A DNA stretch of 64,000 nucleotides. Source: Halobacteriovorax sp. JY17 (GTDB lineage: Bacteria; Bdellovibrionota; Bacteriovoracia; Bacteriovoracales; Bacteriovoracaceae). A program made the translations under genes and the position numbers. This document shows, one piece after another, positions 1-64,000 of this stretch. Position 1 is the stretch's first letter; the number at the start of each line of letters is the position of its first letter. The notes beneath the pieces were generated by a model. That model was not told where the DNA came from. It worked only from the letters and a program-made list of their open reading frames with translations, and made no database searches. The DNA lies in assembly GCF_002753895.1 (NCBI RefSeq), contig NZ_NJER01000002.1, forward strand, positions 310,001 through 374,000, given 5' to 3'.

Positions 1-1
1 T

Positions 2-1444
2 TCCGGAGAGATTACTCTTTCTCGTGAGAGTTTAGAATATATTCCCGATTTCCGTGAGACTCCTCAAGTAAAAATTGAAGAAGATACAAAGAAAGTTTTA
101 GAACTTATAAATGATTTTCACATTAGGGCCAGAGAAATTGTTGATACAATTGTTAAGCCTGACTCCAGGAAAGCGGCCATTACAAGAAAGCTAGATAAGG
201 TTCTTATTCACCCTCTTTGGGGAACAATTATTTTCTTTATTATTTTCTATCTTATTTTTAATTCAATCTATGAATGGGCAGGACCATTGATGGATGGTGT
301 AGATGCTCTTGTGGGAATGCTTGGAGATTGGGTTGCAAATATTCTTCCTGATGGGTACTTAAAGAGCTTGCTTGTTGATGGAGTAATCGCTGGAGTGGGA
401 GGAGTTATTATTTTTGCTCCTCAGATTGGAATTCTATTCTTACTTTTAAGTCTTCTCGAACAGTCTGGATATATTTCGAGGGCCGCTATTTTAAGCGATA
501 GGGTAATGAGCTTCTTTGGATTAAATGGAAAGGCTTTTCTCCCTTATCTCTCTGGATTTGCCTGTTCAATTCCTGGAATAATGGCAGCTAGAACGATACC
601 AAGTAGAAAAGAGAGAATCGCAACAATTATGACGATTCCAATGATTACATGTAGTGCTAGACTTCCCGTCTATATTCTCTTGATCGGAACCTTTGTTCCT
701 GATGAGAAAGTCTTTGGTTTTTTTAATGCTCAAGCTCTTTCATTTTTCTTCTTATACTTTTTAGGAAGCTTCTTTGCTCTTTTTATGGCGCTTATATTTA
801 GACTCAGTTACTTTAAGGGACAGACAAGTTCATTCTTTATTGATCTCCCTTTTTATCAAAGACCAAGTCTTAGAGTTGCTTTTGCAATGGCCTTTCAAAA
901 AGTTAAATTCTTTTGCAAGAAAGCGGGAACAATTATTCTTGTTCTTTCAATTGGAATTTGGTTTGCTTCCACCTTCCCAAGGTTAAGCCCTTCTGAAGTA
1001 TTGAATAAATCCCCTGATGTAGTAGCTTCAATGCAATTACAACATTCTGTGATGGGAAGAATTGGAAAGGCCATTGAGCCAGCTCTAAAACCTATTGGAA
1101 TGGATTGGAAAATGGGAGTAGGTCTCTTAGTTGCTTTTGGTGCGAGAGAATTATTTGTTTCAACCATGGGAACGATCTATGCTCTTGGTGAAGTAGATGA
1201 AGAGTCTTCAACTTTAAGGGAGCGTCTAAAGCTTGAAAAGGACGAGGTCACTGGGGAGCCTAAATTCAACTTAGCCGTGGCTTGGTCGATTCTCATATTC
1301 TTTGTCTTCTCTTTGCAGTGTACAAGTACCTTAGCAATCCTTAGAAGGGAGCTTGGAAATTGGAAGCAGCCGATGTTCATGTTTACTTATATGGGGATTC
1401 TCGCTTGGGTAGGATCATATATCGCTTATAATTTACTCAGCTAA
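2..1444 (+). CDS. feoB: FeoB ferrous iron transporter, 5'-truncated by window edge
   Basis: C-terminal part of the inner-membrane Fe(II) transporter FeoB. The frame is open from base 2, so the N-terminal GTPase domain lies outside the window and the internal ATG at 287 is not the real start. Visible parts are the linker after the G domain, then the hydrophobic core with two Gate-type segments: one around GFACSIPGIMAAR followed by MITCSARLPVYILL (the conserved cysteine-bearing pore motif), and a second with LLVAFGARELFVSTMG. The protein ends with several transmembrane helices. Family knowledge: GTP-dependent Fe(II) import. feoA cannot be seen here. Identification is firm; only the truncation limits it. 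Confidence 0.93.
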   Translation, partial: SGEITLSRESLEYIPDFRETPQVKIEEDTKKVLELINDFHIRAREIVDTIVKPDSRKAAITRKLDKVLIHPLWGTIIFFIIFYLIFNSIYEWAGPLMDGVDALVGMLGDWVANILPDGYLKSLLVDGVIAGVGGVIIFAPQIGILFLLLSLLEQSGYISRAAILSDRVMSFFGLNGKAFLPYLSGFACSIPGIMAARTIPSRKERIATIMTIPMITCSARLPVYILLIGTFVPDEKVFGFFNAQALSFFFLYFLGSFFALFMALIFRLSYFKGQTSSFFIDLPFYQRPSLRVAFAMAFQKVKFFCKKAGTIILVLSIGIWFASTFPRLSPSEVLNKSPDVVASMQLQHSVMGRIGKAIEPALKPIGMDWKMGVGLLVAFGARELFVSTMGTIYALGEVDEESSTLRERLKLEKDEVTGEPKFNLAVAWSILIFFVFSLQCTSTLAILRRELGNWKQPMFMFTYMGILAWVGSYIAYNLLS

Positions 1445-1459
1445 ATGACTTTTATTCTG

Positions 1460-1484
1460 GGCACTATATCTAGAATGTAGTGCC
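1460..1484 (+). terminator. possible terminator hairpin after feoB
   Basis: A 7-bp stem (GGCACTA with TAGTGCC) and an 11-base loop begin about 15 bases after the feoB stop. No clean T-tract follows; the nearest T-rich bases are about 10 bases on. It may be a weak terminator or an mRNA 3'-end hairpin. Confidence 0.4.
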
Positions 1485-1534
1485 TCTAACATCTTGATTT
1501 TTAGTTATGGGCTTTCGGCAGTTATACTTAGTCC

Positions 1535-2059
1535 ATGATTCAAAAGATTCGAAATTTCACAGATTTCCGCTTAAAGATGATGCTTACAGTATTGTTTGCG
1601 ATTCTTTGTATTCTAGAGTTTCTAGATGGAAAAATTGATGTCTCCGATTTTACAATTCCGGCCCTGCTATTCATTGTCTTTAGTGAAATTTTCTATACCT
1701 TTATTAGAACTAGAGGAATAAGTAATGTGGAGTATAGTGATTCTTCTACTCAGTTAAGTATTTTTGAAAGAGGAAATCTTGGTTTTACTCAATGGGTGAG
1801 AATGCTTGATAAGGGGCAGCTTTCAAGGTTTATCTTTAATATAACAATTTTTATTATTTTCTTAGTCGCTCTTGTTTTAGATTTGAATATTGTGGCCCAT
1901 GGAACCAATGACTTAGTTGTAAATATAATTATGGTTGTGTGGGGGAGCGTTTTCTTTGTCGTTTCGATTAAGGAGCTTAAGAAGGCGGTTAGCTATTATA
2001 ATATTTTTATTACACAAGTTGCCTTCTGTATCGTGATGAGCTTTCTATTTCTCTTATAA
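1535..2059 (+). CDS. small multi-pass membrane protein, unknown function
   Basis: 174-residue protein not recognised as a known family. It has about five hydrophobic segments (near residues 14-30, 38-55, 97-115, 122-142 and 152-173) with short polar loops, and a longer polar stretch at about 58-95 (serine- and glutamate-rich, containing GFTQWVRMLDKG). No signal peptide or catalytic motif is evident. It is monocistronic and convergent with the ExbD gene on the minus strand, with 5 bases between the stops. No strong Shine-Dalgarno sequence precedes the ATG. It is likely a real inner-membrane protein because the frame is long, hydrophobicity is regular, and codon usage matches neighbours. Confidence 0.7.
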   Translation: MIQKIRNFTDFRLKMMLTVLFAILCILEFLDGKIDVSDFTIPALLFIVFSEIFYTFIRTRGISNVEYSDSSTQLSIFERGNLGFTQWVRMLDKGQLSRFIFNITIFIIFLVALVLDLNIVAHGTNDLVVNIIMVVWGSVFFVVSIKELKKAVSYYNIFITQVAFCIVMSFLFLL

Positions 2060-2064
2060 AGAAT

Positions 2065-2574
2065 TTATTCTTCACCCATCACTATGAATTTATACTTTCC
2101 AAATCCAGCCTCAGCCGTTGTGTACATTAACTTCTTAATGTAGCTATACTTAATAGTCTTATCGACAACAAGATTTACAACACCTGAAAACTTCTTTGCA
2201 TTAGGAGAAGATTTCTCAATTTGCTTAATGACTTCTTTCTTTTTAACGAGTTCGTTAAAGAGTGGGATAATTCTTCTTCCTGTTCTGTCTTCAGCAAGAG
2301 TATCATTTTGTGCTTCTAAAACTATTTTATTATCAACCCAAATTGTATTAGGGGAGACTTGAACAATAATTCCTGAAGTATTGAGAGATTGAGATTGAGA
2401 GCTTGGTAGCTCGATTCCTTTTGGAACATTTAAAACGATACCAGAAGCATTGTAGTTCTTTAAAAGAAAAACGAGAAGGATTACTAAGATATCAAGTAGG
2501 GAAGTGATATCAAGATCCATCACCTTTTTCTTTCTTCTCTTGCCTCTTCCTGAAATTGATCTAACTCTACTCAT
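2065..2574 (-). CDS. ExbD/TolR-family motor protein (second copy)
   Basis: 169-residue biopolymer-transport protein. A basic cytoplasmic N-terminus (RGKRRKKK) precedes one transmembrane helix, DITSLLDILVILLVFLL, in which the single membrane aspartate needed for proton-driven motors of this family is kept. A periplasmic domain of about 125 residues follows. It is last in a three-gene minus-strand operon, two bases after the first ExbD gene. One TolQ-like plus two different TolR-like subunits is the composition of the Myxococcus Agl gliding motor; TolQR and ExbBD usually have one TolR/ExbD each. The function as a gliding or envelope motor is inference. Confidence 0.85.
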   Translation of the reverse strand: MSRVRSISGRGKRRKKKVMDLDITSLLDILVILLVFLLKNYNASGIVLNVPKGIELPSSQSQSLNTSGIIVQVSPNTIWVDNKIVLEAQNDTLAEDRTGRRIIPLFNELVKKKEVIKQIEKSSPNAKKFSGVVNLVVDKTIKYSYIKKLMYTTAEAGFGKYKFIVMGEE

Positions 2575-2576
2575 AA

Positions 2577-3107
2577 TTAACTCTGTATGTTACCGAAGAC
2601 AATATTGTTAAAAAGCTCTTTTACTCGAAGATCCATTCCATCTTTTGTCTTTGTCCAAATATCTGGGTCAGTCTTTTTTAGGTCTCTTACTGAGTCCATG
2701 ATCTTAACAATGTCTTCGTAGCTTAAGTCTACAAGTGGCTCTAGAACTATTGAGTTTTCATCGACATTATTCTTTTTAAGTGAAATTAAATATTCTCTTA
2801 AAGAGAGTAGGTCATAATCACCGTCAGCATTCTTTCCAATATTCTTTCTTACTGAACCTGGAACACCTGTGAGAACTTGTATTCTTGTGTTTTGAATTTT
2901 TAAAGTAAGTGCCAAAGGCTTCTTGTCGCTCTTTGGTGGTTGCCTATCGGAAACGATAGGCACATCACTTTGAATTTCATTTATATTTAAAAATCGTGAT
3001 GACATTAGTAGGAAGAAGATGAATATGAAAACCGCATCTAATATAGGAATTAGATTTGGTTTTTCAATTTCTTTTTTTAATTTTCTTCTACTTGGTGCTC
3101 TATACAC
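2577..3107 (-). CDS. ExbD/TolR-family motor protein (first copy)
   Basis: 176 residues. A short basic N-terminus is followed by the membrane helix LIPILDAVFIFIFFLLM with the family aspartate retained, then a periplasmic domain with a conserved-looking LxxYLISLK segment. It differs clearly in sequence from the downstream ExbD paralogue, so the two probably form a heteromeric stator rather than a recent duplication. The gene lies 21 bases downstream of the TolQ/ExbB-like gene and 2 bases upstream of the second ExbD gene. It is expected to couple proton flow to mechanical work across the envelope. Which target complex it drives cannot be told from the sequence. Confidence 0.85.
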   Translation of the reverse strand: MYRAPSRRKLKKEIEKPNLIPILDAVFIFIFFLLMSSRFLNINEIQSDVPIVSDRQPPKSDKKPLALTLKIQNTRIQVLTGVPGSVRKNIGKNADGDYDLLSLREYLISLKKNNVDENSIVLEPLVDLSYEDIVKIMDSVRDLKKTDPDIWTKTKDGMDLRVKELFNNIVFGNIQS

Positions 3108-3128
3108 ATTGACCTCTAAAAAATTCTC

Positions 3129-3788
3129 TTAGTTTTCTTTTTCTTGTTTTGTTCCAAGTAAGTCTAAAAGCTTTACTGAAAATTCATCTATTTCATTAAT
3201 GATTTTCTCTGACTTAGAAGCTAAGAAAGCGTGAAGCATCATTACTGTAATAGCAGCAAGTAGACCTAGGAAAGTTGTGTTCATCGCTTTTGAAATCCCT
3301 AGAGCAAGTAACTCTTGCTTCTGTGCAGGATCAGCTGAGCCAACAGCTGTGAATGTTTCGATCAGACCTTGGATAGTTCCAAGTAGACCAAATAGAGTTG
3401 AAATATTTGCAATCAACTGAAGATAGTTAAGTCTTAACTCAATCTTAGGAATTACTTCAAGTGCAGTCGCATCGATTGCGTTTTGGACTTGAGCAGTTGA
3501 TTGGTTAGATCTCTTTAATCCACTCTTTAAAACTCTTGGCAGAGCTGCTACTGAACCAGAGCAAACTCTAATGGCACCTTGAATGTCATTTGAGAGGATA
3601 TATCTTTGTAACTCATTCATAAACGATGCGCCGTCTACGTCGAGTTTAAAAGATAATTTTGAGAAACGTTCTATGGCAATTGCAACGCCTATGGCCCAGA
3701 TCAGTAGGATAACCCACATGAAGATACCACCACTTTGGATAAATTGTGCAATTCCGTTCATTGATGTCGATACAGCTGTTGCTTCCAT
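3129..3788 (-). CDS. MotA/TolQ/ExbB proton channel family protein
   Basis: 219 residues with three membrane helices: one at about 18-38 (GIFMWVILLIWAIGVAIAIERF) and two in the C-terminal half (LIANISTLFGLLGTIQGL and LGISKAMNTTFLGLLAAITVMML). The last two carry the TolQ/ExbB signature, including GLLGTIxGLIxTF and the TTxxGLLxAI pattern. It forms the channel subunit around the ExbD aspartates. First gene of an operon with two ExbD genes. Similar one-plus-two sets power gliding in Myxococcus (AglR with AglQ and AglS) and also occur in predatory Bdellovibrio relatives, so a motility or envelope-energisation role is inferred. Confidence 0.88.
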   Translation of the reverse strand: MEATAVSTSMNGIAQFIQSGGIFMWVILLIWAIGVAIAIERFSKLSFKLDVDGASFMNELQRYILSNDIQGAIRVCSGSVAALPRVLKSGLKRSNQSTAQVQNAIDATALEVIPKIELRLNYLQLIANISTLFGLLGTIQGLIETFTAVGSADPAQKQELLALGISKAMNTTFLGLLAAITVMMLHAFLASKSEKIINEIDEFSVKLLDLLGTKQEKEN

Positions 3789-3907
3789 AGAAACAAAACT
3801 CCTTGTTTTTTTCCAACTAGTTATAATTACATTGTAGTGGAAAAATGAAGTTTCGCTATGGTTTCATTTCTTGGGCAAATACTGCCTCAGGAAGTGCTAG
3901 AGATGCT

Positions 3908-4489
3908 CTAGTAGTGCTCTGGAAATAGCTCGCGCTCGATTCCTTCAATAAAATTGTGAATAATCTTAATGTGAATTTCTTGAATCCTGTCAGTGAGTGG
4001 AGACTCAACAATGATAGCTATATCAACCATGTCTTTAAGTTTTCCACCGTCTTTTCCAAGTAGTCCAATTGTTGTAACACCTCTGGCCTTAGCTTCTGTG
4101 ACAGCATTTATGACGTTGCCAGAGTTTCCACTTGTTGAAATTGCGAGGAGACTATCGCCTTTTTGTCCAAAGGCCTCAACCATCTTTTGAAAAATAGCAT
4201 CATAGCCAAAGTCATTTCCAACACAGCTCATATGACTTGGATCGCTGAATGACATAGCTGCTAGAGCTCTTCTATCTTTTCTATATCTTCCTGTGAGTTC
4301 TTCTGCAAAGTGCATTGAATCGCACATCGAGCCACCGTTACCACAACTATAAATTCTTCCGCCATTATTTAAAGTCGTGATGAAAGTTTTTATAGCACTA
4401 TCCATTGCTGAAATATTAGATTCATTATTAATAAATTTTTCTAATGTATTCTTCGCATCGATAAGTGCTTCTTTTATAAATTGAGACAA
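3908..4489 (-). CDS. gmhA: phosphoheptose isomerase GmhA
   Basis: 193 residues, the usual length for sedoheptulose-7-phosphate isomerase, which makes D-glycero-D-manno-heptose 7-phosphate for the LPS inner core. SIS-domain features are clear: GRIYSCGNGGSMCDSMHFAEEL at the N-terminal substrate/zinc site, LLAISTSGNSGNVI in the phosphate-binding loop, and IQEIHIKIIHNFIE near the C-terminus with metal-ligand histidines. The start is TTG at 4489, supported by AGGAG six bases upstream. The trxA gene upstream ends in its own terminator, so gmhA is probably transcribed separately. Presence of gmhA implies a heptose-containing LPS. Confidence 0.93.
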   Translation of the reverse strand: MSQFIKEALIDAKNTLEKFINNESNISAMDSAIKTFITTLNNGGRIYSCGNGGSMCDSMHFAEELTGRYRKDRRALAAMSFSDPSHMSCVGNDFGYDAIFQKMVEAFGQKGDSLLAISTSGNSGNVINAVTEAKARGVTTIGLLGKDGGKLKDMVDIAIIVESPLTDRIQEIHIKIIHNFIEGIERELFPEHY

Positions 4490-4500
4490 GGGAAACTCCT

Positions 4501-4529
4501 AAAAAAAAAGCGGAAGATGTCTTCCGCTT
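4501..4529 (-). terminator. rho-independent terminator of trxA
   Basis: A 10-bp perfect stem (AAGCGGAAGA with TCTTCCGCTT, two-base tip) is followed on the minus strand by a run of nine Ts. It lies between the trxA stop and the gmhA ribosome binding site and reads in the trxA direction. Confidence 0.92.
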
Positions 4530-4561
4530 AAATATCTTTATATATGAGAAAGTTTAGCAAA

Positions 4562-4885
4562 CTAAGCTAATTCTTCCAAAGTCTTTTTAATTTCTTCTTT
4601 ACCTTGCAGTCCAACAAGAGTTTTTGCTGGCTCACCGTTTTTAAAGAAAATCATTGTTGGGATACCACGGATTCCGTACTTCTGAGCAAGGTCACCATTT
4701 TCATCAACATTTACTTTTAAAATTTTCGCGTTCTCACCAACTTCACCTGCTACTTCATCAAGAACTGGTGCAAGTGTTCTACATGGTCCACACCACTCGG
4801 CCCAAAAGTCTACTAGTACTGGCTTTTCTGAGTTAATAACATCAGCGTCAAAGCTAGCTTGGTCAGTCTTTCCTACATTACTCAT
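4562..4885 (-). CDS. trxA: thioredoxin TrxA
   Basis: 107-residue cytoplasmic thioredoxin. The redox-active site WCGPC sits at residues 31-35 (Cys32, Cys35). DFWAEWCGPC, KVNVDENGDLAQKYGIRGIPT (with the cis-proline) and MIFFKNGE match the canonical fold, and the length is typical. The start ATG has AGGAGAAAGAG upstream. It is a single gene with a strong terminator directly downstream. It reduces protein disulfides using thioredoxin reductase, which is not in this window. Confidence 0.95.
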   Translation of the reverse strand: MSNVGKTDQASFDADVINSEKPVLVDFWAEWCGPCRTLAPVLDEVAGEVGENAKILKVNVDENGDLAQKYGIRGIPTMIFFKNGEPAKTLVGLQGKEEIKKTLEELA

Positions 4886-5043
4886 ATCTCTTTCTCCTAA
4901 TATTTCTTAAAAGCATGAACCTATATATTTAACTTATTAGTGCTAGCTTGTATAGATATGTTACAATGATGCTGTAGGTTAGCTTGAACAAATGCAAATA
5001 ATTCCTCGTATTTGATTAGAAATCAATAGGATAGAATAGCTTT

Positions 5044-5541
5044 ATGGATAGAAAATATTTACTCAAATCATCTATAAAAGTGGCGAGAATTTCTCGCATG
5101 ATTGCTAAGGGCATTGATCTCTTTATCGCACTAATATTGTCGGTCTTCTTCTATCCTGTGGGCATTATTCTCGCACTCTTTTATGTGGCCATCGCCGATA
5201 GTTTACAAAATGGACAGAGTGTCGGTAAGAAATTTATGGGCTTTGCTGTTATTTCCCTAGAAAATGGTAAGCCATGTACGTTGAAGCAGTCTGTTATTAG
5301 AAATCTTCCATTTTTGATTCCATTATTTTTCGCTATCGTTCCTATATGGGGCTGGATTTTCGCTATCCTCTTAGGAATACCTCTTTTAATTTTAGAAATT
5401 TATCTCTTACACAAGCTTGACTCAGGACACCGTCTAGGTGACGTTATGGCCGATACTTCTGTTATGGCAAATGATGGTTCAGGTGAGCAAATTAAGAAGA
5501 GAAAAGATAGTTGGTTTGACCCTAATAGCCAAATGACTTGA
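5044..5541 (+). CDS. RDD-family membrane protein
   Basis: 165 residues with the RDD layout: an N-terminal segment with RMIAKGIDLFIALIL (the Arg/Asp part of the motif), a second helix, the loop DSLQNGQSVGKKFMGFAVIS (family pattern of Gly-Gln-Ser then Gly-Lys), two further hydrophobic segments, and a C-terminal HRLGDVMADTSV that supplies the remaining Asp. The cytoplasmic tail is hydrophilic. RDD proteins are often poorly characterised; some are linked to ion transport or stress. It lies 70 bases upstream of polA on the same strand and may be cotranscribed. Confidence 0.82.
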   Translation: MDRKYLLKSSIKVARISRMIAKGIDLFIALILSVFFYPVGIILALFYVAIADSLQNGQSVGKKFMGFAVISLENGKPCTLKQSVIRNLPFLIPLFFAIVPIWGWIFAILLGIPLLILEIYLLHKLDSGHRLGDVMADTSVMANDGSGEQIKKRKDSWFDPNSQMT

Positions 5542-5611
5542 TTCCTTTTCAACTTCCTTAAATGTCGGTACATTTACACCCTCAAAATCCAAATTTTGAG
5601 TGGGAGTAAGT

Positions 5612-8251
5612 ATGGCAAAGAATCGTTTAATCATTGTAGATATTAGTAGTTTCATTTTTCGCGCTTTCTACGCGATTAGAGTACTACATTCACCAGAAGG
5701 TGTTCCTGTTAATGCTGTTCACGGTGTTCTCTCAATGCTCTTAAAGCTCCTTTCTAAATATCAGCCATCTCATATACTTCTTGCTAGAGATACTAAAGGC
5801 GGATCTTTTCGTAATGAACTCTACGATCAATATAAGGCCAATCGAAGTGCTCCTCCCGAAGAGCTTATTCCTCAATTTGATTTGATCAAACAATTGATTG
5901 ATCATATGGAGCTTCCAAGTTCAACTGTTGAAGGTTTTGAAGCAGACGATCTCATTGGTTCGGCTTGTGTGCAGTGGAAGAATGACTTTGATGAAATCTT
6001 AATTGCTTCAGGAGATAAAGATTTAATGCAATTCATTGGTGGAAACGTGAAAATGTTGGATACCATGAAAGATAAGACTTATGACCGAGAAGGTGTCTTT
6101 GAAAAGATGGGAGTTTATCCAGAACAAATCGTAGACTATCTTTCGATGGTTGGGGACGCTTCAGATAATATTCCAGGAATGAAAGGAATTGGGGCCAAGG
6201 GTGCGGCAAAACTCTTAGAGGAACATGGAACTTTAGAAAAATGTATTGAAGTGAAAGATACTCTTAAAGGAAAGAAGCTTACAACTGCCTTTAGTGAGTA
6301 TTTAGAAGACGGTCTTCTCTCTAAAAAATTAATTGAAATAAAAACAGATGTTGATTTAGGACTTAGCGCAGAACAGTCTGGTTTTAAATTCTATCCTCAA
6401 GAATCTCTTTTTGAATTTCTAAAAGGGCTTGGATTTAAATCGGCCCTCGTAAAACTAGAGGATTTAAAATTTGCCCAGCATCAGGCTGATCAGGGGGGAG
6501 AGTTCTCTGTAAACCCTGATGGGCCTAGTATTAAAGTAAGCGATTACGACGAGGAAAAAGTAAAGTCTACAAGTCTTGTTGGCCTTGATATTCAATACAC
6601 TTCAAATAATCCTTATGAGTTTGAAATATTCTCTATTTCACTGAGTATAGATAAGAATGAAGCTTTTTACATTAATGGAAAAGAATCACACCAAGTTCTA
6701 ATGAATTTAATTGATAGAAGTGATTTAACCATTTCTGTTTCAGACTATAAATCTCTTCTTTATTTTTGCATAAAAAATGAGAAAGAAATTAAGGCTTCTA
6801 TCTTTGATATTGTGCAAGCGCAATTTGTTGCCAATGCTGGAGAAAAGAATAATGTAGAATACTTAAGTGATAAATTTCTTGGAAGTGGTATTCCTGCATA
6901 TGATAAGAAGAAGCCCCTTGCTTCGGATAATGAAGAAGAGCTAGTGAGAGAGATCTCTTCGGCAAGAGCACATACGGCTTTTAGAGTGAAAGAGTTCCTC
7001 TATGAAGAACTTGAAAGAAAAGAACTACTATCAATTTTTGAAAACCTTGATAATGCGCTCACTCCAATTCTTGCAAGAATGGAGTTTGAGGGCGTTCACA
7101 TAAATTCAGCCTTCTTTGCTGAATACGAAAAAGAATTACAAATTAAATTAGATGGACTACAGGCAAGTGTGGATGCTCTTAGTATGGAGCCTATTAATTT
7201 GAATTCTCCAAAGCAGGTAGGAGCTCTTCTCTTTGAAGAGTTAGGACTTCCTGTTGGAAAGAAAACTAAAACAGGCTACTCGACAGATTCATCTGTCTTA
7301 GAAGAACTTGCAGCAAAGAATTTAAGTGAGGTTCCGGGGTTAATTCTAGAGTATAGAGAAGTTGGAAAACTTCTTTCTACATATGTGAAAGCAATCCCAG
7401 AACTTGTAAACAGTGTCTCAGGAAAAATACATACTCACTTTAATCAAAATGTTGCAGCAACAGGAAGACTTTCTTCTAATCACCCAAACCTTCAAAATAT
7501 TCCAATTAGAAGTGAGATGGGAAGAAGAATAAGAAAAGGCTTTATTGCTGGGCCGGGGAAGATTCTTCTCGCAGCCGATTATTCTCAAGTTGAACTAAGA
7601 CTCTTGGCCCATTTTTCAAAAGATAAGACAATGATTGATGCTTTTAAAAATGGAATAGATATTCATAGACGTACGGCTTCTGAAATTATGGGAGTCCCGG
7701 TGGATAGTGTAGGCTCAAACGATAGGTCTAAAGCAAAGGCCGTAAATTTTGGACTCATGTATGGACAGTCTTCTTTTGGTCTTTCAGCAGCACTTAAAAT
7801 TTCGAGAAAAGAAGCCAAGGAATATATAACGAATTACTTTGAGAGATTCTCTAGCGTAAAAGGTTACTTAGATGAGCTCAAGGAAGAATGTGAGAGAACA
7901 GGTTTTGCAAAAACACTTCTCGGACGAAAGAGATATTTAGCAGATATTCATTCAACTAATAGAACGATTAAGGCCAATGCTGAAAGGGTTGCGATTAATA
8001 GTCCAATTCAAGGAACTGCTGCAGACATCATTAAACAGGCCATGATTGATATTCAAAAAGTAATGGATGATAAGAAACTCAAATCAAAAATGATTCTTCA
8101 GGTACATGATGAACTTATCTTTGAGGTCGTTGAGAACGAACTCGAAGAAATGAAGAGCATTTTAAGAACAGGAATGGAGAAAGTTGTAGACCTCTCTGTT
8201 CCTCTCGATGTTGACATGGGCGTTGGGGTGAATTGGTTTGATCTAAAGTAG
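5612..8251 (+). CDS. polA: DNA polymerase I
   Basis: About 879 residues. The N-terminal 5'-nuclease domain (about 1-290) has LIIVDISSFIFRAFYA, GFEADDLIGS, ASGDKDLMQ and the helix-hairpin-helix VGDASDNIPGMKGIGAKGAAKLL. The middle domain replaces the 3'-5' exonuclease: the DxE motif reads GLDIQY and the other Exo motifs are degraded, so proofreading is probably absent. The polymerase domain is intact, with motif A AADYSQVELRLLAHF, motif B RSKAKAVNFGLMYGQ and motif C LQVHDELIFEV. The ATG at 5612 is preferred over the GTG at 5600 because GGGAG lies five bases before it. A hairpin overlapping the stop ends transcription. Role: Okazaki fragment maturation and repair. Confidence 0.95.
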   Translation: MAKNRLIIVDISSFIFRAFYAIRVLHSPEGVPVNAVHGVLSMLLKLLSKYQPSHILLARDTKGGSFRNELYDQYKANRSAPPEELIPQFDLIKQLIDHMELPSSTVEGFEADDLIGSACVQWKNDFDEILIASGDKDLMQFIGGNVKMLDTMKDKTYDREGVFEKMGVYPEQIVDYLSMVGDASDNIPGMKGIGAKGAAKLLEEHGTLEKCIEVKDTLKGKKLTTAFSEYLEDGLLSKKLIEIKTDVDLGLSAEQSGFKFYPQESLFEFLKGLGFKSALVKLEDLKFAQHQADQGGEFSVNPDGPSIKVSDYDEEKVKSTSLVGLDIQYTSNNPYEFEIFSISLSIDKNEAFYINGKESHQVLMNLIDRSDLTISVSDYKSLLYFCIKNEKEIKASIFDIVQAQFVANAGEKNNVEYLSDKFLGSGIPAYDKKKPLASDNEEELVREISSARAHTAFRVKEFLYEELERKELLSIFENLDNALTPILARMEFEGVHINSAFFAEYEKELQIKLDGLQASVDALSMEPINLNSPKQVGALLFEELGLPVGKKTKTGYSTDSSVLEELAAKNLSEVPGLILEYREVGKLLSTYVKAIPELVNSVSGKIHTHFNQNVAATGRLSSNHPNLQNIPIRSEMGRRIRKGFIAGPGKILLAADYSQVELRLLAHFSKDKTMIDAFKNGIDIHRRTASEIMGVPVDSVGSNDRSKAKAVNFGLMYGQSSFGLSAALKISRKEAKEYITNYFERFSSVKGYLDELKEECERTGFAKTLLGRKRYLADIHSTNRTIKANAERVAINSPIQGTAADIIKQAMIDIQKVMDDKKLKSKMILQVHDELIFEVVENELEEMKSILRTGMEKVVDLSVPLDVDMGVGVNWFDLK

Positions 8252-8275
8252 AGATAAATTAAAGATCTCTACTTT
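8245..8275. terminator. bidirectional hairpin between polA and convergent gene
   Basis: A perfect 11-bp stem (AAAGTAGAGAT with ATCTCTACTTT) and 9-base loop overlap the stop codons of both convergent genes. The A/T-rich flanks make it usable from either strand, although T-tracts are short. Confidence 0.7.
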
Positions 8276-8955
8276 ATAACTTTTTTAAGTAGGTGAATAA
8301 TATCTTCAGGTAATTCATCTACTGTTTCATAGGTCTTAAATAGACCTAGACCAAGCTTTGTTTTTATTGTGTCTTTGAGTTTGTATTTTTCTCTACCTAT
8401 TTCAGTATCTTCAGGCATATAAATATATTGATTCGTAATATTTAACTTATAGTAACCAAGCAATTTTCCTCTTTTTAGTTTCTCGGTCCATTCTTCTAAT
8501 GTAGTCACTGTATCTGATACAGAGGGATCAAAAATATAAGGAATTATTTTATCTTCATCTTTTACATTTAAAATAGGAGCGACGTGATGATTCCATCTTA
8601 TGCCTTTATATGAAATATCTCCAACAAGGAAAGCTTTCGCGGAAGTGAGACACATTCGATCCATGATTTTTACCATTTCATGGGCCCTTGCTTCGCAACC
8701 AACTTTCTTATAATCATATGGAATATACTTTTTAGACTTTAATAAATTGAAAATTTGATGAGCTTCTTCAATTGAGATTGTAGAAACTTCAAGCCCTTCT
8801 TCGATGTTCTTACCAAGGCCATAGTTAGTTCTTTTTGAAAAATTCAAATGAGATGAATTGAACTCTTCTTGGCTATCAAAGCACTTGTCTTCAAGAGAAG
8901 ACGCAGAGCTGGCTAGCGAGAATGTGAATAAGAGAAGCATCAATAATTTCTTCAT
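8269..8955 (-). CDS. secreted protein-glutaminase-like deamidase
   Basis: 228 residues from the ATG at 8955, which has GAGG six bases upstream; a TTG four codons earlier overlaps that ribosome site and is rejected. An N-terminal signal peptide (MKKLLMLLLFTFSLASSASS) indicates export. The core matches bacterial protein-glutaminases such as that of Chryseobacterium: GCEARAHEM with putative nucleophile Cys87, a KAFLVGD segment, RWNHHVAPIL with His124, and FDPS with Asp143, giving a Cys-His-Asp triad in the expected order. Such enzymes deamidate protein glutamines. Whether it acts on prey or host protein, or on its own envelope, is unknown. It stands alone on the minus strand. Confidence 0.72.
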   Translation of the reverse strand: MKKLLMLLLFTFSLASSASSLEDKCFDSQEEFNSSHLNFSKRTNYGLGKNIEEGLEVSTISIEEAHQIFNLLKSKKYIPYDYKKVGCEARAHEMVKIMDRMCLTSAKAFLVGDISYKGIRWNHHVAPILNVKDEDKIIPYIFDPSVSDTVTTLEEWTEKLKRGKLLGYYKLNITNQYIYMPEDTEIGREKYKLKDTIKTKLGLGLFKTYETVDELPEDIIHLLKKVIK

Positions 8956-9170
8956 AATTAACCTCAAGGTTTTGTATTATTCTAATTCATGAACCTACGA
9001 TCTTTATTGGCCTTGAAGTTATTTCAGAGGATGAATAAACTTTAGTCATTAGGTGGAATGGCCCATAAAGTTCTCGCTTTCTTCAATAATGGATCTTCTT
9101 AAGTTGTTGACTTTACTGACCTTGGGAAGTTTTATTTAGATATCTTTGATAATTAGCCGATAATATTACT

Positions 9171-10226
9171 ATGAAATATATGCAACTGAGAAATCTATTT
9201 ATTTTAGCAGCGATCTTGAACTTTACTTCATGTATAGCACCAAAGGGAATGTCTAGTGACATCATTGGCGCTCCATCTGATGGAAGTAATAAACCCTATA
9301 TTCCAAGTTCTGAAGAGATAAGGGATTACATAGAGCCGGAGGCATCTGACTATGTGGAGTCTTCTCCAGAAGTTGGAGGAGGGGCAGGTGGAACAGAGGT
9401 TTGTCAGGGAATCCTTGTGGATGAAAAGGGTAAGGAACTTGTTATGCCTAAAATCTCTCCAAAGGGTTGGAAGGATGAGTGGTCAAAGAAAGTTATTAGC
9501 GTTTTAGAAACAAAGAAAGAAATATCAGATTCAATGCTCAAGGATTCCGATTTAATTAATAAGAAATCACTTAGTAAGCTAAGTTGTAATGGTTATAAAT
9601 TTGCGACTCCGAATGAGAGAAAGAGGTTTTGGATCACCTTTATCGCAGCAATGACTTATGCGGAAAGTGATTTGAATGCTAAGACAACCTATAAAGAAAA
9701 GAACGGAACGATATCAGCTGGTCTATTACAAATTGATTATCATAATGCCAATGCTTATTGCTCTGAATCGAGATCAATGGGGAGGAAGTTCACTCATAAA
9801 GATATGTTAAATGCAGATCTCAATTTAGAGTGTGGAATACATATTCTTCAGCAGCAACTAACTGCAAGAAGACCTCAGGCAATGAGAAAGCAGGGGAAGG
9901 GTAATCTCTTTGTTGAAAGATCATGGGGGGATAGTACTAATTGGTCTGTTTTAAAGCTTGGTCTTGGGGGTAATACTAAGGTCATTAATCAATTTAAAAA
10001 ACATTTATCCCAGATGCCTTTTTGTTCAAGAAAAGAAGCTCTGCCAAGAAAGCTCTCGAGTGAGGGATGTAGTGATGGTAAGGATGTATGTGTAAGTGAT
10101 GTTGTTGTTGGTGAAATGAAGAGCCGGTGCTTAGGAATAAATGACTCAAAGATGGTCAAGATTAATGAGGCCGTAGAAGATAGCAGTAGTGCAGCACAGG
10201 ACTCGGGAAAAGATATTCAGAAGTAA
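9171..10226 (+). CDS. lipoprotein with lytic-transglycosylase-like domain
   Basis: 351 residues. The signal peptide ends in lipobox FTSC (lipidated Cys21), so it is an outer- or inner-membrane lipoprotein. Residues about 25-75 are a flexible Ser/Glu/Pro/Gly-rich spacer. The domain at about 140-285 has the lysozyme/SLT pattern: AMTYAESDLNA (candidate catalytic Glu165), SAGLLQIDYHNA, and LNLECGIHIL. A C-terminal extension has several cysteines and an Asp/Ser-rich tail. Expected activity is cleavage of peptidoglycan glycan strands. Two ATGs (9171, 9180) are possible starts. Two small hairpins follow before groES. Family assignment is good, substrate unproven. Confidence 0.75.
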   Translation: MKYMQLRNLFILAAILNFTSCIAPKGMSSDIIGAPSDGSNKPYIPSSEEIRDYIEPEASDYVESSPEVGGGAGGTEVCQGILVDEKGKELVMPKISPKGWKDEWSKKVISVLETKKEISDSMLKDSDLINKKSLSKLSCNGYKFATPNERKRFWITFIAAMTYAESDLNAKTTYKEKNGTISAGLLQIDYHNANAYCSESRSMGRKFTHKDMLNADLNLECGIHILQQQLTARRPQAMRKQGKGNLFVERSWGDSTNWSVLKLGLGGNTKVINQFKKHLSQMPFCSRKEALPRKLSSEGCSDGKDVCVSDVVVGEMKSRCLGINDSKMVKINEAVEDSSSAAQDSGKDIQK

Positions 10227-10245
10227 TTTACCCAGCCTCATTTTT

Positions 10246-10268
10246 GACGATGCTTGCTTTGCGTCGTC
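10246..10268. other. hairpin downstream of transglycosylase gene
   Basis: An 8-bp stem with one G-T pair (GACGATGC with GCGTCGTC, 7-base loop) starts 19 bases after the stop. No T-tract follows. A second small stem (AGAGCC/GGCTCT) is at 10304-10322. These may end the upstream transcript or be part of the groES upstream region. Confidence 0.4.
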
Positions 10269-10375
10269 ATATCCATAAAATTAGTAGTTTAACTATCCTA
10301 GGCAGAGCCTCTAGAGGGCTCTCTATTTGTTTACGCTAGTCTCAATACCTTTTTTTTCATTTTTTTTGACTGCTA

Positions 10376-10408
10376 CCCTTGACGGTGTTTCAATCAATAC
10401 CATTTTAT
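10376..10408 (+). promoter_or_regulatory. candidate heat-shock (sigma-32-like) promoter of groESL
   Basis: CCCTTGAC at 10376-10383 followed, with a 13-base spacer counted from CTTGACG, by TACCATTT resembles the sigma-32 pattern CTTGAAA/CCCCATNT. The same bases can also be read as a sigma-70 TTGACG with an imperfect -10. No CIRCE repeat (TTAGCACTC-N9-GAGTGCTAA) is present, so HrcA control is not indicated here. Confidence 0.5.
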
Positions 10409-10453
10409 GCAAGTAAAAATTTACTAGATATATAAAACCTTTAAGGAGGAGTT

Positions 10454-10741
10454 ATGCAAGTGAGACCACTTCAAGACAGAGTACTTGTTAAGAGATTAGA
10501 GGAAGAAACTAAGACTGCTGGAGGAATCATTATTCCTGATAATCACGCAGAAAAACCAGTTCAAGGAGAAATCGTTTCTGTTGGTCCAGGTTATAGAAAG
10601 GAAGACGGATCATTTAGAGCTCTTGATGTGAAAGCTGGTGATAAAGTTCTTTTTGGAAAATACGCAGGAACTGACGTTAAAGTTGAAGGCATAGATTTTT
10701 TAATTATGAAAGAAGACGACATCCTTGGTGTTCTTCAGTAA
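10454..10741 (+). CDS. groES: co-chaperonin GroES
   Basis: 95 residues, standard length. [27 protein letters not shown] contains the mobile loop that docks on GroEL, followed by [12 protein letters not shown] and [16 protein letters not shown], typical of the seven-membered lid. AAGGAGGAG lies a few bases upstream of the ATG, a strong ribosome site. It is the first gene of the groES-groEL operon, with 36 bases to groEL. Confidence 0.97.
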
Positions 10742-10774
10742 GAAATAATAACTCAATCTTTTTTAGGAGATTAA

Positions 10775-12424
<1,650 letters not shown>

Positions 12425-12460
12425 TCACGCCGATAAAGCTTAAGAGATTAAATATTACAG

Positions 12461-12489
12461 AAGGCCACCTATATGGGTGGCCTTTTTCG
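12461..12489 (+). terminator. rho-independent terminator of groESL
   Basis: A 9-bp stem (AAGGCCACC with GGTGGCCTT) with a 6-base loop is followed by TTT on the plus strand. Confidence 0.92.
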
Positions 12490-12639
12490 TTTTTGAAGAC
12501 AATATTAAATATTGAGCATAGACTTTAAGACAATGAAATTTTTATTTTTTTAAGATCTTTATTTGATGTTCTGTGTTGCAGGGTCTATTTTGAGGGATAG
12601 CAAAAGCAACTATTGTCGTCTCAATAGAAAAGTTGGTAA

Positions 12640-14403
12640 ATGAAATCATTTATAAAAGTTAGATATATTCTCTTAGGTAAGTTTCTCAAAGATTCTATTA
12701 GTGAGGATAGAACGTATTTCGCATTAACTTTGATTGTTGGACTTTTGTCGGCGTTGGTTGTTATTGCTCTACACCACGGTGTTCTTCTTTTGAGAGAGGT
12801 CCTTCATACGTCAGGAACATTCACTTGGGAGAGCTTTCTCTATGGTGGAGTGGCCATTTTTGTTTCAGGTTGGCTAACTACTAGAAAACTCCCTTGGACA
12901 GCAGGTTCAGGTATCCCAAATGTGAGAATTGCTCTTGCTGTTTTTCATGGAAAGATTTCATTGAAAGATACTGTTGGTAAATTCTTCACATCACTTCTCT
13001 CTCTAGGTTCTGGTGTATCCCTTGGACTTGAAGGCCCCGCTGTCGCAACATCGGCAGGTCTAGGATCTTTTTTAGGAAATTACTTTTCACTTTCAAAGAA
13101 GCGAGTTCAAGCGCTTGTTGCTGTGGGAAGTGCTAGTGGGGTGGCGGCAGCTTTTCATACTCCAATTTCAGCAGTTGTCTTCACACTCGAAGAGGTTGTG
13201 GGGGATTTGAACGCAAAAATTCTTGGTTCAATTATCATCTCAAGTGTTATTGCTGTTGTGACTTCACAAATGCTTACAAATACGACGGAAGTTTTTCAAG
13301 AGGTTCATTATAGGTTAACGGATCACAGAGAGCTGATTTTCTATCTAGTCATTGGACTTGCGGCCTCTGTTGTTGGACCAATTTGGATGAACTCTGTTCT
13401 TAAACTTAGAGAGTTTAATCAAAAATTCATGAATAACCACAAACTGACTTTCATTATGATTGCTTTTTGTTGTGTTGGTCTATTAAGTCAAATACATCCA
13501 GGAGTAATTGGAAGTGGTAGTGGAACACTTGAAGGGACTCTGCTTTCTTTAATTCTAGATCCAAAAATCCTTATTACTCTATTTATTCTAAAATTTATTT
13601 CCACTTCAATTTGTTATTCAAGCGGAATGAGTGGTGGTCTTTTTATGCCAACACTTTTTATGGGGGCAACTCTTGGAAGCTTCATAGGGGTTTCTTGCTC
13701 ATATTTCTTCCCTGAGGTTACTAGTGTGAGTGGAGCCTATGCTCTCGTTGGAATGGGGGCATTCTTTGCTGTAGTTATTCGGGCACCATTTACTTCAATC
13801 TTAATGGTTTTTGAGTTAACTAGAGATTACAATATTATGTTACCTCTTATGATTGCTAATATAACGGCCTATGTAATTTCTGCAAAAATTGAACATAAAT
13901 CAATCTATGAAAAAATTTCTGAGCAAGATGGTATCCACCTCCCTAGTCACGATGATAATGAAATTCTTGAGTCCCTGACAGTTGAAGACGCTATGGAGCA
14001 CAATGTAATCAGCTTAAATTCATCACTTACTCTTATTGAAGCTTATAAAGGTATAAGAAAGGAGAGTATATCGGGTTATCCAATTTTAAAGAACGGAAGA
14101 CTTATTGGAATGATTGCTAAGTCTGATATGAGTATGGCCATTGGGAGAAAAGAATTTCAAAAGAAGTTAGAAGAGCTCTGTGAAAAGAAAGTCATTAAAA
14201 TCTACCCAGATCAATCTCTACTCGTCGCTTTTCATAGACTTAAGAGATTTCAAATATCTAGACTTCCTGTTGTGAGCAGGCTTGATGACAAACGTCTTGT
14301 AGGTGTTATTACTGCTCAAGATATTGTTCAAAAGTTTGGCTATGAGCTTACAGAGTCTACTAAAGAAGAAGATCAGATAATAGAAGATCTTGAAATTACT
14401 TAA
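12640..14403 (+). CDS. ClC-family chloride channel/antiporter with CBS domains
   Basis: 587 residues. The ClC core (about 20-420) shows GSGIPNVR (selectivity Ser), GLEGPAVATSAGLGS containing the gating glutamate, and GGLFMPTLFMGATLGS corresponding to the GxFxP motif. About ten hydrophobic helices are visible. The C-terminus (about 445-570) carries two CBS domains, the first beginning VEDAMEHNVISL and the second QSLLVAFHRLKRFQISRLPVV, which usually bind adenine nucleotides and tune transport. Bacterial relatives include both Cl-/H+ exchangers and channels. Alone downstream of the groEL terminator. Family certain, transport mode not. Confidence 0.93.
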   Translation: MKSFIKVRYILLGKFLKDSISEDRTYFALTLIVGLLSALVVIALHHGVLLLREVLHTSGTFTWESFLYGGVAIFVSGWLTTRKLPWTAGSGIPNVRIALAVFHGKISLKDTVGKFFTSLLSLGSGVSLGLEGPAVATSAGLGSFLGNYFSLSKKRVQALVAVGSASGVAAAFHTPISAVVFTLEEVVGDLNAKILGSIIISSVIAVVTSQMLTNTTEVFQEVHYRLTDHRELIFYLVIGLAASVVGPIWMNSVLKLREFNQKFMNNHKLTFIMIAFCCVGLLSQIHPGVIGSGSGTLEGTLLSLILDPKILITLFILKFISTSICYSSGMSGGLFMPTLFMGATLGSFIGVSCSYFFPEVTSVSGAYALVGMGAFFAVVIRAPFTSILMVFELTRDYNIMLPLMIANITAYVISAKIEHKSIYEKISEQDGIHLPSHDDNEILESLTVEDAMEHNVISLNSSLTLIEAYKGIRKESISGYPILKNGRLIGMIAKSDMSMAIGRKEFQKKLEELCEKKVIKIYPDQSLLVAFHRLKRFQISRLPVVSRLDDKRLVGVITAQDIVQKFGYELTESTKEEDQIIEDLEIT

Positions 14404-14506
14404 ATTTAGTTTTCTAAAAATTGAGCTTCTAAACAAATTATTTACAAATAAATAACGGAGAGATAGGTTCCTTAATACTAAAATCTAGTTAACAAAGGAA
14501 CCCTCA

Positions 14507-15208
14507 ATGAAATCTATGTTCTTGGTGTTGCTCTCTGCAATTTCAATCTCATCATTTGCCCAATTTAAAAGTGAAGATAGTGCTGCAATTAATGTTGCAG
14601 GCGGAAATACAGATTTAAAAACATATACATTTAAATCTGATAATAGTTATACCGTTTCAAAATCAACTTACAAGTTTCTTGGAATGTATCACTATGGTGA
14701 ATCAGACTCTGTAAGAAGTGCTGAAAACTGGGAGCTTGGTCTTAGATATGATTATGCCTTTTTTCCTGAAACAGGAATGTATGTAGGTGAGCTTGTGGAA
14801 GCGGATCGCTTTGCTGGGTATGATAGAAGATATAACTCAGATCTAGGTGCAACACATATTTTTTATAAGTCTGATTCAGCATTACTAGTCGGAGAGGCAG
14901 GTCTTAGATATACAATTGAAAAGCCACTAACTTCTGAAGAAGACAAGAAAGACTTTAAAGGTCGTCTATACGTCGAAATTTCTGAAACATTAAAAGAGAA
15001 TGTGAAAGGAAAGTTTTGGGTTGAATACCTTCCAAACTTTTCAGAAGGAAAAGATTACTTAGTGAGTCTAGAGCCATCTTTAATTGTAACTCTTTCAAAA
15101 ACATTCTCAATGAAAACTGCTTACCTATGGAAATATGATAATGTTCCACCTACAGGGAAAAGTAAGTACGACTATAATTATACTCTTTCGCTAATTGCAA
15201 ATTTTTAG
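14507..15208 (+). CDS. DUF481-family outer-membrane beta-barrel protein
   Basis: 233 residues. A signal peptide (cleavage near SSFAQ) precedes alternating amphipathic strands. The pattern INVAGGNTDLKTY, WELGLRYDYAFF and SDLGATHIFYKSD, and a final aromatic residue (LIANF) ending the last strand, fit the DUF481/YdiY salt-induced outer-membrane family. The ATG has AAAGGAACC upstream. The MscS gene follows after 8 bases, so the two are likely cotranscribed, consistent with an osmotic role. Function of the family is poorly defined. Confidence 0.78.
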   Translation: MKSMFLVLLSAISISSFAQFKSEDSAAINVAGGNTDLKTYTFKSDNSYTVSKSTYKFLGMYHYGESDSVRSAENWELGLRYDYAFFPETGMYVGELVEADRFAGYDRRYNSDLGATHIFYKSDSALLVGEAGLRYTIEKPLTSEEDKKDFKGRLYVEISETLKENVKGKFWVEYLPNFSEGKDYLVSLEPSLIVTLSKTFSMKTAYLWKYDNVPPTGKSKYDYNYTLSLIANF

Positions 15209-15216
15209 GAGATAGA

Positions 15217-16041
15217 ATGAATATTTCAACAGATTCAATTCAAAAATTACTAATGGAAAAAGCGGTCGTTTTAGCTCCTAAAATCTTGCTTGCTCTCGTT
15301 ACTCTTGTCGTTGGGCTCTATATTGCTGGAATGCTAGGAAGACTTTTTGCGAAAGGGTTGCAAAAGAAGAGAATTGATACTGCTGTATCACATTTTCTAA
15401 GTGGTATTGTTAGCATTTGTTTAAAAGCCGCAGTCTGCCTTTCTTTCCTAGGTATTTTAGGAGTTCAGACAACTTCTTTCATTGCCGTACTAGGATCCGT
15501 CGGTCTTGCCTTTGGTTTAGCTCTTCAAGGAAGTTTATCAAATCTTGCGGGTGGAGTTCTTCTTATCATCTTAAAGCCATTTAGAGCTGGTGATGTAATT
15601 GAAGCACAAGGTTGTATTGGAAAAGTAGAGTCGATTACAATTGTATACACAAAGCTTAGAACTCCAGATAATAGAATTCTTACAATTCCAAATGGTCCAC
15701 TTGCTAATGGTGTTATTAATAATATCACTTCTCAATCAACGAGAAGAGTCGACTTCACTTTTGGTGTAGGCTATGGAGATGATCTTAAAAAGGCTAAAGA
15801 AGTTATCTTAAATACAATAAAGAACGACCCAAGAGTTATTTCAGAACCTGCGGAGCCGTTTATTGCAGTTTCGGCCCTTGCTGATAGTAGTGTCAACTTT
15901 GTCGTTCGTGTTTGGACAAAGAGTGAAGACTACTGGGGAGTTCACTTTGATGGAATAGAAAATGTAAAAATTGCTCTTGATGAGAATGGAATAAGTATCC
16001 CATTTCCTCAAAGAGATGTTCACGTCATCAAAGATTTATAA
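15217..16041 (+). CDS. mscS: MscS-family small-conductance mechanosensitive channel
   Basis: 274 residues, close to E. coli MscS. There are two or three N-terminal helices, then the pore helix with regularly spaced Ala/Gly (VGLAFGLALQGSLSNLAGGVLL), the beta domain FRAGDVIEAQGCIGKVESI and TIPNGPLANGVINN, and the C-terminal cytoplasmic alpha/beta cage. It opens on membrane tension to release solutes after hypo-osmotic shock. The gene is 8 bases downstream of the DUF481 barrel gene with RBS TTAGGAGATAG, and ends in a strong terminator. Confidence 0.95.
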   Translation: MNISTDSIQKLLMEKAVVLAPKILLALVTLVVGLYIAGMLGRLFAKGLQKKRIDTAVSHFLSGIVSICLKAAVCLSFLGILGVQTTSFIAVLGSVGLAFGLALQGSLSNLAGGVLLIILKPFRAGDVIEAQGCIGKVESITIVYTKLRTPDNRILTIPNGPLANGVINNITSQSTRRVDFTFGVGYGDDLKKAKEVILNTIKNDPRVISEPAEPFIAVSALADSSVNFVVRVWTKSEDYWGVHFDGIENVKIALDENGISIPFPQRDVHVIKDL

Positions 16042-16048
16042 TTTACCT

Positions 16049-16078
16049 TAAGGCCCATTTTTTTGGGCCTTAATTTTT
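16049..16078 (+). terminator. rho-independent terminator after mscS
   Basis: Stem TAAGGCCCA with TGGGCCTTA around a T6 loop, followed by ATTTTT on the plus strand. It overlaps the last codons of the convergent gene on the minus strand. Confidence 0.88.
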
Positions 16079-16855
16079 GAACCAGCAAGCGGGCCTACTT
16101 CCTACGGAATTTTCACAGACCCATTGTTCTAAGCTTGAAAAATCATTTATACATTTCCCGCTTTCAAAAATAGTATCGAGTCTACACTGGGCATCGGGAT
16201 AGCTTTTTAGAATACTCCCATTTGGATTTACCTTGCTTGGAGTTTCTAAGCTTAAGTTAGGAGTATCTCTGTATAAGTATTTAATGACGTGTGAAAAGCT
16301 GATCGCAGCTTTTGCACTATTTAAGCAGTATTTATTTTCGTTACACTGATTTTCAATTTTATGGCTCAATTTGATTTCCTCTCCTTGGTGAGGAAAGCTT
16401 GTAAAGTATCTTTTTAGGCAATGGGCCCCTGCAAAGTAATCGGCTTGTCCTTCTGCACTTCCCCATGCATAGAGTTCAAGTGAGTTCATAGGAGTACCAC
16501 CCAAGAGATGGCCAACTTCGTGACAAACTATAAATGCCCAGCCGTATTCATTGAGACCTGGGATTCGGGCCATTCCGCCCCAGAAATTTAGCGAATAAAG
16601 GAGAGGATTATCATCGTGGGCCCAAGCGCTAAAATAACTTACATTCCAGTCAGCATTAAAGTCGACAAGAATTCCTTGGGCCGCAAACTCGCTACTATAG
16701 AGAGATTCAACTCTGTTAATAACTGTATGAAATAAATCTTCCGTAATTGTTGATGTCGTAGGGTCGCTTGGAAGAATCTCATATCTAGATCTATCGGCCT
16801 CTGACCAAGAGAGTAGAGAGTGAAAAAATAGTGTAAGTACTAGTAATAACTTCAT
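16070..16855 (-). CDS. secreted HExxH putative zinc metalloprotease
   Basis: 261 residues from the ATG at 16855; an in-frame ATG three codons earlier is too close to the AAGG ribosome site. An N-terminal signal peptide ends near LLSWS. HEVGHLLGG is a zinc-binding HExxH helix with the following glycines. About 25 residues on, EGQADYFAG fits the ExxAD pattern that supplies the third ligand in gluzincin-type proteases such as M48. Six or more cysteines in the C-terminal half may form disulfides in the periplasm or outside. Substrate unknown. The gene is convergent with mscS and shares its terminator. Confidence 0.65.
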   Translation of the reverse strand: MKLLLVLTLFFHSLLSWSEADRSRYEILPSDPTTSTITEDLFHTVINRVESLYSSEFAAQGILVDFNADWNVSYFSAWAHDDNPLLYSLNFWGGMARIPGLNEYGWAFIVCHEVGHLLGGTPMNSLELYAWGSAEGQADYFAGAHCLKRYFTSFPHQGEEIKLSHKIENQCNENKYCLNSAKAAISFSHVIKYLYRDTPNLSLETPSKVNPNGSILKSYPDAQCRLDTIFESGKCINDFSSLEQWVCENSVGSRPACWFKN

Positions 16856-17006
16856 AATTATCATTACCTTGCAGCGGAGAGCTTTAAAATAGGAAGAGTG
16901 ATTTTTTCATACTTTTGTTGCGCTATGTCTAATTAGGAGAAACTAGATAGATGACGAATTTAATCAAAAGGACTAGTATGTAGCCTTAATTTCATAAGGA
17001 ATAATA

Positions 17007-17762
17007 ATGGAAGACAAGAACCAAGAGATCAATACGCCAGTTGATCCTTCAGTAGAAAAATTGAATAAAATTAAGAAAGAGTTACTTTCATGGATATATA
17101 TAATCGTGACTGTATTTGCTTTTAAGTCGTCATTCTTTGAACCAAACCATATTCCTTCTGGTTCTCTTTTACCTACAAATGCAATCGGAGATTTTATTCT
17201 CGTTAATAAAATGTCTTATGGGTTTAAGCTACCTTATTCCGATTTATTTGGAGACCCAATCTATCTATCAAAGCCATCTGATCCAAAGCGTGGAGATATT
17301 GTAGTTTTTAGATATCCAAGAGATCGTAATATTCTCTATGTAAAAAGAGTTATTGGCCTTCCTGGCGATGAGGTTGAAGTTTATAATAATAAAGTTTATC
17401 TAAACGGAAAGTTGATTGAAACAAAGCCGGTTGATAAAGAAAAATACATCGAATTATTTGATGATAAATTTGATAAGAAAGGTATCGAGTTCGAAGAAGT
17501 TACTCTCGATGGAAAAACTTTTGTGACGGCCGTGAATAATAGTATGCCTTACCACCTTAACATTCCAAAGGTAACAGTTGATAAGGGCCATTTCTTTATG
17601 ATGGGTGATAATAGAGACTATTCAAGTGATTCAAGAGTTTGGGGTTTTGTACCTTTTGGTCATATCCGCGGAAGAGCAATGTTTGTTTGGTTTAATATGG
17701 TCTACCCATGGTCAAAAGAGCCATTTCATTTTAGACCATGGAGAATTGGAACGCTTCTCTAG
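17007..17762 (+). CDS. lepB: signal peptidase I
   Basis: 251 residues. One N-terminal membrane helix (about 27-45), then the catalytic box IPSGSLLPTNAIGDFILV with Ser53 as nucleophile; the residue after it is Leu rather than the common Met. RYPRDRNILYVKRVIGLPGDEV contains the general base Lys113, and GDNRDYSSDSRVWGFVP is box E. It releases exported proteins from their signal peptides at the periplasmic face; many exported proteins in this window would be its substrates. The stop codon TAG shares the palindrome CTAG with the stop of the convergent gene. Confidence 0.94.
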   Translation: MEDKNQEINTPVDPSVEKLNKIKKELLSWIYIIVTVFAFKSSFFEPNHIPSGSLLPTNAIGDFILVNKMSYGFKLPYSDLFGDPIYLSKPSDPKRGDIVVFRYPRDRNILYVKRVIGLPGDEVEVYNNKVYLNGKLIETKPVDKEKYIELFDDKFDKKGIEFEEVTLDGKTFVTAVNNSMPYHLNIPKVTVDKGHFFMMGDNRDYSSDSRVWGFVPFGHIRGRAMFVWFNMVYPWSKEPFHFRPWRIGTLL

Positions 17763-18052
17763 CCTCTAGTTCTTTCTTCGAGCTCAGAGATGAGCTCGGA
17801 GGTATCAATACCTTTTAAAAGATCGGCCTTATCCTTTTCTAAGTAATTACTTGTCTTTCGTATGCCTGCTAAGTAGAGCAATGAGAAGTATTGTTTCCTA
17901 TCTAGAGCATAACCACCAAGTTTTGGGTAGAGATCTTCATGAGTCATTTTGAGCTTCACAATAAGATCATTTGGGTTAAGCCCTGCTCTAGAAGAGTACA
18001 TAAAGAGAGTGCTCTGGGGCACTATAAATATTTCTTTGATTTCATTATTCAT
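17759..18052 (-). CDS. small protein of unknown function
   Basis: 97 residues, mixed charge, no signal peptide or membrane segment, not recognised. LYPKLGGYALDRKQYFSLLYLAGI and a Glu/Lys-rich C-terminus suggest a compact helical protein. It is convergent with lepB, overlapping by 4 bases at a shared CTAG, and divergent from the B12 operon upstream. Real coding is supported by normal codon usage and the tight convergent junction. Confidence 0.6.
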   Translation of the reverse strand: MNNEIKEIFIVPQSTLFMYSSRAGLNPNDLIVKLKMTHEDLYPKLGGYALDRKQYFSLLYLAGIRKTSNYLEKDKADLLKGIDTSELISELEERTRG

Positions 18053-18084
18053 AATGACTATATAGATAAAAATTGATTAAGTGA

Positions 18085-18238
18085 AAAGCGACAAGGTTTA
18101 AATGGTAAAAATAACTTGATCTATGGCCCTTAAGTTCATAGTCTAAGTTTTTTAACGACAATTTATGTGAAGCTAGTGAAATTCTAGCGCTGTCCAGCAA
18201 CGGTAAAGCCCGATCCATTCTTTGTTACGAACAATCCC
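18085..18238 (+). promoter_or_regulatory. cobalamin (B12) riboswitch
   Basis: The leader contains the conserved core of the class: GAAGCTAGTGAAATTCTAG at 18170-18188, then CGCTGTCCAGCAACGGTAA, corresponding to the family consensus (GAAGCNGGTG..AATCC..RCTGNCCCGCNACGGTAA, B12 box included). The ribosome site AAGGAGGA of the receptor gene lies about 10 bases after the modelled 3' end. Control is therefore probably by occlusion of translation initiation when adenosylcobalamin binds. The 5' boundary is estimated; the core is clear. Confidence 0.85.
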
Positions 18239-18251
18239 TAAGGAGGAGCTT

Positions 18252-20045
18252 ATGAAGGTGTTATTATTTCTAATAGCATTCTTATTTTCCACGCACATTA
18301 GTGCAACTTCAAAAGTCATTGTCACTGCTGAAAAACTTAGCTTAGATGAAGAGAAAACGAATTCCAATGTAGAAGTTATTTCTGAGTCTGAGATCACTAG
18401 TTCTGGAGAAAGTAATTTAACTGATTTAATTCAGAGAAAGTCATCTGTCTTTGTAAGCTCCAATGGCATATTTGGGAAATCCACATCACTCTTTTTAAGA
18501 GGGGCTGATTCAAGTTATACGTTAATTGTTATTGATGGAATTGAGTATAATGATAGGAGTTCAGTTGGTGGGGCAGCAATTCTAGATCATATTGATCTCT
18601 CAAGTGTCGAGAAAATTGAAATTCTAAAAGGCGCACAGAGTGTCCTTTACGGATCTGATGCTATGGCCGGAGTAATAAGAATAACAACAAAGAATCCAGG
18701 AGAAGACCTAGGTTCAAAAGGTTCATTGAGTTACGGAAGCTATGATAATAAGAGGGCAAGCTTTTCGACATCCCAAAGAGGTGAGAATTTAGATTACTCA
18801 ATGGGAATGAGTTTTCAAGATGTAGAGGGTATCTCTTCTTATAATGAAAAAAGAACAGTAATGGCCGAAAAAGATGGAATGAATAATCTTACTGCAACTT
18901 TTAAGGGGCGAAAGAAATTTAATAAAACAGACTCTCTTGAATTTAATCTTAGGGGAGTAAAGGCGGAGAGCGACTTTGATGCAAGTTCTGGAGATAAGTT
19001 AGACTACATGGGAAGAGATTCTCAAATTATTGCAGGAGTTAAATATAAGAAAGTGCTAAATGATTATTGGATTCCAGAACTCTCTGTGAACTATAGTAAG
19101 TCAGATAGGCTTTCTAATTCATTTTCTCTTTCTAGACTTGTGGCAAAGACAAAGAAAATAGAACTTTCTAATCCGTTTTATATTAATGAAAATATCACTC
19201 TCTTAAATGGAATAGAATATGAAGATATTGAAGCCAGTATCGAATCCATAAATAATAAAAAGAGTTTCAATTCTAGTGCAGCCTACTTAGATACCCACTT
19301 CGTCTACAGCCGATTTAGTCTTCAGCTGGGAGGAAGATGGACAAAAGAAAAAATCTACAGTGATCGTTTCGTGTGGAAAGCTGGGGCAGGTTTAAATATC
19401 ACAAATAGCACGAGACTAAAGGTGAATTACTCAACAGGGTTTAAAAGCCCTAGTCTCTATCAACTCTATAGTAGCTTTGGAGACGAGTCTCTTAGTCCAA
19501 CAAAGAGTAAGAGTTATGACTTTGGAATTGTTCAGAATGTATTTAGCACTGAGCTTTCAGCAACAGCTTTTAGAGACGCGTATGAGAACGTTATTGATTT
19601 TGAAAGCACTCTTAATAAGTACTCAAATACTTTTAAGGCGAAGACTGAGGGAGTTGAACTCCTATGGAAAGGCAGTCTTGAATCCTTTGATTGGAGTCTC
19701 TCGGCAACACTGCTTAGGGCAGTTAATGAATCAAAAGGAAGCGAAGGAACTTACTTGGCGAGAAGGCCAAGGGAGAAATACTTTCTTGGAACTGGATATG
19801 AATTCAGTGAAAGAGTTAAGACGAGCTTGAATTATACATATATTGGACAAAGAGAAAATAGTGACTTTGATACAATTGTCTTAAGTTCCTACTCTTTAAT
19901 AGACTTAGGAGTTAACTACACTTTTTCAAAGGGGTATGATTTACTTTTTAAAATTGGAAATCTCCTAGATAAAGACTATGAACAAGTTGACGGCTTTGGA
20001 ACCATGGGGAGGAATTTTCTTCTTCGCTATAATTTTAGGATTTGA
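18252..20045 (+). CDS. btuB: BtuB-like TonB-dependent vitamin B12 receptor
   Basis: 597 residues from the ATG at 18252, which has AAGGAGGA five bases upstream. Signal peptide to about ISA. The plug domain has KVIVTAEKL (TonB-box region), DLIQRKSSVFV, SLFLRGADSSYTLIVIDGI and VEKIEILKGAQSVLYGSDAMAGVIRI. A beta-barrel follows, with GFKSPSLYQLYS and the ending NFLLRYNFRI, whose aromatic-rich last strand is typical for outer-membrane insertion. The cobalamin riboswitch in front and the BtuFDC-like genes behind identify the ligand as a corrinoid; this is inferred from context. Confidence 0.88.
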   Translation: MKVLLFLIAFLFSTHISATSKVIVTAEKLSLDEEKTNSNVEVISESEITSSGESNLTDLIQRKSSVFVSSNGIFGKSTSLFLRGADSSYTLIVIDGIEYNDRSSVGGAAILDHIDLSSVEKIEILKGAQSVLYGSDAMAGVIRITTKNPGEDLGSKGSLSYGSYDNKRASFSTSQRGENLDYSMGMSFQDVEGISSYNEKRTVMAEKDGMNNLTATFKGRKKFNKTDSLEFNLRGVKAESDFDASSGDKLDYMGRDSQIIAGVKYKKVLNDYWIPELSVNYSKSDRLSNSFSLSRLVAKTKKIELSNPFYINENITLLNGIEYEDIEASIESINNKKSFNSSAAYLDTHFVYSRFSLQLGGRWTKEKIYSDRFVWKAGAGLNITNSTRLKVNYSTGFKSPSLYQLYSSFGDESLSPTKSKSYDFGIVQNVFSTELSATAFRDAYENVIDFESTLNKYSNTFKAKTEGVELLWKGSLESFDWSLSATLLRAVNESKGSEGTYLARRPREKYFLGTGYEFSERVKTSLNYTYIGQRENSDFDTIVLSSYSLIDLGVNYTFSKGYDLLFKIGNLLDKDYEQVDGFGTMGRNFLLRYNFRI

Positions 20046-20560
20046 TGAGGTCATATTATATTTTCTCCATTCTTCTTTCTCTAGCGTTACACTTTTCTGT
20101 GATAATAGACTTTCCCTTTTTTAAAAAGGCAGATGTTTCAGTGGAAGTTGACTCATCTCGAACAAGCTTCCAGGTAACACTAGGACGAACGAAGAAAAAA
20201 GCAGAAATAAAAAAAGAGAATCTGCAACATAAAAAAGAAATCTTTAAAGCTAAGAAAAGTATGAATACGGTAGAAGAAAGCTCCAAAGCAAAATCTTCAA
20301 TTGTGGTTAAAGATAGATTTATTCCAAAATATCCTTATAAATCGAGAATTTTCAATGAGCAGGGAGTTGTTCTTGTTGAGGTTACTCTTGATGAAAATGA
20401 GAAAGTCCTAGGTTCGATTATTTTAAAAAGTAGTGGTCATGAAAGGTTAGATCTTGCGGCCCTTGATGCTTCTAGAAAGAGTAGATTTTCTATAAAGGAA
20501 AAAGGGCGTCGCCGTATTAACACTCACACTCTTGAATTTAATTTTAAGTTAGAGGATTAG
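20045..20560 (+). CDS. tonB: TonB-family energy transducer
   Basis: 171 residues from the ATG at 20045, whose A is the last base of the receptor stop (TGATG), so translation is coupled. An N-terminal membrane anchor (about 5-22) is followed by a Lys/Glu-rich, not proline-rich, periplasmic linker. The C-terminal domain has FIPKYPYKSRIF (the YP motif) and GVVLVEVTLDENEKVLG, and ends in a beta strand. It transmits proton-motive force from ExbBD to the receptor. Location inside the operon suggests a transducer dedicated to B12 uptake. Confidence 0.85.
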   Translation: MRSYYIFSILLSLALHFSVIIDFPFFKKADVSVEVDSSRTSFQVTLGRTKKKAEIKKENLQHKKEIFKAKKSMNTVEESSKAKSSIVVKDRFIPKYPYKSRIFNEQGVVLVEVTLDENEKVLGSIILKSSGHERLDLAALDASRKSRFSIKEKGRRRINTHTLEFNFKLED

Positions 20561-20567
20561 GAAATAT

Positions 20568-21386
20568 ATGTATAAAGTAATTATTCTATTCCTTCTCACT
20601 CTTTCAAGCTTTGCTGGAGAGAGAATTGTTAGCACCGTACCAAGCCTTAGTGAGACACTCTATGAACTTGGTCTAGGTGAAGAAGTTGTCGGAGTGAGTA
20701 GCTATTGTCTCTTCGACAAAGAATTTTGCAAGCGTCCCAAAGTAGGAACTTCTCTCGACTTTAGCTATGAAAAAATTCTAAAGTATGGCGGTAAGACTGT
20801 TCTCTTAAGTAAGAATACAAATAAGACACAGCTAAGTAATTTACAAAAATTAAATATTGAAATAATTCTTCTAAAACATGATCGACTTTTAGATATTTAT
20901 GACTCAATCCAATCACTTGGAAAGCGTTTTAAAAAAGAAGAAAGAGCAAAGGAGATGTTAGATCTATTGGATAAATCATTTCAAGAGGAGTTTCTTAAGT
21001 CTAAGAAGAGAAATGTCCTATTTCTTATATCTACTGAAGTTAGAGATGGGAAAATTGTCAAAATTCAAGCAGTAGGTGCAAAGAATTTCTATACAGATAT
21101 AATGGATAGAATAGGATTAAACAATATTCTAAAAGAAAGCACTGTAAGTTTTCCCGAATTAGGACGTGAGAAATTACTCTCTCTGGATTATGATTATATT
21201 ATCGAAATTTTTGGATCTCATAATAAAGACAGTCTTAATAAGAAAAAGAGTGCTTGGAATGATTTACTAAAGTATAGAGAGAAGAAATTTGAATATATTC
21301 CTCTTGTTGGTGATTATCTTTATATTCCTGGACCTTCAGTTTGGAAAACTGCAAAAGAGATTAAGAAGAGTTTAGGAAGAAAATAA
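20568..21386 (+). CDS. btuF: BtuF-like cobalamin-binding periplasmic protein
   Basis: 272 residues. A short signal peptide (to about FAG) is followed by the class III binding-protein fold: RIVSTVPSLSETLYELGLGEEVVGVSSYC, SLDFSYEKILKYGGKTVLL, and the C-lobe with DIMDRIGLNN and YIPGPSVWKTAKEI. It delivers the corrinoid to the BtuCD transporter. The gene follows tonB by 7 bases, with AGGAAATAT upstream, and its last base is the first base of the ATPase start codon. Confidence 0.87.
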   Translation: MYKVIILFLLTLSSFAGERIVSTVPSLSETLYELGLGEEVVGVSSYCLFDKEFCKRPKVGTSLDFSYEKILKYGGKTVLLSKNTNKTQLSNLQKLNIEIILLKHDRLLDIYDSIQSLGKRFKKEERAKEMLDLLDKSFQEEFLKSKKRNVLFLISTEVRDGKIVKIQAVGAKNFYTDIMDRIGLNNILKESTVSFPELGREKLLSLDYDYIIEIFGSHNKDSLNKKKSAWNDLLKYREKKFEYIPLVGDYLYIPGPSVWKTAKEIKKSLGRK

Positions 21387-22156
21387 TGCTTGTTATAACT
21401 AATTTATCATTAACAATTGAAAGAAAGGAAATATTGAAAAATATCAATATTGATTTTTCAGATGGTGGGCTAGTTACAATCCTTGGTCCAAATGGTTCAG
21501 GTAAATCAACTCTTATAAAGTGTATTACCGGAATCTATGATAATTGGACTGGTGAAATACTTATTGATGGAAGAAGTATAAGAGAGTTCTCAGTTATTGA
21601 GAGAGCTAGAATTATTTCCTATGTGCCACAGTTCTTAGAAGTCTACGCCAATTATACTGTGTGGGACTTTCTAGAGATGAGTTACTATCCTCACCTTGAT
21701 AATTTAAGAAATTTAACGTCTATAGAGCTTAAGAGAGGACTTGAAATCTTAGAAAAGTTTGAACTTCTAGAGCTGAAGGGACGTTCTCTTTCTACGCTTA
21801 GTGGAGGAGAGAGGCAGAGAGTTTTTATTGCAGCCTCTGTGTTTCAAAAGCCAAAGTTACTTCTCTTAGATGAACCTACTTCTTTCTTGGATCCAAAAAT
21901 TCAAGATGATATAAATAAAATTATCTTTTCTTTGCAAAAAGAGATGAGTGTTATTCTTGTATCTCATGATATCAATTCTTCCCTGATTAATAGTGAGAGA
22001 ATAATAGGTTTAAAAGCGGGGACGAATTTTTTTGATGGCACTCCAAAAGAGATCATTAATAAGAGTCATCTAGATCAATTATTTGATAAGTCTTTTAAGT
22101 TAATTAAACATCCTTACTCTGATTTAGAAATTATTGTTCCTGAGGTTTTTAAATGA
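21386..22156 (+). CDS. btuD: BtuD-like ABC transporter ATPase
   Basis: 256 residues. Walker A GPNGSGKST, Q-loop SYVPQ, signature LSGGERQRVFIA, Walker B LLLLDEPTS and switch His in VSHDI are all intact. It starts at the final A of the upstream stop codon (TAATG) and overlaps the permease gene by four bases (ATGA). It energises corrinoid import with the neighbouring permease. Confidence 0.9.
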   Translation: MLVITNLSLTIERKEILKNINIDFSDGGLVTILGPNGSGKSTLIKCITGIYDNWTGEILIDGRSIREFSVIERARIISYVPQFLEVYANYTVWDFLEMSYYPHLDNLRNLTSIELKRGLEILEKFELLELKGRSLSTLSGGERQRVFIAASVFQKPKLLLLDEPTSFLDPKIQDDINKIIFSLQKEMSVILVSHDINSSLINSERIIGLKAGTNFFDGTPKEIINKSHLDQLFDKSFKLIKHPYSDLEIIVPEVFK

Positions 22157-23112
22157 ATATTTTAAAATTCTCTCTATTATTTATTCTTATTATAATTGTT
22201 CTAGGTTTATCTTTGGCCATAGGTCCTGGGCACTTTCAGTTTGATGATAAAATCTTTCTAAATGTTCTCTGGTCTATTAGGCTACCACAAGTTCTAATGT
22301 CTTTCTTAGTTGGAGGTTTACTTTCTCTTAGTGGGTTACTTTTTCAAGCGATGTTTAAAAACTCTCTGGCGACTCCTTATACACTAGGTGTTGCAAGCGG
22401 AGCAGCTTTAGGGGCTTCTCTCTATTTTACTCTTGGATTAAGTTTCACTCTTCCATTTATTAATTCAGTAAGCATTTTTAGTTTTCTAGCCGCACTTATA
22501 TGTGTTCTCTTGGTTTATACAATGGCGATAAGAAATGGAAGGGTCAGTACTCACTCTCTTCTACTTTCAGGAGTTGTTCTCTCAATGGTTTGCTCAAGCC
22601 TAATTCTCTTTCTCCAATTTCTTGGACATGAAAGAGATGCTCTCCTTGTCGTAAGGTGGTTGATGGGTGGATTAGATATTGTAGGCTATGATTCTATCGT
22701 AAGATTATTACCTATTGCTCTGCTTGCTCTGGTTTTTTCAATTTTGAATGCGAGAAAACTTAATATTATGTACCTAGGTGATGAAATGGCAATCACTAGG
22801 GGAGTGGATATTTTTAAGTTTCGAAAACTACTTTATTTACTCAATTCTCTTGTGGTTGCAATGGTAGTGGCTGAATGTGGTCCAATCGGTTTTGTGGGGC
22901 TTTTAGGGCCTCATATGGCTAAGAAAATCTTTAGTCATAAACACCAATTATTAATCCCATCCTCATTTCTCTTAGGTGGATTACTTCTAATGATTTGCGA
23001 CCTTCTCTCTAGAAATATTATGTCTGATACTCAACTACCTGTTGGGGTAATGACCGCTCTACTGGGTGGTCCATTTCTCTTATTTCTTCTTTCTAGGCCC
23101 TCGAAAGTTTGA
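22153..23112 (+). CDS. btuC: BtuC-like FecCD-family permease
   Basis: 319 residues, about nine or ten transmembrane helices. Family features: SIRLPQVLMSFLVGGLLSLSGLLFQAMFKNSLATPYTLGVASGAALGA, split here by hydrophobic helices, and ECGPIGFVGLLGPHMAK near the coupling helix that contacts the ATPase. It is the last gene of the riboswitch-controlled operon. The order receptor-tonB-binding protein-ATPase-permease is complete for import across both membranes. Confidence 0.9.
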   Translation: MNILKFSLLFILIIIVLGLSLAIGPGHFQFDDKIFLNVLWSIRLPQVLMSFLVGGLLSLSGLLFQAMFKNSLATPYTLGVASGAALGASLYFTLGLSFTLPFINSVSIFSFLAALICVLLVYTMAIRNGRVSTHSLLLSGVVLSMVCSSLILFLQFLGHERDALLVVRWLMGGLDIVGYDSIVRLLPIALLALVFSILNARKLNIMYLGDEMAITRGVDIFKFRKLLYLLNSLVVAMVVAECGPIGFVGLLGPHMAKKIFSHKHQLLIPSSFLLGGLLLMICDLLSRNIMSDTQLPVGVMTALLGGPFLLFLLSRPSKV

Positions 23113-23355
23113 GTAAAAGAGTTGTAAGATTTTTGGAAGAGTCAAAAAAATGTCAATTCTAGGTTACTTTTGACACCTCTATTTCTTAATTATTTAAGCT
23201 AGTTAAATTATCTTTGTGGAGTTTTCTTCACAATTGCTTATGCAAGCTTCTGTGATTTGGTTTGGCCAGAAAATGTAAGAAGAGCTTATTGCTCACTATT
23301 TATTAAGTAGGGACAAAATGGCGATGACTAAAACTATGAAATCATGAACAACTTA

Positions 23356-23386
23356 AAACTGCCCCTATGTTTCGTAGGGGCAGTTT
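23356..23386. terminator. strong hairpin, possible terminator of the B12 operon
   Basis: A perfect 12-bp stem (AAACTGCCCCTA with TAGGGGCAGTTT) and 7-base loop. Only three Ts follow on plus and four on minus. It is 244 bases after btuC, so it may instead end an independent small transcript. Confidence 0.55.
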
Positions 23387-23653
23387 GCCACTCAGAGTAC
23401 TTTTTTGACATCTCTACTAGGGAAAAACTTGGCATCACTATTGCTATATATACAGTAAGAGTAATCAAGGATGAATACTCGAGAATATCATGGAAGATAA
23501 AGCCGATTTATGAAGTTTCTACGGATGGAGACATAGTAGTAAAAAGGTCAGTTAAGATTCACAGGAAGTGAATTAAAACAAAAGAAAAAAGAGTTCGATG
23601 ATCCTGACTTTTCCCTCTCTCTAGCTAGGAAAAATCAACTCACCAAAAGTATT

Positions 23654-23708
23654 GGTACCCGAAGACCTGATGATAGAAGTAACTTAAATAAACAGTCTAT
23701 CGGGTACC
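23654..23708. repeat. long-range inverted repeat before the chemoreceptor 3' end
   Basis: GGTACCCGA at 23654-23662 pairs with TCGGGTACC at 23700-23708. The stem continues inward through AGAC/GTCT with a one-base bulge, leaving a loop of about 28 bases. On the minus strand it follows the chemoreceptor stop and could end its transcript or be a structured RNA. Confidence 0.6.
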
Positions 23709-23722
23709 TTTCTTCACTTAAA

Positions 23723-25282
23723 TTAAGCCACTAATTTCTTCAATTCTTCAATACTACCTTCAAGACTAACAGCAACTCCAATTAACTCTTTAGAAGACTC
23801 TTCAACTTGATGAGCACTCTTTGTTGTGAGTTGATTAGCACTATCGATTTCTTGAACCGCAGAGTTGATTTCACCCACACCTGAGCTTTGCTCTTGTGAA
23901 GCGGTTGCGATTTCATTAGTTGAGTCAGTTACCTTTAAGAACATTTGATCAATTTCTTTTAGAGTTTGCTCACATCTCGCAGAAATATCTAATGTTTGAG
24001 TAATAATTTCTTCACTCTTTTTCACGGCACTACTTACTTCTGATTTTGAATTTTCAATCATTGAAGAAATATTGGTTAAACTCCCCTCTAGAAGGGCTGA
24101 AATTTCATTGGCAGAGTTTCCACTCATATGAGCAAGATTACCAACCTCTTCGGCAACAACTGAGAATCCCTTCCCATGTTCACCAGCTCTTGCGGCTTCC
24201 ACTGAGGCATTGAATGAGAGAAGCTTCGTTTGAAAAACGATATCGTTGATGACACTTGTTTTGTCTTGAACGTTGTTGAATACACCTAGGATTTCTTCAA
24301 ATCTCTTGTGATTATTATCTACTTTTTGAATGAGCTCACTTGATGCTTTATTCATATCTTGAACTTTCTCAGCAAGGTTTAAAATTAATTGCAGACCCTT
24401 GTCGAGCTCTCTCTTTCCTGTGTTGACTAGGTCAGCACTTGAGACAGCAGTTGATGTATTCTTATTAACCATTTCAGAAATTTCATGAAGTGATGAAGAA
24501 GTCTGAGTAACACTTGCTGATTGTTGTTGTGAAGCAGAGGCAAGTTCTGTGGCCCTTTGACCTAGAAGGCCAGAGATATTGTTAAGAGTTGAACTTTCAT
24601 GAGTCACATTATTAATTGTATTTTCAATTTTCTGTTTAATACTTCTTATGAAGTAGAAACTTAGAGCAATTGTAAAGAGTAGGCACCCTCCAAGAATAGA
24701 GAACATGGAAATTTGAGCTTCATTGTAATGGTCTCTCGCCAAATCAAAATCTTTCTTCGCCTTTGTTTGAATAACTTCTTGAAGAGCGTCGAGTTTATTT
24801 CTACTCTCTTCAAAAGCAGGTCCTGTTGTGTGTAAAGAAGTATTAATTAGACTAACTATATCTCCTTGGTATCCTTGCTCTGTTAAAGGCATTGAGGTAT
24901 CGCTTATATCAGTCCATTCTTTATATTCTTTTTTAAATGCAGAGATGAGTTCTTTCTCTTCTTTAGACTGCGCAAGGCTTTCGTATACACTAAATCTTTC
25001 AATTACTTGTTTTCTATTCTTGTAATATTCTTTTACCTGAGCTTCTTTTTGCTCGCCAGTTAGGCTTGAAAAGAGAAGTGTTCTCTCCGCAACAAGAGAT
25101 TGTTGAAAATCTCTATCTGCCTGGACGAGGTTATCAATCGATGGAAGGCTCTTTGAGAAAACTTTGTCGAGTTCTGAGTTGATACTACGTAGACTAAAAT
25201 AGCTAATAGCACAGATGACTACTTGAAAGACAAATAGGAAAGAGACAAGTGTGATAATTTGGGTTTGAATTCTTAATTTCAT
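23723..25282 (-). CDS. methyl-accepting chemotaxis protein
   Basis: 519 residues from the ATG at 25282, with AGAGGA upstream; the TTG three codons earlier overlaps that site. N-terminal membrane helix, a periplasmic helical sensor region of about 150 residues (four-helix-bundle type), a second helix at about 190-210, then a cytoplasmic coiled coil. The signalling tip has [34 protein letters not shown], split here by the hairpin turn, which binds CheA and CheW. Glu/Gln-rich methylation segments flank it. No che genes are nearby. Ligand unknown. Confidence 0.92.
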
Positions 25283-25452
25283 GATTAGCAATCCTCTAAT
25301 TTATTATTACTAATAACTATTCGGTATTTTTTAAGAAACTCTAACGTTAAATTTTCCTTAAGATTAATATCCTCTCTAGGCAAAATATTCTAGTTCATCA
25401 AGATCTCCCTCGTGATCTATAAATTCCCTCTAAATACTCCGAAGAGATTATT

Positions 25453-25920
25453 ATGATGAACTCAAACCGAGAAATATTTATATTCTACTTAAAAAATGAC
25501 AATCAAATGTCAGAGAGCTATTTCTATCTAGCTGATTTATTTAAGAACTATGGAATATCCTTAGTTCCTGTAAACCTTAAAGAGCTAAAGGATATTAAGC
25601 ATAATAATAGAGAATATGTCATATCTGTAAGCTCAAGTATTAAGAAGTACGGTAACTTTCTAAGGGCCCGAAAGAATTTCTTAGACCATATGGTCCTTGC
25701 TAAGAAGTTTTGCCTCTTTGATATCTCTAGCTTTGCTATGGCCGATATTGCAGCTAAAGGATTTAGAAATAAGTCCTATCACTATTTTCAACTACCTGTT
25801 GAACTCAAAGAAGTGGTAAAATTAATAGCACTATCAATTTACGAAGATAGAAGAACAAAACTAACGTGGCCAGGGGGAGTGAGATCAAAGCTTCCTTCTG
25901 ATGTCGGGAGAAGTATGTGA
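25453..25920 (+). CDS. unknown cytoplasmic protein (first of a cluster)
   Basis: 155 residues, not recognised. An alpha/beta pattern (REIFIFYL, YGISLVPVNL, REYVISVSS) resembles a receiver-like or Rossmann-type arrangement, but no conserved phosphoacceptor pattern is evident. The C-terminus is basic (RRTKLTWPGGVRSK). The start ATG is doubled (25453, 25456). The stop overlaps the GTG start of the next gene by four bases, implying translational coupling. It diverges from the chemoreceptor across 170 bases. Confidence 0.6.
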   Translation: MMNSNREIFIFYLKNDNQMSESYFYLADLFKNYGISLVPVNLKELKDIKHNNREYVISVSSSIKKYGNFLRARKNFLDHMVLAKKFCLFDISSFAMADIAAKGFRNKSYHYFQLPVELKEVVKLIALSIYEDRRTKLTWPGGVRSKLPSDVGRSM

Positions 25921-26420
25921 AAATTAGTCAGGAACAAGTTGTCTCCCGTCTCATTACTTTAATAAGACTTGATGCAAAGAATCTCTTTGAGAGAATCAAA
26001 AAAAGAGAGATTGAGTATCTGACGATTTTTTCTCTAAAGCGCACACGTTCCCATTTTCCAGCTGTATTTAGATCGAGATATAATAAAGTGGGAATCGCTG
26101 ATTTAAAATTTCTCTCACCAGAACTTCTCGTTGTTCTCGATGAATTCTATGAAACTGTCGATAAGATGGAATGGTATCTAACTTCGACTGAGGATATGCC
26201 TCAAACTGTTGATGACAGAGTTCACTTCTTTATTAAAGACCTCCAAAGAAAATATGATCTTCTTATGCTCTACTTTGATGGAGAAACTGAAGATGAAATG
26301 GAACCCCTTCCTGTAGAAGATGAAGAGATGAATATGTCGGGAGAATTTCAACTTGAAGAGTCTGAAGATAACTTTGAGGAATTATCTGACGAGGTTTTAA
26401 ATGATCTCACTTCGAGTTAG
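25917..26420 (+). CDS. unknown acidic-tailed protein
   Basis: 167 residues, not recognised. The first 120 residues are mixed alpha-helical and basic (RLDAKNLFERIKKREIEYL); the last 45 are strongly acidic (Glu/Asp-rich with a few Met). The start is GTG at 25917, inside the stop of the upstream gene (GTGA). No membrane segment. The coupled pair probably forms a complex; this is inference from the overlap only. Confidence 0.6.
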   Translation: MKISQEQVVSRLITLIRLDAKNLFERIKKREIEYLTIFSLKRTRSHFPAVFRSRYNKVGIADLKFLSPELLVVLDEFYETVDKMEWYLTSTEDMPQTVDDRVHFFIKDLQRKYDLLMLYFDGETEDEMEPLPVEDEEMNMSGEFQLEESEDNFEELSDEVLNDLTSS

Positions 26421-26429
26421 AATAGTTCT

Positions 26430-27104
26430 ATGTTAAAAATCATTTTTATTATCTTTGTTTTTTCAATTCCTTCTTTTGCTAGGCAAGCAATCTCTGGAAA
26501 TAGATATCAACTCCTCTCTGGAGTTAGAAAACAAAAAGAAAGTATGCAGTTCTGGGATAAGAAATTCTCTGGCGAGGATTATCTCTACGGGAAAACACCC
26601 GCCAAATTTCTATCTGAAAATTACGGATATATTCCACTGGCTTCAAAAGTCCTGGATGTTGGAATGGGTGAGGGGAGAAATACTGTTTTTCTCGCGAGAA
26701 AAGGTTACAACGTAACAGGTGTTGATATTTCTGCAATAGCTGTAAGAAAAGCTCGTCGTTTAGCGGCCGAGCACGGTATTCGCATTAATGCTGTTGTTTC
26801 ATCGATGGAAGGTTTTAAAGGTGAGAATAATTCTTTTGATGCTATACTTGTTTTCTACTACGTTGATAGAGCTTTAAACGAAAAATTAGTCAAATGGCTA
26901 AAGCCCGGCGGAATATTAATTTATGAATCACATACCAAGAAACAAAAGACCGTCACGGGGAGCGAGAAGTATGAAGACAAGTATCTTTTAAAAGAACTTG
27001 AACTTCTAAAAATGTTTCCAGACCTTAGAGTTTTAAAATTTGAAGAACCTCTTCATCAAAAAGAATTCACTAGCTCTATAATTCTACAAAAACCTATGAG
27101 TTAA
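26430..27104 (+). CDS. SAM-dependent methyltransferase with N-terminal signal sequence
   Basis: 224 residues. A hydrophobic N-terminus MLKIIFIIFVFSIPSFARQ reads as a signal peptide. Then a TehB/Methyltransf_25-type domain: KVLDVGMGEGRNTVFLARKG (SAM motif I), GVDISAIAVRKAR (acidic loop Asp), FDAILVFYYVD (motif II) and LKPGGILIYESH. Such enzymes normally act in the cytoplasm, where SAM is. An exported copy is odd; the hydrophobic stretch might be a membrane anchor or the true start could be internal (Met at about residue 39). It starts 9 bases after the previous gene. Confidence 0.75.
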   Translation: MLKIIFIIFVFSIPSFARQAISGNRYQLLSGVRKQKESMQFWDKKFSGEDYLYGKTPAKFLSENYGYIPLASKVLDVGMGEGRNTVFLARKGYNVTGVDISAIAVRKARRLAAEHGIRINAVVSSMEGFKGENNSFDAILVFYYVDRALNEKLVKWLKPGGILIYESHTKKQKTVTGSEKYEDKYLLKELELLKMFPDLRVLKFEEPLHQKEFTSSIILQKPMS

Positions 27105-27147
27105 TTTCCTACTATCTGAAAATTATTATTTGAGAGATAATAGTATA

Positions 27148-27858
27148 ATGAAAATTATTATATCTATTTTTCTAGTATTTATTTCGTACCTTTCTCATGC
27201 GCAAAGTAAAGTTGAAAATAGCAGTGAAAGTAGAAAGATGAGTGAGCAAGGAGTTTTCTCTGGGAGAGTTTCTTACCTCCGTGCTGAGGCTAATCTTGTT
27301 CGTATAAAAGTTGATTTCGAAAATGTTAAATACTTAAATAAGAAAGATAAGGTAGAGTTTTGGGATCAACATAATCCAAGTTTTCACTGCAAAGCCTACG
27401 TTGCAGGGAAGAGTAGTGTCTATCTCCTCATGAAAATTCCCAATATGGAGGATTGTACCTCTAGAGTCTCACTTGGAGCTGGAACTTATTTACAATTCTT
27501 TAGCGAAGACCTCGAAAACAATATCAGAATGGGAAAAGAGTTAATTGAGATCTTGGTTAAGAAGAAAATGGCGCTTACCAGCAAAATCCTATCAAGAAAG
27601 AAACAATTGGATAGTCATATCGAAAAAGCTGACGCGGTGAATGGTCGTTATCAGGTGCTACGCGACAAATTAGAAGCACAGTGGAGAAATGAATTGGCCG
27701 CTCTTGAGGAAGATAGGCTAGATGCCCTTAGGAATTACAAAGGCTTGGAAGTGAGAATCAACGAAATTGATTTTAAACTACAAAAATATAGAATTTCTGA
27801 TGAGAATTTGACCTTAGATAGATGGTCATTAGACCCCCGATTATTCTACAAGAAGTAA
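27148..27858 (+). CDS. secreted protein with coiled-coil tail, unknown function
   Basis: 236 residues from the ATG at 27148 (an upstream in-frame TTG at 27130 gives only charged residues before the signal peptide). The signal peptide ends at SHAQ. The middle (about 35-125) looks like a beta-rich domain with two cysteines (FHCKAYVAG, MEDCTSRV). Residues about 130-220 are Lys/Glu-rich and helical, suitable for a coiled coil. Not recognised. It follows the exported methyltransferase by 43 bases on the same strand, so the four genes from 25453 may be one unit. Confidence 0.65.
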   Translation: MKIIISIFLVFISYLSHAQSKVENSSESRKMSEQGVFSGRVSYLRAEANLVRIKVDFENVKYLNKKDKVEFWDQHNPSFHCKAYVAGKSSVYLLMKIPNMEDCTSRVSLGAGTYLQFFSEDLENNIRMGKELIEILVKKKMALTSKILSRKKQLDSHIEKADAVNGRYQVLRDKLEAQWRNELAALEEDRLDALRNYKGLEVRINEIDFKLQKYRISDENLTLDRWSLDPRLFYKK

Positions 27859-27980
27859 TATTAATCTTCTTAAAAAAACCATAGAAATTACATATTTAAG
27901 TGTAAATTTGGCGCATGTTCCTTAACATTTCAGTCAAGATTATATATGCTCTGGCAGCCAATTAAAGCAAAGGATAAGAA

Positions 27981-29615
27981 ATGCTAACGACAAAGAAAAT
28001 CATTGCGATACTTACTCTCGCAGTTTTATCGATCTCTACTCTCGCAGTTGGAAGTCCAAAGGCCGTTAAAGGTGGAACTTTTAAGTACAACCTTGGTCAA
28101 GCTCCTACGACATTAAATCCATTATCATCAACAGATGCGTATGCATCATCTGTACAGGCTTATATAATTGAAGGCCTTGCTGATAGAAACCCTGAGACAT
28201 ATGAGTGGCAACCACTGCTTGCAAAAAGCTGGGAAATCTCAAAAGATGGAACAGAATATACTTTCACTCTTAGAGATGGAGTTAAGTGGCACGATGGAAA
28301 ACCTTTAACAGTTCAAGACGTAAAGTTTTCTTTTGATGCTATTGTTGATCCAACAAATAAATATAAGACTGCACAGATTAAGCCTTATTACGAGAATATC
28401 GCTTCAGCGGATATAATCGGAAAAAATAAAATCAAGTTCGTAGCGAAGAAGAAATATTTCAAGAACTTTGATGTTGTCGCAGGGCTTTCAGTTGTTCCAA
28501 AGCATATTTATGAAAACCCAACAGAAAAACAACAAAAGAAATTAAATAAGACTTTAATTGGAACAGGTCCATATAAACTAGATGGATATAGAAGAGGAAA
28601 GCATATCACTCTAACTAGAAATAAGAGCTGGTGGGGAGCTAAAGATTCTAAGAGAGCAAAAGAATACAACTTTGGAACTATCTTAATGAGATTTGTTAAA
28701 GATGGTACGGTTGCTATTCAACGTCTTCAAAAAGGCGATCTAGACTTTAATGGTCTTACTGTAGAAGAATATGAAAGAAAAACAAGTGGTCCTCAGTGGG
28801 GAAAATCTGTTTTTAAAGTAAAGACTCAAAATAAAGCACCTACTGGTTACGGTTTCATTGGCTGGAATTTAAAAGATAAATTATTTAAATCAAAAAACGT
28901 TCGTGTTGCTCTTTATCACCTACTTGATAGAGAGAAGATGATTGAAAAATTTCGTTTTGGTATGTCTCTACCTGCGACAGGGCCATTATATGTTCAATCA
29001 ATTTATGCAAACGAAAAAGTTAAACCAATTCTTTACAACCCAAAACTTGCTCTTAAACTTTTAAGAAAAGAGGGATGGGCCGATACAGATAAAGATGGAA
29101 TCCTAGATAAAATGATTAATGGTCAGAAAGTAAAAATGTCTTTTACAATTCTTGAGCCGAATCAGGAATTTGTTAAGTATCTAACAATCTATAAAGAAGA
29201 TGCGAAGAAAGCTGGTGTTGATATCAACGTTAAGTTTGTTGAATGGAATACGTTCATTAAGAAACTTGATGAGAGATCTTTTGAAGCTGTTAGACTTGCA
29301 TGGTCTGGAGGATCAATCGATTGGGACCCTAAGCAAGTATGGCACTCAAGTTCTGCCACAGCTTCTGGATCGAACTTTATTTCTTACTCAAACCCAAAAG
29401 TTGATAAGCTAATTGATGAGGCGAGAGTTGAGCTTGATCAAAATAAAAGAGTAGTTCTTTTAAAAGAGGTTTATAAGCAAATTGCTGACGATGTTCCGTA
29501 CGCATTCTTTTTCAATGAAAAATACAGATTCTATGGACACTCTGACAGATTGAAGCGTGAAAAGGATACTTACCAATTTGATCTAGGTTTAAATTACTGG
29601 TGGATCAAGAAGTAA
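27981..29615 (+). CDS. peptide ABC transporter substrate-binding protein (SBP_bac_5)
   Basis: 544 residues. The signal peptide ends near TLAVG. Then the family-5 fold: GGTFKYNLGQAPTTLNPLSSTDAYASS, LAKSWEISKDGTEYTFTLRDGVKWHDGKPL (hallmark loop), IGTGPYKLDGY, NVRVALYHLLDREKMI and a C-terminal AWSGGSIDWDP. Usual ligands are oligopeptides, sometimes other solutes. It is first of three genes, with two permeases following at 38 bases. Each segment quoted here is a fragment of a longer conserved block. Confidence 0.9.
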   Translation: MLTTKKIIAILTLAVLSISTLAVGSPKAVKGGTFKYNLGQAPTTLNPLSSTDAYASSVQAYIIEGLADRNPETYEWQPLLAKSWEISKDGTEYTFTLRDGVKWHDGKPLTVQDVKFSFDAIVDPTNKYKTAQIKPYYENIASADIIGKNKIKFVAKKKYFKNFDVVAGLSVVPKHIYENPTEKQQKKLNKTLIGTGPYKLDGYRRGKHITLTRNKSWWGAKDSKRAKEYNFGTILMRFVKDGTVAIQRLQKGDLDFNGLTVEEYERKTSGPQWGKSVFKVKTQNKAPTGYGFIGWNLKDKLFKSKNVRVALYHLLDREKMIEKFRFGMSLPATGPLYVQSIYANEKVKPILYNPKLALKLLRKEGWADTDKDGILDKMINGQKVKMSFTILEPNQEFVKYLTIYKEDAKKAGVDINVKFVEWNTFIKKLDERSFEAVRLAWSGGSIDWDPKQVWHSSSATASGSNFISYSNPKVDKLIDEARVELDQNKRVVLLKEVYKQIADDVPYAFFFNEKYRFYGHSDRLKREKDTYQFDLGLNYWWIKK

Positions 29616-29653
29616 GTTGATTGTTTTTAAGTTGAAGTGGATAGGAGTTAGAG

Positions 29654-30694
29654 TTGTTTAATTATATCTTAAGAAGAATACTGCTGATGATCCCCGTTTT
29701 ACTGGGGATTACAGTAGTTACATTTGCCATTATAAATGTTGCGCCAGGTTCTCCAATTGAGCAGAAGATTCAGCAAATGCGTTTTGGTGGTGTTGGAGCT
29801 GATGGTGGTGGTAATGCTGGAATGAGTAATTCTAGTAAAGACAGTGCTATCAGTGAAGAAGTTTTAGATGCTTTAAAAAAGCAGTACGGATTTGATAAGC
29901 CTGTTCATATTAGATATTGGATTTGGTTGAAGAATATTTCAAAACTAGACTTTGGAGAGTCCTTTACTTACGAAGAGCCTGTCCTGGATGTTGTCTCTAG
30001 TAAATTTCCCGTGTCTTTGCAATTTGGTATTGTCTCTCTCTTAATGTCGTACCTGATTTGTATTCCGTTAGGAGTGATCAAGGCCATAAAGAATGGAACA
30101 AAGTTTGATATGCTCTCAAGTGTTGTACTGTCGGGAATGTATTCAATTCCTGGATTTATGTTAGGTATTATTTTAATTGTTTTCTTGGCCGGTGGAGCAT
30201 TTCTTGAGTGGTTTCCTGTCGGAGAGCTTTATTCTGATGAGTACTACGATATGACTCTCTGGGAAAAAGTTCTTGATAGAACTCATCACTTTATTCTACC
30301 TCTTATCTCATACATGATTAGCCAGTTTACAGTTCTTACACTTCTTATGAAGAACTCTCTTATTGAAGAGATTAAAAAGGACTATGTTAGAACGGCGAGA
30401 GCAAAAGGGCTAAGCGAGAAAGTCGTTTACCTAAAGCATGCTCTTAGAAATGCTCTTATTCCAATTGTTACTGGAATAGGTTCTTTCCTCGCAGTTTTCT
30501 TTGCAGGTTCACTTTTAATTGAAACAATTTTCCAACTAGATGGGATGGGGCTCCTCGGTTATCAATCTCTATTAGAAAGAGATTATAATGTAATTATGGG
30601 ACTTGTGTTTATTCAATCGCTCATAATGCTTGTCGGTAACCTTATAAGTGACCTTTGCTATGTTCTAGTTGATCCAAGGATAGATTTCTCATGA
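29654..30694 (+). CDS. OppB-type ABC permease
   Basis: 346 residues. Start TTG at 29654 with AGGAG six bases upstream. It has an N-terminal helix ending in the VAPGSP segment, a Gly-rich loop, and the membrane domain with the EAA loop VRTARAKGLSEKVVYLKHALRNALIP. It ends FIQSLIMLVGNLISDLCYVLVDPRIDF, the usual OppB terminus. Overlaps the OppC-type gene by four bases (ATGA). Confidence 0.92.
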   Translation: MFNYILRRILLMIPVLLGITVVTFAIINVAPGSPIEQKIQQMRFGGVGADGGGNAGMSNSSKDSAISEEVLDALKKQYGFDKPVHIRYWIWLKNISKLDFGESFTYEEPVLDVVSSKFPVSLQFGIVSLLMSYLICIPLGVIKAIKNGTKFDMLSSVVLSGMYSIPGFMLGIILIVFLAGGAFLEWFPVGELYSDEYYDMTLWEKVLDRTHHFILPLISYMISQFTVLTLLMKNSLIEEIKKDYVRTARAKGLSEKVVYLKHALRNALIPIVTGIGSFLAVFFAGSLLIETIFQLDGMGLLGYQSLLERDYNVIMGLVFIQSLIMLVGNLISDLCYVLVDPRIDFS

Positions 30695-31716
30695 TTGAAA
30701 AGCGTATAAAGAATGAACTTACTTTAAAGAGATGGAAGCGTTTCAAAAAGAACAAACCTGCAGTAATAGCGGCTATCGTTTTTGTTGTTTGTTTAATTTT
30801 AACTTTTACAGCACCATTAATTGCCAATAGTAGACCTCTGTATTTGAGCTATAAAGGGACGAGTTATTTTCCTATTTTAAAGCAATATCATCCAACAGAG
30901 TTTGGAATTAAAACCACTCTTATAATGAATTATAGAACTTTAAAATTATCTGATGATGATTCTGTCATTTGGCCTATTATTAAATGGAATCCAAATGAAA
31001 GTAATTCAGCAGTTGATTACTATCCCGCACCTCCGAGTACCGATAATATTATGGGTACTGATGATAGAGGTCGTGATGTATTCACAAGAGTTCTCTATGG
31101 ATTTAAATTTAGTATTGTCTACGCGGTTGCGGTTTGGTTTATTACTTTCTTAATGGGTGTCGTCGTCGGTGGAGTTAGTGGATTCTTCGGTGGAAGAGTT
31201 GATATTCTCACTCAGAGAGTGATCGAAGTTTTAAGTACTGTTCCTCAATTCTTTTTACTAATTATCTTAATCGATATTTTTAGTCCTTCCTTAGGTATGC
31301 TAATAATTATTTCTTGTCTATTCTCGTGGATTCCGATTAGTTACTATGTAAGAGGCGAGTTTCTTAAAAATAGAAAGAAAGAATTTGTTGAGGCCGCAAG
31401 AGGTATGGGGTCAAAAGACGGAAGAATTATTTTTAAACATATTCTTCCAAATTCATTGTCTCCAATAATTACTTTTACTCCATTTGCTATATCAGGGCAT
31501 ATTATGGGACTAGCTTCTCTTGATTATCTAGGTTTTGGTCTTCCAGTTCCAACACCTTCATGGGGAGAACTTCTTGCTCAGGCGCAGAAAAATTTCACAA
31601 TCGCTTGGTGGCTTGCTGTTTACCCAGGTCTTGCTCTTGCTATCACACTATTTCTTCTTGTTTTAATTGGAGACGGTGTTAGGGATGCGATGGATCCAAA
31701 ATTGTCTGAAAACTAA
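30691..31716 (+). CDS. OppC-type ABC permease
   Basis: 341 residues. An N-terminal cytoplasmic and membrane segment, a periplasmic loop, then GTDDRGRDVFTRVLYGFKFS (OppC hallmark), EAA loop VEAARGMGSKDGRIIFKHILPNSLSPII, and the ending GDGVRDAMDPK. It forms the pore with the OppB-type protein. The operon ends here at a terminator, so the two ATPase subunits must be encoded elsewhere. Confidence 0.92.
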   Translation: MIEKRIKNELTLKRWKRFKKNKPAVIAAIVFVVCLILTFTAPLIANSRPLYLSYKGTSYFPILKQYHPTEFGIKTTLIMNYRTLKLSDDDSVIWPIIKWNPNESNSAVDYYPAPPSTDNIMGTDDRGRDVFTRVLYGFKFSIVYAVAVWFITFLMGVVVGGVSGFFGGRVDILTQRVIEVLSTVPQFFLLIILIDIFSPSLGMLIIISCLFSWIPISYYVRGEFLKNRKKEFVEAARGMGSKDGRIIFKHILPNSLSPIITFTPFAISGHIMGLASLDYLGFGLPVPTPSWGELLAQAQKNFTIAWWLAVYPGLALAITLFLLVLIGDGVRDAMDPKLSEN

Positions 31717-31731
31717 TACTTTCAATATCTT

Positions 31732-31757
31732 AAAGGGCCCTCAGAAGGCCCTTTTTT
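31732..31757 (+). terminator. rho-independent terminator of the peptide importer operon
   Basis: An 8-bp stem (AAAGGGCC with GGCCCTTT), 7-base loop, then additional Ts on the plus strand. Confidence 0.92.
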
Positions 31758-31804
31758 CATAGAAATCCCTTAATTTTATTTTAAGTAATTCCGATAAGAT
31801 AGAC

Positions 31805-33892
31805 GTGAGAGTTTATTTAATATCATTCCTATTATTCATTTTAGGCCTTGGGGCCAGCGCAAATACTTGTGAAGAAAAAGTATTGAAAAAGTTTAATAGT
31901 GACTTTCACAATTACCTTACAGATCAGTTCAAAGAAAATTCCAACTTAGAATTATTTAAAACAATTGGATTCCTAGGGAAGTCTACTCCTGATGGTTTTA
32001 GAATGGTTTTGAATCTAAGTCTTAATGGGCTTGCAAGTTCAGACACCTTAAAAAGCTTTAATGAGTCGGTCGAGAATTTTATTGAATCAAAGGCGAGGTT
32101 TGGGAAAGACTTCGGAGTAGAAAAGGATCACTTCTTTTTCTATCCAAAAGATGATGAACTTCCATGTTTAGAGGAGAGCCTGTTCTTGGACAGTACTCCC
32201 GCTCTTTGCGCTGTCGAAGAAGTAAGTTTCAAAGAAGGCAAGATTGAAGAATTGAAGTCTTTTTTGGACGGTGTCTTTGAACATATTGCTCAAATGGAGC
32301 TCAGAGAAGTTGATTCTAACTCTTTCTCGATGACAAAGAGTATAGAAGTCTCAATAAAAGAAGAGCTAATAAGAAATGATGATGTAGAGCTTAAAGTCGT
32401 TGGTGGAACTTGTGATATGGGTGCATCACTTAAGAAGAACTTTTCTTGCACAATCATTGGTGGAGAGAGGATGACTTTAAAGCTTCGAGTGGGAGAGCTT
32501 GAGGACGAATTAGTATTAACGGTTAGTCCAAAAACAAAGTACAAGCTAGAAGAAATTAAAGACCGAAAGCATGTATATCAAGTAAAGAAATTAGCTCTAC
32601 AGAAAGCTGAGGAAGTTTTAGCAGCGAGTGATTTATCCATAGAGTCCGGAAACTGTGTGATTGGTGAGGGGAATACAATTGTATGTGAGCCTTCTTCTGA
32701 AACATTCACTTTAAGTGTTGTTCCTGAGGGAAATCCTGCAGAAATTCTTACTGCTGTAATCTCTCCTGTTGATGGATTTGAATTACGTGTTAAGTCTGAT
32801 GATGATTCTCAATATAAATTAATTTCGGCCCATGTCTTTCTTTCGGGAGAAGAGAGTGGTGAGGAATTAGCAAAAGTTAGTTTTTCTGAAAATGAGAACT
32901 GTACTTATATTTCTTCAAAGAGAAAAATTCTAAAATGTAAGAAGCTCTTGACCCCATATTCTGTGAGCGCATTGTATACAGGAGTAGAGAAGATTGAGAA
33001 GAGTGTTGAAATTGGATCATTTGAAAAGTTTACTTTGAAGGTGATTTCTGACGAGATAAGCTCTCTTACTCAGAAGGATAATGTTTTAGTTCTCGGAGAC
33101 GGCTTAGAAATAACGCCCTCATCATATAAAGACCTTCTTTTGAAAATAGAAATAAAGAAAATAGCAAAGAATAAAGTTACTTATAGTGAAGCAGAGGGCT
33201 CTATTCTTTCTGAAAAAGAGAGAGAGGAATATAAATACTCTGTAGAGTTAAGTCATAATTCTAAAATTAGTGACGTAAAAGAAGTTATTGTTGGTAAGTA
33301 TGTTGCCGGAGACAATTACTTCTTTGATATTATTAAAAAGAACAGACAGTGCCACTTTAAGCTTATGAAGATTCAAGGTACTGATGAGTTTAAATCAATA
33401 GGACAAGAAGAGTTTCTAAAAAATATGATGGAAGTAAAGGTTCAATCAAGGAAATCGAGCTGTTCAAGTGTTCAAAAAACAAAGGATTCAATCCAAGTAT
33501 TCTGTTCACTAAGAAGGGATAAACTTCAAGAAAGAGTTTCAGTACAACTCTATAGCAATGGTCAGCAGGTAAGATCGGTAAATTGTCTTCTTTTAAATGA
33601 GAACTATGAAGATGAGGAAGAAGATGATGATGATCGTTCAAGAAATTTTTCAAGCTCTAGTGGTAGTAGTTCTAAGTTTGCAGACACAATTAGTGATTCT
33701 TTTTCAAAAGCTTTTCCAAGCTATATGAATTCAAGGTATCAAACGCAGCAGCCATCGTATTATAATCCTCTCATGTATAATCCTCTCATGTATAATTATG
33801 GATATAATCCTTATAGCGCATATACCCCAGGCTATTATCAGAGCCCAGGGCTTTGGAATACAATGTATATGTTTAATCCAGCTACTTATTAA
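31805..33892 (+). CDS. large secreted protein with low-complexity C-terminus, unknown function
   Basis: 695 residues. Start GTG at 31805 and signal peptide to about GASA. The body is beta-rich and serine/lysine/glutamate-rich with scattered cysteines, suggesting a surface or periplasmic protein built from repeated domains, but no family is recognised. Near residue 600 lies an acidic stretch (EDEEEDDDD), then a serine-rich linker, and a tail of Tyr/Asn/Pro repeats including two exact copies of YNPLM. It is preceded by the importer terminator and is convergent with the HtrA-type gene, sharing the palindrome TTAA at the stops. Confidence 0.65.
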   Translation: MRVYLISFLLFILGLGASANTCEEKVLKKFNSDFHNYLTDQFKENSNLELFKTIGFLGKSTPDGFRMVLNLSLNGLASSDTLKSFNESVENFIESKARFGKDFGVEKDHFFFYPKDDELPCLEESLFLDSTPALCAVEEVSFKEGKIEELKSFLDGVFEHIAQMELREVDSNSFSMTKSIEVSIKEELIRNDDVELKVVGGTCDMGASLKKNFSCTIIGGERMTLKLRVGELEDELVLTVSPKTKYKLEEIKDRKHVYQVKKLALQKAEEVLAASDLSIESGNCVIGEGNTIVCEPSSETFTLSVVPEGNPAEILTAVISPVDGFELRVKSDDDSQYKLISAHVFLSGEESGEELAKVSFSENENCTYISSKRKILKCKKLLTPYSVSALYTGVEKIEKSVEIGSFEKFTLKVISDEISSLTQKDNVLVLGDGLEITPSSYKDLLLKIEIKKIAKNKVTYSEAEGSILSEKEREEYKYSVELSHNSKISDVKEVIVGKYVAGDNYFFDIIKKNRQCHFKLMKIQGTDEFKSIGQEEFLKNMMEVKVQSRKSSCSSVQKTKDSIQVFCSLRRDKLQERVSVQLYSNGQQVRSVNCLLLNENYEDEEEDDDDRSRNFSSSSGSSSKFADTISDSFSKAFPSYMNSRYQTQQPSYYNPLMYNPLMYNYGYNPYSAYTPGYYQSPGLWNTMYMFNPATY
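33761..33790 (+). repeat. two tandem 15-bp units encoding YNPLM
   Basis: TATAATCCTCTCATG occurs twice in direct succession near the 3' end of the secreted-protein gene. Exact identity implies recent expansion by replication slippage. Confidence 0.85.
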
Positions 33893-34950
33893 TTGTCATT
33901 AATTGGAATTAGCTTAATCTCTTTTGTGATAATTTTTCCGTCTCTAAGAATATCTGCTTTTACAATATCACCAACTTTATAATTCTCAAGAACGTGATAA
34001 ATGTCGTCGATTGTATCAACCTTCTTCTTATCAATGGCGAGAATAATATCTCCGGAGTAATGTCTTCCATATTGATCTCTTGTGAAGCCTTGCACACCGG
34101 CCTTTCCTGCGCCTCCCTCTGGGTCTACGTAGAGAACAACTATTCCTTTACTAATACCTAGTCTTGCTTTTTGATACTCACTCGCTGGGCCTATTCCAAT
34201 ACCTGGTCGAGTCACTTTTCCATTTTTGATTAAGTCTGGAACAACTCTTTTAATAATATCAACAGGAACGGCAAAACCAATTCCTGCGCTCGATCCTGAC
34301 TTACTATAGATAACTGTATTCATTCCAATTAATTGACCCCTTGAGTTTAGAAGTGGTCCCCCAGAGTTTCCTGGATTAATTGAAGCATCTGTTTGAATCA
34401 TTCCATAAATTTTAACATTTCCGATTCCCATGATTTTTCTTTCTAAGGCTGAAATAATTCCACTCGTAATGGTATGGTCAAGTCCAAATGGATTCCCAAT
34501 GGCCATAGTTTTTTGTCCAACCTTTAATCCCTTTGAGTCACCAGAACTGATAGGATAGAGGTCTTTTGGTCTCTCAATTAATTTTAAAACTGCTATATCT
34601 TTGTTACTTACTTTTCCGACGAGTTTCGCTTTATATTGCTTCTTATCTCCGTGAAAAGTTATAAGAAAACTGTCACCACCTTCAATCACATGGTAATTTG
34701 TAATAATATGGCCAGACTTATCCCAGACAAAACCTGTTCCTGCTCCAACAGGAATGTCGGTGGCGTCATAATCAAAGTAGCTCCTTCGCGCCTTCTTAAT
34801 ATTGGTGACGTTAACAACGCTTTTAACAGTATTTTCAAAAACAGAGACAGTATTCTTTTCATCTTCTAAAAGAAGCTTGTCGTCCGAGGAAAATACTGTG
34901 TTTGAAAGTGATAATAATAGAATAAAAAAAACGGTTTTAAAGCTTTTCAA
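33889..34950 (-). CDS. HtrA/Deg-family periplasmic serine protease
   Basis: 353 residues. TTG start with GGAG about eight bases upstream; signal peptide to about VFSSD. The trypsin-like domain has HIITNYHVIEGG (His87), KDIAVLKL (Asp118) and DASINPGNSGGPLLN (Ser196), so the triad is complete. One PDZ domain follows (about 245-350). Length and single PDZ fit DegS/HtrA2-like members. Role: quality control or signalling protease in the periplasm. Stands alone. Confidence 0.92.
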   Translation of the reverse strand: MKSFKTVFFILLLSLSNTVFSSDDKLLLEDEKNTVSVFENTVKSVVNVTNIKKARRSYFDYDATDIPVGAGTGFVWDKSGHIITNYHVIEGGDSFLITFHGDKKQYKAKLVGKVSNKDIAVLKLIERPKDLYPISSGDSKGLKVGQKTMAIGNPFGLDHTITSGIISALERKIMGIGNVKIYGMIQTDASINPGNSGGPLLNSRGQLIGMNTVIYSKSGSSAGIGFAVPVDIIKRVVPDLIKNGKVTRPGIGIGPASEYQKARLGISKGIVVLYVDPEGGAGKAGVQGFTRDQYGRHYSGDIILAIDKKKVDTIDDIYHVLENYKVGDIVKADILRDGKIITKEIKLIPINDN

Positions 34951-35068
34951 AATTGTTCTCCATGTCTTTTACTTTAGTTGCTCGACTTCCTATATATAGA
35001 TATAATGAATTTCGATTCTAACAGCAAGAAAGCTTTGCGTAAAAAATTTGTCAACTGGGAGAAAAGCC

Positions 35069-35968
35069 TTGGAAATTCAATACTTTAATAGAGGTACTCA
35101 AAATGTGGAAGTTGAGAAAGTCTACGGTGACGGAGGGGTAAAATGGTTATACCAGTCGGCCATTGGGAAGCTTCTCTCTGGATTACTGGTAAAAGCTCCT
35201 ATAAGTATCATTTACGGAGAGCTGCAAAGCTTAGCAATTAGCAGATTAAAAGTCCCTGGGTTCATTAAAAACTTCAATATTAATATGTCTGAGTTTGTTG
35301 CTGAAGAAGGTAGAAGTGAACTAGATCCTTATTCAAGTTTTAATAGCTTCTTTATTAGGGCCTTTAAAGAAGGTGCTAGAAAATTTGTCTCTGAAAAAAA
35401 TAGAATGCCTGGTTTTAGTGAGGCGAGATACTTCGGTTATGAGAGTATCACTGATGATAAATTAATTCCTGTAAAAGGAAAATTCTTAAATGCGAAAGAG
35501 TTACTTGCTAATACAAAGTGGGAGAGTACTTTTGCTGATGGTCCATTACTTTTAGCAAGATTATGTCCTGTTGATTACCACCGTTATCACTTTCCTGATA
35601 ATGGAAAAGTCTTAGACCATTATAGAGTTGGTGGACTTTATCATTCTGTAAACCCAATTGCTCTTAGAGAGAAACAGGATATTTTTTCAACCAATGTAAG
35701 AGAAGTGACTGTCATGGAAACTGAAAACTTTGGAAAAATTGCTTACGTTGAAGTTGGGGCAATTTGTGTTGGGAAAATAATCCAAAGCACTGACTTAACA
35801 ACATTTAAGCGCGGTGAAGAGAAGGGATACTTTCTCTTTGGTGGATCAACAGTCATTGTTATTGGTGAAAAAGGTAAGTGGAAACCATCAAGTGATATTT
35901 TAGAGTACACAGCAAAAGGTACAGAGACTTATATTCAATTAGGTGATGAAGTCGCAGTTAGTAATTAA
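35069..35968 (+). CDS. psd: phosphatidylserine decarboxylase proenzyme
   Basis: About 299 residues if translation starts at TTG 35069, which has GGGAG seven bases upstream; a TTG at 35048 would add seven residues. Family features are PYSSFNSFFIRAFKEG, CPVDYHRYHFPDNGKV, and the C-terminal cleavage motif FGGSTVIVI, where self-cleavage before Ser creates the pyruvoyl group. It makes phosphatidylethanolamine in the inner membrane. The gene overlaps the end of the convergent EEP-family gene by 11 bases. Confidence 0.92.
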   Translation: MEIQYFNRGTQNVEVEKVYGDGGVKWLYQSAIGKLLSGLLVKAPISIIYGELQSLAISRLKVPGFIKNFNINMSEFVAEEGRSELDPYSSFNSFFIRAFKEGARKFVSEKNRMPGFSEARYFGYESITDDKLIPVKGKFLNAKELLANTKWESTFADGPLLLARLCPVDYHRYHFPDNGKVLDHYRVGGLYHSVNPIALREKQDIFSTNVREVTVMETENFGKIAYVEVGAICVGKIIQSTDLTTFKRGEEKGYFLFGGSTVIVIGEKGKWKPSSDILEYTAKGTETYIQLGDEVAVSN

Positions 35969-36728
35969 ATTCAGCAAAAACAGGAAAGTGATCTGAAGGA
36001 TAAATTTCTCCTTCATGATCTTTTCTAATTTCTATTGATCTTGCTTGGAAAATTTTATCTGCAAGAATCCAGTCAATTCTACAGCCGTTATCATGTGTGC
36101 CATCAAATTTATGAAAACTTGTCTCTTCCGCTTTTCCTAGAAACTCCCATGGATCGAAGAGATTGGACCATTCTTTAGAAATAACTTCTCTAACACTTTC
36201 TTTAGGGGATTCGTTGAAATCTCCTGTTAGTATTATGGGAAGGCTAAGGGAGTTGAGCTTCTTTATTTCTGTAATCAGAACTTGGATTTGTTCCTTTCTC
36301 GTTTTTCCTAGTACATGATCTAGGTGTGTATTGACGTAGAAGAAATCCTTGCCAGTTTCTATGACTCTTGCTTGTATCCAAGTACAGAGCCTTGGAAAGG
36401 CCGATTCAAAAGATTTTGATCCAGCTTCAAAAGGTGTCTGACTAAGCCAAATATCTCCACTGTCGATAACATCAACTTTTTCTGAATTTACAAAAATACA
36501 TGGATACATTCTTTCTTCAATCCAGTCTCTATTTAGATCTATGAGCTTGTGATTGGGAAGGAGGCTTTCTAGGTTCTTCAGTTGAGGCTCTCGTCCTTCT
36601 TGAGTGCCAAGGATATCTGGAGTGAAGTCGTTGATCAAGCGAGAGAGAAGTTCTCTTCTACCTGACCAGTCATTGGGACTATCTCCTGGATTATCAAATC
36701 GAATATTAGCACTTGCGACTTTTAACAT
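35958..36728 (-). CDS. endonuclease/exonuclease/phosphatase family protein
   Basis: 256 residues. ASANIRFDNPGD, DILGTQEG (metal-binding Glu), NTHLDHV, ILTGDFNESPKE and SDHFPVFAEF reproduce the EEP metal-dependent phosphodiesterase motifs. There is no signal peptide, so it is probably cytoplasmic. Substrates in the family range from DNA to phospholipids and sugars, and the sequence does not decide between them. Single gene, convergent with psd. Confidence 0.85.
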   Translation of the reverse strand: MLKVASANIRFDNPGDSPNDWSGRRELLSRLINDFTPDILGTQEGREPQLKNLESLLPNHKLIDLNRDWIEERMYPCIFVNSEKVDVIDSGDIWLSQTPFEAGSKSFESAFPRLCTWIQARVIETGKDFFYVNTHLDHVLGKTRKEQIQVLITEIKKLNSLSLPIILTGDFNESPKESVREVISKEWSNLFDPWEFLGKAEETSFHKFDGTHDNGCRIDWILADKIFQARSIEIRKDHEGEIYPSDHFPVFAEFNY

Positions 36729-36863
36729 TTGGAACCTAGTGTTTCTAAATCAGAACATTAGATTAAAGGTTATTGAATAAACAATACTTTAGCAAATGAT
36801 AATATTGGCCCTTCTCTTGCTTAGTCTAAATGTAGCTGAAATCACTACTTACGGGAGATAAAA

Positions 36864-37202
36864 ATGGATGATTACAAGAAATGTGAAAAGAGTATTTTAA
36901 GTCAGTATATGGGCCTTTTTGAGAGACCAACAATTATTCAACTCTCAAAAGATTCGAGAATTCAAAAAACTCGCTTATTTAGACTTATGAATGGAATTGA
37001 TATGAAGCTATCCGAGTACTTAATTTTAAAGGATAGAATAAGTGCTCTTACTAACTCAAATTCTAATATTGAATTATTAGCGAAGGAGTGTGAGTTAGAA
37101 CTCAGTGCTCAAGAAGTTCTTGATCTCTCAAAAGTAATGAGCAGGAAATTAAGACAGAGAAAATTAGAAATATCAATTCAAGAATTTTCCATTGCAGCGT
37201 AA
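36864..37202 (+). CDS. small helix-turn-helix-like protein
   Basis: 112 residues, all-helical by composition. IIQLSKDSRIQKTRLFRLMNGIDMKLSEYLIL reads as a helix-turn-helix where the recognition helix contains KTRLFRLMNG. The remainder is Leu/Ser/Glu-rich. Not assigned to a family. It precedes another putative regulator gene by 10 bases, with the Shine-Dalgarno of that gene overlapping its stop, so the two are cotranscribed and probably function together. Confidence 0.65.
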   Translation: MDDYKKCEKSILSQYMGLFERPTIIQLSKDSRIQKTRLFRLMNGIDMKLSEYLILKDRISALTNSNSNIELLAKECELELSAQEVLDLSKVMSRKLRQRKLEISIQEFSIAA

Positions 37203-37212
37203 GGAGGGCATT

Positions 37213-37692
37213 ATGGATTTACTATTAACAGAGAGAATGGTTTTAGAAGCAATTGCCGATCAGGGAAGAACAATAGAAGAAATAAGCGAGAGTACAGGAC
37301 TAAAGAAAGTCATTATAAATAATATTCTTCCTGAATTTCTTATGAAAAATATTATTCAATATAAAAATAAGAAATACTCGTTAGATAGAGAAACAAATCC
37401 CAATTGGATAAGAGAAGTGAATCGCCCAGAGAATACAAGGCTAGAGCTTAAGGAAATACTTAGTTCAAGTGTATCTTTAGTCGAAAGTGGAACATCACTT
37501 AATTTGAAGAAGCTTTACTTGAGTGAGTTTGAAGAAAAGCTTTTGAGTATTGAATTAGAAAAAGTTGATAAGTTAATTAAAGACCTTCAGAAAAGCACGA
37601 AAGAAAGAGGTAGAGTTAAGGATATGAAAATCGTTTATTGGGGTTACGCTGGGTATGGCGAAATTATTGAGGCGCAGGCGTCAAGTCTATAG
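37213..37692 (+). CDS. putative winged-helix regulator
   Basis: 159 residues from the ATG at 37213, which follows AAGGAGGG by four bases; the TTG at 37192 is rejected. Residues about 5-60 (ERMVLEAIADQGRTIEEISESTG, ending in KKYSLD) have a winged-helix shape. The rest is helical and ends with an unusual KIVYWGYAGYGEI. Together with the preceding small HTH protein it looks like a regulator split into two genes. The stop shares CTATAG with the convergent gene on the minus strand. Confidence 0.65.
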   Translation: MDLLLTERMVLEAIADQGRTIEEISESTGLKKVIINNILPEFLMKNIIQYKNKKYSLDRETNPNWIREVNRPENTRLELKEILSSSVSLVESGTSLNLKKLYLSEFEEKLLSIELEKVDKLIKDLQKSTKERGRVKDMKIVYWGYAGYGEIIEAQASSL

Positions 37693-38334
37693 GTGTGAAA
37701 TAGTTATTTCTCGTTGAATAGACCTTAAAAGATCAAGAGCATGCACGGCATCTTCTTCGGTGAACCCCGCCAATCCACAAGCAGGAGCTAGCCAACAGTC
37801 CATCACATAATTTCTAAGAGGAGTTTTCCATTTAGAAAAATTTTCACAAATTTCAATTCTTCCTCTATGTGTACTAATCACCCCTATGACTGGGGTGATT
37901 TTCTTTTTTATTAGAAAAGAGAGAAATTCATCTGGGTTGTTTATTAAATGAGCATCAAAAGAGAGATGTGTAATTTCTAGTTTTTCTAATTTAGAAATCT
38001 CAATACTGTTGCAGCAGTGTAGTCCAATTTTATTCTTACCAGTAAAGAGTTTTTTAGGATCATCTATAAAGTGAATTTGATTTTCATTGATATTATTCTC
38101 TAGTTGATGAAAGGACTGTGTTTTAAATTTCTGAGTGTCGCCAATTTGCTCGATAAATTTAGGAAAGCAGAGAAGCTCATGTATACTTTTAATTTTCTCA
38201 GAATCTTCTAATTTAGTAAGTTCTGGAAGAAAAGGAATATCAAATTTTAAAGAGAAGTCGATTGCTTCTTGAATGCTTGTATGTGGAAGACTCCCAATAC
38301 CTGTAATAGGAAGTAAATTATCCCTCATAATCAT
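37687..38334 (-). CDS. short MetE/UROD-superfamily protein in methionine cluster
   Basis: 215 residues, far shorter than MetE. It begins LPITGIGSLPHTSIQEAIDF, the start signature of the methionine synthase II/uroporphyrinogen decarboxylase superfamily, and contains IGLHCCNS, ISTHRGRIE and LAPACGLAGFTEEDAVHAL, with a Cys near the position of the zinc ligand in that fold. It is last in the minus-strand metF-metH cluster and overlaps the preceding small gene by 17 bases. A role in methyl-group or homocysteine metabolism is inferred from position. Confidence 0.75.
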   Translation of the reverse strand: MIMRDNLLPITGIGSLPHTSIQEAIDFSLKFDIPFLPELTKLEDSEKIKSIHELLCFPKFIEQIGDTQKFKTQSFHQLENNINENQIHFIDDPKKLFTGKNKIGLHCCNSIEISKLEKLEITHLSFDAHLINNPDEFLSFLIKKKITPVIGVISTHRGRIEICENFSKWKTPLRNYVMDCWLAPACGLAGFTEEDAVHALDLLRSIQREITISHL

Positions 38335-38767
38335 AAGTTGTGAGCATATCTTTTAAAAGTAGAGTTAAGTTATGTTTAATATCTTTGTTTTCTGGAGACT
38401 CTGAACAACAAGACAAGTAACCAAGAAGAGTAGGCCAAGGAGTTTTCCTCTCTCTTTCATCTAGCCAATTAGAAAAGAATTCAATGGCGTCAATCCATTC
38501 AGAAAGAGAATATTGAGAATTATCTACAGAGCTAAAAAGCACATTTACGGCTTGGTGACCATTTGGGTTTGATCTTGTAAATCTGTAAATGAGCTTGGTA
38601 ATTGTGCTAAAGGATTGTGGAGTAGAGCTCGCTTTTGCGATCTTAGAAAGCTCACAGTCGGTCAGGTCTCTCGCATGGATACTTCCTCTGGCCGTTTCAA
38701 TACATTTAAACCAGAGGTCTTGTTCAGAGTTTTTAAAATTAATAATCGCTTCTAACTCTTGATTCAC
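38318..38767 (-). CDS. unknown protein in methionine cluster
   Basis: 149 residues, not recognised. Tryptophan- and serine-rich, helical, without signal peptide or membrane segment; a WLDERERKTPWPTLLGYL stretch is distinctive. Its start shares a base with the metH stop and it overlaps the MetE-like gene downstream by 17 bases, so all three are coupled. A partner of MetH or of the MetE-like protein is possible but unproven. Confidence 0.6.
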   Translation of the reverse strand: MNQELEAIINFKNSEQDLWFKCIETARGSIHARDLTDCELSKIAKASSTPQSFSTITKLIYRFTRSNPNGHQAVNVLFSSVDNSQYSLSEWIDAIEFFSNWLDERERKTPWPTLLGYLSCCSESPENKDIKHNLTLLLKDMLTTYDYEG

Positions 38768-41700
38768 TAATCCTCTGGGTTATATCCTAAATTTGGAGCT
38801 AGCCATCTCTCGACCTTTGAAATCTCCATATCTTTTCTCTTAGAGTAGTCCTCAACTTGATCTTTTGCAATTGGACCTAGGGTAAAGTACTTCGCCCCTG
38901 GGTGACAGAAGTACTGACCAGATACTGATGAAGGAGGATTCATAGCGCAATTTTCAGTTAAGCTTACACCAATTTCTTCTTCAGCTTTTAGTAGATGCCA
39001 CATAATGGGCTTCTCTGTGTGATCTGGACAAGAAGGGTAGCCTGGAGCCGGTCTAATCCCACGATACTTCTCTTTAATGAGATCCTCATTGCTGAAACTC
39101 TCTTCTTTTCCGTAGCCAAATTCGTCACGAATCACTTTGTGCATATATTCAGCAAAGGCTTCTGCAAGTCTATCTCCAATGGCCTTAACCATGATGGAAT
39201 TATAATCATCGCCTTTGTCTTTATAAGTATTAGCAAACTCTTCAACTTCGTAGCCCATTGTCACGACAAAGTTGCCAAGGTAGTCAATTCTGTCAGATTC
39301 TTTAGGAGCAATGAAATCTGAAAGACAGAGATGAGGATTGTGCTCAGACTTTTCTTTTTGCTGTCTTAAGTAATGAAAAGTTTCTAGCACTTTTCCATCT
39401 TCATCATAAATTTCAACATCATCGCCAATTGAATTCGCTTTATGGATTGAAACAATGGCCTTAGGTGAGAATCTATTCTCAGCAATAACTTTATCTAAAA
39501 TGAGTTTTGCATCTTTGAATAATGATGTTGCTTGTTCACCGTATTTATCATTGTTTAATATTTTTGGATAAGTTCCTTTTAATTGCCATGTCCAAAAAAG
39601 AGGTGACCAATCAATATAAGGAACTAGTTGCTCAAGAGTAATATCTTCGTATTTCTTTATTCCCGTAAATGAAGGAGTCGCAATCTCCTGCTTTTCCCAA
39701 TCACAAATAAATTTCCACTCTCTAGATTGTTCAAGCCCTACAAGCTTTGTCTGATCTTGCTTTCCTAGATCAAACCTTTCTTTTAATTTTCTTTGATGCT
39801 CTTTTAAGTCTTTGGAATAAGCTCCAACAGTTTCTGGATTTAGAAGTTTAGAGCAAATTTCAACGACTAAAGAAGCATCTCCAACTTGCGCCACTGGCCC
39901 TGAATAGTGGGGAGCAATCTTAATTGCGTTGTGGGCCTTACTTGTTGTGGCACCACCAATCATGATAGGACAATTGAAACCAAGACGCTCAAATTCTTTT
40001 ACATTATGAATCATCTCATCAAGTGAAGGAGTGATCAGACCACTCATTCCAATAATGCTCGCTTCGTGCTCTTTTGCTTTTTTGATTATTTCTTCGCAGC
40101 TTACCATGACACCTAGATCAATGACTTCATAACCATTACAGGCAAGAACAACTGCTACAATATTTTTTCCAATATCGTGAACATCACCTTTTACCGTGGC
40201 AATGACAAAAACGCCTTGCTTTCTAGCATTAGCATTATTTCTTCTCTCCTCTTCCATAAAAGGTTCAAGATAGGCAACTGCGGCCTTCATTACTCTTGCT
40301 GATTTTACAACCTGAGGAAGGAACATTTTCCCTGAACCAAAGAGTTCCCCAACAACTTTCATTCCCTCCATTAGAGGACCCTCAATAACATTGAGAGGAA
40401 CACCTAGCGAAGCTCTCGCTTCTTCAGTGTCAGCTTCAATAAAAGTCGTAATTCCTTTAACAAGTGAATGAGTCATTCTCTCTTGAAGAGTTCCTCGTCT
40501 CCATTCGTCATCTCTTACATCTTTCTTCTTTCCTGTTCCTTTAATTTTCTCAGCGTGATCCACTAATTTCTCAGTGGCCTCTGGAGATCTATTTAGAAGA
40601 ACATCTTCAACAAGTTCTAAAAGTGTAGGTTCAATATCTTCATAAACACCGAGCATTCCGGCATTTACAATCCCCATGTCGAGTCCTGCTTTCACAGCGT
40701 GAAAAAGGAAAGACGAATGAATAGCTTCCCTTACAAGATTATTGCCTCTAAAAGAAAAAGATACATTTGAAACTCCACCGCTTGTTAGAACTCCAGGACA
40801 AGTGGCCTTAATTTCTCTAACTGCTTCTATAAAATCAACAGCGTAGTTATTATGTTCATCAATTCCTGTGGCGACAGTGAGAATATTTGGATCAAAGATA
40901 ATGTCTCTTGGATCAAAGTCTACAACTTCTGTTAATATCTTATAGGCTCTCTGGCAGATGCGAACTTTATCGGCCTTATCTGCTGCTTGTCCTTTTTCAT
41001 CAAAGGCCATAACAACTGTTGCGGCACCATAGGCCTTAATTAGTCTTGCCTGTTCAATGAATTTCTCTTCGCCTTCTTTAAGTGAAATGGAATTAACAAT
41101 TCCCTTTCCTTGCATACATTTGAGACCCTCTTCGATTACTTCCCATTTTGAGCTATCAATCATTATAGGGACTTTGCAAATCTCTGGTTCAGCTGCAACG
41201 AGGTTCATGAATTTAATCATACAAGCTTTTGAATCGAGAAGACCTTCATCAAAATTTATATCAATAATATTGGCACCATTTTCAACTTGTTGTCTTGCTA
41301 CTTCAAGAGCGGTATCAAAATCACCATTCTTAATAAGTTTTGCAAAGCGCGGAGAGCCGGTAACATTCGTTCTTTCTCCAACCATATAGAAAGGGTGATT
41401 CTCACTCTCTCTATCAATATAAAGAGGCTCAAGTCCTGAGAGATTCATAACCTCTTTTAGATGAGGTCTCTTTCTTGGAGGTTTATTTTCTATTTGTTCT
41501 CTAATGGCCTTAATGTGTCCAGGAGTTGTTCCGCAACACCCACCTACTAAGTTTAAAAAACCTGAGTCGGCATAATCTTCTAAGAATGTCGCCGTGTCTT
41601 TAGGAAGCTCGTCATAGCCAGTGTCGCTTAATGGATTAGGAAGTCCAGCATTTGGATAACAACTTGTGTAGCAATCAGAGATTTGAGAGAGACGATCCAT

Positions 41701-42489
41701 ATAAGGTCTCATCTCTTTTGCTCCAAGAGCGCAATTTATCCCAACACTTAAAGGGTTTGCATGTCTTACTGAATTCCAGAAGGCTTCAATGGTTTGTCCT
41801 GAGAGTGTTCTTCCGGAAGCGTCAGTGATTGTCACAGAAAGCATGACAGGAACTCTGTAGTCGAGTTCATTAAAGAGCTTGTTGATAGCGAAAATAGCGC
41901 ACTTAATATTTAATGTATCAAAGGTTGTTTCTGGAAGAAGAATATCAGCTCCACCTTCAAGAAGAGCTTTAGCTTGCTGATAGTAATTTTCAACGAGCTC
42001 ATCGAAAGTCACTGCTCTATAGGCAGGGTTATTTACATCCGGTGACATCGAAGCTGTTTTATTAGTAGGGCCTAGAGCTCCTGCAACAAAACATTTTCTA
42101 GAAGGGTCTTCTTTCATCATTTTATGGCAAGCTCTCTTTGCAATACGAGCAGACTCAACATTTATTTCATATGCTAGATCTTCTAAATGGTAATCAGCTT
42201 GTCCAATTCTTGTTGCACTGAAAGTATTGGTTTCAATAATATCAGATCCTGCTTCGAGATATTGGTAGTGAACCTCTTCAATTATGTCTGGACGAGTAAG
42301 AGAGAGAAGATCATTATTACCTTTTAAAGAAGAAGGGTGATCTTTAAAGCGTTCAGCTCTAAAGTCTTCTTCTTCTAATTTATATTGCTGAATCATTGTT
42401 CCCATCGCACCGTCGAGAAAAACAATTCTTTTTTCTAAAAGGTCGAGTAGATCATTTCCTGCTTGCTTGTAAGGCTTAAGTTCAAACAC
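38767..42489 (-). CDS. metH: cobalamin-dependent methionine synthase
   Basis: 1240 residues, the full length. Four modules in order: homocysteine-binding ([11 protein letters not shown], zinc-binding [12 protein letters not shown]), pterin-binding ([23 protein letters not shown]), cobalamin-binding ([13 protein letters not shown], whose His is the lower axial ligand of B12, and [10 protein letters not shown]) and AdoMet-reactivation ([17 protein letters not shown]). It converts homocysteine plus methyl-tetrahydrofolate to methionine. Start GTG at 42489 with AGGAG seven bases before. metF is eight bases upstream. It needs B12, which the btu operon at 18-23 kb can import. Confidence 0.97.
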
Positions 42490-42497
42490 TTCAGCTC

Positions 42498-43448
42498 CTA
42501 TCTAAATTTCTCAACGACTTTAATCACTGATTTCGTGTCGTTCATAATATAAAAATGTAGGCATGGAACACCTGCGTCCGCTAATCCCTGACATTGCTTA
42601 ATTGCCCATTCAAGACCAATATCTTTAACATGTTCCTGGTTGGACATAACTTCATCTACAAATTCATTCGGGAAATCAACATAGAAATGTTTTGGAATTG
42701 AAGCTAGTTGGTTTACATTTTTAATGATTTTTATTCCAGGAATAATTGGAACAGTAATTCCAGCATCTCGACATTCTTTTACGAAAGCAAAGTACTTTTC
42801 ATTATCAAAGAACATTTGTGTTGTTATATACTCAGCTCCAGCATCTACTTTTGCCTTAAGCATTTGAATATCAAATTTCATATTCGGAGCTTCAAAGTGT
42901 TTTTCTGGGTAGCCAGCAACTCCTGTACAGAAATCGAGTGGTCTTGCTCCTGATATATCAGAAACATATTCACCCTTTTTAATTTCATTAATTTGCTTAA
43001 CAAGATCAATGGCGTAGTTATTAGTGTGACGTCCATTATCAATTTTCTTATTATAATTTGGAGCGTCTCCTCTAAGAGCTAGAACATTATGAATTCCAAG
43101 AAAATTTAACTCAATAAGGGCATCTTCAGTTTCTTCTTTAGTGAAGCCAAGGGAGAGAAGATGAACACAGGTATCAATATTGAATCTATTTTGAATAATT
43201 CCACAGATCCCAATTGTCCCAGGCCTTTTTTTGAAAACTTTTCTTTCAATCGACCCATCGGCCTTCTCATTGTAGAAAGCTCCCGCTGCGTGGCTAGTTA
43301 CATCAATCCACGGTGGATTATATGGCTGAAGGGCCTCAACGATATCAATTATATCTTGCACAGAGCGACCTCTTGGAGGAGGAACAATCTCGTAACTACA
43401 AAGGAGCTCTTTATTCTTTGCTTTATCTAAATGCTCAATGATTTTCAT
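42498..43448 (-). CDS. metF: methylenetetrahydrofolate reductase
   Basis: 316 residues with FAD-TIM-barrel features: [27 protein letters not shown] (folate-binding Asp region), and [17 protein letters not shown]. It reduces 5,10-methylene-THF to the 5-methyl-THF used by MetH, whose gene follows after 8 bases in one operon. No SAM riboswitch or obvious Met-box is recognised in the leader. It is somewhat longer than E. coli MetF (about 296). Confidence 0.94.
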
Positions 43449-43548
43449 CTTTCGAATACCTATGAAATGAGAATTAAATTAAGTTCCCATTGTAGCTATG
43501 AATAGATGTTTTTGATAGGTATTTATAAAAAAAATGATAGAAGGATTT

Positions 43549-43572
43549 GGCCCAAGTATCTAGACTTGGGCC
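43549..43572. terminator. hairpin between histidine kinase gene and metF
   Basis: A perfect 9-bp stem (GGCCCAAGT with ACTTGGGCC) and 6-base loop, 20 bases after the kinase gene stop. No T-tract on the minus strand; it probably still marks the 3' end of that transcript. Confidence 0.6.
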
Positions 43573-43592
43573 TTTGGTGAAAGGGGTTTAGA

Positions 43593-44237
43593 TTAGGCGC
43601 AAAGCTCCTGAGTCGTGGGATTAATGGGGATCATTAGAGACACTTTTGTCCCTAAATTAAAGATAGAGTTTATTCTTAAGTTGCCTCTCCACTTACTGAT
43701 TGTCTTCTTGGCGTGATAGAGTCCAAGTCCAGTTGAGTTCTTCGAGCTAAAGCCAAGATCAAGAACTTTAGAGACTTCGCTTGAAGCGATCCCATGACCG
43801 TTGTCAGTAATAGTGATAAGCATTCTATTATTTTTAAGTGTGCCTTTAATTTTAATGAAGCCGCTTTCGGCAATTGCTCCAACGGAATTATTTAAAAGAT
43901 TAGATATAACTCGCTTAAACTCAGTCGCTTGAATATGACAAAGGGAATTTATCGCATTAGTAGAGAAGCTTAATTTATAGCTGATATCTTTATTTTTAAA
44001 TTCAATTCTCTTCTCATTTAATACCTGAGAGATGAGCTCATAAGGAGAAGTACTAGTGTGGGCTTCCTTGCTTTCAAGAGAAGTAATCATATTCTCCATT
44101 CTCTTAAGCGCCATTGAAATAACCTTTTCTTCATTTGCTTCCCAAGAATCATTCATCGTCATCATCGTCTTTATTACGGCCAGCGGTGAGGCCATGTCGT
44201 GCTTAAATTGCTTAATGTGTAGGTTTTGTGTCTGCAT
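43593..44237 (-). CDS. short orphan histidine kinase
   Basis: 214 residues. There is no sensor domain or membrane segment: the protein starts almost directly with the H-box FKHDMASPLAVIKT. The ATPase domain follows, with N-box NLLNNSVGAIAES, G1 DNGHGIASS and G2 STGLGLYHAKK. It would phosphorylate a response regulator, but none is adjacent. ATG at 44237 has GGGAGAGAG upstream. Input must come from a partner protein, or this is a phosphorelay component. Confidence 0.85.
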   Translation of the reverse strand: MQTQNLHIKQFKHDMASPLAVIKTMMTMNDSWEANEEKVISMALKRMENMITSLESKEAHTSTSPYELISQVLNEKRIEFKNKDISYKLSFSTNAINSLCHIQATEFKRVISNLLNNSVGAIAESGFIKIKGTLKNNRMLITITDNGHGIASSEVSKVLDLGFSSKNSTGLGLYHAKKTISKWRGNLRINSIFNLGTKVSLMIPINPTTQELCA

Positions 44238-44542
44238 TTTCTCTCTCCCAAAAGCTCTTATTTATTTCTGAAGCAATAAATAAAAGAAATGATGCTGTAG
44301 AGCAATGAAATATCTCACCGAGTCAAAAGCCTCCTGCCATGCTGGGATGCGTCCCATAGTGATTCACTCTAAGTAATTGTAATTATATTAACACTCTTCA
44401 TTTTGTCTCATTCTCGGTGGGAGGCCATAGCTTACAGGTGAGGAAAAATTCTCCATTTGTCTCATCGTGGAGCCTAGAAATTCTAGTCAGTAGTGGGATT
44501 GACCGATTAGTTGGCTATAAATTACTTTCAAAGAGGCCATTT
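44238..44542. other. 305-bp divergent intergenic region
   Basis: It lies between the divergently transcribed kinase and 5'-nucleotidase genes. It contains a small stem TGGGA-TGCG-TCCCA near 44345 and a GA-rich segment. The open frame from 44417 is an in-frame extension of the nucleotidase gene but lacks a ribosome site, so this is treated as leader and promoters. No riboswitch class is recognised. Confidence 0.5.
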
Positions 44543-46126
44543 ATGACCCAAAAGCTACTAATGTCGGTAATAGCTGCTGTAATGACTTTTTCAGTACAAG
44601 CTACAAAGATCCAAATTCTTCACACAAATGATATTCATTCCCAGCTAGATCACACTGATCACCTAGAAGAACAGGGTGGTTACGCAAGACTTAAAACGCT
44701 AATTGATTCTGAAAAGAATAAAGCGCAAAGGGATGGGATTTTCAATCTCACAATGGATGCGGGGGATTTTCTCGAGGGAAATATTTATTATCTTGCTGAT
44801 AAAGGAAGAAAAGTTTTTGAACTACATGACATGATGGGTTTTGATGTTGTGACAATTGGAAATCATGACTACTTAATGGGAACAGATGACCTCGATGCAA
44901 TTCTTGGAGATGTTAAACCAAGCTTTGCTTTCTTGGGGGCAAATCTCTTTACCGCAGATCGCTTCCAAAATATTCACGAACAGCTTAGACCATATACTGA
45001 GTTTGAATATGATGGAGTGAAAATAGGCGTACTGGGTTTAACAACCAACGATATTCTTTATAAGTGGCGTATTAACGAAGGTGGAATTAATAACGAGTAT
45101 GATACCTGTAAGCAATACGCGAAAGAGCTTAGAGAAAGAGGTAATCATGTGATTATTGCTCTAACACATATGGGTCTTAGTAAGGATAAGAAGCTCGCGG
45201 AGAAATGTCCTGAAGTTGATGTCATTGTTGGAGGACATTCTCATCACACGTTAGAAGAAGTTCTCTATGTTGAAAATAAATTAGATAAGAGAGTTCCAAT
45301 TGTTCAGACGGGGTTTCATGGGAGATTTCTTGGAAGGCTAAATTTAAACTACGATAATATTACAGGCGAAGTAACTGTTGATAAGTATAAGCTCCTTCCA
45401 GTTATTGCAGATGAAGATCCAGAAATTCTTGCTAAAATTGAAGAAACAAATGAAGACCTCTACGCCGAATATGGAGAGAAGTGGCTAGATGAAGTTGTTG
45501 GAAGAAGCGAGTTAGATTCTCCTCTTGAGGGTGGAAATAAAGACATTTGGGGTCACTTTATAAACGATTCTATGCGTGAGCAAACAGGTTCAGACTTCTC
45601 AATCCACGTTGAACCAATGTCAGGACTTAATTATCCAACCCATGCAAGTATTACCAGAAGAGACTTATATAATGGAAATCCTAGAACTTTTGAATTCGAT
45701 AAGAAGTTTGGCTACAACGTCTATACTGCAAGAATTCACGGAGGACTTGTTAAAACACTTTTTAGAATTGTGATGAAGGCAGGGCTACCTCTCTATGTTT
45801 CAGGAATAACTTTTGATATTAAGAAATTTACAGAAAAGGGTTACGTCATCACAAACCTCCGATTTAAAGGAGAGAAAATAAATCCCTTTAAAACCTATTC
45901 CGTTAGTTTAAATGAAGGAATTGTTAGAGGAGGATATTCCATCAGCAAGCTGGTTAAGTTAATTCTAAAAGATGGGGCAAACTCAGGGGTCTCAATGTGG
46001 GAAGCCATGGAGAATAAGCTTTCGAGAATTAAGCTTCTTGATGAAACTTACTTAGATGATTATGGAAGAAAAGGAAATATAGACCATGTGGATAGGGGCT
46101 ATATTCCCGGTATACGTTTAGAATAA
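44543..46126 (+). CDS. secreted 5'-nucleotidase/UshA-family phosphoesterase
   Basis: 527 residues from the ATG at 44543, which has GAGG seven bases upstream and starts the signal peptide (to about VQATK). The metallophosphatase motifs are IQILHTNDIHSQL, MDAGDFLEG, VVTIGNHDYLMG, IALTHMGLSKDKK and DVIVGGHSHH. The C-terminal domain (about 340-510) matches the substrate-binding 5_nucleotid_C fold. In the periplasm it would hydrolyse nucleotides to nucleosides plus phosphate. A strong hairpin follows. Confidence 0.9.
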   Translation: MTQKLLMSVIAAVMTFSVQATKIQILHTNDIHSQLDHTDHLEEQGGYARLKTLIDSEKNKAQRDGIFNLTMDAGDFLEGNIYYLADKGRKVFELHDMMGFDVVTIGNHDYLMGTDDLDAILGDVKPSFAFLGANLFTADRFQNIHEQLRPYTEFEYDGVKIGVLGLTTNDILYKWRINEGGINNEYDTCKQYAKELRERGNHVIIALTHMGLSKDKKLAEKCPEVDVIVGGHSHHTLEEVLYVENKLDKRVPIVQTGFHGRFLGRLNLNYDNITGEVTVDKYKLLPVIADEDPEILAKIEETNEDLYAEYGEKWLDEVVGRSELDSPLEGGNKDIWGHFINDSMREQTGSDFSIHVEPMSGLNYPTHASITRRDLYNGNPRTFEFDKKFGYNVYTARIHGGLVKTLFRIVMKAGLPLYVSGITFDIKKFTEKGYVITNLRFKGEKINPFKTYSVSLNEGIVRGGYSISKLVKLILKDGANSGVSMWEAMENKLSRIKLLDETYLDDYGRKGNIDHVDRGYIPGIRLE

Positions 46127-46137
46127 TTTAAATCATC

Positions 46138-46161
46138 GTTGAGCAACTAAGGTTGCTCAAC
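46138..46161. terminator. bidirectional terminator between convergent genes
   Basis: A perfect 10-bp stem (GTTGAGCAAC with GTTGCTCAAC) and TAAG tip, followed by T-rich sequence on plus. It overlaps the final codons of the antiporter gene. Confidence 0.8.
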
Positions 46162-47601
46162 TTCTTCAATCTTCTTTAAAATCGTCCAATTCATCGTCGC
46201 TAGAAATAGAGAAATAATCGGTGAGAGAATATTAAAAAAGCAATATGGCAGATAGGTTAGAGTTGGAACTCCAAGTGTCGCGGCATTATAGGCACCACCA
46301 CTATTCCAAGGAATAAGAACAGAAGTTACTGTCCCTGCATCTTCTAGTGCACGTGAAAGGTTTCGTGGATCGAGGCCGTACTTATCATAGGCATCTTGAA
46401 ACATTTTTCCTGGAACGACGATTGCTAAGTATTGATCTGAGGCCGTCGCATTTAAGACAATACAACTTCCAAGTGTCGCTCCAATGAGTGAGCCTGTTCC
46501 TCGAACCATTTTTAAAATCGCACTTGAAATCTTCGTAAGCATTCCTGTCGCATCGAGAGTTCCACCAAAAACCATCGCTGAAAAAATGAGCCAAACTGTC
46601 GAGAGCATTCCACTCATTCCACCTCTATTTAAAAGAGAGTTAATCGTTGTATTTCCAGTATCAATTGTAAAACCTTCGTAAGTTACTTTTGTGATAAGTG
46701 TATAATAGGCCTTAACAGTTGTAGCACCATTAAGAAGTTCACTCATCATATCTCTTTGAAAAATTAGAGCTGTAGCAATACCTGCGAAAACGCCAATTGT
46801 AATTGCGGGAAGGGCCGCAACTTTCTTTCTCACTAGTGCCAAAACAATGATTGGTGGTATGAAGAGCCAGATAGAGATGTCAAATTTCGTCTCTAAAGTC
46901 TTAAGCATAAGATCAACAGTCTCAGTATTCATGCTATGAGTTTCATAAGTAAAACCTAAAATAGTAAAACCAATGATGGCCAAAATAATGGCGGGCCCCG
47001 TTGTATAAATCATATGTCTAATATGGTCGAAGAGGTTTACACCCGCAATTGCCGGAGCGAGATTTGTAGTATCTGAAAGAGGAGACATTTTATCTCCAAA
47101 GTAAGAGCCTGAGATAACGGCTCCTGCCACTGCGCCAGCAGGAAGTCCGAGAGTTTGCCCGATTCCAATGAGTGCAATACCAACCGTTCCCGTTGTCGAC
47201 CAGCTTGAACCTGTAGCGAGTGAGACAATGGAGCATATGATACAGGCAACAGGAAGGAAGACCGCTGGACTAATGAGCTTTAGGCCATAGAAGATCATGG
47301 CCGGAACCGTTCCACAGAGAATCCAGATCCCAATTAGAGTTCCGACGACAAAGAGAATGGTTAGGGCCGAGAGAGAGGTCGTAATTGATTGGATGATTCT
47401 CTCTTCGATATGTTGATAAGTAACTTTTAAATAAAAAATTCCAATGAGTCCTGTCACAAAGGCTGAGGTTAGTAAGGCAATTTGGTTCGCTCCACCAGTG
47501 GCGTCGTCTTTGAAGATAATAACATTCACAATTAAGAGAAAGATTAGAAAGAGAACGGGGATGAGGGCGACGAGAAGCTTCGGTTGCTTAGCCTTGTGCA
47601 T
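46147..47601 (-). CDS. nhaC: NhaC-family Na+/H+ antiporter
   Basis: 484 residues with 11-12 hydrophobic segments. The NhaC motif SGSYFGDKMSPLSDTTNLAPAIAGVNLFDHIRHM is present (quoted as a block with the membrane Asp residues), with ATGSSWSTTGTVGIAL before it and VLIPWNSGGAYNAATLG near the C-terminus. It exchanges cytoplasmic Na+ for H+, fitting a marine or brackish habitat. Single gene. Confidence 0.92.
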   Translation of the reverse strand: MHKAKQPKLLVALIPVLFLIFLLIVNVIIFKDDATGGANQIALLTSAFVTGLIGIFYLKVTYQHIEERIIQSITTSLSALTILFVVGTLIGIWILCGTVPAMIFYGLKLISPAVFLPVACIICSIVSLATGSSWSTTGTVGIALIGIGQTLGLPAGAVAGAVISGSYFGDKMSPLSDTTNLAPAIAGVNLFDHIRHMIYTTGPAIILAIIGFTILGFTYETHSMNTETVDLMLKTLETKFDISIWLFIPPIIVLALVRKKVAALPAITIGVFAGIATALIFQRDMMSELLNGATTVKAYYTLITKVTYEGFTIDTGNTTINSLLNRGGMSGMLSTVWLIFSAMVFGGTLDATGMLTKISSAILKMVRGTGSLIGATLGSCIVLNATASDQYLAIVVPGKMFQDAYDKYGLDPRNLSRALEDAGTVTSVLIPWNSGGAYNAATLGVPTLTYLPYCFFNILSPIISLFLATMNWTILKKIEEVEQP

Positions 47602-47744
47602 TTAATGTCCTTGTTTTTTGTTTATTTAATCTTAAAGGGAATGACACTCTTTGGCAAAAATCTATTTAGAAAAGAACGTGGTATCTAGTTGGAAAATTTG
47701 GTAAAATGAAAAATGGTAATTTGATCCTAGCTTAGGAGCGAGCT

Positions 47745-48626
47745 TTGTCAGAATTAATCGAAATCTCAAGTGAATTCATCCAAGCAACCATTAGCACTAA
47801 TGGTGCTGAGTTAAAGAGCCTCTTAGATACAGAGTCAAATATAGAATATCTTTGGCAATCTGATGGTAAGTGGTGGAATCGTTCGGCACCTATACTCTTT
47901 CCCATTGTTGGAAAACTTCTTGATGACAAGTATAGAATGGGAAATAAGCATTACTCAATGACTCAGCATGGTTTTGCGAGAGATCTTGAATTTCAGGTGG
48001 TGAGGGCAGAGTCCGATTCGGCGCACTTTAAACTTGAGTATAATGACGACACTCTAAAGTCGTTTCCTTTTAAATTTGTTCTTGAAGTTAAATTTAAAGT
48101 CTATGGGCCAAAGCTCTTCGTAGATTATGAAGTGAGAAATGTTGATCGCCGAGATATGCTCTTTTCAATAGGCTCTCACCCTGCCTTTAATATTCCACTC
48201 GATGAGAATGATAAGCCTTCTGACTATTATATAGAGTTTGAAGAAGAAGAATTTGGTGGGGCATTTTATCTTGAAAAGGGACTCGTGAATTTTCACACAG
48301 CTCCAGATAGAAGAATGCTTAACGGAAGAAGAATGCCTCTCTCAAAAGATCTCTTTAAGCATGATGCTTTAATTTTTAAAGATATTGTCTCAACTAAAGT
48401 AAGCTTAAAAAATACTTCAAACTCCCGTTCTGTTGTCATGGAGTTTGAAAATTGTCCATATCTAGGTTTTTGGGCACCTGAAGGGGCTCCCTTTATTTGT
48501 ATTGAGCCATGGAGTGGGGTGGCCGATGGAGTGGATTCTAAGAATGATTTCTTTGAAAAAGAGGGGTTGATAACTTTAGAGTCTGGAAAGTGTTTCCAGA
48601 CTAGTTATTCAATATTTGTAAATTAG
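47745..48626 (+). CDS. aldose 1-epimerase-family protein (LacX-like)
   Basis: 293 residues. TTG start with AGGAG eight bases before. IEISSEFIQATISTNGAELKSL, WQSDGKWWNRSAPILFPIVGKL, IGSHPAFNIPL (active-site His) and FICIEPWSGVADGVDS (catalytic Glu) fit the galactose-mutarotase superfamily, LacX subgroup. It would interconvert sugar anomers or act on a sugar phosphate. The stop overlaps that of the convergent gene by four bases. Confidence 0.85.
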   Translation: MSELIEISSEFIQATISTNGAELKSLLDTESNIEYLWQSDGKWWNRSAPILFPIVGKLLDDKYRMGNKHYSMTQHGFARDLEFQVVRAESDSAHFKLEYNDDTLKSFPFKFVLEVKFKVYGPKLFVDYEVRNVDRRDMLFSIGSHPAFNIPLDENDKPSDYYIEFEEEEFGGAFYLEKGLVNFHTAPDRRMLNGRRMPLSKDLFKHDALIFKDIVSTKVSLKNTSNSRSVVMEFENCPYLGFWAPEGAPFICIEPWSGVADGVDSKNDFFEKEGLITLESGKCFQTSYSIFVN

Positions 48627-48988
48627 AATTTGATAAGAGTTGTAGCGACTCCAAAGAGAATTATCATTAGTCCACCTAGCTTCGTTACAAGCTTAGTCTC
48701 TAGTTTATCAAACTTTGCTTCAATAGAATCACATCTCTTATCAAACCTCACTTCAATAGAATCACATCTCTTGTCAAACTTCGTTTCAATTGCATCACAT
48801 CTCTTCTCAAAGCGAGAGGCCATATCTTTCATCTCATTACTTAATGAGTATTCAAGTTCTTTAAGATCTGGTTTGGTTGCGAAGTTCGCGTTCATAAGGT
48901 CCATCCAAGTTTTAACTGATACTTTAGCCTGTTCTGGTGTAAAACCAGCATTCTCTAGGTCTTCAGTATACCTTAAAGCATTAATCAT
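48623..48988 (-). CDS. small coiled-coil protein with C-terminal membrane anchor
   Basis: 121 residues. Helical N-terminal part (GFTPEQAKVSVKTWMDLM), then a helix built from successive 11-residue units beginning at about residue 59 (RFEKRCDAIET, KFDKRCDSIEV, RFDKRCDSIEA), and a final membrane helix (GGLMIILFGVATTLIKF). This layout matches DUF1640/CCDC90-like proteins. Hendecad spacing indicates a right-handed coiled coil, with a Cys in each unit. Function of such anchored stalks is unclear. RBS GGAGGATG-type sequence lies before the ATG. Confidence 0.75.
   Translation of the reverse strand: MINALRYTEDLENAGFTPEQAKVSVKTWMDLMNANFATKPDLKELEYSLSNEMKDMASRFEKRCDAIETKFDKRCDSIEVRFDKRCDSIEAKFDKLETKLVTKLGGLMIILFGVATTLIKF
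48720..48818 (-). repeat. three tandem 33-bp repeats within the coiled-coil gene
   Basis: Units at 48720-48752, 48753-48785 and 48786-48818 share TCACATCTCTT at fixed spacing. Units one and two are nearly identical and the third is diverged. Each encodes one 11-residue coiled-coil turn. Confidence 0.88.
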
Positions 48989-49070
48989 TTCATCCTCCCG
49001 TGTAAGTACTTATTAGTAGGATAATAAGTGCATAGTGGAGTCTCTTATTCGCAGAGGTAAATGACCAAAA

Positions 49071-50453
49071 TTATTGAGAACATTTAGAGAGTGCCCAAAT
49101 ATTTGAGCGATCTCTCCAGTTGAATAGATTAAACTCTAAGATCCATTTTGGATAAGAGATATACTCTTGAATACAATTATATTTAGAGTTTACGACTTCA
49201 AGATCACTGAATTTGGTAGTGAATGTATAGAAGTTACTACTAGGACCAATCTCACTTTTTAGAAGTTCTAGATTACTTCTCTTATAGACTTGCATTTCTA
49301 GCTCTGGGTAATTCCCCTTTCTATCTTTAAAAGTATAAAGATTTAACCTTTCTTCTTTTTGATAATGATACAAGAATTTATAAAACTTCAGTGGCGTATA
49401 GGCCGGTTTAAAACTAATTATTAAAGTTCCAATTAAAGATAGAGAAAAGAGAATATTGAAGCTTTTCTTATACTTTGGAAAATCAATGAGTTTAAAGAGC
49501 ATAAATGTTGAAATCCATAGAAGAGGATAAATGAATCTCAACTCTTTATGACCAATCATGCTATGAAATATAAAGAAAGTTAGAACGAGTACAGACTCAA
49601 GGCGCTTTGGAAATTTTCTTATGTACACTAAAGTTGAAGCAATGAGTATAAGACCAAAAATATTTAGATTCTTTAGAATTAGAGAGAAGTATCCCCACCA
49701 TGGACTCACTCCAAAAGAGCTGATCTTATCCTTTATTAAATTTTCATTTAGGTAATTAAGAGGAGTAAGTGTAAAGCTTCCATAACCTAAGCTATCAAGT
49801 GCAATTCCAGAAAGTACACCTATCAAAATAGTTGAAGCAAAGAATTTAATCCAAGTAATAGGACACATCTTTTTGGCAAATAATATCCATAGGCCAAAAG
49901 CAAGAGATAGTATTCCTGTTTGATGTCTAAGCGAGAAGGCAATACCTAGAAGAAGTCCTCCGAGCAGAAGATTCTTCTTTGTTAATTCTTTTAAGGTTAT
50001 TGAAATTCCGAGTATTAAAAAGCATGTTGAAATATTATCTGATGAGGTCCTTGCACTCATGAAGACGATAGGCCAAAAAAATAGTGTAAATAAAGTGAAC
50101 AATTTACCTTGGTCGTGAGATAATTTTTCTTTAAACACACTGACAAATTTTACAAGAGTAAATAAGGATATTGCAGAGGAGAGAACTCTTGCAATTAATG
50201 CTAATGTAAATGGATTTTCAATTCCAGCAAATTTAAAAGGTGCCAGCAGCAGAACATATAAGTAGGGGAGAGTCCAAGGTCTAATCTTAGTGTCTAGCTC
50301 CCAAGTTTGTAAGTGATCAAGAATTCCTAATTTAAAAAATGCGAAATCAAGAGTGTAGTATTGTTCATCGGGATGAAGAAATCCAATTGAAAATATTGCT
50401 GTAATTAAAAATACTATTGATGAGAGTAGGTAAACTCTCTTAGCTCTTATCAT
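49071..50453 (-). CDS. GT22-like membrane mannosyltransferase
   Basis: 460 residues from the ATG at 50453 (a TTG four codons earlier is possible). About nine to eleven hydrophobic segments. GFLHPDEQYYTLDFAFF (acidic loop after the first helix), RPWTLPYLY, FSLRHQTG, and the HKELRFIYPLLW motif are the signature of the Alg9/PIG-B glycosyltransferase 22 family, which uses lipid-linked sugar donors. It probably adds a mannose or similar sugar to a periplasmic glycan or glycolipid. The frameshifted exported-protein gene lies just upstream. Confidence 0.8.
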   Translation of the reverse strand: MIRAKRVYLLSSIVFLITAIFSIGFLHPDEQYYTLDFAFFKLGILDHLQTWELDTKIRPWTLPYLYVLLLAPFKFAGIENPFTLALIARVLSSAISLFTLVKFVSVFKEKLSHDQGKLFTLFTLFFWPIVFMSARTSSDNISTCFLILGISITLKELTKKNLLLGGLLLGIAFSLRHQTGILSLAFGLWILFAKKMCPITWIKFFASTILIGVLSGIALDSLGYGSFTLTPLNYLNENLIKDKISSFGVSPWWGYFSLILKNLNIFGLILIASTLVYIRKFPKRLESVLVLTFFIFHSMIGHKELRFIYPLLWISTFMLFKLIDFPKYKKSFNILFSLSLIGTLIISFKPAYTPLKFYKFLYHYQKEERLNLYTFKDRKGNYPELEMQVYKRSNLELLKSEIGPSSNFYTFTTKFSDLEVVNSKYNCIQEYISYPKWILEFNLFNWRDRSNIWALSKCSQ

Positions 50454-50473
50454 GACTATATCCAATTATTACT

Positions 50474-51335
50474 TTAAAACCATTTAGATGAAATTATACG
50501 CATTATGAGCTTCTGTAAATCTTGCTCTTTTTGAAATAAAGATATTTGTTGATTCATAAAGTTTTTGAGGTCTTTCTCCTCCAGACTACTTAGTGAACTA
50601 ATAGGAATATCTCTACCTGTCAAAAAATTAAAATACCTAGTTGTGGCACATGCGTAGAAGTCTCTTGTTTTACTAATTTCTAGTCCGAGTTGGTCTAAAT
50701 TATTCACTCTTGTATTTATAAAATTGTTTTCAATATCTCTATAAACAAAACTTCCGGAAGGATTAGTCTGGTGGTAATTCTTAACCGTATCAAAGAGCAG
50801 TGCTGCCTTTGGTTCTGACTGTATTGGCCTATGAAATTTTATATGTGAGCTACCTTGGTCTTTTGCTTAATTCAGATATTTTTCCACCAAAACTAATTTT
50901 TCCTTCACTTGATGACTCTAAAATTTTTGAGTTTGTATCATGTCCATCTTTATTCATATTACAGCCGCGAATAATAAGAGCATTTTGAAAGACTTCTGAG
51001 ATCTTTACCGAGGCTTCACTAGCTGTAGGTATTTTATTTTCTAAAAAAGAAGGCATATTAAAATTATGAAATTTAATTGTTTTGTAAATGACCTTGCCGT
51101 CTATAAATTCTGTCCCAATCATTGGAGAGGGCTTGAAATGAGAATTATCTAGGGGCCTTAGTGGAAGATCAAATAGCCACCGAGGAGGAGACTCATACAG
51201 ATTGAATAGAATGTAATTCATCTCTTTAGATGGGGACTTAGACTTTGGACCCTGATCTTTACTGTCATAGTTTGCAACAGATTTTGGAGCAACTGCTGAG
51301 AGAAGGAGTAAGGAGAGAAATTCTTTTCTATTCAT
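50474..51335 (-). pseudogene. exported-protein gene broken by a one-base frameshift
   Basis: Two frames form one protein of about 286 residues if one base is removed. The first frame (51335 to 50850) has a Tat/Sec-like N-terminus MNRKEFLSLLLLSAVAP and stops after KISELSKRPR. The next frame continues at once with KDQGSSHIKFHRPIQSEPK and runs to 50474 (FYACATTRYFNFLTGRDIP, resembling C-terminal parts of cytochrome-type exported families, weakly). The shift falls at the run AAAA on the minus strand (plus 50861-50864), where three As would restore the frame. Either a real mutation, a sequencing error or, less likely, programmed slippage. Confidence 0.75.
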
Positions 51336-51488
51336 ATAAATGGGGTACTTTTAAACCATGTTCTCTCAAAGAACTATTCTGTATGCAGATGGCCATCTCT
51401 TAGATTTTTCAATGTGATTTTAGTTATTTACGACGTATGTATTAAAATTTATTCTTGAGAAGATTGATCCATGAAAATATTTAATAAT

Positions 51489-51636
51489 ACATTATAGTGT
51501 GTTATTAAATATGATTTCTTTAATAAAAAGCATATTATAATGTATTAATAAATTTCTTGGCTGACTTGGATATAAAAAAGTATGTTATAATGTAATATAT
51601 CTTGTAAGAATATACTAAAATAGGGTGTTATAATGT
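51489..51636 (+). promoter_or_regulatory. four operator-like repeats of the first hip module
   Basis: Sites at 51489-51500, 51532-51543, 51582-51593 and 51625-51636 vary around the palindrome ACATTATAATGT. The half TATAATGT is exact in the last three and inverted in the first. Centres are 43, 50 and 43 bases apart. The third contains an extended -10 (TGTTATAAT), a likely promoter. The fourth includes the hipA start codon. Autoregulation by the HipB-like protein is inferred from known hip systems. Confidence 0.65.
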
Positions 51637-52910
51637 ATCTAAATTTGCAAATATCCAATAATGGTCAATGGCAAGATGCTGCAATACTTGAACTTACAGG
51701 CGAGCTGCCTCAGGGACTTAAGGCAAGTACCATATTACAATATCAAATAGATTACGCCTCAAGTAATCTAAATAGTAATGACTCTAGGGCGCTGTCTTTA
51801 AATGAAGTTGTTAACTTCTCACCAAAGAATAAGAATACATTTCCAGCATTTTGCTTTGATATAATTCCAGCAGGTAGAGCGAAAGAGTTTTGGCTAGATA
51901 GGCTAGATTTAGAGGATAGACCTTCAAGTAATTGGGAGCTTTTAAAGCTTGGGGCAATGACCCCTCCTGGAAATATTCGTGTAAAAGAGGCCTATGAAAC
52001 TTTAGTTCAGATGGATCACCCTGGTTTTTCAAAGGATGATGTCATAAGAATGAAAGAAGAGTTTATAGACCATGCTGAAAAGTGTGGGGCTCCTATTAGT
52101 GGAAGCTCTGGTGCGAATGGGGAAGCCAAGAAATTTCTTCTAACTGAAGATATTCATGGAAGATTTCATCCGACGGGCATCATTCCTTTAGAGAAAAGAA
52201 AGAAGGAGTGGATCATAAAGTTTCCTCGAGATAAATATGATGAAGATTTAGAAGTTCTAAGGGCAGAAGATTATTTTCATAAGATTGCAATGAATTTAAA
52301 CTTGAAAACTTTTGGAGAAACGAGTTTTAGTGAAAGATGTCTCTTTGTTGAAAGGTTCGATGTTTTCTACGAGAGCAGTATTGAAAATCGATATGGACTT
52401 GAATCCATTGCTTCAGCAATGAATATTGCTCAGTTTGGAAAGTCTCTTATTCATTTTGATGTTATTAAAAACCTAAAAGAACACTCAACAAGTTATGAGG
52501 CAGATCTTTTAGAGTATTTTAAAAGAGATTTGTTGAACTTAACGATGGGAAACCATGATAATCATTCTCGAAATACATCATATTTGAAAAAAAATAATGA
52601 GATCACGTTAAGTCCATTATATGACTTTTGCCCAATGTTTCTAGACTCTACCGGAGTATCTAGAACAATTCGCTGGGGAGAGTGTGAAGAGAATAAAGAT
52701 GTAAACTGGAATAGGGTATTTAGTCAGCTCATAGAGCTAAAACTTTTAAGGCCAGAGAATAAAGAAATGCTAATTTCTTCACTGATTGAGATGCTTGAAA
52801 ATCTCCCGGGAGTAATGAAGAGTTACGATATCTACGAAGAGATTACTGATTACATAACTCCTAGAAGAGAGAAGAACTTAGGAGGGTTAGAAAATGCGCA
52901 GAAAAGATAA
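51633..52910 (+). CDS. HipA-like serine/threonine kinase toxin (module 1)
   Basis: 425 residues. The P-loop-like SGSSGANGEAKKFLL (about 156-170) matches the Gly/Ser-rich HipA loop. Kinase motifs are GNHDNHSRN with catalytic Asp309 and LSPLYDF with metal-binding Asp331, so the active site appears intact. HipA proteins phosphorylate tRNA synthetases and cause growth arrest unless bound by HipB. The toxin gene precedes the antitoxin gene, the reverse of E. coli, and overlaps it by 17 bases. The start codon lies inside the last operator repeat; AGGG is 7 bases before it. Confidence 0.85.
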   Translation: MYLNLQISNNGQWQDAAILELTGELPQGLKASTILQYQIDYASSNLNSNDSRALSLNEVVNFSPKNKNTFPAFCFDIIPAGRAKEFWLDRLDLEDRPSSNWELLKLGAMTPPGNIRVKEAYETLVQMDHPGFSKDDVIRMKEEFIDHAEKCGAPISGSSGANGEAKKFLLTEDIHGRFHPTGIIPLEKRKKEWIIKFPRDKYDEDLEVLRAEDYFHKIAMNLNLKTFGETSFSERCLFVERFDVFYESSIENRYGLESIASAMNIAQFGKSLIHFDVIKNLKEHSTSYEADLLEYFKRDLLNLTMGNHDNHSRNTSYLKKNNEITLSPLYDFCPMFLDSTGVSRTIRWGECEENKDVNWNRVFSQLIELKLLRPENKEMLISSLIEMLENLPGVMKSYDIYEEITDYITPRREKNLGGLENAQKR

Positions 52911-53151
52911 TGCTGAAATTCTTCTTCGTGAGCTCTATGAAAAATTAGAGGTCGGTGAAATAGAGCTACCTGATGCAATAAGATCGATGAGAAAAACTAT
53001 GGGGATTACTCAAGAAAATTTTTCTAAAATGATAGGGGTTGATAAGAGAGTTTTGGCCGGCTTTGAAAATGGAAGCGGAAATCCGACTCTTAAAATAATG
53101 AATAAGATTCTTGGTGTATTTGGTCTTAAGCTAACGGCAAGAAGGCCTTGA
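52894..53151 (+). CDS. HipB-like antitoxin/repressor (module 1)
   Basis: 85 residues. The Cro/C1 helix-turn-helix is at about 28-80: IRSMRKTMGITQENFSKMIGVDKRVLAGFENGSGNPTLKIMNKIL, ending in a short FGLKLTARR strand typical of HipB. It overlaps the hipA 3' end, with AGGAGG eight bases upstream of the ATG. Likely binds the four palindromic repeats upstream of hipA and neutralises the kinase. Confidence 0.85.
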   Translation: MRRKDNAEILLRELYEKLEVGEIELPDAIRSMRKTMGITQENFSKMIGVDKRVLAGFENGSGNPTLKIMNKILGVFGLKLTARRP

Positions 53152-53312
53152 GGAGCTAACCTTTGGGACAACATAGGCTCTATTTCAACTACTTACACTT
53201 GTTATATTAAAATTTCTTTAGCCATATATAATTATTTCAAAACCTATACGGTCAATTCCATTTATTTGCTATTAAAGAGAGATCAAACACTTCACATAAG
53301 GGCAATAGGGTT

Positions 53313-54095
53313 ATGGACACAGTGGTATCTAACAATGAATCAATTGTTGGTGCACTCGGAGTTAGGATAAGGAGCTACAAAAAAGAGCATCCAAATCTTA
53401 GCGGAGCGCAGATAGCAAGGCGATTCAATATGACGTCATCGTCATTAAATCGAATTGAAAATGGAGACGTCCGAGTTCCAACAATCGATCAAGTCTTAAA
53501 GATTTTAAGAGGAACTGGAGCAACTGGTGATATCTTAAAATATCTAGACGAGAATTATCCTTCGATCGCAGAAACTTACCGAGAGGTTTACGATACAAGA
53601 AATACTGAGTTTGTTCCTCAGGATCTCGAATGTCATCTAAACGACAAAGATAAATTCCTCATCATCCTTCTTGCTTTAACTGGAGATGGAACAACGAGAG
53701 AAGAAGTTCTCAGAGAGTTTGGTCGCAAGGGTCTATCCGAGCTTGAGTACCTTCTTGAGAAGGGACATCTAATTGAGGAAGATGGTGTTGTTGGGAAGAA
53801 TGATAAGGTTCTTACGATGGGGATGGAAACAGTTAAAAAATTGTTGGCATATTCTGTGGAAGAATGCTTTAAAACAGAAATGTGTTCAGAGAAGCTTAAT
53901 TCAATATTATACAAAACTGCAGCAGTTAAAGATAAAAATGTAATAAAAAGAATCAGAGCAGTATTAAATGATGCTCGACATGAGATTGATAAAATCCTTG
54001 AGGACCCAGAGAACCTCGGTTCTGAGAGAATTTTTATTGGTATGGTTTCGGACTCTTTAATTAGCGAGTACCCAGTGGTGGGGGGTGTACAATGA
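53313..54095 (+). CDS. XRE-type regulator paired with a small secreted protein (pair 1)
   Basis: 260 residues. The N-terminal helix-turn-helix (about 15-70) contains NLSGAQIARRFNMTSSSLNRIENGD and PTIDQVLKIL. The middle (about 110-165) looks like a second, winged-helix domain (LLALTGDGTTREEVLREFG, then a hydrophobic strand). The C-terminal part is helical and ends near FIGMVSDSL. A paralogue follows at 54474 with the same three-part layout, resembling the architecture of the TIGR02147/DUF4423 regulators found in Fibrobacteres and Bdellovibrio relatives, though not clearly a member. Its stop overlaps the start of the secreted-protein gene (ATGA). Confidence 0.75.
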   Translation: MDTVVSNNESIVGALGVRIRSYKKEHPNLSGAQIARRFNMTSSSLNRIENGDVRVPTIDQVLKILRGTGATGDILKYLDENYPSIAETYREVYDTRNTEFVPQDLECHLNDKDKFLIILLALTGDGTTREEVLREFGRKGLSELEYLLEKGHLIEEDGVVGKNDKVLTMGMETVKKLLAYSVEECFKTEMCSEKLNSILYKTAAVKDKNVIKRIRAVLNDARHEIDKILEDPENLGSERIFIGMVSDSLISEYPVVGGVQ

Positions 54096-54397
54096 AGTTT
54101 ATAATTAAAGCCATAACGGTCACTATAGTATCCTTTAGTGTTTTTGCTGGACCAGGGAAAGGAGGATTGAGTGGAGGAACATCTACAAGAATTCATCAAG
54201 AGCTGGAGCGTTACAAGTATGAGGGACAAAGAGAGGTTATCGTTGGTGAGAGAACAGCTACTGCTACAGCTAGAAAAAGAGAAGTATTTTTACCAAATAA
54301 TCTCATCGAAGTGAATATTAACGATCTCGAAGAGGTCACTTTGAAGGATGGCTCAGTCGTCAAGTCATACGAACTTATAGAATTCTTTAAGAAATAG
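54092..54397 (+). CDS. small secreted protein (pair 1)
   Basis: 101 residues, not recognised. A signal peptide (to about FSVFAGP) is followed by a Gly-rich start, a charged middle with VGERTATATARKREVF, and a C-terminus of alternating hydrophobic and acidic residues (DLEEVTLKDGSVVKSYELIEFF). The mature size is about 80 residues. It starts inside the stop of the regulator gene with a G-rich ribosome site (GGGGGGTG), so its synthesis depends on translation of the regulator. It is followed by a strong terminator. Confidence 0.7.
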   Translation: MKFIIKAITVTIVSFSVFAGPGKGGLSGGTSTRIHQELERYKYEGQREVIVGERTATATARKREVFLPNNLIEVNINDLEEVTLKDGSVVKSYELIEFFKK

Positions 54398-54408
54398 TAA
54401 ATAATAGG

Positions 54409-54446
54409 CAAGTCTGGAGTTAAAGTTTAACTCCAGACTTGTTTAA
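54409..54446 (+). terminator. strong hairpin terminator after pair 1
   Basis: A perfect 16-base inverted repeat (arms CAAGTCTGGAGTTAAA and its complement, one base apart), then TTTAATTT on plus. It lies 12 bases after the secreted-protein stop and 28 bases before the next start codon. Confidence 0.88.
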
Positions 54447-54473
54447 TTTCTTAGCCAGTCATAAAATTTAGCA
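54439..54473 (+). promoter_or_regulatory. candidate promoter giving a leaderless regulator mRNA
   Basis: TTGTTT at 54439-54444 and TAAAAT at 54462-54467 are 17 bases apart. The predicted start point falls at 54474, the A of the ATG of the second regulator gene, which has no Shine-Dalgarno sequence. The -35 overlaps the 3' arm of the preceding terminator. Confidence 0.45.
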
Positions 54474-55226
54474 ATGGAAAATAAAACGATTGCTGAAGTC
54501 TTAGCCGAACATATTTTAAATTATAAAAAAGAGCATCCTAGTTTAAGTAGTCAGCAGATTGCTAAGAAATTTGGTGTCACGAGTTCTTCTTTTAATAGAA
54601 TTGAGAGAGGTGATGTATCAAGCCCGACTATTGATCAAGTCGTAAAGATTCTCGGAGGAGTTGGACGGCACGCTGAAATTGTGGGCTATCTCAATGATTA
54701 TTACCCAATTATTTCAAAAACCTTTAGAGACTTCTATGTCACGGAAGATGGATCAAATTCTGGCGATAAAATTAAGCACTTCATCCAGCAAAAAGAGTTT
54801 TGCGTTATTATTCTATATTCTTTAGTAGGTAATGGCGTAAGTCGAGATGAAATTAAAAGAGTATTTGGAGAGGTTGGAGAGTCTAGACTTCAACACCTTA
54901 TAGATCACAATGTACTTGCAATTAACACAAAGGGAATAATAGGAAAGATTGATTATTATATGGATATTGGAATTGAAGTCGTATCAAAAGTTGCTTGCAT
55001 CGCCCTTGATGAGTGTTTTAAATTAGTTACGAAAGATTACGGCTATAGCAGAATTGATTTCAAGGCAAAAAGTGTTGATAAAGAAAAGGCTATGCCCAAA
55101 GTGGTTAATATTCTTTTAAAAGCTTCTGAGGATATAGAAAAGATAGTAGATAGTGATGAGTATAAGGGAGACTATCCAATGTTCTACGTCCTCTGCACAG
55201 ACAGCCTATACCCAAAAATAAAATAA
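54474..55226 (+). CDS. XRE-type regulator paired with a small secreted protein (pair 2)
   Basis: 250 residues, paralogue of the 53313 gene. The N-terminal helix-turn-helix is clearly related (SLSSQQIAKKFGVTSSSFNRIERGD, PTIDQVVKIL against the first copy's PTIDQVLKIL). The middle winged-helix-like region (LVGNGVSRDEIKRVFGEVGE) and the helical C-terminus correspond too, but identity falls outside the N-terminus, so duplication is old. No ribosome binding site precedes the ATG; see the candidate leaderless promoter. It is followed by the gene for a second small secreted protein. Confidence 0.75.
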   Translation: MENKTIAEVLAEHILNYKKEHPSLSSQQIAKKFGVTSSSFNRIERGDVSSPTIDQVVKILGGVGRHAEIVGYLNDYYPIISKTFRDFYVTEDGSNSGDKIKHFIQQKEFCVIILYSLVGNGVSRDEIKRVFGEVGESRLQHLIDHNVLAINTKGIIGKIDYYMDIGIEVVSKVACIALDECFKLVTKDYGYSRIDFKAKSVDKEKAMPKVVNILLKASEDIEKIVDSDEYKGDYPMFYVLCTDSLYPKIK

Positions 55227-55229
55227 CCC

Positions 55230-55247
55230 CGTTCTAGATCTGGAACG
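55230..55247 (+). other. small hairpin after second regulator
   Basis: A 7-bp stem (CGTTCTA with TGGAACG, one G-T pair) with a 4-base loop, immediately after the stop. No T-tract. It precedes the larger structure that covers the next ribosome site. Confidence 0.5.
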
Positions 55248-55254
55248 AAAAGTT

Positions 55255-55304
55255 GGCCTCTCCATTGCTTTGTATTGAACAAGGCAATGAACAAGGGAGA
55301 CGCC
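55255..55304 (+). promoter_or_regulatory. mRNA structure that sequesters a ribosome binding site
   Basis: An 11-bp stem with 5-base loop (55263-55273 with 55279-55289; arms CATTGCTTTGT and ACAAGGCAATG, one G-T pair). It extends outward: CTCTC at 55258-55262 pairs with GGGAG at 55295-55299, the Shine-Dalgarno sequence of the ATG at 55306, and GGC pairs with GCC. An AACAA bulge separates the two helices. Such pairing would block initiation until opened by a ligand, temperature or ribosome movement. Confidence 0.6.
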
Positions 55305-55305
55305 A

Positions 55306-55584
55306 ATGAAGAAACTATTATTAATTTCAACACTTTTCTTATCAATCTTTTCTGCAAGTGCAGATCAATCGACATCAAGAACTTACATTGTAAATACTGA
55401 TGGTACGGTAACTTTTTTAAACAGAGTTATTCCAAATCAAGATGAAACAGGAAGAACGTATATTGTGAATGAAGATGGAACAATTGAGTTCTTAGATAGA
55501 ATTGCTCCACTGACTAATTTTGACGTTAATACATTAGAAAATTTCCAAGTTGATATAACTGAATACTTAGAGAAGCTAAACTAA
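55306..55584 (+). CDS. small secreted protein with internal duplication (pair 2)
   Basis: 92 residues. Signal peptide to about SASA. The mature part contains two copies of a motif: RTYIVNTDGTVTFLNRVIP and RTYIVNEDGTIEFLDRIAP, about 25 residues apart, each likely a beta-hairpin. The acidic tail (VDITEYLEKLN) is helical. No similarity to the first secreted protein is visible beyond size, export and position. Its ribosome site is embedded in a predicted long hairpin. Function unknown. Confidence 0.7.
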   Translation: MKKLLLISTLFLSIFSASADQSTSRTYIVNTDGTVTFLNRVIPNQDETGRTYIVNEDGTIEFLDRIAPLTNFDVNTLENFQVDITEYLEKLN

Positions 55585-55593
55585 GAGGCAATT

Positions 55594-56847
55594 GTGGTAG
55601 AAGTATTGAAGTATACTTTAGATTTTGGAACAAGTAATACTCTTCTTGGAGCAATCACTGCGCTAGGAAGAGTTCCTTCTATTCCTCTAGATTTTAAAAA
55701 TATTAATAATCCTCACGTTATTAAATCTTTAATTTACACTCCAAATGAACATGAGTGGTACTTTGGAGTCGAGTGCTATGATAAGTATCTTGAGTATGAA
55801 GGCGAGGGGCGATTCTTTAGATCCTTTAAGACATTACTTTCAAGAGAGAGTTTTGAAGGAACAATGATTCATGGAAAGAGGGTTGGAGTTGTTGAACTTG
55901 TTGCCAGATACTTGCGAGAAGTAAGGCATAGGGCGAATAGCTTCTATCAACAAGACGTGACTCGAGTTGTCTGTGGAAGGCCAGTGCGCTTTGGGGATTC
56001 TAAGAAGTCTGATGATGTCGCCCTTTCTAGATTGAAGGAGGCCCTTAGGCTTGCAGGATTTGTAGATATAGAATTTACCTACGAGCCTGTGGCCGCAGCT
56101 AGAAGTATGAAGATTAATTTAAAAAGCGAAGCCAAAGTCTTAGTTGCAGATCTTGGAGCGGGAACAAGTGACTTTAGTATTATTAATATGAAAAATGGAA
56201 CATTCTCTCCTTCAGATATTCTTTCTGTTAGCGGAGTGAATGTTGCCGGAGATAGTTTTGATTACTCATTGATGAAAAACTTTATCCTTCCTGAATTTGG
56301 TTCTCGAATAAAGTACAAAAGACCAGGAAGTTCAGTTGAGCATGGAATTTCTAAAACACTTATTCAGCAAATGAGTACTCCTGCAATATTCTCTCTTATT
56401 AATGATTCGAAGATTGAGAGTTATATTGAGGACGCGCAGGACTTTGTCACAAATCCGCAAGATTTAAAGAGATTAGAAAATCTAGAGAGCTTATTTGATT
56501 CAAAGCTTGGCTTTGATCTTATGAAGGAGGTGGAACTCGCAAAAATAGATCTATCAAAATTTATGGAAAGAGAGCTTGATTACAGTAAAAATGGAGTCAT
56601 ATTTAAGGCAAGAATTGAAAGAGGCAAGTATGAGGAGTCTTCAAAGTATGTAGAGGATAAAGTTTTTGAGGCTTTAGAGGTAGCACTTCTTAAAGCAGAA
56701 TTAAAAGACATGGAGATTGATGCAATCATCTGCACTGGAGGCAGTGTTCAAAACCCAAATTTTTTAAAACTGATCAAGAATAAGTTTGGAAAAGAAAAGG
56801 TCTTATTATCAAATGATCAATGTGATGTGGTTGGAGGGCTTAATTAA
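55594..56847 (+). CDS. YegD-like Hsp70-family ATPase
   Basis: 417 residues, GTG start with AGAGG upstream. Actin/Hsp70 ATPase motifs: LDFGTSNTLLG (phosphate 1), VCGRPVRFG, LKEALRLAGFVDIEFTYEPVAAARS (YegD-type), ADLGAGTSDFSI (phosphate 2) and CTGGSVQNPNFLK (adenosine). It ends soon after the ATPase fold, so there is no typical substrate-binding domain, as in E. coli YegD. It starts 9 bases after the second secreted-protein gene, suggesting one unit. Its last 26 bases are duplicated 1.8 kb downstream beyond the second hip module. Confidence 0.85.
   Translation: MVEVLKYTLDFGTSNTLLGAITALGRVPSIPLDFKNINNPHVIKSLIYTPNEHEWYFGVECYDKYLEYEGEGRFFRSFKTLLSRESFEGTMIHGKRVGVVELVARYLREVRHRANSFYQQDVTRVVCGRPVRFGDSKKSDDVALSRLKEALRLAGFVDIEFTYEPVAAARSMKINLKSEAKVLVADLGAGTSDFSIINMKNGTFSPSDILSVSGVNVAGDSFDYSLMKNFILPEFGSRIKYKRPGSSVEHGISKTLIQQMSTPAIFSLINDSKIESYIEDAQDFVTNPQDLKRLENLESLFDSKLGFDLMKEVELAKIDLSKFMERELDYSKNGVIFKARIERGKYEESSKYVEDKVFEALEVALLKAELKDMEIDAIICTGGSVQNPNFLKLIKNKFGKEKVLLSNDQCDVVGGLN
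56822..56847 (+). repeat. direct repeat, left copy (3' end of the yegD-like gene)
   Basis: 26 bases including GGTTGGAGGGCTTAATTAA and ending at the stop codon. The right copy at 58648-58673 matches at 25 of 26 positions. They bracket the second hip module. Confidence 0.85.
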
Positions 56848-56894
56848 ATTTTTTACGACCCTACAGAAAAGTTAATATGAAAATGTATAATGAT

Positions 56895-58220
56895 TTAGGG
56901 GCCAATAAATAGAGACATTCTTTCTCTTATAAGAGACTTTAGTTTTTCTTTCTTATTTTCTGGAAGAAAAGACTTAGAGATAAGTTCGTCCCATAAAGAA
57001 ACTTTGGACTCAAATTTCTTGTAGATGTAATTTCTTACTTTTTCTTTTATTTCAAATATATTGGCCAGTTTGTCAAAGTCTTCTCGGTTCAGTTTGTTCT
57101 TCTTGCCATTGATTGATAATGCCATTTGCTCATTGTCGTGCTCTTTGAAGTCTTCCTGGTAAATTTCAAAACTTAATAAGTCAAAGGCAGGAGAGAGGGA
57201 TGCTTTCTCATTAAGTAGAACACTAATATTCTTTAGATGAAGATCAGAGTTTCCTACAATAAATGAAAATACAATTAATTCAAAAAGCCTAAGAAGCTGA
57301 TCTGCTGGAGCATTTTCTGCGCAATACTTTCTTAAAGTCTTTGCTACCTTTTGGTAGCTTCCAATATATTTTCTTTCTGTAATCTGATCAAGTATTTGAC
57401 AAAAGTCTTCCATGTGGATTTTTGAACCATCATCCTCTCTATCAAACCTCTTTATAAGTAGAGCGAGCTCATTACTTTCAAGAAAAACCAAAGTAGACTC
57501 TGCTGTAGACATACCATAAGATCTTGCTAGCTTTAAAATAAGATCTTCATTCTCTGGTATGTGAGGAATCTTTCCTTTAGGTTTAAGAATATAGTTTCCC
57601 GAGAGATGAGCTAGTGTTAGTCGTTCACTCTTTCCATTTTTCTGTAGGGAGAGTGAAATTTTATTTTGTACTCCTGGAATAGTGTTACCATTTTTAATAT
57701 TTAGAAGGGATAGCTCATTTAAAATCTCTCTATTCAAATATATTGAAGGAGGGTTATTGCTTTTAAAGAATTGAGTAGAACACTTTTCATGAAATTCTCC
57801 ATTCTCTAATTTTTCGTAGCAGTATAAGCACTTTCCTGGATTTGTGATTTTTCTTTCTTTATAAATGTCTGGAGAAGGTTCTTCTCTTAGTTCTTCAGTT
57901 GAGGACTGAACAATAGAGACTGCACCTATTGGATCCTGGCAAGTTTTAAGAAGTAAGTTAAAGCGGTCTCTAATTGGATGGTACTTCCAGTACGTTGAGG
58001 CAAGTCCTAGGATCCAACCTTCAGGGAGTAGACCATCAAAGAATCCATTAATATACTGAGAAGAAAAAGCTTCACGCTGTAAAGGGAGAGAGTAGCTTAG
58101 CGGGAGTGCGGCCATGTCTTCAAGATAGCTTTTTGAATATAAGAATATAAAGTCACCATCATCAGTTTCAGTGATCTCACCTGCAAGTTTATCCTTGTAA
58201 TAGACTAGCCCTTTTTTCAT
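56895..58220 (-). CDS. HipA-like kinase toxin with Cys-rich insert (module 2)
   Basis: 441 residues, canonical HipA order. The N-terminal subdomain (about 1-110) has FFDGLLPEGW and GAVSIV. A Cys-rich segment, CLYCYEKLENGEFHEKC (Cys131, Cys134, His144, Cys147), could bind zinc. The P-loop-like PGVQNKISL is at about 182-190. Kinase motifs GNSDLHLKN (Asp326) and LSPAFDLLS (Asp347) are intact. Distinct from module 1. The gene overlaps its hipB by four bases (ATGA) in the classical hipB-hipA order. Likely phosphorylates a translation factor or tRNA synthetase; target unknown. Confidence 0.9.
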   Translation of the reverse strand: MKKGLVYYKDKLAGEITETDDGDFIFLYSKSYLEDMAALPLSYSLPLQREAFSSQYINGFFDGLLPEGWILGLASTYWKYHPIRDRFNLLLKTCQDPIGAVSIVQSSTEELREEPSPDIYKERKITNPGKCLYCYEKLENGEFHEKCSTQFFKSNNPPSIYLNREILNELSLLNIKNGNTIPGVQNKISLSLQKNGKSERLTLAHLSGNYILKPKGKIPHIPENEDLILKLARSYGMSTAESTLVFLESNELALLIKRFDREDDGSKIHMEDFCQILDQITERKYIGSYQKVAKTLRKYCAENAPADQLLRLFELIVFSFIVGNSDLHLKNISVLLNEKASLSPAFDLLSFEIYQEDFKEHDNEQMALSINGKKNKLNREDFDKLANIFEIKEKVRNYIYKKFESKVSLWDELISKSFLPENKKEKLKSLIRERMSLFIGP

Positions 58221-58426
58221 TTAGTATCTCTAGTTGGAGTTAATGTAAATCCTAGAAAGTTTAGAACTTCGTTAACCTTGTCGAGCCTTAGTGTTGGCTT
58301 TCCCTGCTCTAGGCTTCTAAGAAAGCTCAAGCTTACCCCGCACCTTAGGGAGAACTCCTCTTGTGTGTATCCAAGCTTTTTCCGTTCAGTTGCTACTACT
58401 GTTGAAATTAGAGATTTTTCCTTCAT
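58217..58426 (-). CDS. HipB-like antitoxin/repressor (module 2)
   Basis: 69 residues. A compact Cro/C1 helix-turn-helix: ATERKKLGYTQEEFSLRCGVSLSFLRSLEQGKPTLRLDKV, ending FLGFTLTPT as in E. coli HipB. First gene of the pair. The nearest operator is one base upstream of its ATG and no Shine-Dalgarno sequence is visible. It should bind the three TATAC-N8-GTATA sites and inhibit the HipA kinase. Confidence 0.88.
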   Translation of the reverse strand: MKEKSLISTVVATERKKLGYTQEEFSLRCGVSLSFLRSLEQGKPTLRLDKVNEVLNFLGFTLTPTRDTK

Positions 58427-58427
58427 T

Positions 58428-58525
58428 TATACATGATCGGGTATAAATGAGTGAGAGTCAATAGAATTATACTTGATTGGGTATAGAATTAGATTGTTCT
58501 ATATTCTTATACTTGATCGAGTATA
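58428..58525 (-). promoter_or_regulatory. three phased TATAC-N8-GTATA operators of hip module 2
   Basis: Sites at 58428-58445, 58468-58485 and 58508-58525 each have TATAC, eight bases and GTATA, and begin exactly 40 bases apart. The architecture equals that of the E. coli HipB operator (TATCC-N8-GGATA) with changed half-sites. The first touches the hipB start codon. Cooperative binding on one DNA face is inferred from the equal spacing. Confidence 0.85.
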
Positions 58526-58647
58526 TTTATGAAGCTTATTTAGCGTGAGTGAGTTCTTTATTTTCATTGATAGTGGTAAATTACACATATACTTGAATAT
58601 TCTCTATATTTGAAGAAGCTCAATTTCAACACCTAGGAGGATGGTGA

Positions 58648-58673
58648 GTGATCTGGTTGGAGGGCTTAATTAA
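58648..58673 (+). repeat. direct repeat, right copy
   Basis: Matches the 3' end of the yegD-like gene at 25 of 26 positions (the difference is GATG versus GATC) and keeps its reading frame to the stop. It may be a target-site duplication or the tail of a deleted second yegD-like gene. Confidence 0.85.
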
Positions 58674-58837
58674 TAAACAGGTATTCTTCTACGTTATAAC
58701 TTGTTATTTTTTGGAAGAGAATAGTTTGTATTTTCATATAAATAACAAAGTAACAAGTAGCTTTTTTAGTTCAAAGATTAGCCGAATATAGGTTAATCCG
58801 ATGTACTTAAAATGCGATTCATTGATAGCAAGAGGGA

Positions 58838-59398
58838 TTAATGAGAAATATTATTTTTCTTTAAAACAGCAAAAGCTGTTGAGAGAATAATTTTAAAATC
58901 AAAAAGAATTCCATTATTTTCTAAGTAGAATGAATCTAATTTTGCTTTCTCATCAATTGAAATGGAATCTCTACCATTAATTTGTGCGTAGCCTGTAATT
59001 CCTGGTTTTAAGGTATGAACACCGGCCTCTGTTCTAAGTTTTATGAGATCATCTTGATTAAATAAAGCAGGCCTTGGACCAACAAATGACATATCTCCAG
59101 ATAAAACACTCCAGAGCTGTGGGAGCTCATCTAAACTTGTCTTTCTAATAAAAGAACCTACTGGAGTTAAAAAGTTATCTGAGTCAGTTAAGAGGTGAGT
59201 GGCCAATTGAGGTGTATGGATTTTCATCGATCTAAATTTGGGCATCAGAAATATACAATTATTAATTCCCACTCTTTTAGACCAATATAAAGCAGGTCCT
59301 TTGCTAGTGAACTTTACAAGTAAAAAGCAAAAAACTATTAAAGGGCATAGAAGTATTAAAAGGGTGATACTAAGGAATAAATCAAAAAGTCTTTTCAT
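58838..59398 (-). CDS. polyprenyl-phosphate sugar-1-phosphate transferase
   Basis: 186 residues, the size of the small monotopic (PglC-like) enzymes. One N-terminal re-entrant membrane helix (LFDLFLSITLLILLCPLIVF), then KFRSMK, RKTSLDELPQLW (catalytic Asp-Glu), GDMSFVGPRP and PGITGYAQINGRD. It starts glycan assembly by moving a sugar-1-phosphate to undecaprenyl phosphate at the inner membrane. The gene diverges from the CapD-like gene across 125 bases; together they form an O-antigen, capsule or exopolysaccharide locus. Confidence 0.92.
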   Translation of the reverse strand: MKRLFDLFLSITLLILLCPLIVFCFLLVKFTSKGPALYWSKRVGINNCIFLMPKFRSMKIHTPQLATHLLTDSDNFLTPVGSFIRKTSLDELPQLWSVLSGDMSFVGPRPALFNQDDLIKLRTEAGVHTLKPGITGYAQINGRDSISIDEKAKLDSFYLENNGILFDFKIILSTAFAVLKKNNISH

Positions 59399-59523
59399 GG
59401 ATATAATTTACCACTTAAATATACAAAGTCTCAAGATTCTCTCTATTCAAAAGTTATATCAGCAATTAGTGTTTAATTTTCAATGATTTTATCGTAATGT
59501 TATAGCGACTCAGGACGGTTTAA

Positions 59524-61419
59524 ATGACAATACAAGATAAGATAATCATCTATAGAAAGAGACTTATTGCGATGACGCATGATGCTCTTTGGTGTGTCGT
59601 AGGCCTACTCTTCAGTTTTTCACTTGCTTATGGGGATCTTTACTTTTTCTCCTCTAAGAAACTACATTTTTTTTCAATAATCTTAATCACTTGTTCTATT
59701 CAATTTCTTTGTTTAAATCTGTCGGGACTCTATAGAGGAATCTGGAGATTTTCCTCAACTCATGATCTCTTAAATTTAATTAGGGGTGTCACAGGCGGAG
59801 TAGCTCTATCAGCTTTGGGAATTTTCCTTTTTAATCGATTAGAAGGAGTGCCTAGATCAGTTTTTATTATCGATTGGCTTATATTAGTAGTTGCTCTTGG
59901 TGGTGGGAGGCTTGGTTATAGGATATTAAGAGAATATCTTGGAGTTAGGGCCAGCAATGGTGATCTGATGACAAGATCAATTATTGTTGGGGCAGGAGCT
60001 GCGGGTGAGCAACTCGTTAGAGATATTAGAAGAACTCCTCATTTAGGAACTAAGGTTGTTGCCTTTATTGATGACGATTTAGAAAAGAGAAATAAAACTC
60101 TGCATAAGGTTTCAATTGTTGGAGGAGTTTCTGATCTTCGACAAGCTGTAAAAGAATATAAAGCGACAAGAGTCTATATCGCGATTCCAAGTGCCACTTC
60201 ATCTCAGGTCGATAGAATTGTAAAAAGCTGTAGAGATACTGGTGTAGAGTTTAAGACATTACCTCCTACAAAAGATATTTTACTTGGAGAAGCAAGTGTT
60301 GAGCAATTAAGAGAGGTTCAACCTGAGGATTTACTTGGAAGAGATCAGGTAGAGCTTGATAAGGCCTCTATTAGAAATATGGTTTCAAATGAAACGATTA
60401 TGGTCACTGGTGCAGGTGGATCAATTGGTTCGGAGTTGTGTAGGCAAATTGCGAGCTTTAGTCCTAGAAAAATAATCTTCTTTGAAATGGGAGAATTTAA
60501 TCTCTATCAATTAGAGCAAGATATTAAAGAGAAGTTTCCAAACCTAAATTATGAAATCTGTATTGGTGATGTGAGAGACAGGAATTCAGTTGAGAAAGTG
60601 ATAAAAGATTTCTCTCCAAAAGTTATTTTCCACGCAGCTGCTTATAAGCATGTTCCTATTATGGAAACGAATCCAAATGAGGCTATCAAGACAAATATTT
60701 TTGGAACAAAGAATGTTGCCGAGCTCGCTTCAAAATATAAAGTTAAGCGCTTTGTTCTAATCTCTACAGATAAGGCGGTTAGGCCAACAAATGCAATGGG
60801 GGCAACGAAAAGGGTTGCAGAGATGGTTTGCCAGGAGATTCAAGCGAGTAGTCCTGAGACTAAGTTTATGCTTGTACGTTTTGGGAATGTTCTTGGAAGT
60901 AGTGGAAGCGTTATTCCTCTATTTAAAAAACAAATTCAAATGGGCGGTCCAGTTACTGTCACTCACCCAGAAGTAACAAGATTCTTTATGTCGATCCCTG
61001 AAGCTTGTCAGCTAGTTCTTCAAGCTGGGGCAATTGGAAAAGGTGGAGAGGTTTTTCTTCTTGATATGGGAAAATCTGTTAAAATTATTCATCTAGCTAA
61101 ACAGATGATCTCACTCCATGGCTTAACTGAAGAAGATATAAAGATTGAGTTTACAGGCCTTCGTCCTGGAGAGAAGCTTTATGAAGAACTTCTTCTTGCT
61201 GGTGAAGATACCCTTCCGACAGTTCATCCACTTCTAAAAGTTGCCAAGCATAATGGGTCTCATTGTAGTGTAGATGAAATTGTTCATACTTTGAAATCTA
61301 GTGAAACTGATACTCCTAATTCAATTAAAATGAAGCTTAAAAAATTAGTTGAAGATTATGAGTACTATCTTGAGAAAGATATAGAAACAAGTGCAGAAAA
61401 GATTGAAAGCCTTCAGTAA
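59524..61419 (+). CDS. membrane NDP-sugar 4,6-dehydratase (CapD/PglF/WbpM family)
   Basis: 631 residues. Four N-terminal helices (about 15-125), a first Rossmann fold with SIIVGAGAAGEQLVRDI, then the SDR catalytic domain: MVTGAGGSIGSELCRQI, HAAAYKHVPIMETNP, STDKAVRPTNAMGATKRVAE (where Met replaces the usual SDR Tyr, as in PglF) and GLRPGEKLYEELL. It makes UDP-4-keto-6-deoxy sugars, precursors of N-acetylated deoxyamino sugars such as bacillosamine or FucNAc. Full length for the family. No aminotransferase is in the window. Confidence 0.92.
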   Translation: MTIQDKIIIYRKRLIAMTHDALWCVVGLLFSFSLAYGDLYFFSSKKLHFFSIILITCSIQFLCLNLSGLYRGIWRFSSTHDLLNLIRGVTGGVALSALGIFLFNRLEGVPRSVFIIDWLILVVALGGGRLGYRILREYLGVRASNGDLMTRSIIVGAGAAGEQLVRDIRRTPHLGTKVVAFIDDDLEKRNKTLHKVSIVGGVSDLRQAVKEYKATRVYIAIPSATSSQVDRIVKSCRDTGVEFKTLPPTKDILLGEASVEQLREVQPEDLLGRDQVELDKASIRNMVSNETIMVTGAGGSIGSELCRQIASFSPRKIIFFEMGEFNLYQLEQDIKEKFPNLNYEICIGDVRDRNSVEKVIKDFSPKVIFHAAAYKHVPIMETNPNEAIKTNIFGTKNVAELASKYKVKRFVLISTDKAVRPTNAMGATKRVAEMVCQEIQASSPETKFMLVRFGNVLGSSGSVIPLFKKQIQMGGPVTVTHPEVTRFFMSIPEACQLVLQAGAIGKGGEVFLLDMGKSVKIIHLAKQMISLHGLTEEDIKIEFTGLRPGEKLYEELLLAGEDTLPTVHPLLKVAKHNGSHCSVDEIVHTLKSSETDTPNSIKMKLKKLVEDYEYYLEKDIETSAEKIESLQ

Positions 61420-61595
61420 GAAAGAAGTTATGTGGAAAATTGAACTACTATGCCATAGATACAAGAAGTATGTTGAAGTACTTTCTTAGCTAGTTTTATT
61501 TACATTTAGACTCTCTTAAAGAGGTTAAAAAAAACAAAAATATGCTTACAAAGTTATGTTTTAATTGAGTGCCCTAAGGCATTAAGTAATTGTTA

Positions 61596-62393
61596 TTATT
61601 TTCTTGCTTTGCAAACAATATACCAACCAAGTTTAGAGTCTAGCCTCTTTACGAGCGGTTTCATAAAGCTTTCTAGAAAGCTTGGCCAGAAGTGGTCACT
61701 TCTAAGTTGTTTTATTGAGAGATCTTCGATTGTAAAGTTCTTAAAAAGCTTTTTCATATCTCCTTTAGAGTACATTTTCACATAAGGTTTAATATTAATG
61801 CCGTCAGCTCCCTCTTCAATAGTTGATAAGGTTCCAGCGATTCCTTTTTTGAGAAACCAAAGATGCCTAATTCCGTGAGCGAGCACTTTCCAAAAAATGA
61901 AAAAAGCCGAATATTTATAATACATTGTAACGTAGGCTTTTCCACCTTTTTTTAGAACTCTAGAGACTTCTTTAAGAACTTCTTTAGCCTCTGGGATATG
62001 GTGAATAACTCCAAAAGAGTGAACAATGTCAAAATGATTGTCAGGAAATGGTAATTTTGTAGCATCAGCCTTTATAAGTTCGATATTTAAGCCGTGTACT
62101 TTAAAGTTTTTAGCAGTTAGCTCTAAATGTTGGTCAGTTATATCAATGCCTGTACAGATAGCACCATTTTTTCCAAATTGAAGAATATCAGTGCCTTGAC
62201 CAACACCAATCTCCAAAACTTTCTTTCCTGCTGTTTTACTGTATTCAAAATAGTCGTGTGTCCAGTTTTGAATCTTGTATCTATCCTCTTCGACTTTTTT
62301 AAAATAAGACAGGGACTCCTTGTCGCCACTAAGTTCTCCACAAGCCGTTGTGTTCCATTGCTTTTGGGCTTCTATTCTTGCAAATTTGTCCAT
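61596..62393 (-). CDS. class I SAM-dependent methyltransferase
   Basis: 265 residues. KKVLEIGVGQGTDILQFGKNG (SAM motif I), GIDITDQHLEL, FDIVHSFGVIHHIPE (motif II, typical Methyltransf_11) and VLKKGGKAYVTMYY. The C-terminal 90 residues form an extra hydrophobic region. In this setting it may methylate a sugar, lipid or glycan, but the family is broad. Minus strand, convergent with the CapD-like gene across about 175 bases. Neighbouring DNA toward the IS element is degenerate. Confidence 0.82.
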   Translation of the reverse strand: MDKFARIEAQKQWNTTACGELSGDKESLSYFKKVEEDRYKIQNWTHDYFEYSKTAGKKVLEIGVGQGTDILQFGKNGAICTGIDITDQHLELTAKNFKVHGLNIELIKADATKLPFPDNHFDIVHSFGVIHHIPEAKEVLKEVSRVLKKGGKAYVTMYYKYSAFFIFWKVLAHGIRHLWFLKKGIAGTLSTIEEGADGINIKPYVKMYSKGDMKKLFKNFTIEDLSIKQLRSDHFWPSFLESFMKPLVKRLDSKLGWYIVCKARK

Positions 62394-63073
62394 TCTAAGT
62401 TTACCTTTTTTTAAGATTTAATACTCTGTTTTCACACTAAGAAGTGGAGATTACCAAGTTAATATTTAAGGAGTGAGATAGTCAATAACTCTATAGTTCC
62501 TATTTTTACTTGCTGCTGCCAGCCGCAGGGGGGAAGTAATTTTACTATAGCTTATATACTAAGATTACAGGAGAGTAAATTTGAATTATATAGTCTCATC
62601 TGTATATAGCTTTTTTGAAGAATGAGGTTCGACTAATTAAAGAGAAGCTAGGTGCTTCTAGTATTAAAAATATTTCTGAGCTAAAATATTCACTTGGGAT
62701 CATAGAGTGGTAAAGAATCTTTTTCTGAAAAGAAGAAAATTACGTTAAGTTTAAAAGGTGAGAATAGAGATTGCTTAAAATTTAATATACACTATTTACT
62801 CTAAAGTTAAGATTGAAATAGCAATAAAAGAGGGAGTAAGAAGTATTTATTTCTTTTATATTTTTTTTAAATACTTGATGATACTGAAGTTAACTAGTTA
62901 GTCGTGTCAGACTCTTAAATCTATTTTACATAGTTTAAAGTGTTTGTGCTGTCCGTTATTCTTGTCTGAATTCTTTGTTGTTATTTTAGTACAAAACTAC
63001 AATTGAGAATTATGAAAATGTAGATGAGTTTCTCTAAAAGAAGATGCCTAAGAAATAAGAAAAGTTACAGTTC
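62394..63073. other. 680-bp stretch without intact genes
   Basis: AT-rich and full of stops. On plus at 62594-62713 a short frame reads like protein (NEVRLIKEKLGASSIKNI, then SELKYSLGIIEW and stop) without a start or ribosome site, possibly a remnant. Nothing else recognised. The IS3-type element begins at the right end, so this looks like decayed DNA at an insertion-prone edge. Confidence 0.6.
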
Positions 63074-63093
63074 TGGATTGGCCCCCGTTTCAG
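63074..63093 (-). repeat. terminal inverted repeat of the IS3-type element
   Basis: TGGATTGGCCCCCGTTTCAG at the outer edge, immediately after the orfB stop region. The matching left end is beyond the window. Confidence 0.65.
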
Positions 63094-63094
63094 G

Positions 63095-63898
63095 CTACCT
63101 TTGATTAATTAATAAATACTCTTTTGGACTCTTCATGCCAAGTCCCGAATGAGGAGCATTCTCATTATAATCCTCAAACCAACCTTTTATCATCTTAAGT
63201 ACAACCTCTGCACTAAAACAGTCGCTGTTGTAGACGTAGTCTCGTTTAATCGTCTTAACAAGGGCTTCACTCATTCCATTGGATTCTGGACTATATGCTG
63301 CCGTATAGCAGCTTTTTAGTCCCAGATGTTTTGCTAAATTTTTAACTGAATGGGCCCTATAAATACTTCCTCTATCAGATAAAAACTCTATCGTTCTAGG
63401 AGTCTTATAATCACTAAACCTATAGCGAACTGCTTTAAGCATAAGTTTTTCAATATCCGTTGCTAACAAAGCTGATGCTGAAGAAATAAATGAGATAACT
63501 TCTCGGTCACAAGTATCTAGAACAAATGAGACGAATACTTTTTCTCCATTAAAGCATTTTATCTCAAAACAATCACTACACCATCTGGTATTTGAATGAA
63601 GAGTCATTACTTTTCCTGTCGGAGTGTGAGTTCTAGTAACTTCTGATTTTGGCAGAAGGAGTCCATTCATCTTCATAATCCTATAGATGCGCTTCTTATT
63701 AATCTTTGAGTGTCCAAGTGTGAACCGAAGCCTGTTTACCATCGCTGTAACTCTTTTATAGCCATATGTTGGACGCAACGAAATCACAGATCGAACTTGC
63801 TCAAGGACCTCATTGTCTTCGGCCTTGTGGTAAAACTTCTTTGGTCCATTAACTTTATAAATGGATTTAGGATGAACTCCAAACATCTGACAAATCAT
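63095..63898 (-). CDS. IS3-family transposase OrfB
   Basis: 267 residues. An N-terminal HTH_21-type domain (YGYKRVTAMVNRLR, INKKRIYRIMKMNGLL) and the DDE integrase core: WCSDCFEIK (Asp109), EFLSDRGSIYRA (Asp175) and SNGMSEALVKTIKRDY (Glu211), with the IS3-typical Lys/Arg after the Glu. The ORF begins at an ATG overlapping the orfA stop (ATGA). In IS3 elements the active enzyme is an OrfAB fusion made by -1 frameshifting; the A AAA AAA heptamer here supports that. Appears intact. Confidence 0.92.
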   Translation of the reverse strand: MICQMFGVHPKSIYKVNGPKKFYHKAEDNEVLEQVRSVISLRPTYGYKRVTAMVNRLRFTLGHSKINKKRIYRIMKMNGLLLPKSEVTRTHTPTGKVMTLHSNTRWCSDCFEIKCFNGEKVFVSFVLDTCDREVISFISSASALLATDIEKLMLKAVRYRFSDYKTPRTIEFLSDRGSIYRAHSVKNLAKHLGLKSCYTAAYSPESNGMSEALVKTIKRDYVYNSDCFSAEVVLKMIKGWFEDYNENAPHSGLGMKSPKEYLLINQR

Positions 63899-64000
63899 TT
63901 TTTTGGATCCTTTCGTTTTGAGTTTGATGAACTCTTTTGCTCTATCAACTCTTGTTCCAAGATCTTTTTTTTATAAAAATCAATGATATCTTGTGCGACT
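63895..64000 (-). CDS. IS3-family OrfA, C-terminal end only
   Basis: The last 34 codons are visible, in the frame ending KRKDPKK-stop. The Lys/Glu-rich helix fits the leucine-zipper/tail region of OrfA. The A7 run at the end (plus 63898-63904) is a -1 slippery site leading into orfB. The start is outside the window. Confidence 0.75.
   Translation of the reverse strand, partial: VAQDIIDFYKKKILEQELIEQKSSSNSKRKDPKK

Follow-up and report, generated by a model that had tools for sequence, protein, structure and literature searches.

The closest described counterparts of the locus reported here are the RRNPP(A) quorum-sensing systems (Rap-Phr, PlcR-PapR, Rgg-SHP and AimR-AimP). As in our locus, a cytoplasmic HTH regulator of 250-290 aa is encoded next to, and often overlapping, the gene of a small Sec-exported protein, with several paralogous pairs per genome. 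We know of no such regulator-and-signal pairs from Gram-negative bacteria. A second relevant group, the TIGR02147 (Fsuc_second)/DUF4423 proteins, is abundant in Bdellovibrionota, and to our knowledge no function has been assigned to it. In our search of the open literature, TIGR02147 was not named in any paper and DUF4423 appeared in one proteomics table. Here we describe a large, previously undescribed family of DNA-binding regulators in the marine predators Halobacteriovorax and its relatives, the members of which are nearly always encoded with an exported protein of their own.

In the window, the 64,000-nt stretch of Halobacteriovorax sp. JY17 DNA that was analysed, a cassette of five open reading frames lies between hipA/hipB (51633-53151) and a minus-strand hipB/hipA pair (56895-58426). 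The positions of these frames, a 4-base gene overlap and a YegD-like gene had all been described in the initial annotation and were confirmed. Regulator 1 (53313..54095, + strand; 260 aa) has an N-terminal Xre/Cro-type HTH at residues ~11-67 (HTH_31, 1.6e-9), and a winged-helix-like segment is predicted at ~103-161 in its C-terminal region; the AF2 model of the protein has a pLDDT of 73. The stop codon of regulator 1 overlaps, as ATGA, the gene for exported protein 1 (54092..54397, +; 101 aa), which begins with a predicted hydrophobic signal peptide (residues ~2-19). This is directly followed by a Gly-rich stretch, GPGKGGLSGGTST (54149..54187, +), where relatives have GGGGVDAGGGGT, GIDTGGGG or GVDTGGG. 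The protein is predicted by AF2 to be mostly disordered, reaching a pLDDT of ~80 only in its C-terminal hairpin-helix, DLEEVTLKDGSVVKSYELIEFFKK (54323..54394, +), which is also its best-kept part. An intrinsic terminator (54405..54445, +; strong 19-bp hairpin, z = -7.35), with a counterpart at the equivalent position in genome G002, ends the operon. Orthologous partners were found at loci L078, L127/L175 and L176. No shared palindrome was found 5′ of the regulator 1 orthologues.

RRNPP membership was judged by the five criteria of PMC10075063. The window regulators (260 and 250 aa) fall within the receptor range of 250-500 aa, the 4-base overlap provides adjacency, and exported protein 1 carries a Sec signal by heuristic prediction; its 101 aa compare with 10-100 aa for RRNPP propeptides. 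Searches of Pfam and NCBIfam to E = 1 found no TPR in the regulators, and membership was therefore rejected. Oligopeptide-binding proteins of the SBP_bac_5 type number six in this genome. When the AF2 model of regulator 1 was compared with the PDB, essentially HTH-domain matches alone were obtained (ComR, probability 0.44), and a PDB sequence search gave nothing beyond HTH-level matches. Profile alignment of the family with TIGR02147/DUF4423 by hhalign spanned the HTH and the C-terminal domain (97.9%, E 3.7e-13); the C-terminal part alone gave 92% (E 6e-7), and column-shuffled controls reached at most 0.7%. Judged from these alignments, the regulators are distantly homologous to TIGR02147/DUF4423 proteins across both domains. 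Despite this homology they are not TIGR02147 members, as regulator 2 scored 13.7 bits against a cut-off of 50, in the HTH part only, and regulator 1 had no match in the search with this model. Neither window regulator matches PF14394.

The pairing of regulator and exported gene is real, phylum-wide and far above chance. Among 122 family regulators from Bacteriovoracaceae and other Bdellovibrionota, 104 have an exported (signal-peptide) gene within 60 nt, signal peptides being called by a hydropathy/charge/cleavage heuristic without SignalP. A downstream exported gene within 30 nt was found for 78/105 family members, and 52 of these 78 begin at exactly -4. The same count gave 12/221 for neighbouring control genes and 16/196 (6 at -4) for genes in 400 kb of randomly sampled regions. 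The commonest junction is the 4-base ATGA overlap; in cases of reversed order, the exported gene lies 5′ of the regulator and in most instances abuts it or shares 1-4 bases with it. Two regulator-histidine kinase fusions (L177 and L178) have no coupled partner. An exported gene was also present just 3′ of 20 of the 32-33 TIGR02147 genes sampled. Lack of conservation in relatives had been named beforehand as a finding that would argue against the pairing, and the neighbourhood survey showed the opposite. A query of genome contigs with a closer alignment yielded seven named loci.

The exported partners form 37 sequence clusters that are otherwise mostly unrelated. A Gly/acidic motif (with forms such as GGDMGGG, GGDGSGG, GEVTGAG, GIDTGGGG and GGEGSGSG) was detected in 84/102 partners versus 5/81 exported proteins of random regions, and by cluster in 28/37 versus 12/134 controls (p 3e-15). 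In several partner families no other element is conserved as well as this motif; within the GGDMGGG group its conservation is 89-100%, with one member on an unrelated scaffold. Its placement varies between N-terminal, internally repeated and C-terminal. Repeats of two to six copies occur in 17/102 partners and 1/185 controls, and tandem propeptides of RRNPP(A) systems resemble the repeated short motif of some partners (PMC11343458). The motif holds little information and might be a linker or a sorting tag. Motif type tracks the regulator tree (27 changes versus a shuffled mean of 62, with 0/200 shuffles as low), a co-clustering that joint inheritance would also predict. Partner length has a family median of about 118 aa, with only 10 downstream partners of 100 aa or less and some of 250-336 aa with conserved Cys. 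The TIGR02147 partners carry a GNG/GNGG-type motif, with tags such as GGVDVGNG and GNGGG right behind the signal peptide, and include lipoproteins with TGNP. Sharing of the Gly motif by such different partners of this regulator family suggests that these are regulator-and-signal pairs.

Regulator and exported part are also found in a single protein. In all three genomes of one genus, the regulator is followed by a hydrophobic segment and a Gly-rich segment in one chain, and these fused proteins share 91% and 61% identity and are free of stops. A fusion in a further genome (L048) has an exported part of ~25 residues, mostly Gly.

The initial annotation had proposed two functional pairs in the cassette. 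The first, regulator 1 with exported protein 1, belongs to the widely conserved arrangement, while the second did not hold up. Regulator 2 (54474..55226, +; 250 aa) is, as had been noted, kin to regulator 1 (38% identity), and exported protein 2 (55306..55584, +; 92 aa), which has two tandem GRTYIVNxDGTVxFLxR units, shows no visible relationship to exported protein 1 (22% over a gappy alignment). The pairing of the two was rejected because of synteny, the terminator and the 79-nt spacing between them. In Halobacteriovorax marinus 36_234_T64 (L127/L175) and genome G124 (L176), exported protein 2 and the YegD-like ATPase occur together without regulator 2, their genes 11 nt apart or overlapping by one base. 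G002 retains regulator 2, lacks exported protein 2 and has a broken YegD copy. Regulator 2 is an orphan paralogue; it is among the few family members lacking an immediately coupled exported gene, and forms a long branch in the regulator tree with its G002 orthologue. By gene context, the translational partner of exported protein 2 is the YegD-like Hsp70-type ATPase (55594..56847, +; 417 aa, GTG start), which begins 9 nt past the stop codon of the exported gene, in a separate operon.

The leader of exported protein 2 (55231..55300, +) contains a conserved hairpin (GTTCT..GGAAC), an AAAA spacer and a stem pairing the Shine-Dalgarno region. It corresponds to no Rfam family. With zero mismatches, the pattern occurs once in each of four genomes of the genus, solely upstream of exported protein 2/YegD, and nowhere else in the family, so a dispersed operator was rejected. 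The ATPase resembles YegD/PRK11678 Hsp70-like chaperones in type (NF008673, 142.9 bits, 1.3e-41, below the equivalog cut-off of 331). It is a second paralogue, the canonical YegD copy of this genome being at G000:C1:1438916, and unlike the YegD/PRK11678 chaperones it is genus-specific and coupled with the gene of a small exported protein whose leader is structured and conserved. Canonical YegD copies lack a coupled small exported gene, which excludes a family-wide unit of the two.

The reading we prefer, at a probability of about 0.4, is that the exported protein serves as precursor of a ligand read by its cognate regulator, and that regulator 1 and exported protein 1 form one such signalling pair. 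Synthesis of the exported protein would keep pace with that of the regulator; after export by the Sec pathway it would probably be trimmed, releasing a Gly-motif peptide. Oligopeptide permeases could bring this peptide back in, or it could be captured ahead of export; it would bind the C-terminal domain of the regulator and alter how the regulator binds DNA at its own promoter, with nearby surface-polysaccharide genes perhaps as further targets. Evidence for this reading comes from the gene coupling, the motif shared across clusters and sometimes repeated, its agreement with the regulator tree, the natural fusions, the six oligopeptide-binding proteins and the predicted disorder of exported protein 1. 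Several observations count against a ligand role: exported protein 1 of the window carries only a degenerate motif form, partners of 250-336 aa exceed known propeptides in size, the regulator is without a TPR domain, L177 and L178 are without a partner, and in the fusions the motif and the DNA-binding domain would lie on opposite sides of the membrane. It is rather doubtful that this family and TIGR02147/DUF4423 together make up a superfamily for peptide signalling that does not depend on TPR and spans the phylum of these Gram-negative predators. Each regulator would then read the Gly/acidic motif of its own partner, lineage-specific motif types would give every cell many private channels in parallel, and the fusions would be one-chain versions.

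Alternatively, and again tentatively, the exported proteins may be the output, as surface or secreted proteins serving predation or the envelope, each with a dedicated autorepressor, and the Gly motif may be a sorting, processing or attachment tag for common envelope machinery. Partners of up to 336 aa, including conserved Cys-containing scaffolds, would suit such products, as would the related tags right after the signal peptide in TIGR02147 partners and the location of the genes beside polysaccharide loci. In B. bacteriovorus the DUF4423 regulator Bd3700 increases while the predator grows in prey (PMC12546842), which also fits. However, few exported proteins that lack such a paired regulator carry the motif (5/81), its variable position is unlike that of known sorting tags, and a mere output offers no easy account of why fusions to a DNA-binding protein exist.

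In another reading the regulator would bind the unexported precursor, active export freeing or re-localising it and export of a fused tail pulling it to the membrane. This would be consistent with split and fused forms and with the coupled genes, but such sensing has no need of a motif in the mature part and in repeats, where it usually lies; we consider it improbable. Least probable of all is that the exported proteins are small antimicrobial or conflict peptides, each under a regulator of its own, a reading which the initial annotation had allowed for along with a mobile or defence role. In its favour are the small, Gly-rich nature of the exported proteins, the predatory lifestyle and the nearby hip modules. 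Against this, no immunity gene was seen, PADLOC returned only weak generic matches and nothing specific on the cassette, and the regulator also occurs fused. In relatives, moreover, the regulator 1/exported protein 1 pair keeps a constant place beside polysaccharide genes while the hip modules around it vary, which also argues against a mobile role.

If the partner is the ligand, predatory bacteria would possess a repertoire of peptide signalling that needs no TPR receptors, and the coordination of attack, growth and exit by the predator could be tested gene pair by gene pair. If the partner is a regulated product only, the Gly/acidic tag shared by unrelated exported proteins would be a sign that the envelope has a sorting or processing pathway not yet described.

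In conclusion, the pairs differ from RRNPP(A) systems in the C-terminal domain of the regulator, the Gram-negative Bdellovibrionota host, the longer partners, the Gly-rich motif and the natural regulator-export fusions. Those fusions (L067, L185, L186 and L048) are built like ToxR/CadC-type membrane one-component regulators, a single chain comprising DNA-binding domain, transmembrane/signal segment and exported part. In contrast to the ToxR/CadC type, however, their HTH is Xre-type rather than OmpR-type, their exported part is Gly-rich, and the usual arrangement in this family consists of two genes and includes a signal peptide.

Our survey showed that the coupling of an HTH regulator to an exported protein, first noted in the window for regulator 1 (53313-54095) and exported 1 (54092-54397), is conserved. 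A partner, meaning an exported protein encoded beside a member of the regulator 1 family, was present in 104 of 122 members (60 nt limit, larger set of loci), including members from other Bdellovibrionota families. Among 105 members, a signal-peptide gene lay within 30 nt downstream in 78, at exactly -4 in 52, and on either side in 91, compared with a downstream signal-peptide gene in 12/221 local control genes. Unbiased 20-kb regions of four genomes gave 16/196, six of them at -4. Signal peptides were called by a liberal heuristic of hydropathy, charge and cleavage site, applied identically to controls. One clade has the reverse order: the exported gene comes first and, as a rule, either shares 1-4 bases with the regulator gene or ends right against it. 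Similar reversed pairs are seen for members in other families of Bdellovibrionota. A Cys-containing exported family (..C..DG....K.C..W/Y..; L006 4717-5208, L165 4370-4885, L171 4019-4693, L179 1963-2457, L008 2401-2916), possibly a third component, recurs beside reversed-order pairs and a TIGR02147 gene.

Family members were detected in 40/59 genomes of a family-level sample by single-sequence search. A profile built on members retrieved 93, later 122, distinct sequences. Profile matches at E <= 1e-8 were obtained in 87/291 genomes of the phylum, mostly of the same bacterial family, with a minority from three others. Carriers include Halobacteriovorax marinus 36_234_T64, Bacteriovorax sp. BSW11_IV and Bacteriovoracaceae MAGs, and the host is accordingly regarded as a marine predator of the Halobacteriovorax type. 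The window's own genome (G000, 3.47 Mb; window at C2:310001-374000) has two further members, both coupled to an exported gene by a 1-base overlap: the member on contig C5 has a downstream partner ending in GDGSGG, and that on C1 an upstream one.

All five ORFs of the initial annotation were found at the locus, as were the ATGA overlap of regulator 1 with exported 1 and the spacing of 9 nt ahead of the YegD-like ATPase gene (55594-56847), whose product is a second copy, a canonical-type YegD being encoded elsewhere in G000. Regulators 1 and 2 (the latter at 54474-55226) carry an Xre/Cro-type HTH (HTH_31, 1.6e-9; HTH_37, 7.9e-6, slightly under the cut-off), and neither has a further Pfam domain above cut-off. 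A 19-bp terminator (54405-54445) separates the first pair from regulator 2, and G002, another genome, has an equivalent hairpin. Between these genomes regulator 1 is 72% identical, whereas exported 1 is only 38% identical, the conserved parts being its Gly-rich start and a C-terminal EVTLKDGxVxxxExxEFFKK. In an AF2 model of regulator 1 (10 sequences, pLDDT 73) the HTH is followed by linker helices, a winged-helix-like central part and a helix at the C-terminus; Foldseek returned essentially HTH matches for it, none below E 0.001. For exported 1 the prediction is largely disorder, apart from a hairpin and a helix at the C-terminus.

The second proposed pair, regulator 2 with exp2 (55306-55584), did not hold up: 79 nt and a leader lie between them. 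Exp2 and YegD are adjacent without regulator 2 in G124 and G205 (H. marinus), and G002 shows the converse, regulator 2 without exp2; its neighbours there are what remains of the HipB C-terminus and a YegD copy disrupted by a frameshift and an internal deletion. Exp2 and YegD thus form a single unit, leaving regulator 2 as an orphan paralogue. The leader (55231-55305) forms two hairpins, the second pairing with the exp2 Shine-Dalgarno region. It is kept in G124 (L176, ~12645-12719), in G205 (L175, minus strand, upstream of exp2) and also ahead of G002's disrupted YegD copy (L078, 9500-9640). With no mismatch allowed, its pattern has a single occurrence in each of four genomes of the genus and none in the rest of the 129 family genomes. 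No Rfam family matches the leader, which may act as a translational switch or an RNA thermometer controlling the Hsp70-like gene.

Modules of hipA/hipB come and go around this locus within the genus (window 51633-53151 and 56895-58426; L176 4709-6261; L078 ~9455-9515), and all that G002 keeps of hip is the remnant MNKILSVFGLKLTARRV, with regulator 2 on one side and the broken YegD on the other. Two exported-protein genes that are intact in G002 (645 and 558 aa; L078 3720-7330) are reduced in the window to fragments of 77 and 161 aa (50474-51335), which adjoin the hipA insertion.

The partners fall into 37 blastp clusters and commonly share a short Gly/acidic motif, present in 84/102 partners versus 17/185 exported neighbours. 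By cluster the counts are 28/37 versus 12/134 (Fisher 3e-15), a p-value that is only descriptive because the motif was defined and counted on the same data; the contrast with independent random regions, where 5/81 exported proteins carry it, is the stronger point. The motif may be C-terminal (GGDMGGG, GGDGSGG, GGTGAGG, TGVDGGG), post-signal (GGGGVDAGGGG, GIDTGGGG), internal (pairs of GE(V/F/I/L)TGAG) or tandem (GGEGSGSG, up to six times). Exported 1 itself shows the motif only in degenerate shape (GPGKGGLSGG) and is outside the 84. Within the GGDMGGG group, conservation of the motif columns is 89-100%, while the scaffold of one member, L022, is unrelated. A repeated Gly-bearing 6-mer was found in 17/102 partners versus 1/185 controls. 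The distribution of motif types follows the regulator tree (27 changes versus a shuffled mean of 62), a pattern that joint inheritance alone would also produce. In a 313-aa partner (L172 1326-2267), whose regulator is a member from another Bdellovibrionota family, four poly-Gly blocks (GGGG to GGGGG) are spaced out by stretches rich in Asn/Glu.

Fusions tie the regulator and the exported Gly segment into one pathway, whatever course the signal takes along it. In L067 (G053) a single 424-aa chain comprises regulator, hydrophobic segment, GGISGGSSDLALGGVGGGASDL and exported domain, and this type is kept in 3/3 genomes of its genus (91% and 61% identity) without stops. In L048, from one genome (G019), the chain ends in a signal-like segment followed by SDGIGGGGSSGGGGGNTNKRILKIK, so that hardly anything beyond the motif is exported. 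In two further members (L177 297-2162, L178 2819-4795), which have no coupled exported gene, the regulator is joined to a histidine-kinase HATPase_c domain; another C-terminal domain in both appears receiver-like by eye.

We tentatively favour, at a probability of about 0.4, the reading that the exported protein is the precursor of its own regulator's ligand. In the form closest to RRNPP systems, the protein would be exported and trimmed, and the peptide would be re-imported by an oligopeptide permease and bind the regulator's C-terminal domain; G000 encodes six oligopeptide-permease binding proteins. The main competing explanation, which we consider a serious possibility, casts the exported proteins as surface or secreted products under regulation, with the motif serving as a tag for sorting or processing. 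Sensing of the protein before its export fits the fusions well, and is on the whole unlikely.

Compared with known models, the family profile matches TIGR02147/DUF4423 at 97.9% probability (E 3.7e-13, 229 columns) and, without the HTH, at 92.1% (E 6.1e-7), versus <=0.7% for column-shuffled controls. TIGR02147 occurs in 54/59 family genomes, at up to 35 copies per genome. An exported gene lies immediately downstream in 20 of 32-33 sampled TIGR02147 genes, its product typically carrying GGVDVGNG, GNGGG or TGNP behind the signal peptide. At TIGR02147 loci L098-L126 the downstream gene likewise often encodes an exported protein whose signal peptide leads straight into GVDVGNG, GNGGG or TGNP. Based upon this homology and the frequent downstream exported gene, the window pair appears to be a branch of a broader superfamily in which regulators go together with exported proteins. 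In the open literature searched, no paper names TIGR02147, and DUF4423 is mentioned once, for Bd3700, which is raised during growth in prey (PMC12546842). Membership of the RRNPP receptors is ruled out since the window regulators lack TPR, a tested defining feature; nevertheless, the adjacency of the two genes, the size of the regulators and the export signal match the published criteria for those peptide quorum-sensing systems (PMC10075063).
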